Shown here one piece after another: positions 1 through 64,000 of a DNA stretch of 64,000 bases. Source of the stretch: Arabidopsis thaliana. Taxonomy: Eukaryota > Streptophyta > Magnoliopsida > Brassicales > Brassicaceae. The DNA lies in contig NC_003074.8 in assembly GCF_000001735.4 (NCBI RefSeq), positions 4,960,101 to 5,024,100 on the forward strand. Direction: 5' to 3'. A model generated the notes under the pieces. It did no database searches. It saw only the letters and a program-made list of their open reading frames with translations, and was not told where the DNA came from. Made by a program: the position numbers and the translations under genes. Position 1 is the stretch's first letter, and every line of letters starts with the position of its first letter.

Positions 1-1796
1 TTTAAGAGCATCGTTAATAAAACCCTTCGAGTGATCAAATCCCATTTGGTTTCCAGAAAACCATCATAAACTTATTCTTCTTTCAGGATCTCATTTGCGG
101 ATTTGCCTCTCAATTTGGTCAACACGTATACTATCCTAGCGAGACGCTACTCATACGCTCATTATTACAATTAAAGTACAATCATTTATATTATGAGTGA
201 AGTTATTATCTACGTTATCTGAAATTATAACTTACGTACGCGAGTGAATACATATACTCCAACTTGTGAAGAAATTAACGTTTTTCCGATAAATCACTTT
301 ATTGATATATCAAATTACCGATGATATAGTTGATTAAGCCATGTCGCTGTTTCGCTGAAGTATGTTTAAAGTACGACGCCACGCGATCTGTATAACAAAG
401 CGTGGGACAATCAATCTTTCAATCTAGCTAACGTTACGCTAATATCACGAATTTTTCTATTCTATATATGTATTCAATGGGTTTGACTTTTACTTTGTGA
501 CACATTTATTCTTCATTAAGCTGATTGGTTAAACAGATTTAAACCTTTCTCTTTACAATAACCATTATAACCTATATAACATAACTCATGTAATAAGCCG
601 ATAATCGAGCGCGAGACACATGAGTTTATCCATTAGTCACTGTCAGTCTGTCACCAACCATTCAGAACATTTGTTTTAAATTTTAATTACGTGAATGATC
701 TAATTACGACATTGTAGTAATCAAGTGGCTAAGCACTTAAGCTTATCCAATTTTCAGAAATTATATATACCATTCGATTTCGGGTGTATACAAAATGTAT
801 ACGGCATTAAATAAAATAAATATTTGATTTATAATGTAACGTAGAATATATTTTATTTTTGAACAATTACGTAGAAATATCAACTAGATTAACCAGAAAA
901 ACACGTGAATTAAGCAAAAGAAAAGTCATTAGGAGACTTTTGCTATTGATTTTAAAATATTTGTGGCGCTCTGAATGTCTTGGTTTTGAATATGATGTTA
1001 TTCATTATATAATTTAATTAAACGGAGAAATATATAACCTTTTTTTTGTCAAAAGGAGAAATATATAACCTAAGTAATCAAATGTGTCTAGTTTTGTTAT
1101 TTTTCTAAATAATTATGACCAGGCCTTGTCGAATTAAAAGTTAACAAGTTATGATGAATGTGTCCGAAAAAGTTTGAGATACATAAATCAATAAATCACA
1201 TCACGTAGACATCAACAAATAATTTGTGTATTTCTAAACGTGCAAATATTTCCTCTGTCGCAATTTCCTTGAATCGTACAATAAAAAAAAAAAAACGCAT
1301 GGGTTAAAAAATAAGTGTGGCTGAGAATTGATAGGTAGAAGTTGTTGTTAAATTATTGAACAAGCCAGCTCCATCGGTAGTGTGCCATATGCACCGCAAA
1401 AAAAGTGATTATCAACTACGATGGTTAAAAAAGAAAAATCTTCTCTTACATTAAAAATAATAAATTCTTTTTGTTTTACCGTTTCAAAATGGATTATATT
1501 TCCAAGCAGTATCTATACAAAATTAATTCCATACATACTCTAGTTATTAATATTTTCCATATTTAAAATAAAACTTTGATCTACTTTTCTATTCTTTTAT
1601 CAAATAGATCCGTATTTTGAATATATGTTTTAAGGAATTAGATCTCTCTCTTTTTTCCTGTCATGCAATTCGTAGACAAAAATATAATTTGTAAACTAAT
1701 TAAATATTCGAAAACATAAGTTCAAAGATAACTTAAATGTAAATATTTAGTGTCTTACAAACCATAGGAATAGAACAACTAGATAGAAGATAAAAT
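1..1796. other. Gene-free AT-rich intergenic stretch
   Basis: I see no open reading frame or RNA gene that I can support here. The stretch is AT-rich with scattered homopolymer runs. A short direct duplication of about 17 bp (GGAGAAATATATAACCT) lies at roughly 1024-1070, its two copies split by a T-run. It probably holds the 3' flank of the minus-strand gene that ends at 1797. Confidence 0.6.
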
Positions 1797-3365
1797 TTAA
1801 AGGCTTAGTTTGTCGTTTTTGTTGTTATCGGTTTGGTTTGCTCTCATAGATGGAGGTACTTGGTCTGGAAACATGTTTTGCATCATGTTAGTCCAAAAGT
1901 CGACATCCTTGAGTTTCAGCTCCATCTCTTCAATCTTCTTCTCCAGCTTGTTCAACTTTTCTTGTGTCTCGAGATACTTATCTTCGTAAAACAAAGATGG
2001 AACCGCCTTCATTGATCCATATGCAAAACGTTTGTCTTTCTTTATTTGAACCTCCTAAAACCCCCAAAAAAATACTTTTAAAAGAAAGTTAGTTGATAAC
2101 TTATAAAATTATTGTTAGAAAATAAATAATTTTTAAAAATTCAAAAGTGTCACCTCTTTGTATATGTCATCTTTTTCATCTTGGGTGAGATATTGGTGGT
2201 CTCCTTGAAACATTTGAGTTAGTCTCTCGTCCTCTAAGACTTTGCTCTTCTCAACTACCAACTCGGCTTTTTGGTCGACAAAGGTCTCGTCCGAATTTAT
2301 CTTGTTGGTCTCCTCCATTGAGGTGTCCATATCAAGGAGCTCACCAATCTCCTCATCCCGGTTTAATTGTATACTTTCTGGGGTTGAGGCACGGCCCATA
2401 CTTGATTCGATTTTCCTTAGAATTTCATATAAAACAGAAGCAATGCTGCGTGCATTTATCAACTTCTCTTGCTGACTATATTCAGATAAATTTCCATAGG
2501 TTAATGTTGGTTCGTTGAAATTGAACTAGAACTAGCAATAGTCAGTAGATTTTTTTAAAAATGGAGGATATATATATACCTATTATCCAAATTGAATGAT
2601 GCACCATGTCTGATGATGTATTCATTGTAAGCATGATAAACACGTTTGAGTTCCTTATGATCATTTATTTCCTTTCTTCTTCTTATAGTAAACTCGTCAT
2701 CCTACTACAAGTAAACAAATTAAAGATCAAGACAAACAACATAACAACTTAATATATAAGGTTAGAAATTTCATGAATTATCCGGAGACTGATCCACACC
2801 ATTCATATGATCGGTCATATCTTAAAAAAAATCAAGAAACTAGCTAGAATCAGTGTCACGTTTTCTACTCTTAGGTGACTTGCCTTCTCTAGCCTTCGAA
2901 GAAGAGAATTTTTGAACTGTCGTACACCTCTTCCGTTAGATCTACTGTCAATGCGGTGAGCTTCTTCAAAAGTATAAAAACGGCCTACGACCAGAAAAAA
3001 TAAAAAGATTAACATATAAATTATGATTCTTTAACAAGAAAGCGTGAATTTCGACTCAAAAACAGAGAAAATCCTAAAGTAGTACTCAAATTTAGGGAAT
3101 TAGACGAGAGTAAAGTAAACTCACATAGATAAGCAACACGAGGATCATCAGACTCAACCAAGTTTGCTACACGAAGAAACCTTTGAATCCCTGAGGCTAA
3201 TGTCTCCGGAAGCTTCTCGCTGTCATAGGGCTCCCACACATATTGTTCTTTCAAAGCGAGGGGTCTCGTGAACAAGCTGGTTGCCGGCGAATCTTCCGGG
3301 AGGATGGGATCCATATCAAGAAAAACATCGGTAGGATCCACAGGGGCGATTTCGTTAGACGACAT
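1797..3365 (-). CDS. Chimeric callose synthase N-terminus / En-Spm-type transposase C-terminus protein
   Basis: Five exons on the minus strand: 3365-3125, 2984-2884, 2701-2580, 2475-2154, 2054-1797; 1044 nt, 347 aa, no internal stop. Residues 1 to about 178 follow the start of plant callose synthases (glucan synthase-like): motifs LRVANLVESDDPRVAYLC, GRGVRQFK, RRLE and ARSIASVLYE. From memory the closest relative is CALS8/GSL4, encoded nearby on the chromosome. Callose synthases are about 1,900 aa, so the membrane domains and the glucan synthase domain are absent. Residues about 214 to 347 instead resemble the C-terminal region of plant Ptta/En-Spm transposase-related proteins: an ETFVDQKAE motif, a DEKDDIYKEV motif, a KRFAYGS motif, then a Glu/Lys-rich coiled coil. 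Intron 2 needs a GC donor (AAG|GCAAGT at 2883). No enzymatic activity can be expected from either part. Probably At3g14780. A pseudogene is the main alternative. Confidence 0.72.
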
Positions 3366-4690
3366 TGGGAGATGAAAGCTGCTTCTTCTATTGTTTTAGT
3401 TGGCATGGAGATAACATTGGAGATGGAATTAATTATATAAAGCAGCACTTGCTTAGCGAGGTGGAATTCTATAAAATAAACAATGTAAAGACGGTGTTTG
3501 AAGTGTTAATTAAAAGTGATTTATTGGAGGAGAAAAATGCTTTCTACTAGTTTGGTACTAGAGAAAGTGGTTTCCTAGCAAAAGTTTACACTTTACACGA
3601 TAATATCAACGTGCATGGGAAAAGAAAAACCATTAAAACAAGTTGAGATAGACTAAATCTTATGAATTGGAATATAATTAAAGCATATGTATATATTTCT
3701 TAGCCACCAAGAATATACCAAAATATAGACTACAAAAATAACTTGATGTCCAAATCAAACCAAATTGTAAAATGTATTAAAAAAAATTAGTCATCTTTTT
3801 TTTTTTTGTAAAACAAACTTTTTTAGTCATCTTTCGGTACAAATCATAGATGAGTAGTCGATGTGTTCAAAATTATCATTTTATTTATTACCATTTTATT
3901 AATGGTAATTTTTGTTCTAACTATTTGTTTAGTTTGAATGTGTGATGAAATTAATTTCTAAAGCGTAGTAGTAGTAGTAATGGGTAATTTGGTCATTGCG
4001 TAGTCTCCCACTGGTTCTCCGTAACTGTCTCAAAATTACTCATTTGAGACGCTCATTCGTTTTCCTTCGTTCCCTCTCTTTCTTCACACTCCTTTTTTTA
4101 TTTATTTCCATTGATCTCTCTCCTCTCCTCGATTTTTCCCTCCTTTAATCCATCTCTGCATATTCTTCAAGCTTGGGTTCATCTTCATCTTGATCTGAAT
4201 CGATCCGGTATGTGAACTCTTTCTCTTTCCCTCAATTCTCTATAAATCTCTAAGCTCAATTCGTTATTGTACGTCTTCGTTCTGCGTTTGATGCCGTATC
4301 CTGAAGTTTTTTTTTTTTTTTCGGTTCATGATGCTTTCTCATCGTTTTCCACTGGATCTGCTGCTAAATCTGGGAAATTTTAGCGTATTTGGATTTGCTA
4401 CATTTGTCATACATACTTCTGGATCTAGATCTGCCTTATTTTTTCCTTGATCATTTCGAATTTTGGATTAATAGTTGTAGCTTGTCCTTTTATCAATTCG
4501 AATCTCATGACTTTGATTGTACTGAATCACACAGTGAAATTTTGTAAAAAAGGATAGATTTTTGAATGGTTCTGCTTAGTGTGTAGTCTAACTGTTTGAT
4601 TAAATGTCGCAAGATGAAGTTTTTCTTGTGCTGTTTCGTCTGTCAATGAAGCTTTTCTGAATTGAATTTTCATGGGTTTTGATGTTGCAG
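3366..4690. promoter_or_regulatory. Divergent intergenic region; RHM3 promoter and leader
   Basis: This separates the minus-strand chimeric gene from RHM3. A CT-rich leader-like tract lies at about 4060-4150, as expected around a plant transcription start and 5' untranslated region. A probable 5' UTR intron occupies 4208-4690 (donor CCG|GTATGTG, acceptor TTGCAG|ATG), so translation would start at the first base of the next exon. T-runs lie at 3799-3809 and 4309-4321. I cannot pick a TATA box with confidence. Confidence 0.55.
4208..4690 (+). other. Intron in the RHM3 5' untranslated region
   Basis: The donor GTATGTG follows the CT-rich leader, and the acceptor TTGCAG sits directly before the ATG at 4691. 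The in-frame ATGs just upstream (4679, 4682) fall inside this intron, so they should not serve as starts in spliced mRNA. Confidence 0.6.
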
Positions 4691-6775
4691 ATGGCTACAT
4701 ATAAGCCTAAGAACATCCTCATCACTGGGGCTGCTGGATTCATAGCCTCTCATGTTGCTAACAGACTAGTTCGCAGCTACCCTGACTACAAAATTGTTGT
4801 GCTTGACAAGCTTGATTACTGTTCTAATCTGAAGAACCTTAATCCTTCTAAATCCTCTCCCAACTTCAAGTTTGTGAAAGGAGATATCGCCAGTGCTGAT
4901 CTCGTCAACTACCTTCTCATCACTGAAGAAATCGACACCATTATGCACTTTGCTGCTCAAACCCATGTTGACAATTCTTTCGGTAATAGCTTTGAGTTTA
5001 CCAAGAACAATATTTATGGTACCCATGTCCTTTTGGAAGCTTGTAAAGTCACTGGCCAGATCAGGAGGTTCATCCATGTGAGTACTGATGAGGTCTATGG
5101 AGAGACTGATGAGGATGCTTCAGTGGGTAATCACGAGGCTTCTCAGTTGCTCCCAACTAATCCATACTCCGCCACTAAAGCTGGAGCTGAGATGCTTGTC
5201 ATGGCATATGGTAGATCATATGGGTTGCCGGTTATAACAACTCGCGGGAACAATGTTTATGGTCCTAACCAGTTTCCTGAAAAGTTGATTCCTAAGTTCA
5301 TCCTCTTGGCCATGAATGGGAAGCCTCTCCCAATCCACGGAGATGGATCTAATGTGAGAAGTTATCTCTACTGCGAAGATGTTGCTGAGGCATTTGAGGT
5401 TGTTCTTCACAAAGGGGAAGTTAACCATGTCTACAATATAGGGACAACGAGAGAAAGGAGAGTGATTGATGTGGCTAATGACATCAGTAAACTCTTTGGG
5501 ATAGACCCTGACTCCACCATTCAGTATGTGGAAAACCGGCCATTCAATGACCAGAGGTACTTCCTCGATGACCAGAAGCTGAAGAAATTAGGATGGTGTG
5601 AGCGAACCAATTGGGAAGAAGGACTGAGGAAGACAATGGAATGGTATACTGAGAACCCTGAGTGGTGGGGCGATGTTTCTGGAGCTCTGCTTCCTCATCC
5701 ACGGATGTTGATGATGCCCGGTGACCGACACTCTGATGGCTCTGACGAGCACAAGAATGCAGATGGTAATCAGACATTCACGGTGGTTACTCCCACCAAG
5801 GCTGGTTGTTCCGGAGACAAAAGATCCTTGAAGTTCCTCATCTATGGGAAGACTGGGTGGCTCGGTGGTCTTCTGGGAAAACTATGTGAGAAACAAGGGA
5901 TTCCTTACGAGTATGGAAAAGGAAGACTAGAGGATAGAGCTTCTCTCATCGCAGATATTCGCAGCATCAAACCAAGTCATGTCTTCAACGCCGCTGGTTT
6001 AACTGGGAGACCCAATGTTGACTGGTGTGAATCTCACAAAACTGAAACCATCCGAGTCAACGTTGCTGGAACTTTGACTCTTGCAGATGTTTGCAGAGAG
6101 AATGATCTGTTGATGATGAACTTTGCCACTGGTTGTATATTCGAGTATGACGCTGCACATCCAGAAGGTTCAGGGATTGGTTTTAAGGAAGAAGATAAAC
6201 CGAATTTCACTGGTTCTTTCTACTCAAAAACAAAGGCAATGGTAAGATAATATCACATAACCAAATCACATCTGATCCTCAGTCTCTTGAACTCTGTCCA
6301 TAAAAAATCCTCTTGTTTCTATTTTTGCCAGGTGGAAGAGCTTCTAAGAGAATTTGACAACGTATGCACCTTGAGAGTGCGGATGCCAATCTCATCTGAC
6401 TTAAATAACCCGCGAAACTTCATCACGAAGATCTCGCGTTACAACAAAGTGGTGAACATTCCAAACAGCATGACCATACTAGATGAACTCTTACCAATCT
6501 CGATCGAGATGGCGAAGAGGAACCTAAGGGGAATATGGAACTTCACCAATCCAGGAGTGGTGAGCCACAACGAGATATTAGAGATGTACAAGAGTTACAT
6601 CGAGCCTGATTTCAAATGGTCCAACTTCAATTTGGAAGAACAGGCTAAGGTCATTGTTGCTCCACGGAGCAACAACGAGATGGATGGTGCCAAGCTCAGC
6701 AAGGAGTTTCCAGAGATGCTTTCCATCAAAGATTCGTTGATCAAATACGTCTTCGAACCTAACAAGAGAACGTAA
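4691..6775 (+). CDS. RHM3: Trifunctional UDP-L-rhamnose synthase
   Basis: Two coding exons, 4691-6241 and 6332-6775; 1995 nt, 664 aa, the length I recall for RHM3 (At3g14790). The family converts UDP-D-glucose to UDP-L-rhamnose in the cytosol for pectin, flavonoid and glycoprotein synthesis. The N-terminal half is the UDP-glucose 4,6-dehydratase: a Rossmann nucleotide motif G13-A-A-G-F-I-A19 and an active-site pair Y159-x3-K163. A linker around residues 340-380 leads to the C-terminal 3,5-epimerase/4-keto-reductase, which has its own motif G386-K-T-G-W-L-G392 and Y511-x3-K515. The single coding intron falls just after the YSKTK motif. All key residues are present, so the enzyme looks intact. 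The start is the ATG that follows the 5' UTR intron acceptor. RHM1 and RHM2 (MUM4) are close paralogues; length and sequence favour RHM3. Confidence 0.96.
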
Positions 6776-7506
6776 AACACAGACACACACACGCACTTCC
6801 CCGCTCTGTGTTCACTATAATGTTTCTACTATAGTTTTATCTGATTCATTTACTCTCTTTTTTTGCATTCTACGACTTGCATGTAGCTGTCTTCACTCAT
6901 TCTACGTCACAACACATCTTTGTTTTCCATTAATGTTATTACACAGATCGATTTGTTGGAGTTGTCTCTCCTTTCATTATTGGTTCCTCCTACTCCTATT
7001 CTATAATCCCTGTTTTGTTTTCATGTTAAGCAAGATATAGAAAAAGAAGAAACAAAATTGACTTTAACTTATTTCCCTTTGCTTTAAACTTGAGGATTCT
7101 ATTTGTTACAAACAGCAAACTCAAATGCATAAATAAATTAAACTTCTGTACTTTCTGTTCCATCTACGCAACACGACCATCTAAAAGCATTTGGCTTTCT
7201 CTTCAGTTTCACCACCTTAGAGAACTACGAGTGACATTCCATGATCTTTTCATCCTACCACAATTCAAAACTAGTAAAGTTAATGTGTATCGAGGAAAAT
7301 AAAAATTTATTCACTTAGAATGATGAAGAAAACGGTGGAAGTGAGGAACGCAAAGACCTCAATACCTTGTATTTTGTTCTTCTCTTCACAGAGTTTGAGG
7401 GTATTGTCTAGACAATGGTAGAATTTCTTGGCTCGTTATAAGAGATTTAAGTCAGTAGGAGTTGATGATTGATTGGCTTTTGAATTCTTATAAAGGAGAA
7501 GAAGAC
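6776..7506. other. Convergent 3' region between RHM3 and the hAT-derived gene
   Basis: This holds the 3' untranslated regions of two genes that end toward each other, with a short CA-rich tract just after the RHM3 stop. Small reading frames here (for example at 7090-7302) have no recognisable similarity, and I do not call them genes. Confidence 0.6.
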
Positions 7507-9495
7507 TTAAATAGAGTTTGAGATTGTACCCTCTGTTTCTGTAGACAACCAGTCATGTGCACAGAACAAAGCCTGTCTGATATCAGGGTTCAAGGAACTC
7601 TGACTATCAGAGATCACCGGTGTCCCAGAGTTGAAGGTTGAATCAGGCGCACAGATTGACATCGGCGTACCCAAAATGTCACGGGCCAACAAAGAGAGGA
7701 TAGGGTATCTTGGTGTATGGACCTTCCAGTAATTCAGAATGTTGAACTCGCCACTACGGGGAAAGATCGGTTCAGACAAGTACTTGTCCAAATCCGTTGT
7801 TGTGTTTTGGTTCTGAGAAGTCTCGTGAAGAAACTTGTCGAACCCTTTCAGTCTGTCTCTAGTGTCCATACTAGCTCTACCTAAACCGGATCCAGAGAAG
7901 GAATCTTCACCGACAATGGCTGAGCACATCGAATATGCATCAAGAAGCTCCTTGACACCATTCGACACTTCCTTGATACGATCCAGAGCGGTACTGCCAT
8001 AGATCTTAGAGTAGTAATACTCTACCAACTTCATCTTGAATCGCGGATCCAATATCGCAGCGATTGCTAAAACAAGGCTGCATTTGTTCCAATACTCATC
8101 GAATTTAGCCTTCATATTTGCTGCGAGAGAACTCAAGAAGTTGTCCTGGTTCTTGCACCACTCGACCAACTGGATGTGGATATCACACATCTCAGCAAAG
8201 TATACATTTGCTGTAGGACATTTGTTTGCTGAAAAGTCAGAGGCAATATCGAATACAAGTTTAAGATAACCAGTAACGTATCTTGTCCATTCCCACTCCT
8301 CGTCGGTTAGAGATGAATCAAAGCTGTGATCGTGATCACGCAGATGGCAAAACGCACCCTTGTACTCCAATACGGTTTCAAGCATCACGAACGTAGAGTT
8401 CGAGTTAACAATAGAATCAAGAACCAAGATCTTCTGGGAGTTGATTCCGGCGAGTTGAGCAATTTCGTTGAACCTTACTTGTGTTGATTGCGAGCTCTTG
8501 ACATATCTCACACTTCCTCGAATCTTTTGGATCACATCTCTCATAGCCTCCAAGCAATCTTCGACAAGAGAATTCAGAAGATGAGCGGCAGATTTCAACT
8601 CAAATAACTGCCCGTTGATTAATATCTGGCTGCTCTGAGACATATGGTCTTTAATTCGCAGGACAATCTCTTCATTAACAGAAACACTGTCGAACGTAAC
8701 AGCGAAAAGCTTGTTCTCAAGACTCCATTCAATCAAACATCTGATGATCACTTCCGAGAGCATATCTTCAGTATGAGAAGGATCCAAGGTGATAAAGTTT
8801 AGAACATTCCTATGTAGCCTCCACTCCTCATCGATATAATTAGAGGCCAAACACACATAGTTAGAATTATCCCGGGAAGACCACATCTCCACCGAAAGAT
8901 TGACTTTACCGTATAAATGATTCAAAGTGTGCTGCACTCTCTGCTTCTCCCTAATGTAAATCTCCATACATGAATCCTCAATTGTGCTATTTGGCACAGC
9001 TTCAAACAACGGCTGAAGATTCCTAGCAAAAACTTTGAATCCAACATGATCAACCATGGCTAACGGATAATTGTGCAAAATAATCATACGTGCAAGATCA
9101 ACCTGACTCCTTTCTTGACTAAACCTTCCACCACTTCCTCGGCTTAGAACCACCTCGTCCCTTCGTTGGTCCTGATCAAACTTAGGTCTAAGATACTCTT
9201 CTTTCGCTTGACCGTCATCAAAATTGATAGTAGCAACAGTAACTGGATTCTCTTTTTTCCTTCTTTTAGGTGTCAGCAACTGAGACATGTCGTGATTAGT
9301 TCTTTTGAGACACCGCATAAGATGGTTCCGAAGATGAGTTGTTCCGCTGTTGCTCGAACCACTGAGTTTTTTATTACACTGAATGCAAACAGCATAGCAC
9401 ACATCAGCCTTTCTCACTCTCTCAAAGTAATTCCAGACAACAGATGTCAACCTCTTTGATTTCTGCAAGATTATCTCATTTGATTCATCCATCAT
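7507..9495 (-). CDS. Domesticated hAT transposase-like BED zinc-finger protein
   Basis: Intact intronless reading frame of 662 aa on the minus strand (second ATG one codon in). Residues about 18-65 form a BED zinc finger with ligands C37, C40, H58 and C62, so DNA binding in the nucleus is likely. The rest follows the hAT transposase fold: an RNase-H-like segment containing VTFDSVSVNEE, a segment KCPTANVYFAEMCDI, and LAIAAILDPRFKMKLVEYYY, ending with the hAT dimerisation region (DLDKYLSEP, FNILNYWKVH, YPILSLLARDIL). Conserved transposase positions have changed: the usual CxxH reads SAAH, and the TRWNSTYLML motif reads VNSNSTFVML, losing the Arg-Trp. I see no flanking terminal inverted repeats. 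This pattern fits a DAYSLEEPER-type co-opted gene rather than a mobile element. Probably At3g14800. Its cellular role is not evident from sequence. Confidence 0.85.
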   Translation of the reverse strand: MMDESNEIILQKSKRLTSVVWNYFERVRKADVCYAVCIQCNKKLSGSSNSGTTHLRNHLMRCLKRTNHDMSQLLTPKRRKKENPVTVATINFDDGQAKEEYLRPKFDQDQRRDEVVLSRGSGGRFSQERSQVDLARMIILHNYPLAMVDHVGFKVFARNLQPLFEAVPNSTIEDSCMEIYIREKQRVQHTLNHLYGKVNLSVEMWSSRDNSNYVCLASNYIDEEWRLHRNVLNFITLDPSHTEDMLSEVIIRCLIEWSLENKLFAVTFDSVSVNEEIVLRIKDHMSQSSQILINGQLFELKSAAHLLNSLVEDCLEAMRDVIQKIRGSVRYVKSSQSTQVRFNEIAQLAGINSQKILVLDSIVNSNSTFVMLETVLEYKGAFCHLRDHDHSFDSSLTDEEWEWTRYVTGYLKLVFDIASDFSANKCPTANVYFAEMCDIHIQLVEWCKNQDNFLSSLAANMKAKFDEYWNKCSLVLAIAAILDPRFKMKLVEYYYSKIYGSTALDRIKEVSNGVKELLDAYSMCSAIVGEDSFSGSGLGRASMDTRDRLKGFDKFLHETSQNQNTTTDLDKYLSEPIFPRSGEFNILNYWKVHTPRYPILSLLARDILGTPMSICAPDSTFNSGTPVISDSQSSLNPDIRQALFCAHDWLSTETEGTISNSI

Positions 9496-11122
9496 ACAAA
9501 ACTTGTATCCCTGCTACACCAAAATCCCTATTCATTGATTTAAACAACACAATTAGACTGAAACAAAAAGATCAGTTTTTTTACACAATTACAATGGCGT
9601 GAGAGTTCTGTGATTATCCTAGAGCATCACACCATCAGCATCAAAACCAAGTTCAGTAAGACGAAAGCCTACTTGATGAATGCACCACATTCATTGATCA
9701 AAGCAACAAACTTGAGACTAATTTACACAATTAGAATGGCATGAGCGTTACAAAGATCATCCCAAAGCATCACCATCAGCATTACACAGTCATAGCTTTG
9801 ATCAAAACCAAAAAAAAATCACCATTGCAACAGAGATCATCAAATCATAAAACCAGGATGCGCCACATTATTCAACAATAAAAACCACCACACAAAATTC
9901 AATGAAATCAATCAAAGGTACAAACTTTAGGATGAAATTAGTCATACACTAGAAACAAACAAAACCCTTATGAATTTTGCGAGCAAGCTTTTGATATCAA
10001 GAAATTAGCCGAGAGAGTGAAAGAAGAACAGAGCAATAGCAAGAAAGTTTGAAATTTGGACACCTTTGTTTATAAGAGAAAAAAGCAAAGCCGTCAGAAT
10101 CTTTGGAGACTAGAATCGGAGGATCCGAGGAGCTCTTTTAAGGGTTACGGGTGGAAGAAGCTGGATCGAAGAATATCAGATCCGATGGACGATTTGGGTT
10201 TTAAAGACCCGCATTTAGGGGTTCGGGTGGGTTAAACCGATGGAGGAGAAACCAAAATCCGGTTTTGGATCCGAATTTATCCCGGTTTCGTTGTAAACGC
10301 GGTTTTTGGCGCGGTTGGATAGATCTGATTAGTGATCCGATCTCAATTAATCCAATATTCTTTCTTTTTGTTAATTATAGACTTATAGTATTCAAAATTA
10401 AGATGTTAAGATAATGTTTAATTTATAAATATGAATCCTGTTAATGGTAAATGATAACTAGTTAACTACATTGTCAAATACATATTTAAGGGTATATTGA
10501 CCTAGCTAACAAGATGGTCGAAGAATAACAAATCTCTCAAAACACTTTAATCTAAACTATTTATCATAATCTCAATGTGTTTTGACGTTACGAAAAACTT
10601 CAATTTCATTTCCTTCTCATCAATTCCATTTATAAATTATATATTCTTCTTTTTAAAAATATGGGAGTATATGCTTAGTTAAAACTCGAGTAATTTGCAA
10701 AAATTATAATAAAATCATTTTATCATTTTCAGTGATATTTTAGAAGAAGAAATTTTTTTTTTATTAATGTGAGGTTTTCAACTTTCAACTTTCTATACAT
10801 AACTAAATATTTTTTGACCTATTATATTTTACAGTACTTTTTATTGGATTAATTAGTTATAGACTTATAGAGTTATAGTTAATAATGTTTGTACAATTGC
10901 GCTTTCATTTCCTCGATTTAGTAGAACAACATCATAAAATGTCTCAAGGCCAATAACTTAGCTACAACAATGACTACTTATTGCTTAAATTACCACAAAC
11001 TAACTTACTTCAACTTTTACAAAACCACTCATACATATTATATACACCATTAACAATCATAATCTTCTTTCCCATAACGCAACGAAAAATGCATTTCTCT
11101 GTTTCTCTAGAATCTTTCAAAT
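9496..11122. promoter_or_regulatory. Upstream region of the hAT-derived gene and 3' flank of MSL5
   Basis: Roughly 9496-10250 is the 5' leader and promoter of the minus-strand hAT-derived gene. It contains an imperfect direct repeat (about 75 bp, period about 142 bp, see 9581-9810), and GC is higher around 10100-10330, as expected near a transcription start. From about 10360 to 11122 the DNA is AT-rich without recognisable features and leads into the 3' end of MSL5. Confidence 0.5.
9581..9810. repeat. Imperfect direct repeat in the hAT-gene leader
   Basis: TTACACAATT followed by an AATGGCRTGAG motif occurs at 9581 and again at 9723. In both copies a similar run follows with GATTAT/GATCAT, AGCATCAC and CATCAGCAT blocks. 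The two units are clearly related but have diverged by substitutions and small indels, so this is an old local duplication. Confidence 0.65.
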
Positions 11123-14116
11123 TCAAGGACCGCGTTGTTGCATCCATGAAGGAGGAATGCGGTCTGAAGAAGTTGGATTAGCCGTAGGAGGGAGACTTCG
11201 AACATTAATGTTAAGAGGATATAAGCGATACTCGATATCTAGCTCTCTACAAGTTTTTCCCACTTCCTCTAGTAATAGACCTCTTCTTATATACCTCTCT
11301 CCCATGTCTTGATGATTCATTCTATGTGTCAACCACACCGCTATCTTCACACTATTCAAGTCATCCATGCTTAGGAACACAATCATAGGTGCAGGATACC
11401 AATAATCCTTCTTGTTGTCTACGTAACTGCATCAAAACATAAGAATATAGTTTAGACTTCACTTTCAAGAGACTTAACCTAGTATATCGGTCAGATTTAG
11501 GGTTTAACGACGAACCTTAGTATTCTCTGTTTAATGGCAGTGATCTTTTCAGGAGGAGTTGCTATATGAACACAGAATTCAACCGCGTCTCCCATATCGG
11601 GACTTCGGTAATAGTTAGCTATAGGTTTTGTGCCGAGGACACTATTCGGATATATGATCTTTTGATTATCATATCGCAAGAAAACAGTCGTCAATATGTT
11701 CATCTCCTCCACTACCAACTGGTATATAAACAAGAAAAAAATATCAGAACAAGGTCACCATATTATTATAAGAAACAAAAAATTGTTGTATAATAGGGAA
11801 CAAACCTGAACACCGTCGATTTCACATCGGTCACCGACATCAAATGGGTGCATAACAAAAAGGAAAATGATGGCTTCGAAGATGGTTTTGCAGGAGTTTC
11901 CAAATACAAAGGCTACTAGAAGGAGCTGAGAGCTTAAGACTAGCAAGAATCTGGTTGTGGCGATTCCTAGTATAAGAAGCCAGATGATTATGATTATAAT
12001 GCCAATTACCACGTTGATTATACGGTGAAGTCTGTCCACTGCTGTTTTTGTATCGTTTAAGGTCAAAGCCAGAGCTCTCCTTTCTCTAAACGCCTTAACC
12101 TGTGAAAGAACTCGCGAGATTAGATAACTCTGTTTCCATGTAAAGATTCTTAATTGATATATTGAATTTGAGACTTACCACCCAATTCTTGAGGCAAGAC
12201 TTGCTGATCTTATCGCTCTCTGAAGCTCCTTCAAAGAGAGCCATGGCTCTTTCAGCCTCCTCTTCACATAGAAAACGCAAGAAGTCTTCCAAATATATGT
12301 ACCTAAATTAAACCAGAAAAATCCTATCAAGATTTTGAGCTGAAACCAAACAAATCAAGAACTTTGAGAAATATGATCAAATTCAAGGTATATACCTAGA
12401 ACCTGGCTCGGTGACGTTGTGAAAAATCTTCCTAGCTGCGCATTTAGCTTCGTACTCGCTTCTTATATGCGTAGCGTCCTCATCCTCCTGAGTAGTGTCC
12501 TGCATATTTTGATCCAAAGTAGAAATAGCGCCTTTTAGTATTATATTCATCAATCTCTTCATGTTCCAAGCAGACACATTCTTTGTGTTCATTCTCTTCA
12601 ACTGATCAATCCTAATCCCTTCGCCATCTTCTCCTCTCTTAGAACCAATCCGATTCAGTCCCGGACTTTTCCCGACTTTCATAAAACTCTTGACGGTCGC
12701 TTTTAGAGCTGGAGGCAGCTTAGCTCCGGCTAATTTCTCTAAGCTCTTAACATCTTCTGCTACTTGTTGCTCTTCTTCCTCCATTCTCTGAATCTCCATC
12801 AAAGGAGGACCGGAGAGAGTTTCAATCACGTATTGAGTGAACAACGACTCCTGAATCCGATCAAAGTAAGTGCTCATGTGGAACGATGAAGCCAAAACTT
12901 TAACCAGAATTGTTTTAACCAACCAAATGATAAGAGCCACAAGCAAACATACCAACACTCTCGTCACATACCGAAGAGCAGTGCTCCGAGTCTCTCTTTC
13001 GACTTTCTTATCGAACAAGAAATGCCACGCGAGCAACACTAGCCCTAACCACAAGCAGTTTTGAACAGATTTTCTCACTCCGTAGACGAAATACAAAACC
13101 CTTTTCCTCCAAGTGAAGTTTTTCTCGACCAAGAAGACAATGATTCTCACTATCCAACTCGAGACTAATCTCCCACATATCAACACCAAAACAGTCACTT
13201 CCCATTTCCACAAATCCAGCTTCCACCATGTCTTGCGTTGCAAGTTATGTATGGTTAAGCTACAGACCAAACTTGTGACTATCAGAACTAGACTTATCCA
13301 TTCAAGGAAAACCCAGAAGCTAAGTTTGTCCCTTTTGAATTCCTCCGGTAAATCCTCGTCTAGAAACGGATCCTCCTCTTCTTCTTCCTCAAACCCATTC
13401 CGACCCGGAGTACCCGCTTTAGGGCTTTTCCCAAGAAACCCAGATTTAAAAATCCCGGATCTCCGACCAGACTTCATCTCTGTCTTGTCAATCGCTGGAT
13501 GTGTCGGTGTTGGAGGATCCTGCAATCTTGATTTGGTCTTGTTCCTACTCAACATCGGTTTCTTCGAACCACACTTCAAAACCTCTGCTTCGTCTCTGTT
13601 TCGACCTTCCTCGTCGCTACTTCCACCTAGCGATGTTCTGTTCTGCCTCCGTCTTACTGCGTCTGCTTTAACTTTAGTCTTAACCGGAGAAGAAGATTCA
13701 GAAATCGTCGTTAAGCCACGTCGCGGCGTGTTGCTAGCAGTTGCAGGACGTGGCGGCGTGTTGCTCTGTAGCTCTGCCATGTTAAGCTCAACATCTAAAG
13801 AGATCTCATCTCCTGAAGCTCTCTGCTTGTGAAGAAACTGACCAATTAGCTTCGACGGCGGATCAGATAACTCAGCTGACGAATGCCTCCGCTCTCCCCG
13901 CTGCCTGAAATGGAAACTGCCGCCGTCTTCGTCTTCGTCGTCTCCTTTCTTATCATTCTTACCCTTTTCACCATCCCAAAAGTCATAGCTTGACTCTTTC
14001 CAAATATTACCTCCCTCAGCATTGCTGCTTGACCCTGTAGCACCGACGGCTCCACTCTCTTGGCCGTTGATGTTCACTATGAAGTCCCGCCGATCAGTTG
14101 AATCGACAGCCGCCAT
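11123..14116 (-). CDS. MSL5: MscS-like mechanosensitive ion channel
   Basis: Five exons on the minus strand: 14116-12396, 12302-12179, 12099-11806, 11718-11516, 11426-11123; 2646 nt, 881 aa, the length I recall for MSL5 (At3g14810). Plant class-II MscS-like channels sit in the plasma membrane and open under membrane tension, mainly passing anions. Residues 1-262 are a long Ser/Arg/Asp-rich cytosolic region ending in an acidic stretch (about 243-260). Membrane segments follow at about 265-290, 304-330, 350-368, 384-410, 642-665 and 667-698. The last one is the MscS pore helix, with LLLVAFVFGNSCKTIFE leading into HPFDVGDRCEIDG of the beta domain. A soluble linker of about 230 residues separates TM4 from TM5. 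The C-terminal half of the MscS domain spans exons 3-5. All splice junctions are canonical and in frame. MSL4, MSL6 and MSL10 are the nearest alternatives. Confidence 0.94.
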
Positions 14117-15889
14117 GATTCCGTTAGAGATCTCACAAAGGCAAGAGACTAGATTTTCTTACCTAAAAGAAGTAATTATTTCCGGAAAAAATGGAGAGAG
14201 GTTTTTTTGGAAAGTAATGATTTTTGTTTTCAGAAGAGACGAGTGATAGTGTACGATCAAAGAAGAAGATGAGGGTGAGAGGTAATAATGCAAGTAATAA
14301 TAAATGTTGTGAAAACAAAAACCAAAATAGCAGGTGGTATTTGATGATAAAGAGAAAGTGGAAGAAAATTTGTTCTCAATATATCAACGTGTGAAAGTTT
14401 AATTTTTTGACGAAAGATTTTTGATAGTGCAAGTAACTTGATGATCAATGTGGTATATATATGATGTGATGTGATTTGGTGAGCTGAACGTTGTGCTAAT
14501 TGCTAAAAGCAACAAAAAACAATAATAGGAAATGTTTTTTTCTTCTTTCTACTATGGCCCTTTAAAAAGTAACAATGGTGTACGGATGAAAAGGAATGCT
14601 ATGATAATGGAAATTTTTTACAAATAATGGTAACAAAGGTTTTCGACAACTATGCAATCCTGAATTTTGGGTTGTATATTTTTGGGGTAAAACCAAATAG
14701 ATTGTTTTGAAAAAAGGTGTAAACAATGTAGGACTACGTAAAAAAGATACATGCAATTTCATGTCAGTGGTTTTATTTACTGATTAAATAAATAAAAAAA
14801 TCTTTTGGAAAAGAGGTATACTAGATCTCTTTTTAAAAAGTAGACTAATTTTATGTGTTCTTCTAATCTTTTGTGTTGTATCTAATAGAAGCAAAATAGG
14901 GCACTTAAGAGATGTTATTCTTCTGATTACTATATAAGTTTATTACATTTCATTCTATTACACCTACTTTATTTAGTAAGTTCTACCAATTTGACCTAAA
15001 CTATCATATTCGAATTCAAGTCAGATAGCACTGAAACATAATTCTGCTGACTGATTGAATCATTTTTATTTGGATGGAGTCATTACAAATCATCACTGAT
15101 ATATGATTTCTTTCCAATTCCAATAAAATATTTATTTATTTGCACCACTAATTCTTTTTATAATCCTAGTACGAAGGCTCGTGTCGTGCTGTCGATGGTT
15201 TAGCCGATTAGGTTTAATAAGTCAAAATGTACACAGAGTTTGGAGTTTGGAAGCTCAATAACGCATCCAAAACTCAAATCGTGTTGTTTCTAGATTTATT
15301 TCGACAATATGCATATGCGTTAGATATCTAAAAATTACGGTTTTATTTGTAATTAGCTAAAAATATTGCTTCATGGCTAAGACTTAAGAGTGGTGCATGT
15401 CTCTGCTTTTTTGTGCTCTTTTTTTTTGTTTTATAGAAAAATCGATTTCTATATTGGACTGTCAGCAATGTAGAAAGCATGTCAGTTATCCACTATACGA
15501 TTAGCTGTTAATATCAACAAGAATGGATTATAATTTATAAGTTGTAAACTGTACTCCAATTTTCCATACCGTTTACGTATTTTGTTAGTTAATCGATCTC
15601 ACGTTTGCCAATTACCATATATATATATGATGTTGCTAGCTACTTGTATATACTCTTACACAAATTATACCGTCCCTTTAAAACCCAATTTCGCTATGGT
15701 TTTATCATCGCAGTTTTTTAATACCGATTTTGGCTAGAACGTTTTGGTTAGCAGCAAATAATGTAATCCTTTTTTACCTTTTACTATGTAGGCGGGAGCG
15801 AAGAAGTAAATTTTCCAAAACATTCGAAAAGTCCGATCACCTAAATAAACGAATCATACGGAAAATAAAATAAAATAAATTCACTGTTG

Positions 15890-16020
15890 TGCCAGACTGG
15901 CTTACGTGGCTGCGTATTAACGGCGGAAAGAAATCAGCAAAACGCCAGTTGGACTGATAAGAAAGGTACACGTGGTTGGCCACAGTTGGTCGACCTGGCG
16001 AATGAAAACAAGGTTGGTTA
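15890..16020. promoter_or_regulatory. Cluster of ACGT-core (G-box-like) motifs
   Basis: TACGTGGC at about 15903 and ACACGTGG at about 15968 lie within a segment that is clearly richer in G and C than its surroundings. ACGT cores are bound by bZIP and bHLH factors in plants. The cluster is about 1.8 kb upstream of the MSL5 start and 2.6 kb upstream of the GDSL start, so the target gene is unclear. Confidence 0.35.
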
Positions 16021-17199
16021 TAAAGAAAACGACAGGAAAGTGACTCGTGAGAAATGAAAACGGCACACAAGCCACATACGCAACTAACTAGAGGTCAATC
16101 GACATGGTTCTCTCGACAGGATTGGACACTCCGTGTTATATATTGCTGACTCTATATCTCTCTTGTAATTATCACTTACTCGACTTGGATATAAATCTTA
16201 TAATATACAGGTTTTTAGTTTTGGTAATATTCAATTCTATTTGGCTTTTCTGTTCACATTTTTTTTTCAGTATTTTTTTTTCATTTTTGAAACTCGATTT
16301 TACATGAATCTCATGATTATATACGTTTGATATTGATTTGTTGATTTTTAGATAAAAATAAAATAAAATCAATCTAATCAAAGTTAAAATGTAATATGTA
16401 TCATTTTCATATCCGACTTTTTAGGTTTAGTTCACATGTGTTCAGTTCGATTACTGAAATTTGTAAAAATCTACCTTAAACATCATTGAACGAGAGCATA
16501 AAAAATCTATGAATTGAATGATGGCTAAAGAATAATACAATCAGAGGATAAACCGTGTACGGTTCTTTTTATTAACCAAATCGTGATATATAAAAACAAT
16601 GAAACTATCCATCAAATGAATATATTAATTAAGTTAGTCAAATATTTGATTATTGCTGTTATAAATTCCATGAATATTTCGCAATCCATCAAGTGTTTAT
16701 AATTAGTATTCCAAAAATAGTAACCTTATAGTAGTTTTAAAAACATCGTAATTAGTGAAAGACTAAGAAAATTAATCCTTTTTTGGTAGCCGATTTGGAA
16801 GATGGCTTAATCTATAAGCACGGTCCAAAAAAATAATGAAAATAAATGCAGTGATTTGGTGAACGGGAACATGACAAGAAAAAAAGCAGGTTTTAATTTG
16901 TTGGAGTGAAAAAACTAAAATGAAAATGGAGGACTTTTTTGTTCGTGACCAAATAAGATCAAGAACCATGCATGGACCAGATTTCATTGGATTTCGAATG
17001 TCTCGGTCCAATCATCATTCATCTAATGTTTTTGTCTATGGGCCATCTGATTTTTGATCGTGTGAGCTTGGAACCGCCGACCGCTTCACCCATCCACATG
17101 TACTCACAAATCAACTAAAAACATTCGAAATGAAGGTATGTGTATCAGTACATATACGATAATGTATATTTATATATACATTTTTGCAGCCATTTTAGC

Positions 17200-17912
17200 A
17201 AATAAATCGTAGAGTTGAACTTATTTACAACTAAATGCCATTAGCATTAAAAAAAATTTCCAAAATAATTAATTTTACATTAAATTTTTAATTTAAATTA
17301 TTAATCACATTATCAATCAAATTTAATCCAAACAAACTTCACATCAATCCCCTAAAATTAGCATAAACTTCACATTAATTATTTAGACATAAAAATATTT
17401 ATTTAAAGATTTAAATCTTCTAAATTTTTGCTTTTAGAGTTATTATATCATTATCTAAAAGGCAAAAAATATTAATTTTTTAAATATTATTATTTGTATA
17501 TTTAAACTTCATAAAACATTATTAATATTTGAATTTATAAAAAGTTTAATCTATCAAAAATAATTAACATCATTATATAATATATAGTTTTAAAAAATCT
17601 CAAAAAAAATTTCGTCATATTTTGTGATTCGAAATTTTAAGAATGAACATATATTAACCAATTGGCGAAAAATGTGTGGGTTCAACGTCCCGCAACGACT
17701 AATATATTTTGACAGTGATTCATAAACTTATTATAAATTAAATCAATATTAATAAAATAAATAGTTTTTTTTGTGGACGGGTTTGGAAGGACGGGTTTGG
17801 CAGGACGTACTTAGTAACAATAGTAAACTATAAAATAATTTATAAATTTTTATATATATATTAATTTTAAAAAATGAATTGTCTCCGCGGTGTACCATGG
17901 GTTAAAATCTAG
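17200..17912 (+). mobile_element. Probable non-autonomous Helitron (ATREP/HelitronY-like) remnant
   Basis: The 3' end shows the expected arrangement: a degraded GC-rich palindrome (CCGCGGTGTACC followed by ATGGG) at about 17884-17901, a short spacer, then terminal CTAG at 17909-17912 followed by T, as expected for insertion at an A-T site. The internal AT-rich body, including ATGCCATTAGCATT near 17238, resembles Arabidopsis ATREP elements as I remember them. No Rep/helicase coding sequence is present, so the element would be non-autonomous. The 5' boundary is only estimated because I do not find a clear TC start. Confidence 0.55.
17774..17812 (+). repeat. Short tandem GGACGGGTTTGG motif
   Basis: Two near-identical copies of GGACGGGTTTGGMA are followed by a truncated GGACG. 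The run sits inside the putative Helitron and stands out from its AT-rich surroundings. Confidence 0.6.
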
Positions 17913-18526
17913 TTAACTATTAAAGACGTTCAAAAAGCTATATGCATGTATATATGTATATATTTACAACAGAACGTTATTTGTTAATTAATACAGTATT
18001 TGCAGGTGGATCTATCAATTTATTTTACATGGGCCAAAAATTTAAATAGAGATTACTTTACCATCTTTCAAATTCAATCAAGAAATGGAAAACGGAATAA
18101 AATATGTTGAATAAAATTAAATGATTATATGCTAAGAAGGAAATATGAATTGACGTGTGAAATGAAAAAGGAAACAAGATAATTCTAAATGGCAAATAAC
18201 ATTCAGTTTTGAGAAGTGAATATGTTAATGGGGGAAGAAATTATTTTTTAAAAGGGGCGATTTATTAATTTCTTAGAAATCTATAAGAAAATTAGAAAAT
18301 TTATGGGTGGCAAGAAAGCAGATCCGCCCATGTGCATGGATGTGAGATCATTTTCTTGTAATATGTATTTTGTTTGATATTTGTCCTTTAAAATATCTCA
18401 GATTTTGTAATTTTGATTTTTAATTTCTGTATAAAATTTTGCCTGAATTCGCTCTTTCTGTTTCCTTTTCAACATATTTTGTTTTTTTCATTTTGTTTAC
18501 GGTTACGTGTATCATTTTTCAGACAG

Positions 18527-18534
18527 TATATATA
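18527..18534 (+). promoter_or_regulatory. TATA-like box of the GDSL gene
   Basis: TATATATA lies 92-99 bases before the GDSL start codon, which would allow a leader of about 60-70 nt. Confidence 0.4.
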
Positions 18535-18625
18535 TGTCGGTGTGTCTCAGTTCTCATCATCTCCATAACAAAAAGAAAAATTGTAATCTTAGTTTCTCAC
18601 TCGGTTAACCATAATATCTAGTAAC

Positions 18626-20141
18626 ATGGATCTGCATCTTATAGGTTTTCTCTTGTGGTTTTTTGTTGTACAAGTGACTACAAGCAGTGGTACATACATC
18701 AACTTGTTTAAGATTAATTTGATTACAAAACAAAACAAGTTTTTTTTTTTAATCACGTTCTAATATATTTTGTTTCTTTTTGGAATTAAGCTCATAGGAA
18801 CATAACAACAACAATACCAGCACTAATAGTTTTTGGAGACTCAATCATGGATACAGGAAATAATAATGACATCCCCACTCTTCTTAAGTCCAATTTTCCT
18901 CCCTATGGTCGAGATTTTCCTGGTGCTATTCCTACCGGTAGATTTTCAGACGGGAAAGTTCCATCGGACATCATTGGTAACTATCAAAACTTTTTCTCAT
19001 TTTACTTTTCTAGTTGCTTAGTCTATCTTGTAGTCCTTATTTCTTTTTAAAAACATTACAGCGGAATCGTTAGGAATAGCAAAAACACTACCACCATATT
19101 TAGGCTCGAATCTAAAGCCACATGATCTTCTAAAAGGTGTAATCTTTGCTTCTGGAGGTTCCGGTTATGATCCATTAACATCTACATTACTGGTACAAAT
19201 ATTTACATTCGTTATATATTATAAATATTATTATGATTATGTTTCTAAATTATTTTGGCTTTTGTACATACTTTTTTCAGTCTGTAGTATCAATGTCAGA
19301 CCAACTAAAGTATTTTCAAGAATACCTAGCAAAAATTAAGCAACACTTTGGAGAAGAAAAAGTTAAGTTCATATTGGAGAAAAGTGTGTTTCTTGTGGTC
19401 TCTAGCAGTAATGATCTCGCTGAGACTTATTGGGTTCGATCGGTCGAATATGATCGTAACTCATATGCTGAATATCTGGTTGAGTTGGCTTCAGAGTTCA
19501 TCAAAGTAAGTTTTTTTTTTTTTTTTTATTTTGTTATAAACCGCCATCATTTAATCACAAAAGTTCTCTAAAAATGATATCTCTATTCTTCTAATGTTTT
19601 AGGAATTATCTGAACTTGGAGCTAAAAACATTGGACTGTTTAGCGGAGTACCAGTAGGGTGTTTACCCGCGCAAAGAACACTTTTTGGAGGCTTTGAAAG
19701 AAAATGTTATGAAAAGTTGAATAACATGGCACTTCATTTCAATTCAAAGCTATCTTCTAGTTTGGATACTCTAAAGAAAGAACTGCCCAGCAGACTAATA
19801 TTTATCGACGTTTACGATACTCTTCTCGATATAATTAAAAATCCTACAAATTACGGTAATTTACATGAATTCATATAGTTTTTATTTATTTACGTACATC
19901 AATGTTAATATTAACATACTATATATGTTTGTGGATTCATGTAGGATTTAAAGTGGCAGATAAAGGATGTTGTGGTACAGGAAAAATTGAGTTGATGGAA
20001 TTGTGCAATAAATTTACTCCTTTTACATGTTCGGATGCATCGACTCATGTGTTCTTCGACTCTTATCATCCGAGTGAAAAGGCATATCAGATTATCACTC
20101 ATAAATTGTTAGCAAAATACCGTAAATACCTAAACACCTGA
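18626..20141 (+). CDS. GDSL esterase/lipase, secreted
   Basis: Six exons: 18626-18689, 18791-18976, 19062-19192, 19281-19505, 19603-19855, 19945-20141; 1056 nt, 351 aa, typical for plant GDSL proteins. The first 21 residues are hydrophobic and fit a secretion signal. Block I reads F36-G-D-S39-I-M-D-T-G-N-N, giving Ser39 as the nucleophile. Block II has SGGSGYD. Block III reads SSND where the family usually has GxND, so the glycine is replaced but the oxyanion Asn is kept. Block V supplies D325 and H328 (FDSYHPS). Such enzymes hydrolyse esters in the apoplast; the substrate cannot be told from sequence. The sequence looks like the EXL-type clade of Brassicaceae. Probably At3g14820. The Gly-to-Ser change in block III is conservative, so activity remains likely. 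Confidence 0.9.
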
Positions 20142-20573
20142 ATCGGTTTAATCAAGTGATTTTAGTTACTTTGATTTTATTTTTTTTCCTTTCTACAATT
20201 TAATAATAACGATTTTTTCATTAAAGTGTTTTAATTTGATTTATTTTACGATTACACTTATTTTTGTTAGTCTAACCGACTATATAATCATTCCGTCTCT
20301 ATGATGTAAACTTAACTTTGGTAACTTTGTCCAAACAAAAAAAAAAAACTTTGGGTGACCAACAAAATAAAAACTCACGAGGGGGTATTGGAATTTGTTT
20401 GGATTTGAGAGGGAATGCTTGTCCTATATTGCCCTAATAGAATGTTGATTAGCATGATTTACGTGAATGTTATAAAACTATATAATATTATTTAATTCAA
20501 AGATATATCGAAGGGTTAATGTTGAAAATTTAACCACTAAGAAATCGTTACGTAATCGTCCCTAATTTTTATA

Positions 20574-22420
20574 AGTTATCAACAACTTAATTATTGTTGA
20601 CACCGAAAGTGGATTTAATCAAGGTGTGGCCGTAATTACAACACTAAAAATCCAAATTACTATGGAGAACCACCTGGTCGATGTGATAAATTAGTGACAG
20701 CACATATGATTAAATTATAAAATAATAATAGGAATATTGTTGTATTGGAGACTTACCACACGATAAAGAGTTAAACTAAAAAATGAAAGTAACTTGTTAA
20801 CTTTTCGACTTAATTAATCTCTACAACTTTAAACTTTACAACCTTATTCTCCTTTTTAATATGTCGGCAACTTTGTAGTTTATGCCCATGTCCATAACAT
20901 ATTCACAGTGTCAACTTTAGCTAAATATATAGTTATCTTTAAAGATACAAATAATACTGATGAAGAATATTATAACTATCTATAATCTTATTTGTCTTCA
21001 ACAGTTCTATCCCATGCATAACCAATAATTCAAAACAAAAAGATTCTCGTTTTTAGAGATATATATCAAATGGGGGCCATGTAAAGTATCAGAAAAATGT
21101 GGTTGTATAATAAGCACGTTGACAAAAGAATGTCGTAGGGCCACGGAGAATCAATGGGATATAAAATTTACCCAAATATTATTAGTTTGATTTATGTTTC
21201 TAAGAAACCGGTGAACTTGAATCACTACAACATGCAATTTGATATGTTTACTATTTGGAGTTGATGGTCGGAAGGAATTGTTATCTCTGATTTTGTGAAC
21301 TTTCGAGTGTTGGGAGAAGATTCTAGCTAGGTTACTGGTCAAGAGAAGCCGATCAAACTGATCTTCATCACCTTCTAGCTAGCTAGTTATAGTTCAGAGA
21401 GTTTCCGGATAAGTAATGTTAAATATATACTATGAAGGAAGACTGGAAGAGGTTCTTTAATTGGTGGATATAATTACAGATGTGTGCAAGAACTCTAACC
21501 AAATATGTATCACAAACTAATCATATCTCTAACTTCATCTCAAAATTATACTTATTACATCCTGCCTTACTCGCATTTTCGAATATCTCTACCACGATGA
21601 CCAGCTATTGGAGAAGAGAAGTGGCGGGCGCAGAAAGGGAAAACACACAATCGAGTTTAGATTTGTGTGTTCCGGATCCAATCTCACACAAGTCCCACAA
21701 AGAGGGAAAACCTCATAGGAGATGGCGATACGATTTGATAAGAAGATACGAATTACTATGCTTAACGTAAATGTTATTAAGCTATTTCATATATATAATT
21801 ATTATTTTATATATGATGGTGAGGTTTAAGAATCAAGCCTAATAACATTTACGTTATATAATTAATAACTTAGTGGAATCTTTGGCAAAATCTGCTTTTA
21901 TATATATTATCGCCTCTTATAGTAGTAATTAGAAGAACAAGGAACAATCATTAGTCAAATCTTTTATAATAATATTATACGTTATCAAGAATTTTATTAC
22001 TATTGCAAAAGAAGATTTGATTAAGGCGGGAGTACTTACAGCACCAACTAAAACTCCCCTGGAGAATTATGTGGTTGGTGTGATAAATTAGTGCCATGCA
22101 AATAGGATTAATGTATAAAATAAGAAAATTAACTTATTCTCCCTTTTATCCGTCGCTACCAGGTGACAATTTTATATATATAGTTTTATACGAATGTCGA
22201 TGAACATATTTATACACTTTACAGTGTTACCTTTAGGTTATATACGTACCGATCGATTAGTAGTTAAATAATCTACTACTGCTGTTTAATACCTTAGTTG
22301 CATTCTGTCTTCAATATGATTCTCATTTTGCAAGATATTAAATTGGGCATATACGTTGTCAATAATGTAGTGTGCGCGTTGAGACAAAATATAATAGGCT
22401 CACGGAGAATCAAAGCTAAA
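20574..22420 (+). repeat. Diverged direct duplication (about 20574-21160 and 21982-22420)
   Basis: Shared blocks occur in the same order in both copies: ATTTAATCAAGG/ATTTGATTAAGG, TGTGATAAATTAGTG, ATTCTCC..TTTT, a CACAGTGT/TACAGTGT block, and finally CACGGAGAATCAA at 21142 and 22400. Many substitutions and indels separate the copies, so the duplication is old. Neither copy carries a gene that I can recognise. Confidence 0.6.
21763..21856. repeat. Perfect 17-bp inverted repeat forming a potential hairpin
   Basis: TAACGTAAATGTTATTA at 21763-21779 is exactly complementary to 21840-21856. The 60-base interior contains a second, imperfect AT palindrome (TCATATATA near 21786 and TATATATGA near 21812). 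The structure resembles a tiny foldback element or a hairpin-forming transcript. Confidence 0.7.
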
Positions 22421-23285
22421 GGCCTTTTAATAAACGGGCCCATTTAAGTTGTTTGCATCATTCATTCCTGCGAAAGAACGATACATACACAAATCGGTTC
22501 TCGATTTTCTTTTTCGCTTTTTAGAACCATACACGAAATTCTCAAAGCATCTGAACATTATTTAAAACTTCTAAAACAAAATTTTTATCCAAAATGATGT
22601 AACTTATTAACACATCAACACGTTTTATCAACCACAGTTAACCGATACGTAAGGTAAGCCAAACTTAATCGATCTTTATCGTCACCCTCAGGCTCTCTTA
22701 GTTAGCTTAGCTCAGAGAATTCAAGAGTTTTTTTTTGTGTGGATATATATATTTGATTTTTAAGGAACTTAAACAAACAAAAGAAACCCATAATTTATTG
22801 GTTAAAATTAGATAAAATGGTGGCGTGAGAAAGAGGCCCATTATCAAGAGCCAAAGGTATTGCTTTCAAAGTGGCGGTAACTGGTAAGGTTAATCTCTGT
22901 GTGCCTGCCTTCTTCTCAGCTCTTCTCTTTCTACTTCATTTCCCTTGGTTCCATGGCCATGCCCCTAACGCTTCGATTACTTTAATTCCAATATTTCCGA
23001 TCTTTTCGTCTTCGAGTTTCTATTGAGCGTCGTCAAACCCTAATTTTGACTTCCGGGTGGATAATCCCAAATCCGTAACTTTTCTAACTCTTTCTCTCAG
23101 TTTATTAATTCAAGCTTCTGGGTTTGTTTCACAGGTTCCAATTGAGTGGTTTTTTAGCTTCGATCCTAGCTAAAACTTAAACCTTTTTCTTTTCTCAGGT
23201 TTCATAGCTCGATTTCACTGATAAATTTCCGAGCTTTCGGTGTTTTGATTCGCATGAGGATTTGAATTGACTAGGAAAGATAAAG

Positions 23286-25566
23286 ATGTCTATGGAGAGA
23301 TCTTTAGAAGCTTGGGAAGAGGTTCAACGACATGGACAAGACTTAGCTGATCGACTTGCTCAAGGATTTACGGGTTTGATTCATATAAACCCACCTTCGT
23401 TTCCATGGCCGCCGAATCACCATCATCTTCACAAGGCGAAACTGTTCGATCTCGAGTTCCCAACTCAACATTTCAGTGTTATTAAGGATTCTAGGTTTAG
23501 TATCAACCAACCAATCAACGGTGTCACAGCGATTCTCGATATTGGGAATAAGATAGGTCAAGCTGGTGTTGACTTTGGTGCTGGGTTGAATGTGATGGTC
23601 CAACAGTTCTTCAGGAGGTTGCCTATACCGTTCTTACACGAGGATAATAACAAGCTTGTTGTCTCTGTGGATGGTGATAAGAGTACAAGGAGCCATAGAG
23701 CTTATGTGATCACAAAAGGGGATTTGGGAATGGCTACAGAACGGTTGAGGGACTCAGGGTTTTCTAAGACAGATGATACTGCTTCTGTTACTATGTCTGA
23801 GGAGGAAGTTGCAGATTCCTATCTTAGAGCTGCTGGATTGCTTGGAAGATCAAAGGTAACTGATTTTTTTGGTTCCTCTTCTTCTGTGTTTCACCTGATT
23901 TTTTCTGCTTTCTGGGAATTTTATAGCAGTCTAAGTGACTTGCCTTCAAGTTTGGCATTACTGCAGGGATGTATCTAGATTGAATTGCAATGTAAGATAG
24001 TTTATAGAGAATGAGAATGTAATTTTTTTGGAAATATAGATGCTAGTTTGATCCTGATCCGGCAAGACTAGCATTAGGCTAGTGCCTAGTGGTAACTGTG
24101 AATCCAGAAGAAACTACTGATGTTTCGAAGCAAGATAGACAATGATAAGCCTAATGTGCTGTGTGTTTTTGGGAGACTGAAAGTTGTTTTTTTGTGTGTT
24201 TGTTCTCTGTCTGCTTGTTGATCTAGTAACAGTATATTTCTCGGGGAATGCAGGGAACAATTGATACGTCATCAAGTTATGACAGTAGGACAAATGGTAT
24301 GGAACATTCATTGGCAGCCAGAGGAGATCTCTGGAGGGTAGAAGCTTCACATTCGAGTTCTACTGCAAGCGATGGAAATTCGTCTCTCTTTCTTCTCCAA
24401 CTTGGACCACTTCTCTTTCTACGCGATTCAACTCTTCTTTTACCGTTACACTTATCAAAACAGCACTTGCTCTGGTATGGATATGATAGGAAGGTATGCT
24501 TACAAAACTTTGCCCACTTCAATGAGTTTTATGTCCTTTTAGAATTCTTCTATCCCAAAACTCATGTAACTCTGCTAATTTTCGTTGCAGAAAGGTATGC
24601 ATTCACTCTGTCCAGCTATATGGTCAAAGCATCGGAGGTGGCTTATGATGTCAATGCTCTCTCTCAATCCTTTAGCTTGCGTAAGCCGCTCTTTCCCGTA
24701 AAGCTGCTATTGTGTTCTCACTTCTATGGAACTGATTCCCTGAACTTGTCATCTATGTGCTTTGGACAGTCATTTATGGATTTGCAATTTCCAAACGGGC
24801 AATTGACATATGTATCTGGCGAAGGACTGACGACAAGTGCTTTTGTGCCTTTTTGTGGTGGTCTTCTTCAAGCACAGGGTCAATATCCAGGCGACATGAG
24901 ATTTAGTTACTCTTGTAAGGTTAGATACCGATAGGAACTTGTCATGATCAGTGTGGAGCTTATTCTCATGAAACTTAAATGTGATTTTTGAAATCTTTTT
25001 GTTTGTGGAACAGAATAAATGTGGAACCCGAATCACACCAATGGTACATTGGCCTGATAAATCATTTGGGTTGGATCTTTCTCAACCCTTGGCTTGGCGT
25101 AGATCCGGACTACTGATGAAACCGACAATTCAAGTCAGGTAAAACAGCTTCCTCTAACCCCATCTCCCTCTCAACTGGTAAAGAATTTGTTTTACTTACA
25201 TAATTCATAAACCGGAACAGTGTATGTCCCACATTCGGTGGAAGCAATCCCGGGATTAAGGCAGAAGTTATTCACTCGTTGAGCGATGACTTGAATCTGA
25301 TATGTGGCTACGCACTCAATGCACATCCTTCAGCATTTGCCTCTGTAGCTGTAAGCAAAACTTCTTATATTTTGGTTCTCTCAAACCTGACCGTCTCTTC
25401 TCTCTTGTGACCATAACTTGTTCTCTATCGAAAACTGCAGTTTGGTCGGTCGAAATGGAATGGAAACATTGGACGCACGGGAATAGTTGTTAGAGCTGAT
25501 ACTCCACTTGCAAGTATTGGCCAGCCTTCTTTCTCTATCCAGCTTAATAACGCTTTCGAGTTCTGA
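23286..25566 (+). CDS. Conserved plant protein of unknown function with beta-barrel-like C-terminus
   Basis: Seven exons: 23286-23855, 24254-24493, 24591-24680, 24770-24919, 25014-25138, 25221-25350, 25441-25566; 1431 nt, 476 aa. I do not recognise a named domain. The N-terminal part (about 1-190) mixes helical and polar sequence and has no signal peptide or helical membrane segment. From about residue 230 to the end the pattern changes to short alternating hydrophobic/polar segments separated by glycine-, asparagine- and proline-containing turns. The protein ends in FSIQLNNAFEF with a C-terminal phenylalanine. That layout resembles outer-membrane beta-barrels such as chloroplast outer-envelope proteins of the TGD4 type, but this is inference from composition only. 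The acceptor after the fourth exon is set by frame: the more canonical donor five bases upstream would create an immediate stop. Probably At3g14830. Confidence 0.8.
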
Positions 25567-27497
25567 ATCTTTCCAATATAACATAGGAGAAAAAAAACTC
25601 TGTCCATTTAGTCGTCATGTACATATATATGTTTGAACAGACTGCTTTTATCCCTCGGTCACTTTTGTATATGGTAGTTTACTCAATTAACCCACAAGAC
25701 AGTCTCTGTAATTCCAGCAAATATTTTCACCACGTAAAGATTACAGTTTCACAATTTACATGTTATTGTTTTCGTTTTTGTCTTGGTTTAAAGTTTGGAA
25801 AAGAAACTACATTATGTTATTTATATGTGACTAGTGTGGGTCTCTGACACTTATAGTTGGATCGTAGTCGTAGGTCCATAAAGACTAGCGTTACAAATTA
25901 TATTAAAGTTGGTACACGACATTAATTGCAAACCTCCTTTTTCTTTTTGTTTATTCCAATTTGACCATGTTTGACCTTCTGAAACTACTACATTTTCCGG
26001 ATTTTGGGTTATATATATGCGATAATGTGATAACTGGTAGAAGAAATATCGTGGAACGTTTTCCAAATTTGTACATACTAATACACTATTATAATATGAA
26101 ATAATTAGTGGACCCGATGCTTATTGAGAAATTGTTAGGTTAGAAAGTGATATTCTTTTGAATTGATTAAAGGTCCCACTGAATAATTTGACGACTTTTC
26201 ATATAATTGTTAACTATCAAAATTATTCAGTGGTTTATCAAAATCTGTCTCGAGTCTAATAAGAGTGGCTTTGAATTGTCTTCGAGATTCGTTCTTTGAT
26301 CCAAAGTTAATGTTTAAGTTCAAAGAATTAATAAGGATGACTAGGAAGTATAGAAGAAAAAGTATAATTGGCAAATGTGATAACAAATCTAACATTGTCT
26401 CTATTACTATGATACGCGATTTTTTAAAACATTATGAAATAAATTCAGATTTCAAAAATAACTACGGGACTAGAAAACAATCAGCATGACTTCATAAGAA
26501 TCAGTAGGATAAAGTCCACCAGCGACGATACGGCGAGGACAATATTCTGTGCAAGAGTTAAATATTAGTATTTGGAAGAGTTATATAAACGAAACCCGAT
26601 TAGAAATTTCCTCTCTTACAAATTCTAGAAGAAGTAGACAAACCAAAAGGAAATTGAAAAAAGAAACGAAATTCGAATAGACAAACTTTTCACGTTCCAA
26701 AACAACTTGTATTAACATATATTTGCTCGTACGTTTTAGAACAGTTGACGCAAATAACTACATAAACTGTGTTTAGATTTTCTGAGTCTCCTTCTCATCT
26801 TTCTATTTAACATACACAATATTTTTGTATAAAAATTTGTTGCCCCGTTCGCTTGAGTTGAGTGTAAAAAAACCTTTAAACAACAACCACATTAATATCC
26901 CTTAAAAACAACGTCAACATTCTTCTGTAAACTAAAAGTTAAAACTCTACCCGTTAATTAGTATTAGCTCATCATTCAAGTTGATATCTTATCATTATTT
27001 GTTTCCCTATACTTTTTAGGATTGAAATAATCAAAAGAAAATTCCTATATCCACGTCAAATTACGGGGTCTTACATTAATACATGTAATCAAGGTATCAA
27101 ACAAACTTTACTACTTTTTTCTACGTACGTACGTACCTACTTACCTAAAGCCAGAAACACACTAATCACGACCACGTACTTTTATTTGTTTGCTAAAAGA
27201 ATTCTTAAAAGTTATTAATGTGCGGGAAAGAAAAATTAGGGTCCAGCCTGGAACTTGCTGCGTTAATTATTAATTTCCTTCGGTCGATGACTCTATTGAT
27301 CTAGTATCGATGACGTTATACAATTGACTTACAATAATTTTACGAACATCGATCATGCCATAAATCCCACCAAGTAAACATATAGAAATGGTTCACAACT
27401 TAAAAACAACTATAATAGAAATGGTTTTAAATGTTGATAATGTCACACACGATTCAGTTATAGAAAACAAAACCTAACGATCTTATATTATATATCC

Positions 27498-27536
<39 letters not shown>

Positions 27537-28170
27537 ACCATAACCAGTGTAGATCAATTTTGACTAAATTAAATTAGTCATTATATAAAAGCTATTATCC
27601 TTTTAACAAAGCTACCAAACAAAAACAAAACAATCAATATATACTTATCTATCCTTTTATTGTAACAATAATCTCATGACTTGATGAAAACTAAATAATT
27701 CAGTTATTTGTTTCATATATTTCTGGAAAAGAAAACATCAATTATTTCGTTCGAATCAATTATAGTTATCTACTTGGTTTTTTTCCTTAACAGATCTATG
27801 AATTATTTCGATGGACAACACAATTCGCTGGCCCTCTTTGTTTTTCTTTTTCTCAACCTGGCCCACTATGTTTGTTCATGCAAGTAGCAAATTAAAATTC
27901 ATATCTTCTTTATTAAAACAATAGAAAAGACCAAAATAAAATAAAAAAAATATTCTCTTTTGTTTTAATAATGTTGACTTACTTATCTCCTCTCCTTTTC
28001 GAAATGTCTTCATGAGTCTCTCTTCTTCTTCCCCATTCGTCACATAATTAAACATCGCTTCTGACTTCACTCTCACCAAATCTCTCTTCTTTCTCACACA
28101 CAACAATAAAAATCTTGAAACTAAATAAGAGTTCTCCGACTTCAGATCTTCTCAAACCCTAAATGTTAAA
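25567..28170. other. 2.6 kb gene-free region upstream of LIK1
   Basis: It contains the 3' flank of the previous gene and the LIK1 promoter. An (AT)16 microsatellite lies at 27500-27531, and short ACGT/CGTACGTA repeats at 27123-27135. The last 300 bases become CT-rich, as expected for the LIK1 5' leader, with a telo-box-like AACCCTAAA at about 28156. I see no reading frame with family resemblance. Confidence 0.55.
27500..27531. repeat. (AT)16 dinucleotide microsatellite
   Basis: Uninterrupted AT dinucleotides run for 32 bases. They are likely to vary in length between accessions. Confidence 0.95.
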
Positions 28171-28180
28171 ATGTCGTTAA
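28163..28180 (+). CDS. Five-codon uORF overlapping the LIK1 start codon
   Basis: The ATG at 28163 opens a frame of five codons (M-L-K-C-R) ending in TAA at 28178-28180. It starts eight bases before the LIK1 ATG at 28171 and ends inside LIK1 codon 4, in another frame. If the transcript includes 28163, ribosomes that start there would miss the main start unless they leak past or re-initiate, so it could dampen translation. Confidence 0.5.
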   Translation: MLKCR

Positions 28181-31100
28181 ATCGACAACTTCTATTCACT
28201 TACTACTTCATCGTCTCTCTTATCCTCTTCTCCGATTTCGTATCCTCTGCAACATTACCAAAAGAAGAAGGTACCAACTTATACAAAAGTTTATGTCTTT
28301 GTACGTATATGTTTGATTCGGTGTAATGATTTGGTCCAATCGACAATTTTTGAAATTGGCAGTGGATGCTTTACAAAGCGTCGCGACGGCGTTGAAGAAG
28401 AGTAATTGGAATTTCAGTGTGGATCCATGTGACGAAACCTTGTCTGAAGGCGGATGGAGGAATCCTAACGCCGCTAAGGGATTCGAAGACGCCGTTACTT
28501 GTAACTGCTCCTCCGTCATCTGCCACGTCACCAACATGTGCGTTCTTCTCTCTTTTTCAACATCCTATCTTTTCTTTGTCAAAATTATCATTAATATCTA
28601 GTTTTAAATATTGAAGAAATTCAATTATATTATTAATGGAAAAAAATAAAAAAAATCTTGGTCTCATTTTCCAAAGCGTGTTACCATCAAATTATTGAAG
28701 TACTGTTAAACCCACTTGTTTTTAATTTAATAAAGTAGGTTTAGATGCTTGAACGTGGACAATTTATTAACGCCGTCGCTATTGACCTTTTTCTGACGCG
28801 TCCGTGAATCTTGTTTTGGTCGTTTTTGACGAGTCCGTGAATTTAAAAAGTAAAAACTAGTCGACTTTTACTTCTTTTTTTTTTTTTTACTTTCGTGTTG
28901 GGTCGAAAACATAATGGGCCTATAATTTCGAAGACCGTTTTTTAAAAACTCGTTCTGTTTTTTTTCTTTCCCTCGTAATATTGAAACAGAGTTCTCAAGG
29001 CACAAGACCTTCAAGGATCTCTTCCTACAGATCTTTCAGGACTTCCTTTCTTGCAAGAGCTGTAAGCAGAAGATTCACTCACCAATGTTACTATTATTAC
29101 AACATCTGCTGCCACTCTTAGTATCTCTCATTAACTATTCTTTTATCTTCAGTGATCTGACTAGAAACTATCTCAACGGTTCCATTCCTCCCGAATGGGG
29201 AGCCTCATCACTTCTAAACATGTACGTATAGATAATTAGATATAGACTCATTGATTTGATATATATGTATAAATATAGATTGATTTGAGTATGTTTGTTT
29301 GTTGGGATGATGAAAATGCAGCTCACTACTTGGAAACCGGATAAGTGGTTCAATCCCAAAAGAACTTGGAAACCTTACAACCCTTTCTGGTCTGTAAGTA
29401 CACTTCTTTGATCTCGATCTTCAATTATGTTTCTCAAAGTTTGTTTTTTTGTTTTCTTTCTATCTTTAATTTCCTGGAACATTTGGTTTTTAGTGTCTTG
29501 GAATACAACCAACTCTCAGGGAAGATACCTCCAGAGCTCGGGAATCTACCAAACCTTAAAAGACTGTATGAATATTTGTTCCAATTTCTTCCAAACTGTT
29601 CCTTTTTTCTTCTGTTAACAATTAGTTATTGGTCTTTGCTGGCTGGTGTTGAGACTATGTTTACCCTTTTTAGGTTACTTAGCTCGAATAACTTGAGCGG
29701 GGAAATCCCAAGTACATTCGCCAAACTTACTACGTTGACTGATTTGTAAGTATTCCTGTGTTCTTATTTGATCCGTGGAACATATGTGTTGCCGAAGATT
29801 TCTGACTTTTTCTTTATATGTATCTTCGTCTTGGTTTATAGACGTATTAGTGACAACCAGTTCACTGGTGCTATACCAGATTTCATCCAGAACTGGAAAG
29901 GACTAGAGAAACTGTAAGCGACCCTTTCAGCTCAATGAGATTTTTTCATTTTCATATCCGTATTGGTTACTTTAAAATATTGAAATTAATGTTTGCTTTG
30001 CTTCTTTAATCAGGGTTATTCAAGCAAGTGGTTTAGTTGGACCGATTCCTAGTGCCATTGGTCTTCTGGGAACCTTGACAGACTTGTATGTACACGAATT
30101 TTGCGTGTGGTGATTCGTTATTTTCGCCTCTCATGGGCTGACTTACCTTCAACAATGTATATTTACTCTATTCCAAATATGAAATTTTGTAGGAGAATCA
30201 CTGACTTGAGTGGACCTGAATCTCCATTTCCGCCACTAAGAAACATGACATCGATGAAGTATTTGTGAGTTTGAGACTCAGAATAGACGAGTTTGGTATT
30301 GGTTTCTTCCACCTTCAACTAGCTAACTTCTGTTTATACTCGTTGTTCGTTGCAGGATTCTTAGGAACTGTAACCTTACAGGAGACTTACCTGCGTATCT
30401 TGGACAGAATAGAAAATTAAAGAATCTGTAAGTAATCTCTTTTTTTCTTCGGCAAGCATGAAACCAATTTGTCGAAGATGGAAAAGAATTTAAGCTGACA
30501 TTATGAGACTCGTTGTGCAGAGATCTTAGCTTTAACAAACTGAGTGGACCAATCCCAGCCACATATTCCGGTCTTTCAGATGTAGATTTCATGTATGATG
30601 CTCTTTTCTTCTCTTCTTTCTTCTGTTTCAAGAAAAAAGCTTTATATGGAGTAATATTAAACTGAGCTGAAATTTGTTTTCCAATCGCGCAGATACTTTA
30701 CAAGTAACATGTTAAATGGACAAGTACCAAGTTGGATGGTAGACCAAGGAGACACGATGTGAGTGTTCTTCACTTATATGTATATTACATTTCTTTGTAA
30801 TGAAAACAGTATAACTAACGTTTTCTTTGGTTGTTGTATCGTTTTTGGCAGTGATATTACTTACAATAACTTCTCCAAAGATAAAACCGAAGAATGTCAA
30901 CAAAAATCCGTGTAAGAAGAACAATAAACGATTAAACTTGTCATGCCTTCAAAATTCGCTATAAAGCTTATGGTTTCTTGGTTCCGTTTATTTGCAGGAA
31001 CACGTTTTCAAGCACAAGCCCTTTAGTGGCAAATAACTCGTAAGTCTTTTCTACTTCTCATAACATTTCGAAAGCTCTGGATTTATACAACACTCACTAT

Positions 31101-33791
31101 AATATTGATGTTACGTTATGTTTACCTACAGCTCAAATGTTTCGTGTCTGAGTAAATATACCTGTCCTAAAAGTAAGCCTCTGAAGCTATATATATATAT
31201 ATAATACATTACAGAACCATATCGCTTAATACCTACCTGCGTATCTGATTTATCTTCGGTTACCAATCATTTGTTCTCAGCTTTCTACGGCCTTCATATA
31301 AACTGTGGTGGTAATGAAATAACAAGCAATGAGACTAAGTATGATGCTGACACATGGGATACACCGGGTTACTATGATAGTAAAAACGGGTGGGTTTCTA
31401 GCAACACGGGAAACTTCTTGGATGATGATCGGACTAACAATGGAAAATCAAAATGGTCGAATTCATCAGAGCTTAAGATAACAAATTCTAGCATAGATTT
31501 TAGGCTTTACACACAAGCGCGTCTCTCGGCTATCTCCCTCACTTACCAGGCATTGTGTCTTGGAAAAGGAAACTATACGGTTAATCTTCATTTCGCTGAA
31601 ATTATGTTCAATGAAAAGAACATGTATAGCAATTTGGGAAGACGATACTTCGACATATACGTTCAGGTAATTTAATTGATCTTGTTTCTTGATTGTCAGA
31701 AAGATTGTATAGCTGAATCAATTGGCTGGTGTGATAATATTGCAGGGTAAACGTGAAGTGAAAGATTTCAATATCGTTGATGAAGCAAAAGGTGTGGGAA
31801 AAGCTGTTGTTAAGAAATTTCCTGTCATGGTTACAAATGGGAAACTGGAAATAAGATTGCAGTGGGCTGGGAAAGGAACTCAAGCTATTCCTGTGAGAGG
31901 TGTCTATGGTCCTCTCATATCTGCTGTATCGGTAGATCCAGGTAAACTTTGCTAAACCTCAAACTATTTACGAGAGACTTCTCCTTTGTTTGAGTGTTTT
32001 TGTCTCTTGACTTTACTCCCATGGTCTTGCTTTCTAGATTTTATTCCACCAAAGGAACCGGGCACTGGAACTGGTGGTGGAAGTTCTGTTGGTACAGTGG
32101 TTGGTAGTGTAATCGCTTCTACGGTGTTTCTTGTGCTTTTAATCGGCGGTATATTATGGTGGAGAGGCTGCTTAAGACCCAAGAGTCAGATGGAAAAAGG
32201 TACATAGTTTGAGTTGCTTAAATAGTATTTCAACATTCCAATTCCTTTTGAGTTCTGTCTCTTTGTATCTTTCTAACTCAGCTGTGTTTCTTCACCTCAG
32301 ATTTCAAGAACTTAGATTTCCAGATCAGTTCGTTCTCCTTGAGGCAAATCAAAGTTGCCACGGATAACTTTGATCCTGCAAACAAGATCGGAGAAGGTGG
32401 TTTTGGTCCTGTACACAAGGTTAGCATTATACTGTGAAATGACATTGTTATGAGAGACAAAAGATAAAAGATATATGATCTTTAAGGTTTGTTAATTGTT
32501 TTGATTACAGGGAATAATGACTGATGGAACTGTAATCGCGGTGAAGCAGCTATCGGCAAAATCAAAACAAGGGAATCGAGAATTCTTAAACGAGATTGCT
32601 ATGATTTCGGCTCTGCAGCATCCACATTTGGTTAAACTATATGGATGTTGCGTTGAAGGTGATCAGCTCCTGCTAGTTTACGAGTACTTGGAGAACAACA
32701 GTCTCGCGCGAGCTCTTTTCGGTTAGTCATTCCTTTTAAAACACCTTACAGCTTAAAATATTCTATCCAACCCAATTGTTGTTTTGCTCAATAGCAATGT
32801 TTTTGTTCCTATCAATTTAAAGGACCTCAAGAGACTCAGATACCACTAAATTGGCCAATGAGGCAGAAGATTTGTGTTGGAATAGCGAGAGGATTAGCTT
32901 ATCTCCACGAGGAATCAAGACTCAAGATCGTACACAGAGACATCAAAGCCACTAATGTCTTGCTGGATAAGGAACTAAACCCAAAGATTTCAGATTTTGG
33001 GCTTGCTAAGCTTGATGAAGAAGAAAACACACACATCAGCACACGAGTCGCTGGAACATAGTGAGTCAAACAACCAATCAATCACAAACAAGAAGTTTCA
33101 ACTCTGAGATTTCATATAACCAAAAACAAACTTTTTTTTGTCTGTAGTGGATACATGGCTCCAGAATACGCCATGAGAGGCCATTTGACAGATAAAGCCG
33201 ACGTCTACAGTTTTGGCGTTGTGGCCCTAGAAATCGTTCACGGAAAGAGCAACACGAGCTCACGATCTAAAGCTGATACCTTCTACCTTCTTGACTGGGT
33301 AAATCATCACTTCACACCTCAAAAAGCCTAAAACCTAAACCTAAACCCCTTAAACCCTAAATTATGGATCTGAATCTCAATTTCTTTCGCAGGTGCACGT
33401 TTTAAGGGAACAAAACACTCTACTTGAAGTAGTAGATCCAAGGCTAGGAACAGATTACAACAAACAAGAAGCATTGATGATGATTCAGATAGGGATGCTC
33501 TGTACCAGTCCAGCTCCAGGGGATAGACCTTCGATGTCGACGGTGGTGAGTATGCTCGAAGGCCATTCAACGGTGAATGTTGAGAAACTTCTTGAAGCTT
33601 CGGTCAACAATGAAAAGGACGAAGAGAGTGTGAGAGCGATGAAAAGGCATTACGCCACGATAGGTGAGGAGGAGATAACGAACACGACAACTACCGATGG
33701 ACCTTTCACGTCGTCTTCTACGTCAACCGCCAACGCCAACGATCTTTACCCTGTTAAGCTCGACTCTGCCTATTGGAACACTAGAACTTAA
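28171..33791 (+). CDS. LIK1: LRR-malectin receptor-like kinase (LysM RLK1-interacting kinase 1)
   Basis: I trace 24 coding exons (28171-28270, 28363-28537, 28990-29061, 29153-29221, then a series of mostly 72-nt exons to 30758, then 30852-30911, 30998-31039, 31132-31172, 31281-31666, 31746-31941, 32038-32199, 32301-32419, 32511-32721, 32823-33060, 33148-33298, 33393-33791); 3063 nt, 1020 aa. Order: signal peptide (about 1-27), N-terminal cap, about ten leucine-rich repeats (to about 370), malectin domain (about 401-590, opening [11 protein letters not shown]), one membrane helix (about 612-635), and kinase. The kinase is complete: G679-E-G-G-F-G-P-V, Lys700, H796-R-D798, D816-F-G818 and APEY. 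Arg precedes the catalytic Asp, the RD type. LIK1 (At3g14840) is known to bind the chitin receptor CERK1 at the plasma membrane and to modulate immunity. Related LRR-VIII-2 kinases are the alternative, but sequence and position favour LIK1. Confidence 0.93.
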
Positions 33792-35514
33792 TTAAGGATA
33801 ACGTTTTTGCCAAAAAGAAAGAAAATTATGGAGTTATGTTATTATGACGTTTTGTATTTTGCTTTTTGTAAAGTTTTTTTATTTATGATTATTCTATTTA
33901 AGACAATTGGAAGATTACGTTACATGAAACAGAAAATGAGAATATTTATCTTAAGAGAATCAAAAGGTCCAAAACAATTTAGATGAGATAATATTTTGTT
34001 GTTAGGTTCTTTTAACTTCTTTTTTATTTGTTTGACGTATGATTTGGCTTTTACTTTCTTAAATGAAATCATATTGTGATTTACAAAATTTCATACAAAG
34101 GCGAAAATTAAATTTCACTCGGCTTATTTGGACACTAGAGCTTTACTATGATCTAGAATTGTAATGCAGAACCCCCTTGAAATTGCAACGATAAAATAAA
34201 AAAATATATGACTATAGGATTCCGTAACTTCTAGAAATTTTTATTTAAGATTTGTGAATATGATTTCTTTTTAAAAACATTTTCAAAAATTTTTAAATTA
34301 TTTTGAAATATTAATTGCACCGATAACGGCATTATTGTCCCCTTAATATGATTGTTTAGTCAACCATCCTATTAATAATTTAATACGTTTCATGAAACCA
34401 GAATAATTATGTTAGATTATATAAGTGCTACCGAATAAATTGTTGGTCTGTTAACATCTGTTTCCATGGACAATAATTTGGCTTGTAATAGTTTAAAGTT
34501 TAATAGGTTTATCTATATTGTCGTTTAGAAAATTACAATTAAATTATAAGGAATGAATGATTAAATATGAATTTATAGGTCCTCAAGCTTTTCACGGGGC
34601 AGCACCGGCAAATGAAAATCCTTTTAAATAGACCAAACAAAAAGAAAACTCTTCACAGAATCTTTATGGTCCGAACAAATCGAGTTATTTCAAGGAAAAC
34701 AAAATTTTAAGCATGATCTCGAAGTAAATGGTATAAATAAATATCGACCTTGTAACCGACATTTTGCAAATTTGAAGGTGAACAAAAACAAAAAAGATCG
34801 TGAAGTTGTAATTGGTAAACATAAATATCGTACTTAAATCATTTCATTTAAGTTGTTGACCATATGTAAATTACATTACTTGGATTTCAAAATCCAAAAT
34901 CATGGAAATCAATGTTAGTAAACTACGTCATTAAATAGTAATGATTTGAGTTTTACTGACTTTTTAATTTATATAATTTGATGATTTTAGGGAAGTTGAT
35001 GTGATTTATTGTAAATTTATTCAAATTTTATCTAAAACTATAAGATTTGGATTTTTATATATTTAACTAAAGAAGTCTTCTCAAATAATTCAGAATTAAA
35101 AAGAATCAAATCCACAAACTGTTTTCAATAAGAGTGAATTTTAAGATAGATTTTTAAATCATTAGTTCAATAACACTAGATTTTATTAGAGTTTTTAAAA
35201 TTTATGATTGAATAGCATATGATTTATAAATTTTACACAAATCATTGAAAATATTAGATTGAATACACTCTCTAAATGCACACAGAAATGTTGAGATTTT
35301 TTTTTGTTGGTCAAAGAAATGTTGAGATTTGTTTTCAAGATTTATTGCCAAAAATCTATAGTTCACAACTTCACATATTTGACTGATAAAAACTTATCTT
35401 CCTTCTCTTTATTATGACAAATGTGACTTATATATATATTTTATATATAGATGCGTGGGTGTATAAAAACCAGCTGCGTATTTGAATATCTCTCTCTCTC
35501 TTGTCTGTGTTGAA
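33792..35514. other. 1.7 kb intergenic region with a possible MITE remnant
   Basis: Very AT-rich. About 34980-35280 has the repetitive GATTTTTAAAT / TTTATGATTGAATA texture seen in Arabidopsis miniature DNA transposons, but I cannot define both ends. A short duplication AAATGTTGAGATTT lies at 35286 and 35319. The TBL41 promoter occupies the right end. Confidence 0.45.
35462..35500 (+). promoter_or_regulatory. TATA box and CT-rich initiator region of TBL41
   Basis: TATAAAA at 35462-35468 is followed at 35488-35500 by a run of CT dinucleotides, a typical plant transcription start context. The start codon is at 35515, so the leader would be very short. Confidence 0.6.
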
Positions 35515-37511
35515 ATGGGTTCAAAGGATAACGCCATTTCTAATGACTCTGCATTAGTTTTATCGCTTCTTCTTCTTCTTCTTCTTCCCCTGCTTCACGA
35601 AGCAGCAGAAGGATGTGACATGTTCACGGGGCGGTGGGTGAAGGACGATTCTTACCCTCTCTACAATTCCTCCACGTGTCCGTTCATAAGACATGAGTTC
35701 TCTTGCCAGAGAAATGGACGGCCAGATCTCGATTACTCTACCTTCAGATGGCAGCCTCTTTCCTGCAAATTAGCAAGGTATCATCCATTCTTTATTTATT
35801 ACATACATTTTTATCTTTTCAAACTTTTTTTTTTGGGTGTCTAGCTATTGAACCAAGGTATCGTTATAGATATGACTATTTTTATTTTTTTACTTTTGAT
35901 TCATGATTTTGTTTTAATATATTCGTCGGTTTTTATTTGTTGAAATATGACATTACATTAGCGTTATAGGAGGACCACAATTTTTTGATTTGAAAGATAA
36001 ACGCAATAATAATTCAGCAGTGTGAAGAAATCTTGATTTGGTTCATATAATTACTTTTCAAGAAAGTTGAAAATGTTTAGAGATATTGTTTTTGTGTTTG
36101 TAAAATAAAGCACTTTTGAGTGAGCAACCAATGAGAAAAGAGAATGCTATTTATATAGTTGTTTGCTATAATTGAATGGTGTTTAGAATCTCCAAAATTG
36201 CACGAGATGAAAACGAACTTTTTTTGTCACAATATATGCCAAGTGGTGGATCCGGCGTGAGTTACACGCGCCGCCATTGAGATTAGGACAGCCACCAAAC
36301 TCTTCCTCATAAGAAGACATAAATTCCCCCACACTTGTGGGGACAGTAACTCAAATCTTTCGACGGTTCTGTCCTCCTGTTTCTTAAGTTAATTTCAATG
36401 CATGCCACCGACATAAAACGCCACCGTTTATATTGTTTGTTCTAGGTTCAATGGATTGCAGTTTTTGAAGAAAAACAAAGGGAAGAAGATTATGTTTGTT
36501 GGTGATTCTCTTAGTCTAAATCAATGGCAATCGTTGGCATGTATGCTTCATTCCTCTGTTCCAAATTCTACGTATACTTTAACCACACAAGGTAGTATAT
36601 CAACCTACACATTCAAGGTAGTTGTTATTACCAAATCTACACTTGTTTTGGTCAAGTTGAATAGAAAACCGGGATGAACTAAACCGGAGTGGTGAAAATT
36701 GCAGGAGTATGGACTGGAATTGAAGCTTGATAGGAATGTTTATCTAGTAGATATAGTTAGGGAGAAGATTGGGAGAGTTTTGAAGCTTGATTCGATCAAT
36801 GATGGAAAAAATTGGGTAGAGATGGATACATTGATTTTTAATACTTGGCATTGGTGGAGTCGGAGAGGTCCTGCACAACCGTACGTTCAAGTAACTCTGA
36901 ATTAATATGCTTTGTTTTTGGCTTAATTACATGCAATGTTCAAAGTTTGGATTTGTTTTGTTAATTTTGGCAGATGGGATTTGATTCAAATAGGGACTAA
37001 CGTTACAAAAGACATGGACCGTGTGGCCGCGTTTGAAATTGCGCTTGGGACTTGGGGGAAATGGGTCGATACCGTCTTAAATACTAAGAAAACTAGAGTC
37101 TTTTTTCAAGGAATTTCTCCATCTCATTACAAGTAAGTTGATTTTGTTGATTAAAAAGATGATCAACTAAAGAAACTTGTATTTAAAAAGTTGGCTTTGT
37201 TGTTTACCAGAGGAGTTCTGTGGGGCGAACCAGCGGCAAAGAGTTGCGTGGGACAGAAGGAACCACTTTTGGGGACAAAATATCCAGGAGGATTGCCAGC
37301 AGAAGTGGGAGTTTTGAAGAGAGCACTCGGGAAAATATCGAAACCGGTGACATTGCTAGACATTACGATGCTTTCGTTGCTTCGCAAAGATGCTCATCCT
37401 TCGGTTTACGGTCTAGGCGGGCGAAACTCCTCCGGTGACTGCAGCCACTGGTGTCTCTCTGGGGTACCGGATACTTGGAATGAGATTCTTTACAATTATA
37501 TGGTTGAGTAA
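35515..37511 (+). CDS. TBL41: Trichome birefringence-like wall polysaccharide O-acetyltransferase family protein
   Basis: Five exons: 35515-35777, 36446-36617, 36705-36880, 36974-37132, 37211-37511; 1071 nt, 356 aa. A leucine-run signal anchor (about 14-27, coded partly by a CTT repeat) is followed directly by the TBL/PMR5 N-terminal domain beginning with C-D-M-F-T-G-R-W. The esterase-like domain carries G107-D108-S109 (nucleophile Ser109) and the C-terminal D333-C-S-H336-W motif, so the Ser-His-Asp set is complete. Family members act in the Golgi and transfer acetyl groups to xylan, pectin, mannan or xyloglucan; which substrate this one uses is not visible. Start: the ATG at 35515 is the first in frame; the upstream frame opens only with TTG. 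Intron 1 is unusually long (668 bp) compared with the other introns. Probably At3g14850. Confidence 0.9.
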
Positions 37512-38040
37512 AAGAAATAAAATACGGAAACATCAATTATAGCATTTGTTATTGTGATTGATCATTTAAATCTGAATAAAAGGTCCGTTTCTGAATTTTG
37601 TAATCATACATAGGTTATTAGAATTAAAGAAATCGAATGATCAAGAAAAATAATTAATCTAAACCCTACCTCCGTGTAGTGTAAGTGAACACAATATGAA
37701 ACTGTATAGATCAAAACTTCTATAGCTAATTCATTTAGTAAGGTCGTTTTTCAACTGATCGATAGTTTGTCAACAAAGCACATTCCAATTATTAAAGTTT
37801 CAACCAAATCTCTACAATAATTCTATAAAAATGGAACTGAATGAAGTCAAGTTATTATCAAATTCGATCTTAAAAAATCATATTCGTATGAATGAAGTCA
37901 AGTTATTATCAAATTCGATCTTAAAAAATCATATTCGTATTCGTACTCTCTTTATCTCCATGCCAAACACATAGATTTTACTCTGTTCTATCATGAGCAC
38001 CTAATATTTTTGTAATGAATGTATCATGAGTTGAACAAAA
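37512..38040. other. Intergenic region between TBL41 and tRNA-Cys
   Basis: The region is AT-rich and holds the TBL41 3' flank and a perfect 51-bp tandem duplication at 37838-37939. I see nothing else. Confidence 0.7.
37838..37939 (+). repeat. Perfect 51-bp tandem duplication
   Basis: The unit starts TGAATGAAGTCAAGTT and ends TATTCGTA. The copies at 37838-37888 and 37889-37939 are identical, which points to a recent duplication. It lies about 100 bp upstream of the tRNA gene. Confidence 0.95.
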
Positions 38041-38112
38041 GGGTCCTTAGCTCAGTGGTAGAGCATTTGACTGCAGATCAAGAGGTCACCGGTTCGAACC
38101 CGGTAGGGCCCT
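38041..38112 (+). tRNA. tRNA-Cys (anticodon GCA)
   Basis: 72 nt, no intron. The seven-base acceptor stem GGGTCCT pairs with AGGGCCC (one G-U pair), followed by discriminator T, which is correct for cysteine. Anticodon loop CTGCAGA carries GCA at 38073-38075. The T arm reads ACCGG-TTCGAAC-CCGGT. Internal promoters: A box around 38048-38058, B box GGTTCGAACCC at 38091-38101. As usual for nuclear genes, CCA is not encoded. It serves cytosolic translation. Probably At3g14855. Confidence 0.97.
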
Positions 38113-38490
38113 TCATTTTTTTTTCCTTTTTTTTTTTTTGACTAAGATTCTTTACAATTATATATACTTTCTTAGGACCATGGTTAGCAAGGAACCTATC
38201 TCTAGCAGCCAAAGATCTATATATAGCAAGCAAGAATGTGTTAATAGCAAGTTAGTAACGAAGAGCCTGTTCTTGTGATCGTATAAGTTCATAATACATC
38301 AGATTTTCAGTCATGATTCATCAATCCTTCGTTACAAGAAAAGCCTTTAACCTCTTTTTCATCATCTGTGTAATAAGATTTTCTTAGTAACTAACAAAAA
38401 GAAAACATAAGGAATCTCCTCAAACCAAGGACAAAAGAAAGGGCACAACATACTCAGAAAAGGGTTCTAATGAGTATGTGATTTTACTTT
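38113..38490. other. Short region between tRNA-Cys and the NHL gene 3' end
   Basis: It contains the Pol III terminator and the 3' untranslated region of the minus-strand NHL gene. I see nothing else. Confidence 0.6.
38116..38139 (+). terminator. Pol III terminator T-runs of tRNA-Cys
   Basis: A run of nine T starts four bases after the tRNA, followed by CC and a second run of thirteen T, the normal RNA polymerase III stop signal. Confidence 0.8.
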
Positions 38491-40794
38491 CTAGAATCGA
38501 AATGGAGTTTCAGGTCCATACTTGCTGCTCCTCATGTTGTAATGATCAAACTTTGAACTATTACTGTACTCCACAGGCTTCACCGTATCTGATGGTGTTG
38601 GCTTTGGTTCTGTCTCGGTTGTTTTATCTCTATGACGACGCCTTGACCGCTCTTTATGGATCTTCGGTTGGGCAACCTCTCCCGAGGCATAGAACTGAGC
38701 ATAGTCCTGCCGTTTTGATGATGTCCGATGGTGCTTGGATGATGACAAAGTAGGGTCCTTCATTACACTACTTGATCTTAGCTTTGGCGTCTTATGTTCA
38801 GGGTAACTATCATCAGCTTTAGGTAAGTGAGCATGTCGGGATTCTGAGATTGGTGCTGGGGCAGTATGCCTTTGGACTCGAGGTGGTTCTTGTTCGTCTT
38901 CAGGCATTATGAGTCTATCTTTTAATGGCCTTAGATTGGGGTTGGTTTGGAATCGGGCTGGAACTAGGTGGCTGGTTATAAACTCGAGAGCAAGTTTGCA
39001 GAGATCAGTAAGGAGTTGCCCAAATGATGGCCAACCAGGTTCTTCCTTGGTTATTGTTTTCTCATGGACAGGCCGGGAGAGTTTCTCTTTTCCTGGATGC
39101 TCTTCTTCATAGCTGGTTTCTGATCCTACCTGCTGTAAGATAAAACAGAAATTGTTGTTGTTTGTAGCATATGGTTGATGAGAAGCGAAAAGGCACGAAA
39201 GAGAAGAGATAGAAATTTACCGTCTTTGAGAAGAAAGAATTTCCAAAGCCCTGCTGGAGCATACAAGTAGCATAACCAATGAGAACAGCACCAATAACCA
39301 AGAGTATATCTGCACCGAATGTAAGCACGCAATGATCTTCTGTTAACACTCTCAAATCCACCCCTAAACAGAGTGTATGCAAAATGATCTATGTAGTGGG
39401 AAGAGGTGTTTTTGACTTCTTACCAGTTAGAGAGATTGAGCTATCATCTTGATAGTCACAGTCCTCTTCACTGAGAGAGATTTGGCGAAGAGCCGCATTT
39501 CCTCTATCGATGACCAGCAACGAGCAGGTAGGCCGAACATATACGACATCAAAATCATTTGAGAACTTTGCATCCTCACTTGGCCCATCTCTATACCCAG
39601 CTATATTTGATTTTCCCCCAGCTATCGTAGTAACACCTGTAACAAAAATGTTTCAGACTCTTAAGAACACAATTCTTCTCAGTTTAATTATATTTTTCAA
39701 CAACAAGCAACCATTTCAGTTTTTGAGTGCTGATGTAAGTAAAACCTATAGAAAACTTGTATACCTGAATCACCAATCTTTCGGATGGCGAGATTCAAAG
39801 TATCAGCGACATAAACGTTCCCTTTGTCATCCATTGTAACGCCTCTCGGATGGTTAAAACGAGCCTCACTCGGTTTTCCATCTGCATGCCCTGTTTTTCC
39901 TTGAAAAGATCCAGCCACCAATCTTCCCCTGCTGTCTGCCCACAAGTACATAGATTATAAACAAAGTCATAAAAACCTCCAACACTAAAAAAGAAAGAGA
40001 AAATCAAATGTTTCATATATAGTATAAAGAACCAGAATATTGAAGTAAAATAGAAAATGTAATGCTACAAGCCAAGATCATCAAAAGATCACAGTAGTAT
40101 CGTTAGTGTATCAAGTATAATCTGCGATGGCATGTGTATATGATTGGATGTACTTAAAACTGCAAAAACTAAGTCATAAAGAAGAGAACTTGTGGAGAAC
40201 GAAGTTTTACACTGAGACAAGGGAGGAGTGATTTTCATGATGTTGCTATTAAGTTCATCAACAGCATAAAGTTCTCCATCATCAGAAACTCGAATCTTGT
40301 AAGGAACAACACCAATATCGTTTCCTTCCACAACAGTTTCGACCAAGTAACCATTCTCAAACTGAAGAACATTAGTGTCTGCACCACAAGTAGCAGTTAG
40401 AGAAAGAAACATCAAAACCAAGTTTATGAACAACAAACAATCAAGGCGACCAAATTCAGTCGTACTAATTGAGAATTTACCTGATTGGGATAATTTAGAG
40501 GATGATCCAGTAGTCCACTTGAGAACCGATGACATGTGCTTAATCAAGGAACCTAAATTCAATTTACAACAATTGACATAAAAAACCAGAAATTGAAGAG
40601 TGAATTCACTAAGAAAGTGAGTGAAGCAGATAGATCAAAGCAACGAAGTTAAGTATGGTAAAGTTACCAGAAGGAGCAGCTTGAGCTTGAAATGGAAAGG
40701 AGTGAAGAGTAAAGAAGATCCATAAAGTGAAGAAAGTATTGAAAGAAGAACAAGTAAAGCTCTCAGCGTTTAGAAGAATCTGAGATTTGCCCAT
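38491..40794 (-). CDS. NHL-repeat membrane protein
   Basis: Seven exons on the minus strand: 40794-40668, 40552-40481, 40378-40211, 39935-39765, 39636-39424, 39309-39221, 39132-38491; 1482 nt, 493 aa. The N-terminus has a hydrophobic signal segment (about 18-40) ending QAQAAPSG. Residues about 68-260 contain NHL repeats: KIRVSDDGELYAVDELNSNI, GVTMDDKGNVYVADTLNLAI and a third ending DRGNAALRQI, which form a beta-propeller. A membrane helix (ILLVIGAVLIGYATCML) follows, then a basic, Ser/Pro-rich tail of about 200 residues, so the propeller faces the lumen or outside and the tail the cytosol. An in-frame ATG seven codons upstream (40815) is an alternative start. The last acceptor is a tandem CAGCAG, giving proteins that differ by one Gln. 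NHL proteins bind diverse partners, so function is unknown. Probably At3g14860. Confidence 0.87.
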
Positions 40795-42180
40795 CTCTTT
40801 CTCTGTATCTTCCAAAAGTACAATTTTATGTTGGAATCGAACCCTAGTAGAGGCGATTCACATCTTCCAACACACCACAACACCAACTGATAGAATGAAA
40901 CCAATTTGCAGATGACAACAGATTTTTTTCTTTTCTTTTTTGAAAGTAAGAAAAGAAATTGTGTAACGAACATAAAGTTACCTTATTGGGTTACTCGTGT
41001 TTTTTATGGGCCTTATAATAGGCCCATTAAGGTTCTTACCTTTCAATACGCCCATTTAGTGAGTGCTAAATCCTTTATACTCACTGCCACTGGGCCACTA
41101 GAAGTCTTGAATACTAAAAGACAAAACTAAAGTAAAGAAACAAAAAAAAAAAAGCCGATCAGATCAGAAGCACTTCTACGACATGTCCAATCGCATCAAT
41201 ACCTTTTTCTTGTCTGTTTCAAAATAAGGTAAATAAATTATATGCAACTTTATAGTATGTGAATAGTCGTTAATACATAATAAAAAAATCAAGAATAGTC
41301 GTGAATAGAGAAAATCCTTTTTATCAAATCCATACTCTCATAGGCTCATAGCTCTCAATTCTTGGTTTGAAATTGAAATCGAATTGTCTCTCAAGCTTTT
41401 TACTTTCCGTTAAACACGGACAATTAACTCACTTTGTACTAACTGATAAAATTACATGCATATGCCACTCCATCACTGCATCAGTGCATTGTATTCATAA
41501 CTCGTACAAATATAACTGGAATGATGTATTCTCACGATTTCTATATTTATAAAGTTTGCATTTAAAGCCCACCAAGACTAATTTGGTTTACTTATTGCTT
41601 ATAAGATGATTCAAACTTTGGACTTAGCAATTTTCAATCTTGATTTTGCTTTCATCGATAGGACAACTGTACTTATTGAGTTGCTTCACGTATTTAGTGA
41701 AAGCTAATACTGCTATTCAGCTGTCTTTTATGCAACTTGACAAATAATTTAAGAGTCTTATTTTATTTTTGTTCAACATTTAAGAGTCTTATTTAAAAAC
41801 AAAAGAACTTATAGAGAATGAACTTACATAATTCTCGTTTGATTAAATAAACATCAAGGCAGTTAAATACGGAACTAAAGAAGGGTTAACAAATAGAAAG
41901 CGTTTTCAGGAGAATGTGGGAAATGGTTACACTTTTTTTTTAATTTGCCACGTGTCTTTCATCTATCTCACTCATACCGGACGGACCGGTCTTCGCGTAC
42001 GTACGCAATAACAGCTTCCAAGTAGTTTCATTCCCAACCCAAACCGTGTGATTTTGCGTTCTGTCTGAACATCTTATTCCCTGACATACCGAGAACACCC
42101 CTACTTCCTTTTCGACGTTTCTTGGAGTAAAGTAGCAATGTCGGTGTAAATGTCCCTTTACCATGAGGGTATTTACGTAA
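40795..42180. promoter_or_regulatory. Divergent intergenic region between the NHL and DUF641 genes
   Basis: On the left is the NHL promoter, with a palindromic pair of site-II (TGGGCC) elements at 41006-41027 and further GGGCCA/GCCCA motifs at 41051 and 41092. A short duplication TTTAAGAGTCTTATTT lies at about 41748 and 41779. A CACGTG G-box at 41949 lies near the DUF641 gene's likely promoter. I see no gene. Confidence 0.5.
41006..41027. promoter_or_regulatory. Palindromic site-II (TCP-type) element pair
   Basis: ATGGGCCT and AGGCCCAT are perfect inverted arms around TATAAT. GGCCCA elements are bound by TCP factors in promoters of housekeeping and ribosomal genes. The pair lies about 210 bp upstream of the NHL gene start. 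Confidence 0.55.
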
Positions 42181-44070
42181 ATCTATGTCCTTTGAACTTC
42201 CCTAGGCTCACCCTTCTCTGTCATTTATTACTCTCTTCTCCTCTCCTACGACTCTCTCTCTCAGTCACTCTAAAGCCTTTTTCCCCTCTTCTCATTCTCG
42301 AGCTCCGGACTTGTCTTGAAACCGTGAAGGAATCTGTATCTTTTGTATGTTACCCATTTTATTGTCGTTAAGAATCAATTTAGAGGCAAAACGCCGAGAG
42401 GTTTGCCCGGGAGAGTGTTTTTACATCGATCAGGTTGGTTAGCTAATCAATATTTATTAATTATCATCTTTTGTTCTTCTGAATGATTTCGTCTTCATTG
42501 TTATTCTGCAGTTTCTTATATTCTCATTTTCAATCAAATGAATATATCATTGTGACTTGTGAATGCTCTTACAATCCCATCATTCATACCAATAATGCCA
42601 TGGTCAAGCATTCACATCAGCTTGAATATTAGTCTCATATTGGTTCTGTGTTTATCCTTTTTCCTTTGGTAGGTAGTGATTTATAATTTCATATGATTGA
42701 TTTGATCTGCAGGGTTTAAGCAGAGGTTGGTTTGTCATTTCGCCAGTTTGCTTCTTCAAATTCACTCTACGATGAAGTGAGAACAACAAACAAAACATAG
42801 ATAAGATAGAGACCTTGGAACTGTTGGAAGGTAAATTCAATACAATCTTTTTAAATGAACTTTGCTTCTAAAGTTGTATTAAACCCTGAGAACCATATTA
42901 ATTTAGACCTTCTGGAGTAATACTGGTTATGTTGCTGAGTTTATTATCACTCTTTAACATAACTCTTCTCATTAGTTTTCCTTTAATCCGTGTGCTTTAT
43001 GGTCTAAGCTCTAGTGAAATAGAGAAATATGGTTGTTTTGTGAGTAGCTTGTGACTGTACTAAATGTTAGGTAGCTATATTTGGCTTTGAGGCTGTCTTA
43101 CTTTTTTTTCAAATGAGTGGAATCAAATGACCATTTAAGAGAATCATATACATAGAGACATGTGTGTATTTGTGTGTGGGGGCACTTTTATGTTCTTGGA
43201 TTCTAGTTTAACTGATTTGGTTTGTAGCAATTATGAATCCTGAATACTCTAATCCTTTTATCAGTGTCCCATAATTGTAAACTTATGAACAACTTTGAGT
43301 ATATATATGTATTTAAACTCATTAGTTCTTTTTGTATTCACTTTCGCACTTTTTTCTTGACTGTTCCTTTTCAGAAAAAAGTTGAATAGAAAATAAGAAC
43401 GAGGGGTGTTGAATTATTTGCATGTGTCATGTGTTCTGCAGATAAACCCATTTGGGTGTTATTTTTATTATATGTTGTTTTCTCACTTTTGTTTGATTCT
43501 ATAGCAGCACAATTTGACTAAATAGCCCCACACACATATATAGCAAAAGATTTCAGAACATTAATAAGAAAGCAAAAAAGTTGATCGGTTCATGAAAAGA
43601 AATGGTACTACACACGCAAGTTGTTTATTCTTCTTCCTTGGACATTTCTTGATTGTTTATTCCTTGTAAATTAAAACATTTTTTTCATTTATATATGAAC
43701 CACATTGTCCCCACAACTCTGGCTGAATCTTTAAGCTGTATCCACTAGATAATCTAAGCATGTATGTCTCTCTTTCTCTCTGTGTGTATATATATTTATT
43801 GCAAACATCTCCCTCCTTTCCTTTGTGACCAAAAGTGTAGTGCGAACCATTTGTGAAACAATCTCTTCAAGCTTCTTGTCTGCTCTTCATCTTTTTTTGT
43901 TGTTTTAACCAAAGAAGTCTACAAAGTGAAGCTCTATTAATGGTCCTAGATCTAATTTTGCTTTTACTTTTCTCTTTTTGTTCGATATAGACATTGTTAC
44001 AAGTCCTATTCATCCACTTCTTCACTTTTTTTTTTGTTATCTTACTAAAGCATTGGTGATGAATCTGCAG
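42181..44070 (+). other. Long spliced 5' leader of the DUF641 gene
   Basis: A CT-rich leader (about 42210-42300) suggests the transcription start. Probable noncoding exons end at 42433 (CGATCAG|GTTGGT) and span 42713-42830 (TCTGCAG|GG to TTGGAAG|GTAAAT). A third intron-like stretch of 1240 bp runs to the acceptor CTGCAG at 44065-44070. The middle exon carries a two-codon uORF ATG AAG TGA at 42771-42779. These are predictions from splice motifs only. Confidence 0.5.
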
Positions 44071-45486
44071 ATGGAGTCTGTGAAACCATTGGATGTTGTT
44101 TCTTCAGGAAAAGGAAAACTCAGACGCACATTTGCTAAAGTCATCAACATGAAAAAGCTAACCGGTGTTGTTCCAGAAGGTAACAACAAGGTTGAAAGAG
44201 TGAAGAAGAGCCAAGAAAAGGTGAAGTTGGATAAAGATTTAGCAAAGAATGCTGCAAATCTGTCTGAGTCCTTTGACAAGCTGGAGGAAGAGTATGAGAA
44301 AAGACTGGCCATGGAGGCTCTTCTTGCAAAGCTGTTTGCTACGATTTCTTCGATAAAATCTGGTTATGCGCAGTTGCAGTATGCTCAGTCTCCTTATGAT
44401 CCAAATGGGATTCAGAAAGCAGATAACTTGGTAGTAGCAGAGCTGAAGACATTATCAGAGCTGAAACAGAGTTTCTTGAAGAAACAGCTTGATCCTAATC
44501 CTGATAGAACTCTTGTTCTTGCGGAGATTCAAGAGCTAAGAAGCGTCTTAAAGACTTATGAGATCATGGGGAAGAAGCTGGAGTGTCAGTTAAAGCTCAA
44601 AGACTCTGAGATCATATTTCTCAAAGAAAAGTTTCAAGAATCCATGACTCAGAACAAGTTGATGGAGAAGAGATTAAACCAAAGTGGCCAACTTTGCAAT
44701 CCATTGGATCATAATCTTCATCTATCGGCGGTAAGTTCGACCCATTTCGTTACTTATCTGCACCACACTGTCAAATCCATCCGAGGATTCGTCAAGTTGA
44801 TGGTTGAGCAGATGAAACTCGCTGCTTGGGACATCGATATGGCTGCTGAGTTAATTCAGCCTGATGTACTCTATTACAAGCAAGACCACAAGTGTTTTGC
44901 CTTGGAGCATTATGTCTGCAAGATAATGCTTGAAGCTTTTCAACTACCTTACTTCTCAAACGAATCATCGAAGAAGACGAGCAGAGAAGACAAAGCAATG
45001 TTCTTTGAGAGATTCACAGAGCTTAGATCGATGAAACCAAGAGAGTATTTAGCATCTCGGCCTAAATCAAGATTGGCTAAGTTTTGCAGAACTAAGTATT
45101 TGCAGCTCATACATCCAAAGATGGAGCAGGCATTCTTCGGACATTTGCATCAAAGAAACCAAGTCACTGCAGGGGAGTTTCCAGAGACGAGCTTGTGCAC
45201 TGCGTTTCTCGAAATGGCGAAAAGGGTTTGGCTTTTACATTGCCTTGCTTTCTCCTTCGATCCTGAAGCTTCAATCTTTCAAGTATCTAGAGGTTGCAGA
45301 TTCTCCGAAGTGTACATGAAGAGCGTGTCGGAGGAAGCGTTTTTCTCACCGGAGCAAGAAGAAAGCTCGTCGGAAACTGAACCGGGGGTTGCGTTTACGG
45401 TTGTTCCTGGGTTTAGAATTGGGAAAACGACGATACAATGTGAGGTCTACCTCTCGCGTTCATGTCAACGCCGTCAGAGCAGATAG
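44071..45486 (+). CDS. DUF641 / GIL1-IRKI-like coiled-coil protein
   Basis: One coding exon of 1416 nt, 471 aa, starting at the ATG immediately after a CAG acceptor; four extra in-frame codons upstream (MNLQ) would be used only without that splice. After a basic N-terminus the protein has the DUF641 region (about 70-200), with EEEYEKRLAMEALLAKLFATISSIKSGYAQLQYAQSPYD-type sequence followed by coiled coils. A conserved C-terminal domain shared with the GIL1 and IRKI family (PREYLASRP, AKFCRTKYLQLIHPKME, FLEMAKRVWLLHCLAFSFDP) makes up the second half, ending in a basic tail. GIL1 acts in light-dependent gravitropism; whether this member does is unknown. No membrane segment or signal is seen, so it is likely cytosolic or nuclear. 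Probably At3g14870. Confidence 0.87.
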   Translation: MESVKPLDVVSSGKGKLRRTFAKVINMKKLTGVVPEGNNKVERVKKSQEKVKLDKDLAKNAANLSESFDKLEEEYEKRLAMEALLAKLFATISSIKSGYAQLQYAQSPYDPNGIQKADNLVVAELKTLSELKQSFLKKQLDPNPDRTLVLAEIQELRSVLKTYEIMGKKLECQLKLKDSEIIFLKEKFQESMTQNKLMEKRLNQSGQLCNPLDHNLHLSAVSSTHFVTYLHHTVKSIRGFVKLMVEQMKLAAWDIDMAAELIQPDVLYYKQDHKCFALEHYVCKIMLEAFQLPYFSNESSKKTSREDKAMFFERFTELRSMKPREYLASRPKSRLAKFCRTKYLQLIHPKMEQAFFGHLHQRNQVTAGEFPETSLCTAFLEMAKRVWLLHCLAFSFDPEASIFQVSRGCRFSEVYMKSVSEEAFFSPEQEESSSETEPGVAFTVVPGFRIGKTTIQCEVYLSRSCQRRQSR

Positions 45487-46464
45487 ATTCCGGTGATGAC
45501 GTCACAGGGGTATTAGGGTAATTTATCTTGGGGAACTTTTTGGGGGTAGGAAAATATATGAGAGAAAATTTGTTGACCGTTGGATTAAGAGAAGAGGCAA
45601 GTATGTATGTTGCTTGTTGAGATTTATGGTTTTTATTTTTATCTTTGTCAATATTAGAGCAGAGAGAGAGTCAGAAGCATCTCTTAGCTGTTTTCCATCA
45701 AATTATTAGATGTTGTCACTACCTTATATCATATGTAAATTATTCGTAATAATTAGTAACTATTGCTATTTTCATTATTCGTGTTATGTTGTAGTTGATA
45801 GTATAATATGATATCAATATCATAGTAGTGAATCAAAGAAGAATGTACATATGATTAAAGTGAGTAATTCTTGTATGAGTGGAATGGAGATATCAGATAT
45901 CTTCTAAAAGTGATTTCGAATCATGGACTTGTAAAATTTTTCTTAATTTTTGACTTTTTGATGACCAATTCCTCTATTTATTTATTTATTTCCACAACCG
46001 ACCAAATATTTTCAGATAATATACTCTGATGGGTCCATTGTATTTTGGGCCAAAAAGCAGTCCTCTATTTTATCAGGATCAGTGGGAATTGACTCGGTTT
46101 TGTTCTACTTGTAATGGGTTATGACAAACTGAGACCAAACCAGCCATTTTACCCCTGCATTCTTATTACAAAACGGCCAATGTTATATTGTCAACTGAAA
46201 TAGTTGAGAAATACAGTTTACAAAAATTTGGCACCTAAAAAGAGATTGAAACATTCTACAAAGCGATAAAACTTTACTTTATCTTTGACCGGACAATAAA
46301 TGATAGGCATTTCTAGAATTTTAGGAAAAAAATGAAAAAAAATCAAAATGTGAACGTTGATACAATAAGAAAGTCGGTGAACAAAAAAAAGATAATATAA
46401 AAGCATAATATAGACAATATAAAAATTGGTTCGACCATCCCAAACACTACGGAGGACCCAAAAT
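45487..46464. other. Intergenic region between DUF641 and DOG1-like genes
   Basis: It holds the DUF641 3' untranslated region, then AT-rich sequence with a GGGCCA motif near 46047. I see no gene. Confidence 0.6.
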
Positions 46465-47589
46465 ATGAGCCAAGAGACAGCGATAGCAAGCTTCAAGAAA
46501 TTCCAACAGTCATGGATCGAGCAGCTACGAAACCACCTGAACCACCTCCGCTCCGCCCAAAACCATCACCGGAACTCTGCTACCGGTGATGAGGAACGGT
46601 TAAGGGAGGCTGTGGACAGAGTGATGGAACACTTTAGAGAATATCACAGGGCCAAGTGGGCTGCGACGGATAAAGACGTCATCGAAGTTATGGCTTCTCC
46701 TTGGGCTTCAGCTCTTGAACGGTCGCTTCAGTGGGTCGGTGGTTGGCGACCAACCACCTTGTTCCATCTGGTTTACACTGAGTCGAGTATTTTATTTGAG
46801 TCTCGTATCGTTGATATACTTCGTGGCTTTCGCACCGGTGATCTCAGTGATCTCTCCCCTTCTCAGTTCAGGTTCTACACGAACCCCTAATTAGCTACTT
46901 TGTTTACTAATCACAACTACTAGTAAAGATTTTTTTATCTAATTTAATAAAATATCCTTAAGTTACGTTGTAATTTGATTGAAGTAATATCGTGATTTGC
47001 GCGTGTTATTGTTTACCAAAACTAATACAGGTTCACTCCTACACCTAGAGATATCAAATATGTAGATTAGTTTAGAACATACGATGTTTATTTGTTTACT
47101 TTTCTTACCAAAAATGTTTTAGAAAGTGAAAAACACATTTGAGGGATAACAATAAATTTGAGAGATTAAAACACTTATTTTACTTTCTTTTTTTTCAATG
47201 TGTAAACAATAACATATGGACTAACTAAACATATTTTGATTACTTAATATTTAATATTTAGGGTTCCATTTGTCAAAGGCAGGACGGTAAGTGAGCTACA
47301 ATGTGAGACCGTGAAGGAAGAGAATGCGATAACGGAAGAGTTGTCGGAGTGGCAAGACGATGCGAGTGACCTTGTCATGGGGACATCGTCAGATCCCGAC
47401 CAGAGGATCCGACGGCTAGCAGAAATCGTCCACCGAACTGATGATCTGCGACTGAGAACGATCACACGTGTGGTGGAGGTCTTGAGTCCGCTCCAACAAG
47501 CGGAGTTTCTTGTCGCTGCGGCTGAGCTTCGTACAGGCGTTGCTGGTTGGGGGACTAGCCACGACCGTCGTCGAAGTTCCGAAGTTTAA
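46465..47589 (+). CDS. DOG1-domain protein
   Basis: Two exons, 46465-46871 and 47262-47589; 735 nt, 244 aa. The protein is almost entirely a DOG1 domain: the opening FKKFQQSWIEQLRNHL, then EHFREYHRAKWAATDKDV, the conserved PPWxSxLE-like segment ASPWASALERSLQWVGGWRPTTLFHLVYTES, and the C-terminal LRLRTITRVVEVLSPLQQAEFLVAAAEL with GVAGWG. The same domain forms the C-terminal part of TGA bZIP factors, but no bZIP region is present here. DOG1 itself controls seed dormancy by binding PP2C phosphatases and haem. This paralogue (probably At3g14880, sometimes listed as DOGL5) has no role I can infer. The intron position after the LSPSQFR segment fits the family. Confidence 0.87.
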
Positions 47590-48650
47590 AGCTAACTAAA
47601 ACCGGTCTAAAGGTAATGAGAATCGAGGAAGAAAAATAGTTTTTGGATATTAATTATATGTTTTTACCATGTTTTTGGTTATCCAGACTGAGTTTGGTTT
47701 TACATGGTTATGAAAACAAAAAAAACTCATATGTTATGTCTCTACGGTTGCAATAAAGATCAACCCACGTGTGGTGCTTGTTAGTTTACCTTTTTTAGTT
47801 AGAATTTTGTGTGTTTGATTTTTTTTATGAGGTAATTATCGGACCTTATTGGGGCTTCTGATAGTTTGTATATAAAAAATACTAAAGACAGAGAATCGGG
47901 GACATGGGTCATTGTTGGTTTCTATAGACCAAGTGGATAAACAGAAAACAAAAAGTCAGCTACAGAAAAAGACATGAAGTGAACGTGGCACTGCCATGTC
48001 TCTTGAAGACATGCAAGAGGACACTTGGTGTGGTACGCGTCCTCCTATCACGGTGTCGATTCCAAACATTTTGTTTGGTTTAGTTTTAAGATTCTTCTTC
48101 GAAAGAATCTCATTTTTAATCGAAAGATATGATGACATGACAAATTTCTTCTTACATAAATTTGCTCTTATAATGTTTATTTTCGTGTAAGTTTTATATA
48201 TTTTCTAAAATATTGAACTTAAACTAGCTAGACCCTTTATAAAAATACTATCAGCCCTTTTATATAATGCTTTGGTGACAACAGAACGACAAGAAAAACT
48301 GAGAAGAGACCTAAAAACGATTATAGCGGTTTTGATTGGTTGAAGATGTGTCACAATTTTTTTTGTTTATTTCGTTTCATTTTTATTTAATATGCTAGTA
48401 AACCTGTTTTTTTTTTTTAAAACTGTATTATAAAAACGTGTCTTGTTAGGCCTTTAAAGCCCAAATAAGCCCAATGAAAGAGGAAAAGAGGAGACACTGA
48501 GATTTGGCCCAAACTAACGCATATATTTGTGTTTTACATTTATACCCCTATGACCGACATCAATTTACCGACAGACTCTACTTTCGAGAATGGCGGGAAC
48601 GTGAACTGAACCCTAATCACCTTTTTTCTCGATTCCCCACCAATGGCTAT
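47590..48650. promoter_or_regulatory. Intergenic region and ZDP promoter
   Basis: It begins with the DOG1-like 3' flank. Near 48449-48473 lie GGCC, AAGCCCA and AAGCCCA motifs (site-II/TCP-type), followed by the ZDP leader. An ATG at 48643 opens a three-codon frame (see findings). No other gene is visible. Confidence 0.5.
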
Positions 48651-51600
48651 ATGATTACAGTAGCCCCCTTCGTGTCTCTTCGTTTCCAGTTCCCTCTTTA
48701 TATAATAAATCGCTCCACTCTCTTTTTCCGAGAAAGAACACAGTATCTCGTCTACAACACCTGTCACATTTTGAGAACAACGGCGAAAACAATGCCGGTG
48801 GTTGCTGAGTACGCGAAGTCGAATCGGTCGTCGTGTAGGTCATGTTCGAACAAGATAGCTGTGAAATCGCTTAGGTTAGGGTTGATTAGCAAAGGACGTG
48901 GCGGGGTTGACATGACCAGGTGGCACCATTTCGATTGTTTTCCGACTGATTCTGAGTCGATTGCTTCCGTTGATGATATTCAAGGCTTATCCGCTTTAGA
49001 GGTTAGGGTTTCCTTACATTTCTGTATTTTGGACTCCCTAGGTTTTTTTTCGTCTAAAGCTTTTCACTTTCGGTTATTTGTGTTAACGCTTGTGCTTATG
49101 GTTACAGAAAGAAGATCAAGATGCTTTGACGAAATTGGTGGAACAATGTGGTAAAGTACCTGCAAAAAAAGTAAGACTTTGGAAAGTGATGCTCTTTAGT
49201 CTCATTTGCTCATATCTACTTTTGCCTAACTGCTTGTATCGGTTTAAACTTAAAGCAGCCTGATGAGAAGAAGGGGAAGGCTAAAAAGCATATAATGGGG
49301 CCGAAGGGGCTTACGAAGGCGGCAACATCTTCAAAAGTTATTGCTGATAATGCGAAATCGAGCAGATCATCATGCAACAGGTGTTCTCAGACAATCGTTT
49401 CAAAGGATCTGAGAGTGGGGCTGGTTACTGAAGACTCCAGGGGATTTGATATAACAAGATGGCATCACTTGGGTTGTTTTCCCATTGATTTTCATCCAAT
49501 TGATTCTGTGGAGGACATTGGTGGATATTCATCGCTTGAGGTTAGTTTTTGTTTACATATTAGGAATTTTCAGTTCAGTGTATAGAGCTTTTGGATGATT
49601 GCATATGACATGTGGTAACTTCGCTAACAATATCTTTTTTATTTGATTCATTTGTCATACTCAACAGAAAGGTGACCAGATGGAATTAAAGTATTTGGCC
49701 GAAGTAAACAAGAAGGATAAAACTTTGATAGATGTACTATCCATATCCCTTGTCATAATATTATAGTCTGTTTCTGCAAATGTAGAGAACTTTACCATTT
49801 CAGGCTTTTTGAAACTAACTTCTTACTTCCTTTGCTGGCAGGATGTCCAGAAGATGGATGAAGGTGATGATGAAGCTATAGCTGATAATGAGCTAACGGA
49901 GGAGACCAAAAAAGGAAAACATTCTCCTGTTGCAAAATTGGTGGAACAACCTGGCGAGCCTGCAAAAGAAGTAAGTTCTGGAAGCAACAATCTTCTTTTA
50001 TGCGAGGAAGAAATGATATGCAGACTTCAGTCTTATTTTCCAACCTAGATGTAGATTTTTGACTGAAATACTTCTTTTAACTGCTTGTATCGGTTAAGGA
50101 TGAGGATGAAGAGAGTAAAAAGCCTGCATCAGATGAAATAAGTGAGCAGAAGACTAAGGATGTGAAAAATTCTCCTGATTCTTCAAAAGTTATTTCTGAG
50201 TATGCGAAATCGAGCAGATCAACATGCAAGAAGTGCTCTCAGACTATCGCTGCAAAGGAACTGAGGTTGGGGCTAGTGACCAGAAACTTCCGTGGCTTTG
50301 ATATGAAACAATGGCATCACTTGGGTTGTTTTCCTGTCGACTCTGATCCAATTGTTTCGGTAGAGGACATTGGTGGATTTTCAGAACTGCAGGTTAGTCT
50401 GTATTTAAAGATTCAGGGGATAGAGCTTCTAGATTATTCATGTATCTTCTGGTAACTAGGATCATTTGAAACAGATGCTATTTGGAATATAGATGTTGGT
50501 ATATAGTTAATTTATTGTCAGGTTGGCATGACATCGTTGTCAGTGTCGTGCAAAATTAACACCCAAACATGTATGTATTCCTTGTTTCTGCTAACACATC
50601 TTTATATTTGATTTATTTTTAATTATAAACAGAGTGGTGATCAGGATGCATTAAAGGAATTGGTCCAACAATGCGGGAAGCAGACTTTGGTAGATGTAAT
50701 AGCAAATCCCCTTTTCATAATATTTGTTTTCTTTGGCGAAAGCATTCTGTTTAAAAGTTTTATCATGTCTTAACCAGAAAATAATTTTAGAATTTATGTC
50801 TAAACTAACTTCTTACTTCATTTCGTTGCGGGATTGCAGAAGATGGATGAAGATAATGATGACACTGAAGCTAAAATTAAGCTAACTGAGGAGACAAACA
50901 AAAGAAAACATTCTGAGGTTAATAAATAGCAATAATCACATCTTTTTATACTATAATTTTGTTAAACTGGAATATTCCTTGACCTGTAATTTATTGTTTC
51001 TTATAAAGGTTGGGGAGATGGTGGAAGAAGATGAATCGCTAACTAAAGCGAAACAACAGATGGCTAAAACACATAAGGTATACAAGCAATGATAAGTATT
51101 GAATACCTTCTAATGGTAGCCACTCTTCATTGTGGAGAAATTATACTTAATGATTTTAAAATATTGTGTTATGCAGGTGAACATGAGTGAGTCAACTTCT
51201 CAGGTCGAGGTTGAAGCAGAAATCACTCTTTCAGCGTCTGATGTGAAGGATAAGTACAGGGTAAGCACTTATAGTGTCTAGTAGGTTAAAGCCATGTATT
51301 CCTGTGTTAAATATTCTTCTTGGAGTTTGTAGCTTTGGCATTTGATCCCTTTTTCGAGTTCTTTTATTTTTCTGGCTGCTAATCTTCTTGTTTCTCAGGA
51401 TGCCAATCTATTACCAAAATGGAAAGCTTTTGAGACAGTTATATTCCTTGAGCGGGTGAGAAATCATCTTCAGATATGATGTACATGATGGTAATATATT
51501 ATGGCCTAATGGTATGTTCCTTTGTTGCATTTTAACAGGATGATGGTCTTAATGATTCAGAAAAAATAGCTGCATTTGACTTTGATGGATGCCTTGCAAA

Positions 51601-52960
51601 AACATCTGTGAAAATGTAAGTAGCTCTTTGGTCACCCATAATATTAGTGTGTTCTCTGTTTTTATGGACATATGGGCTTTTCATTCTATCTCAAGTGATT
51701 GCATTTCTGCAATTTTTGTTTATCCTTTTAATGGTGTTATGCACGAACCTCGTCTTTCAAGGAAAATGAGAAACATTGTAATGTGTCATAATGTTTTATA
51801 TTCCCTTCTTTCTCAGAGTAGGGGCAGATGCATGGTCCCTAATGTATCCTTCCATTCCTGAGAAACTGCAAAGTCTGCACGATCAAGGCTATAAGCTGGT
51901 ATTTTATTTTCAGCTAGAATTAAGTCTTAGGTACTCAATAGTATTGTTTATATAGATTATAGAGTAGCTGATTTTAAATGTTCAACAGGTCATTTTCACA
52001 AATGAATCCAACATTGATCGATGGAAGAACAAGCGGCAAGCTGCTGTAGATTCGAAAATTGGACGGCTCAACAGTTTTATCGAGCGCGTGAAGGTCCCCA
52101 TTCAGGTTAAGTGCTCTTCCGTTTTCATAAGTAAGAACGTGATTGTATCTATTCAAGAACACTGTGTCAACAAACCCTAGCTATTATTATGAGTAATGAT
52201 AAGAAACTATGATGTATTCAATGCCTTGTTCTGTACTTAGTTCATATGGCTTTAATGATTTGTTCCGGCGTATAGGTATAATCAGAGAGAAAATAGTGAT
52301 TCTGTCTTGCTTGTTCTTATTAGTTAACACCCCAAATTTTCAAAGTCTTAAAAGTGCCAATTCCCTACATTGTTGCTGATACTGTGAAGATTATAAATGG
52401 TTTTGTTCTGCAAACAGGTGTTTATAGCCTGTGGAGTCTCAAGTTCTGGTGGTAAAGGTGGTAAAGATGACCTTTACCGCAAACCCAAGGCTGGAATGTG
52501 GCAACTCATGAAGAAGCATTTTAACTCTGGAATTGCAATTGATATGGATAAGTTAGTTTTCTCCCCACCTGCTCCTAAAAACTTGAATTTACCTGAAACT
52601 TCTAGCAATGCTGGAAGATTACACTCATTTGTCCACCAGCCTTACTGATTAAACACTCCGTTTAAGTCCACTAGCACATTTTTTGTTGTTGATACTGACA
52701 TCTGTGCTATGCTCATCAGATCCTTCTACGTTGGGGATGCAGCTGGAAGAAAAATGGATCACAGCGACGCTGACATCAAATTTGCACAGGTATTTATTGC
52801 AAACGTCAGACAATACCCATCCTTTATTTTATAAGTCACCCTATTTACTTTTCTGACTTTCCTCATAGACAACTACTTTCTTTGGTTGCAGGCGAGTGGG
52901 CTAAAGTTTTTTACCCCGGAGGAATACTTTATCCCCTCAAGTACATCGCCAGGGACTTAG
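48651..52960 (+). CDS. ZDP: DNA 3'-phosphatase with three PARP-type zinc fingers
   Basis: Seventeen exons, the first at 48651 (or 48792) to 49001 and the last at 52892-52960; 694 aa from the first ATG or 647 aa from the second (MPVVAEYAKS). Three PARP-like zinc fingers occur in tandem, each with SSCRSC-type Cys pairs and a WHHxxCFP motif, in exons 1, 3 and 6. They bind nicks and gaps in DNA. Acidic/lysine-rich linkers follow. The C-terminal HAD phosphatase has F-D-F-D-G-C-L-A-K-T (catalytic Asp479 and Asp481 in the short form), IFTNES and YVGDAAGR motifs. There is no kinase domain, unlike animal PNKP. ZDP (At3g14890) removes 3'-phosphate left by ROS1/FPG-type glycosylases in base-excision repair and active DNA demethylation. 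The 47-residue extension is basic with one acidic residue and might be an organelle presequence; the downstream ATG has the better initiation context. Confidence 0.93.
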
Positions 52961-53341
52961 CTGTATCAGTCTTGTGCTTGTGTTTGCAGTTTGCAACTTC
53001 TTTTGCTTTTTTTTTTGTGATGAAACTAGTAGCTAGCTTTTGTGATAAAACTAGTAGTGTGCTTTTGTGATCAAAGTATTAGTATGTGTTTTAACTCTTT
53101 TTGTATATTACTGATATTTAAGCGTCAACTAGAGCTTATTGAACCAGGAAAAAGAAACTCCTTTGAACAGGCAGGATTGCAAAGTCAACATAACAAACCA
53201 CTGATAACAAAAAAAGTTCAAATTTCCGACTCATTTACATACATGGGATTGGGAAAGTTTAAAATCTCTTATGATGCTAATAACATACATCAAAAATTCA
53301 CTCTCCTTTTCACTCTTTAATCAGAAGACTCAGACATGAAA
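52961..53341. other. Convergent 3' region of ZDP and the EMB3120-like gene
   Basis: It contains both 3' untranslated regions and a three-copy, 25-bp minisatellite at 53012-53086. I see nothing else. Confidence 0.65.
53012..53086 (+). repeat. Three-copy 25-bp tandem repeat in the ZDP 3' region
   Basis: Units of the form CTTTTGTGATRAAACTAGTA begin at 53012, 53037 and 53062. The first two differ at few positions and the third is more diverged. They lie just past the ZDP stop codon. Confidence 0.8.
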
Positions 53342-53820
53342 TCACTCCTTCTGACCAATCTCGCCTTCCAAAATGGCGTGTCTTGTCAGAACAATCTCTT
53401 TGACAAGGTTTCTGTAAACAAAGGGCCTAACAGCAGCACGGAGAAAGAGCTCAGGTGGAATCCTACTCTTCTTTATCTTCTTCATCCACCTTCCATATCC
53501 TACTGTCTTCCATTCTTCTGGCTTCACTTTTGCCTTCTTACCTCTCATTTCCAACTCATCTCCTTCAATCTCTCCCTTTTCTCGTTCCTCCAATGCCTTT
53601 AACTGCTTCTCATAAAACTTATCTGACACCACCATACTCATCTCCGCAAGCTTCTCCATCCGCTCCGCATTGTTTGTCGCTTTGTTGAATTGCTCTTCCC
53701 AGTACCTCTCATCCTCTTCCGGATCCGACTCCTCTATTTCATCTTCCAAACTGTCTTCTTCAACGTTTCCCTCCACATCGACAACCATGTTATCATCATC
53801 ATCTACTTCTTCCACCTCAC

Positions 53821-53851
<31 letters not shown>

Positions 53852-55192
53852 GTCATTGTCAGCTTCATCTTCAATCCATTCTGAGAACTCAGCCTTCTCT
53901 GAGCTTCCACTAATGCTAATCTCATCCTCATCTTCATCTGGAGCATCACACCCTAACTCCATCTCCTCCAACTTTGCTTTCCATTCTTTTGTATACGGAT
54001 GCAACAGCTCGTTCGGGTGGTTTCCAAGCAAGAACTTCAACACTCTGGACTTCTTTTCATCACTCAACTTCTCATAAGCATTCACCACATCATCCACGAA
54101 AGCTGTCTGTCTCACCTTCAACATCTTACACAATCCTCCGTAATAAGTACTCAACTCCACTCTACCTTCATCATCCTCCACTTCACACACAAATCCAGAT
54201 TCCGTCACCGGGTTTAAATAAGGGATAAGCGAGTTAAAGAAATCTTCTTGAGGCTCAAACCTACACTGAAACACAGGCTTCTTCACATACACAATATCAG
54301 GTCTAAACCAAGCCGCACATTGACATATCAAAGACCGAGACTTGTTCCCTAATCTCCCCATCAAATTCCACTTATCCAACCTCTGCTTCTTATCCGCTTC
54401 CACAACCACTTCACTAACCAACGTCCATTGCTCCCACGGTAACTCACTGAGTCTCCATTTCGGATGCCTGACAAACACCCAAAAATACCTCAAACCAACA
54501 TTCGAATCCAACTCCTTAACCCTCTTCTGAAAAGCTATATTCATCTCATGCTGCTCAATCTTCTCAAACTCTTCATGATTCTCCACTTCACCAATCATAG
54601 TAACACACTCATCAGAGATAGTACCACGAACCGGATCACCAACCACAACACCACGCCACGAGTAAGGTCCAAACTCTCCATACTTGAACCAATCATAAGG
54701 ATGACGCAATCTCGGGTCATCCTTATCCATAAACCGAACCATCCTATCGTAACCAAGCCCAATCATCTCAAGCTCCTCCTCAGTAAACTTATCCGGATGA
54801 CTACTGAGAATCTGACTCCGACTCTTGTCAGGGTTATTATACAATCTATAAAACAAAGATTCCGCTAGCTTCTTCGACTTTTCACGAGCATTCCTCTTCA
54901 CCTGCTTCCTCATATCCGAATCTCCTTCTATCCTTCCACCAGATGAACCTCCTCCAAGCTTTTTCTTGCTCCTCCCGGCCAATGCCCGCACGTCTCGCCG
55001 GAATCCACCATCTTCTCTGAGCAAAAGCTCCGACCTTTTGACACTAAACGCATAATTCCTCTCGGTAATTGCCGGTAAAACCGAAACGATCCTTCGTACC
55101 CCGGAATTGAGTGGAGATTTACGGAAGGAAAAGCTAGGGTTCAGGGTTTTAGAAAAGGATAAATCTTGACTCAGCATTTCTTCTCCCGACAC
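53342..55192 (-). CDS. EMB3120: EMB3120-like plastid protein
   Basis: Single-exon frame of 616 aa on the minus strand. The first 50-70 residues are Ser/Arg-rich and almost free of acidic residues after position 10, consistent with a chloroplast transit peptide. The central region (about 100-420) is conserved-looking with aromatic-rich motifs (HPYDWFKYGEFGPYSWRGVVVGD, FVRHPKWRLSELPWEQW) but belongs to no domain I can name. Residues about 445-490 form a very acidic region with a run of eleven Asp, coded by a GAT repeat, and a coiled, Glu/Lys-rich section and basic C-terminus follow. From memory this is At3g14900, an embryo-defective locus (EMB3120), so it would be essential, with a likely role in plastid gene expression; the mechanism cannot be read from sequence. 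It is divergent from the Rab3GAP-like gene with 139 bp between start codons. Confidence 0.83.
53821..53850. repeat. (CAT)10 trinucleotide microsatellite inside a coding region
   Basis: Ten uninterrupted CAT units on the plus strand encode the poly-Asp run of the EMB3120-like protein on the minus strand. Length changes would stay in frame. Confidence 0.9.
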
Positions 55193-55331
55193 AGCTTAGA
55201 GATGACGTAGCAACTGTAATAATATAAGCCAAACGATACGACGGCGTTTTGCTACTGCGCCATTAGTAATCAGAAAAAGTTAAAAACCTTGTCTTTTTTT
55301 TTTTTTTTTTGGTTCAATAGATTGATTAGCG
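55193..55331. promoter_or_regulatory. Compact bidirectional promoter
   Basis: Only 139 bases separate the start codons of two divergent genes, and these must hold both leaders and both core promoters. Features: a GC-richer ACGACGGCGTTTTGC stretch at about 55238-55252 and a T-run at 55290-55309. No TATA box is evident for either gene. Confidence 0.65.
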
Positions 55332-57466
55332 ATGGCGAAGAGGATCCACCTGACGGAACTAGGCTGCATCGCGTGTGAGGAACTTACTGAGCTCGGTGCG
55401 GGTAAAGAAGGATGGCTCGTGAACAATCCAAACCTTTTGAGTGCACTTGATTCTCACTCTTTAGCCCTAGCCAATCGATTTCTCATATTGATTGTGAATT
55501 GGGGTGATCCTGATGCGCCTCGTGTCAAGATCAGACCTGATCTGTCTCCGATTGAGGCTGAGTCGATTACGGCGATCGAGTGGTTAGTGTTTGATGATGT
55601 CAGAGTCGTCGTTGCGGGGACTTCTTGTGGATATCTCTTGGTTTACTCTGTTACCGGTGATCTGATCCATAAGCAGGTGAAATTCTGAAACTTTTTGGTC
55701 TGCATTGTTAATTTATCGATAGGTGATGTTTGCTTGAAATGCTGAAACATAGGTTTTATGAACATTGTTGTCTCAAAACATTGTGCAGTTCTTTGGTTGG
55801 GTACTTGAAGAGATCTTTAGCTTAGTTCAAGTGATTTTATGGATGAATTACTTATTTTGTATGTGTTTACAGATTGTACATCAAAGCCGTATATTAAAAA
55901 TAAGAGTTCGAGGAACTAAGAAAGATTTGATGCAAGAGACATCCTCTGAGGAGATTTGCATTGTATTGCCTGGTGTTATTGCCCGCTTTGATGGCTCTAA
56001 CATTCAGGTATTGTTAAAAAAACATTCTATTAAAGTATAATTTGTTTGAGGTGATGTTAAGCTAAGTTCTGAGATTTGTTTTATTTCTGTCTTCATAATT
56101 GTAGAGTATGGTTCAGAAATGGGTTCAAGAGAAGAATTCGAACTTTTGGGACCAAAAGAATAGAAAGGGAGATGCAGAAGATACTGGTAGCTTGTACCAA
56201 CGTCTACCGTATCAGATATGGAATGTCAACAAGAATGGTGTGTGTGTTGATGCTACTGTCACTGGCGTAATGCCTCCTCCGTTACTGGAACTCCAGGTGA
56301 GACTAGTGATGTCTATTTGATTGTTTCAAACTAGGAACACACTGATACTGCGGACGTTTTTGAAGTTTATTCCTGTTTATAAATCTGGCTGATTTTATTC
56401 TTTGACAGTCAAGTCAACGTTATTATTGTGCAGTGACCATTGGAGAGGATTCTGTAATCTCAGCTTACAGGTTGGTAATATCTTCATTGATGTTTTCCAT
56501 AGGCTGCTTTCATGGTGTTCTTTTGTTGGTCAAAGAAATCTTTTATGATCACTTTTGTTAATTAGAGTTATTATGTTATGTTTCTTTGGAAGGCTCTCAG
56601 AAGATAGAGGGAGATCACTTGTTGGAGCGATTCTATCAAAAGTTGTGCCTGCAGCTGCTTCAACGATAGCTTCTTTCTCTAAACTGATCTGGAGAAGTAA
56701 TGATCAATCACCAAAGCGAAAGCCAGAAGCCAAGACTCAGTCATTCGCTCGAGGTAGGTTTCATGGGTCTTTAATCCCTACAATTTTTGAACATCCATCT
56801 GTGGTGCTTAACTTTGTTAAAAATGTTGGTACAGCATCGTCCTTGACATGTATAAAGGACTACCCAAGGAAAGGAGAGAAGCTCACGTTATCCCCGAGTG
56901 GAACATTAGCTGCCATAACAGATTCTCTTGGTCGAATACTTCTGCTAGACACTCAAGCTCTTGTAGTTGTCCGGCTATGGAAGGTTTGTTTTAACATCTT
57001 AAATACTTATTTGCTTAAATTTCCTCTCTGTTTTCTTTAAAATTTGAACTTTCTTTGTTAGGGTTATCGTGATGCAAGCTGTGTGTTCATGGAGATGTTA
57101 GCCAAAAAAGATAAAGGAAAATCTGTGATTCACACAGAACCGGTAAAAAGTGATTATTGTCTATGCTTAGCCATTCATGCTCCACGCAAAGGCATCATCG
57201 AGGTAACAACATTGCCATCTCTCAATAACATTATCTTTGTTTTGATTGTATTCTTGATTGATTATGCACTCAATTGAAACCAGGTGTGGCAGATGAGAAC
57301 GGGGCCACGTCTTCTAACGATTCAATGCGCAAAAGGTAGCAAATTGTTGCAGCCAGCGTACAGGTTTGGATCAAATTCTTCATCTTCTCCTTACATTCCT
57401 CTTGAAGTCTTCTTACTCAATGGAGATTCCGGCCAAGTCTCTATGCTCAACCGATCTCTCTCTTAA
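55332..57466 (+). CDS. Rab3GAP regulatory-subunit N-terminal domain protein
   Basis: Eight exons: 55332-55676, 55873-56007, 56105-56296, 56409-56470, 56593-56753, 56835-56983, 57062-57202, 57284-57466; 1368 nt, 455 aa. The whole protein matches the RAB3GAP2 N-terminal region, a WD-like beta-propeller of the non-catalytic Rab3GAP subunit: AIEWLVFDDVRVVVAGTSCGYLLVYS near the start, PGVIARFDGSNIQ, SGTLAAITDSLGRILLLDTQALVVVRLWKGYRDA, and IHAPRKGIIEVWQMRTGPRL near the end. Animal subunits are about 1,400 aa, so this plant form is a short version. In animals the complex regulates Rab3 and Rab18 at vesicle and ER membranes; the plant role is inferred only. No signal peptide or membrane segment is visible. 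Probably At3g14910. Confidence 0.89.
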
Positions 57467-58174
57467 AATATCTCTAAACTAACATATCACGAATTTGATA
57501 TATTCACCAACTTTCTTCAGTTTTTTTCTCAAACCTTTTGTCAATAGCTAAGCCAAGTCTCTAATTGATTATAAGTGCAATTGATGAACAAGAACTTTGC
57601 AATGATTCTTAATGTGTAGTAGTAATCGGTGTTTATGTTTATCTTTTGATAGTTGGATTTGATCATATGATTGTAACTAGATACCTACCGTCTATAGCTT
57701 TGCTTTAAAGATTCAACCAATAGTTTTTATTCTATACGTTTTGCTATGGATTTTCTAGAAAGTAACAATATATTTATGATAGATCTTACATTATAAATAA
57801 ATGTATGTGTTTAGTAAGAAATAACTCAATAAGTGTGCATCACAAAACTAGAATCAATGATCGAAATGGATACAGTAAAGAGAGAATTTTGAATGATCGA
57901 AATTCTCGAGTTTCTCAAGTGTGTAGGAGGGTAATTTGGTCATTGTAGTATATCACCTAATGGAAGCTCTTTTTATATTACAAGGAATGTTAAATAATGA
58001 TCCCAAGAAATAATCAAATCAGCATGTTAATCACTGACTATAATGTAAGGTTTTGTTTTCTTGGAAGCATCTTAAGTAAATAAAAAAAAAGATTAGTATA
58101 ATAATAATCATTAAGAGAGGCTCTTTCTTTAAAATCAGTTTGATTACCAGACAGAGACCAAAAGCAAAAACGTC
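57467..58174. other. Intergenic region upstream of the PNGase A-like gene
   Basis: The region is AT-rich, with the 3' flank of the Rab3GAP-like gene on the left. A TATA-like TTTATATTA at about 57970 is the best candidate core promoter element for the next gene. I see no gene. Confidence 0.5.
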
Positions 58175-60004
58175 ATGACTTCCTCTCTTCCTCCACTCAT
58201 CTTCTTCTTCACCGTCTTCTTCGTCCACTCTCTCTCCGCCGTCTCCGATCTTCACGAAACCAGATCACGTTTCAAACCTCCTCAGTTCTCTCCTCTCTTC
58301 TTCTCCTCTCTTCCCCAAAACGTCACAAAATCCCCTACTCGCTACTTCGAGGTTCAAAAACCTCCCGTTCCAAATCTCCCGACAGCTCAACAACCGTGTT
58401 CGTATCAAATCCTCCACCATGACTTTGGCTACACCTACGCTAAACCACCGGTTCTCTCCAATTACACACTCCCCTCTCACTGCTCCTCTCGAGAATTCTC
58501 CAAAATCGTCCTCGAATTCAAATCCACCAGCCAAGGAAGACAATTCGATCGTATCTTCGGTGTTTGGCTTGACGGCGTTGAGATTCTCCGGAGCTGCACC
58601 GCCGAGCCTAGACCAAACGGAATTGTTTGGTCTGTCGAGAAAGATGTGACCAAGTATCACTCTTTGCTCGTCAAAAACGAGACTCAGATTCTCTCTGTTT
58701 ATCTTGGTAATCTTATCGATAAAACCTATACTGGTGTTTACCATGTTGATGTCATCTTCCATTTCTATCAATCCGAAAGTAATCTTCAAGATGTTTCTGG
58801 TTATAGCTCTTCTAAAGCTGATATGATCCTGCCGATTTCGAGAAATCTTCCGTTGAACGATGGATTGTGGTTTGAAATTGTGAATTCGAATGATACCAAG
58901 TATAAGGAGTTTGAGATTCCTAGGAATGTTTATAGAGCTGTGCTTGAGGTTTATGTTTCTTTTCATGAGAATGATGAGTTTTGGTATGGAAATCTTCCTA
59001 ATGACTATGTTACTGCTAATAATCTTAGTGTTGCTGGTAATGGACCTTTTAGAGAAGTTGTGGTTAGTCTTGACGGTGATATTGCTGGTGCTGTTTGGCC
59101 TTTCCCTGTTGTTTTCACCGGTGGGATTAATCCTTTGCTTTGGAGACCAATTACTGCTATTGGCTCTTTTGATTTGCCGAGTTACGATATCGAGATCACG
59201 CCGTTCTTGGGAAGTTTGTTAGATGGGAAGACTCATAAGGTGGGGTTTAGTGTTACAAATGCTTTGAATGTTTGGTATATTGATGCGAATTTGCATCTTT
59301 GGTTGGATCAAGAGAAGGAGATTGTTGAAGGGAAGGTGTTGGATTTCAGTAGAAGCTCTCTGGAGATTAGCTCTGTCTCGGATTTTAAAGGCTTGAATGG
59401 AAACTTCACCACGAAAGCAAAGAGGTCGATAACTTCGGTTGGGTTGGTTAAATCTTCTCATGGGGACATTATAACTAATGCTAATCAAGAATTTAGCTAC
59501 GAGAACAAGATGGTTTTAGGTAAAGATGGGAACTTGCAGATCATAGATCAATTGATCCAAGCTGATGATCGTATTCATGCCAAGAGAGCCTCCAGAGAGA
59601 TCTACGCAGCGAAATCTATCAAGAGTTTTCCTTTTTACCTCGACTCTGACACTTTGGAGCAGCAGAATAACACATATCTGGCGGTAGCGAATGTCTCGAT
59701 GGCATTCAACGAGGAGAGATCAGAGAGCGACAAAGGGTTGATGAGAACGTTTAAGAGCAAGCTTGAAAACAAGCAAGAAGGGCAAGGAGTAATGGTGGTG
59801 AAGAATAACTTAGTGGTCAGTGGATATGGAAGCACACAACAAGTGTATAACTATGTTGGAAGTGACCAATGTTACTTCAGAAACATCAGTAGTTACAACT
59901 ACACTATTCTCTATGACAAGGTTGAATCTGTTTGCAAGAAGAAAACACTGAAGCTGCCTCCACGGCTCGAGCATTTACCAAGACAACACCCCTTACTTGC
60001 TTGA
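58175..60004 (+). CDS. Peptide-N4-asparagine amidase A-like secreted protein
   Basis: Intronless frame of 609 aa. Residues 1-24 form a signal peptide (MTSSLPPLIFFFTVFFVHSL with AVSD at the likely cleavage site). The remainder follows the plant PNGase A family: a PCSYQILHHDFGYTYAKPPV segment near residue 75, FDRIFGVWLDGVEILRSCTAEP, VYHVDVIFHFY, and PFPVVFTGGINPLLWRPITAIGSFDLPSYDIEITPFLG. Family enzymes cleave the bond between Asn and N-glycans on denatured glycoproteins in acidic compartments, releasing free N-glycans in the vacuole or apoplast. Several N-x-S/T sites are present, as expected of a secretory protein. Two PNGase A-like proteins exist in Arabidopsis and not every member has shown activity, so the enzymatic role is inferred. 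Probably At3g14920. Confidence 0.9.
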   Translation: MTSSLPPLIFFFTVFFVHSLSAVSDLHETRSRFKPPQFSPLFFSSLPQNVTKSPTRYFEVQKPPVPNLPTAQQPCSYQILHHDFGYTYAKPPVLSNYTLPSHCSSREFSKIVLEFKSTSQGRQFDRIFGVWLDGVEILRSCTAEPRPNGIVWSVEKDVTKYHSLLVKNETQILSVYLGNLIDKTYTGVYHVDVIFHFYQSESNLQDVSGYSSSKADMILPISRNLPLNDGLWFEIVNSNDTKYKEFEIPRNVYRAVLEVYVSFHENDEFWYGNLPNDYVTANNLSVAGNGPFREVVVSLDGDIAGAVWPFPVVFTGGINPLLWRPITAIGSFDLPSYDIEITPFLGSLLDGKTHKVGFSVTNALNVWYIDANLHLWLDQEKEIVEGKVLDFSRSSLEISSVSDFKGLNGNFTTKAKRSITSVGLVKSSHGDIITNANQEFSYENKMVLGKDGNLQIIDQLIQADDRIHAKRASREIYAAKSIKSFPFYLDSDTLEQQNNTYLAVANVSMAFNEERSESDKGLMRTFKSKLENKQEGQGVMVVKNNLVVSGYGSTQQVYNYVGSDQCYFRNISSYNYTILYDKVESVCKKKTLKLPPRLEHLPRQHPLLA

Positions 60005-60574
60005 TATATGACCAGAGACAGTGGAGAAAGAAAGATCACAATTAAAAATAAACAGTTCCTTAATGTTTCTTCGGTTTTTTCAACTTTTCATACATTGTCT
60101 TTCTGGTCAACAAGGATCACAGTGAACCGGTATCTGAACTGAATGTAACAGAACCGGTTAATGTCTTAATGATTTATCAACCGATCGATTTGAATCCATC
60201 TCACAGTGCAAAACAGAATCTGAATTGTGTTTGTTCTGCGCAAAACACTCTGCTGTGACAATTAACCGATCAATCTGAATTGATATCAAATTGCTCAATA
60301 CCGAACCAGCGAATCGTACCGGAAATATTACCCCCAAAGGCCAAAGGAGAAGCAACAAAGAAATCCGGAAGGTGGGTCCTAGTATTATCCAGATAGATCA
60401 TACGTGGCATCATTACAGCCGTCGAAGTGATTGACTTAAAAAGGTCAAACCTTGAATCTCATCTCTCTCGTCTCCCCTCGGCGATAAGGAAATATCTAAC
60501 CAGACCGGCCCAAGGAGCGGGCAAAATCAGAAAGCATTTGATCTTCAAACTCTTGGGTTCTTCTCTGATTGAAA
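60005..60574. promoter_or_regulatory. Intergenic region and HEME1 promoter
   Basis: The left part is the 3' flank of the PNGase A-like gene, and the right part has a CT-rich leader (about 60455-60480) before the HEME1 ATG at 60575. Several ACCGG/CCGGT motifs occur (for example around 60128, 60152, 60320). I see no gene. Confidence 0.5.
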
Positions 60575-62477
60575 ATGAGCTTATCATCGCCAACCAGGTC
60601 CGATAAAGTTCCAATTTTTGTTCTTTCGATTACTGTTATGCCAATTTTAGTACTTTGCTTTTGCTAAATTCTGTTGTAGACAGTGCTTGTAGCTCGTCCA
60701 GATGTTACTCCTCGGGATTATCGTTTCCGATTGGATTTGGATCGAATCCCATCAATGTGGGATTGGTTTGTTACCCAAAAAGATACAGTATTGCTGCTCG
60801 GAAGTTCGTAGTGGCTTGCTCCTCCTCCTCTTCCGGTACATAATGATTTATGCTTTTTGATATTGAAATGATTTTAGTCGATTCGGGTTACTAGCTGCTC
60901 ATTGGAATGTCATATTTTTAATTAAGCCTGAGTTTAGATGTTGAGCATGAATGTTGCCCTTGAAATGCTCTTTTTTTCGCTTGTGAGCTTGTGGAATAGA
61001 TTGAAATTTCCAGTTTTGGGTCACTTCACTTGAAATTTAGCTAATCAGGATAAATGAATCTGTAGCCTTATACTTTTGTAAGTCTAAAGAAGCTTTCTCA
61101 CATTTACACATTTTGTTCAAAATGTGTAATCAGATCCACTTTTGGTTAAGGCTGCAAAAGGGCAAGCCATAAGTCGTCCTCCAGCTTGGATGATGAGGCA
61201 AGCAGGAAGGTATATGGCTGTTTACCAAAAGCTCGCCAAGAAACATCCGTCCTTCAGAGAGAGATCAGAGAACACTGATCTAATAGTGGAAATCTCTTTG
61301 CAGCCTTGGCAAGCATTCAGACCAGACGGTGTCATCATTTTCTCTGACATCCTCACCCCTTTACCTGCATTCGGTGTCCCTTTTGATATTGAAGAGGTAA
61401 AAGGTCCTGTAATCCAATCTCCTATCCGAACTGAAGAAGATATGAAGAGATTACATCCCATTGATTTCGAGAAACTACAGTTTGTTGGAGATTCTCTCAA
61501 GATTTTGAGACGAGAGGTGGTTTTCTTCTTCTTCTTAGCCTTCCCCTAGACTTGACCAAATGTCTTCCAGTTTGTGAAAATGGATTCTTGTTTTGAAAGG
61601 TTGGGGAACATGCTGCGGTGTTGGGTTTCGTTGGAGCGCCTTGGACAATTGCAACATATATTGTTGAAGGAGGAACAACTCGAACATATACAGTCATAAA
61701 GAATATGTGCCACACTGCACCAGATGTATTGAGAGCTCTATTATCTCATTTAACCAAGGCCATTACCGAGTATGTGGTTTACCAAGTTGAGCACGGAGCT
61801 CACTGCATACAAATATTCGATTCCTGGGGTGGCCAACTGACTCCGGAGATGTGGGAGCGCTGGTCCAAACCATACATTGAAGAGGTACAATTAAATGCTT
61901 TCAACTTGATTACTTGAAAGTTGAAACATTTTCTTTTCGCGTTTTAACGTTTTTTTTTTCTGCCATTTGGGCTCGCCAGATCATACATGCTGTAAAGAAA
62001 AGATGTCCAGATACGCCGATAGTTTTCTACATCAATGGAAATGGTGGCCTTCTTGAGCGAATGAAAGGAACTGGAGCTGATGTTATTGGACTTGACTGGA
62101 CTGTAGATATGGCTGATGGAAGGAGGCGATTGGGAAGCGAGGTAAGTGTGCAGGGAAATGTTGATCCAGCTTACCTATTCTCTCCGCTTCCTGCTTTGAC
62201 CGAAGAAATTGAAAGGTAGGTCACTTTGTTCAGCTGAATAAAAAAGTAGTGCTTATAATTCAAATTAAGAAACTGAAAGAAATGTATGTTTTGTGTCAGA
62301 GTTGTGAAGTGTGCTGGACCAAAAGGGCATATTCTCAATCTAGGACACGGTGTCTTGGTAGGGACACCAGAGGAAGCCGTGGCTCATTTCTTTGAAACCG
62401 CTAGAAACTTGGATTACCAAACACTTTTCCAAAATCATGTTCCTGCAGAAAAAGCTGAACCTGAATTGGTTGTCTGA
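60575..62477 (+). CDS. HEME1: Uroporphyrinogen decarboxylase, plastid
   Basis: Six exons in my model: 60575-60597, 60693-60835, 61134-61516, 61600-61884, 61980-62215, 62300-62477; 1248 nt, 415 aa. The enzyme removes four acetate carboxyls from uroporphyrinogen III to make coproporphyrinogen III, a step shared by chlorophyll and haem synthesis in plastids. The N-terminal 55 residues are Ser-rich and basic, a transit peptide. The mature part shows the family signatures: [21 protein letters not shown] with the catalytic Asp, [16 protein letters not shown], and [14 protein letters not shown], ending with [13 protein letters not shown]. Two acceptors 13 bases apart (60679 and 60692) precede exon 2; only the second keeps the frame from the ATG at 60575, so the N-terminus is the least certain part. 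Probably At3g14930 (HEME1). Confidence 0.92.
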
Positions 62478-64000
62478 GAAATGGTGACTAGACAAGTGCC
62501 TACGCCGAAGAATTTGCTGTTTAAGTTTTGTGAACATATGTCTGAATCTCTTAAACTTGGTGCAGGAATGAGAGAAAAAGTTCCATGTCTGACCCTTAAT
62601 CGATGCTAGAGTTGGTAACTTGCTATGAGATATATGCGAAGCTGTCCAGTTTTTGTTTGGCTTGCTTGAGGATTTCCAATCTTCTGGACCAAGCTCTGCT
62701 TAACGTTTAACAATGTATTGAGTTGCTCCTAGGCTTCAAATGTTGCTGCTTCTTTTGGAGATATGACTCTGGTTAAAGTTTAACCAAACATTCATTTATC
62801 TGGTTAATCTCAAACCTTTGCTATGTTTGTTATCCCACTTTTTTCATATGGTTCTTTCTAGATCTCTGTATCTGGTGTGTCTTCTCTCGTGATCTCAACA
62901 TTCGATGTGAAACCAGGTAGATTGTAATATTGTATCATAGACTGCAAAAGATAACGCAAAAGAGAAGTCTCTGATCTCAACCTGAATCAGACTTGTTAGG
63001 AGTCCCTCTTGTTTGGTTTAATTCAATTTTCCGGTTCGGATTTCTGGATTATAAACCGAATTAACTACAAACGGAAAAACGTACCGCGTTATTGCGGTAA
63101 CCAGCAACTTTAATTGGCCTATAGTAGAATCAAATGAAAAGAAAAGAGCAATTTTTTTTTTTTTTTTTTGGTTTTTTGGTTAAAGAAGAAAAGAGCAAAT
63201 TGGAAAAACAAATAGATAAGATAATTTATATGATTTAAAAGTCAAATGTAATCACAACATATAAATTTTAACTTATAAAATATAGTCACACCATTGCCTC
63301 ATCGTATTTGCTTTCATGAATCATCCCACCACTTGTAAGCTTTATTTTATTAAGAATGAAAACGGAGAAATATAAATTGAACACTATATACTATTGTCGT
63401 CACCCTCCCCGAATGTTTCTGATAAATAATGTTAACTATCATCTAATACGTCAACCGGATTATCACCGACACTGACCCCACACCTAACCACTGATGCACA
63501 AGTTTATATTAGTGTAGGTATCATCCACAATATATTATCCAATAATTGAACCTTGTTAATGTCTTTGGTTCATAAAGCGATCTATAATCAATTCAGCATT
63601 ATTGCTAAAATTCAAATTAAGAAGACGGCATGATTTGTTAAAACCATAAAGAAATACAAAAGGGTCAATGATAAAACTGTTTAAACGAATCAGTCTACCC
63701 AAGAGCCGTCTCTCGAATACTAGTTTTAAATTCATAAGCGTATAGAGTTTAGTGATTCCAGAACACTTTACAGGCCAAAATCTAATATTTCGATATTTTG
63801 AAACGACATTTTTAGTCCTATAATTAAATTTGCAACGTATTAGATTACTTTTAAAATGTGATACTGCGAAGAAAATGAATCAAAAGATTGAATCGAATAT
63901 TCGAACAGACGGACAAGAACCCACGAAGCGATACAGATCAGAAACTCTGCTTCTTTTTTTAACAAGAGATCACAAACTTGGTTGACTTGAGTTCATATTA
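62478..64000. other. Right-end region without a recognisable gene
   Basis: It holds the HEME1 3' untranslated region, then AT-rich sequence with a T-run at 63151-63169. I see no coding region or RNA gene before the window ends. Confidence 0.6.

Follow-up and report, generated by a model that had tools for sequence, protein, structure and literature searches.

How a gene can open as a callose synthase and end as a transposase is the question raised by positions 1797-3365 of a 64,000-nucleotide stretch of Arabidopsis thaliana DNA (contig NC_003074.8, C3:4960101-5024100; here denoted the window). Joining the exons on the minus strand gave one open frame that combines coding sequence of a host gene with that of a transposon, as shown by Pfam and by the exon joining itself. 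A preliminary description, made from the letters of the window, had proposed this gene; its coordinates, strand, exon number and length of 347 amino acids were exact, and the frame is open and spliceable as it had stated.

Structure of the fusion gene

The features of the gene are as follows.

1797-3365, minus strand: gene, five exons, 347 codons and a stop codon (exon joining)
3125..3365, minus strand: exon 1, start codon and residues 1-80, codon 81 split; GSL4-like (alignment to GSL4 exon 1)
2884..2984, minus strand: exon 2, GSL4-like; the next intron is GC-AG, as it is in GSL4 (alignment to GSL4)
2580..2701, minus strand: exon 3, GSL4-like (alignment to GSL4)
2154..2475, minus strand: exon 4, chimeric, GSL4-like as far as 2419 and transposase-like from 2360 (DNA and protein matches)
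1797..2054, minus strand: exon 5, transposase-like, Ptta/En-Spm C-terminus with a heptad helix and the stop codon (genome matches)

Introns 1, 3 and 4 are of the GT-AG type and intron 2 is GC-AG. The introns contain 68-81% AT and the exons 51-68%. When intron 4 is retained, the frame extends only as far as 2133. We take the gene to be AT3G14780, a name that the literature searched does not mention, either as a whole word or within a longer one. The divergent neighbour, from 4691 onward, is rhamnose-synthase-like (Pfam Epimerase and GDP_Man_Dehyd). Elsewhere in the window, at 7507-9513 on the minus strand, a 668-amino-acid open frame carries zf-BED, hAT RNase-H and hAT dimerisation domains; this hAT-like transposase gene has possibly been adopted by the host.

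GSL4 as the source of the first half

Searched against the genome (119.66 Mb, 7 contigs), the DNA of 1797-3365 matched four places: the gene itself, one locus on C2 (72%) and, at C3:4892721-4893456, two stretches that adjoin each other (75% and 77%). The C3 stretches lie in the 5' end of a callose synthase gene whose start codon is at C3:4892643, on the opposite strand and ~69 kb from the fusion gene. We assume from its position that this is GSL4/CalS8 (AT3G14570). The latter locus is named GSL4/CalS8 in PMC5683620, which describes the callose synthase module as Vta1-FKS1-GluSynt.

The DNA match to GSL4 (E 1.5e-72) spans exons 1-4 and introns 1-3, and the other GSL genes matched the first half more weakly. 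Residues 1-180, which are 69% identical to GSL4 at the protein level, thus represent a DNA-level copy of its 5' end, with introns and promoter blocks included. Intron places over exons 1-4 are common to the two genes, as is the GC donor of intron 2 (GCAAGT). By reading of the sequence this donor stands at the same place in GSL4, where it is the only one that preserves the frame, the GSL4 exon ends being read from the sequence as well. Pfam Vta1 covers residues 60-176 with 36.8 bits (cut-off 26.8), and the FKS1 and glucan synthase domains had no Pfam match in the fusion protein at E up to 1. The two corresponding claims, a callose-synthase N-terminus and the lack of any catalytic part in a frame that ends after 347 codons, were therefore borne out. 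Unlike GSL4, the fusion has neither FKS1, glucan synthase domain nor membrane part and ends in transposase sequence. Beyond the known blocks, a search of the window for the rest of GSL4 returned only a 35-bp match at 17933.

Two blocks upstream of the start codon are also common to GSL4.

3418..3462, minus strand: core promoter block, 80% over 45 bp, holding TATATAA (read from the sequence)
3605..3766, minus strand: upstream block, 73%

The GSL4 counterpart of the upstream block lies ~1.07-1.25 kb ahead of the GSL4 start codon, ~0.8 kb farther out than in the fusion gene, so that DNA must have been gained or lost in one of the copies. Adjoining this block, window positions 3558-3628 show an 85% match to C2:11231193-11231267.

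The second half follows the 3' end of a CACTA transposase gene

For residues 194-347 the match is to the two final exons of a CACTA/En-Spm tnp2 transposase family. With residues 174-347 as query, the genome yielded 14 matches at E up to 0.01; two were self-matches, and transposon copies reached values as low as E 3e-21; several genomic copies are 47-63% identical over at least 60 amino acids. Pfam Transposase_24, which has at least 184 matches across the genome, was found at residues 181-272 with 26.9 bits and E 6e-6, slightly under its cut-off of 28.7. An En/Spm-type C-terminus had been proposed, and the check suggested for it, a comparison of residues 205-347 with Ptta/En-Spm proteins, returned the same genomic copies and the Transposase_24 match and so did not refute the proposal.

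By reading, the last two exons recur in the related copies, and the intron that precedes exon 5 is at the same place in them. The element that contains one of these copies (denoted L041, C1:12.70 Mb) has a CACTACAAGAAAA end, Transposase_21 (E 1e-73) and Transpos_assoc, which identifies the family as CACTA/En-Spm. The Transposase_21 (tnp2) core present in L041 is absent from the fusion by Pfam. Close to the fusion C-terminus, 8 of 10 a/d places of a heptad helix are hydrophobic; L041 has the helix too, indicating that it arrived with the transposon. Compared with tnp2 elements that carry a Ptta-type C-terminus, the fusion tracks their last two exons and ends at about the same point, but it has no transposase domain and no terminal repeats and is not repetitive. 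At the level of coding DNA the closest transposon copies are ~64-67% identical to the fusion and 93-96% to one another.

The join lies within exon 4

Similarity to GSL4 stops at 2419 and transposon similarity begins at 2360 (residue 194), which places the join inside exon 4, in agreement with the earlier estimate of about 2300-2400.

2361..2418, minus strand: join zone, 58 bp, weak similarity to the end of GSL4 exon 4 and intron 4 (shuffle tests)

By reading, the matching exon of L041 and of a second transposon locus, L006, starts at the same codon as the transposon similarity of the fusion, and in L041 an acceptor-like AG precedes it. To find the source of the 58 bp, GSL4 and two transposon loci were compared with them in eight shuffle tests. 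Seven gave p values from 0.057 to 0.998, and one, with the end of GSL4 exon 4 plus intron 4 under loose scoring, gave p 0.009; taken together, the tests assign the zone neither to GSL4 nor to the transposon loci.

Origin of the fusion and retention of its frame

Both sources, the common introns and promoter blocks and the open frame are plain from these comparisons, and the gene is a clear example of the known host-transposon chimeric type. We consider it probable that an inverted copy of the GSL4/CalS8 5' end (promoter blocks, exons 1-4 and introns 1-3), derived from ~69 kb away, was placed next to the 3' end of a tnp2 transposase gene of the CACTA type, and that the frame has been retained. 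In such an arrangement the GSL4-type promoter and start codon would drive a frame that ends in the last two transposase exons and their stop codon. Transcription and splicing as drawn, and hence a protein product, are predicted from the gene structure.

The fusion could instead be a non-functional relic, a partial GSL4 duplicate beside transposon debris whose frame is open by luck or through a recent join, and which is weakly transcribed or silent. We regard this as quite possible, if doubtful. It accords with a truncated product that has no catalytic part. It has to account for 347 codons free of stops and frameshifts, while the introns hold nine gaps relative to GSL4, seven of which are not multiples of three; in the exons, all three gaps are multiples of three. 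All nine intron gaps fall in GSL4, the fusion introns being the longer. Identity to GSL4 is 71% in introns (200 of 281 aligned bases) and 79% in exons (407 of 518). Under neutral drift at 0.13-0.33 substitutions per site, 3.4 to 8.7 stops would be expected in the first 180 codons, and none was seen; for the whole frame the chance of no stop is 7e-4 to 4e-5 (0.13-0.18 substitutions per site). Of the positions invariant in five other GSLs, 50 are also retained by GSL4, and 7 of these 50 are lost in the fusion, where 12.5-26 losses would be expected. The counts of stops and of lost invariant positions assume a join of about the same age as the duplication.

Codon models were fitted to 175 codons of the GSL4-like half, aligned for the fusion, GSL4 and five further GSL genes. 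When the fusion and GSL4 were given neutral branches of equal length, omega was 0.42 on the fusion branch, above GSL4 (0.18) and the rest of the family (0.04), as a relic would lead one to expect; a value of 1 was nonetheless rejected for the fusion branch (2 delta lnL 11.4). Omega fell to 0.32 when the fusion was allowed to mutate twice as fast, and rose to 0.62 at half the GSL4 rate, where 1 was not rejected at the 5% level (2 delta lnL 3.4). When branch lengths were left free, it was 1.02, no better than 1. The codon test therefore speaks for constraint only if the two copies share a rate; as they sit in one genome, this is a reasonable assumption, not a proven one. The counts of gaps, stops and invariant positions lean toward constraint as well, and part of this constraint may be older than the join, if a longer GSL4 copy came first. 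For the second half, comparison with four transposon copies gave omega 0.05-0.15, with synonymous sites saturated and a branch that covers the transposon's own past. By its gaps and its lack of stops the frame looks old and retained, and we infer that it was kept for coding over much of its age.

Capture by a CACTA element lacks support

The preliminary description had invoked CACTA elements, which capture host exons. Elements of the Pack-CACTA type leave a 3-bp target duplication, and no CACTACAA terminal inverted repeats with such a duplication were found around the GSL4-like piece. The soybean element Tgm-Express reportedly also holds gene pieces within CACTA sequence. Pack-TYPE elements, with gene pieces inside CACTA elements, are described for Arabidopsis in PMC8903248. 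The fusion resembles these systems in its chimeric frame and in having host exons beside CACTA sequence, and its tail derives from a CACTA family; it differs from them in being single copy, in including the host promoter and in showing neither element ends nor a target-site duplication. Capture was not supported: window positions 1-6000 contain no exact CACTACAA/TTGTAGTG, and near-matches to CACTA ends in the window are no commoner than in shuffled sequence. The 9.9 kb that precede the window hold a single exact CACTACAA/TTGTAGTG, unpaired and at a distance of ~9 kb to the gene. Against the genome, the 1.8 kb past the stop codon matched only itself, and neither this flank nor the promoter side contained a transposon end matched elsewhere at the sensitivity of the search; CACTA ends may exist in decayed form. 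The host part begins with its own promoter blocks and continues through the GSL4 5' end with its introns, and only the last two transposase exons follow, so that the structure is better explained by a fragment of a host gene joined to transposon remains than by a host exon carried in an element. That a CACTA transposon took the GSL4 exons and brought them here as a Pack-CACTA-like element is thus very improbable.

Predicted product and its possible role

On the reading that we favour, a retained frame formed by an inverted GSL4 copy, the product is predicted to be a soluble Vta1/LIP5-like domain of the tandem-MIT type with a heptad-repeat helix behind it; glucan synthase and membrane parts would be missing. 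Compared with solved structures, the family profile of the N-terminal region matched the Vta1/LIP5 N-terminal domains 4txp, 2lxm and 2lxl with E values of 7e-9 to 1e-8. The literature describes GSL4/CalS8 as a callose synthase that acts at plasmodesmata under stress (PMC9893415, PMC5683620); NCRK is reported to bind it (PMC9893415), and it is treated further in PMC3928550. The Vta1-like domain would bind whatever the GSL4 N-terminus binds, and the transposase-derived helix may self-associate. Given the domain, the plasmodesmal location of GSL4 and the binding of NCRK, a competing or scaffolding role is conceivable, nothing more. The most likely action of the product, if it has any, would be to tune or compete with GSL4 at plasmodesmata. 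In its full form, this proposal would make the gene a retained regulator, in which a truncated, soluble Vta1-like GSL4 head, dimerised by the helix and expressed from a GSL4-type promoter, adjusts plasmodesmal callose by competing with GSL4 partners or acting as a scaffold for them. We think this unlikely, and it would amount to a decoy at the protein level, with a gene duplicate and a CACTA transposon as its sources. A decoy role had been raised as speculation in the preliminary description.

Chimeric genes are useful for learning how new genes acquire promoters, introns and stops, and here both parents can be read in one genome, each half has a parent that can be named and the join is narrowed to 58 bp. 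From the retained frame follows a claim open to test, namely that the head of a callose synthase is kept without its enzyme. If the fusion is a relic, it would be an ordinary result of duplication; if the decoy role is true, callose control at plasmodesmata would gain a transposon-derived regulator.
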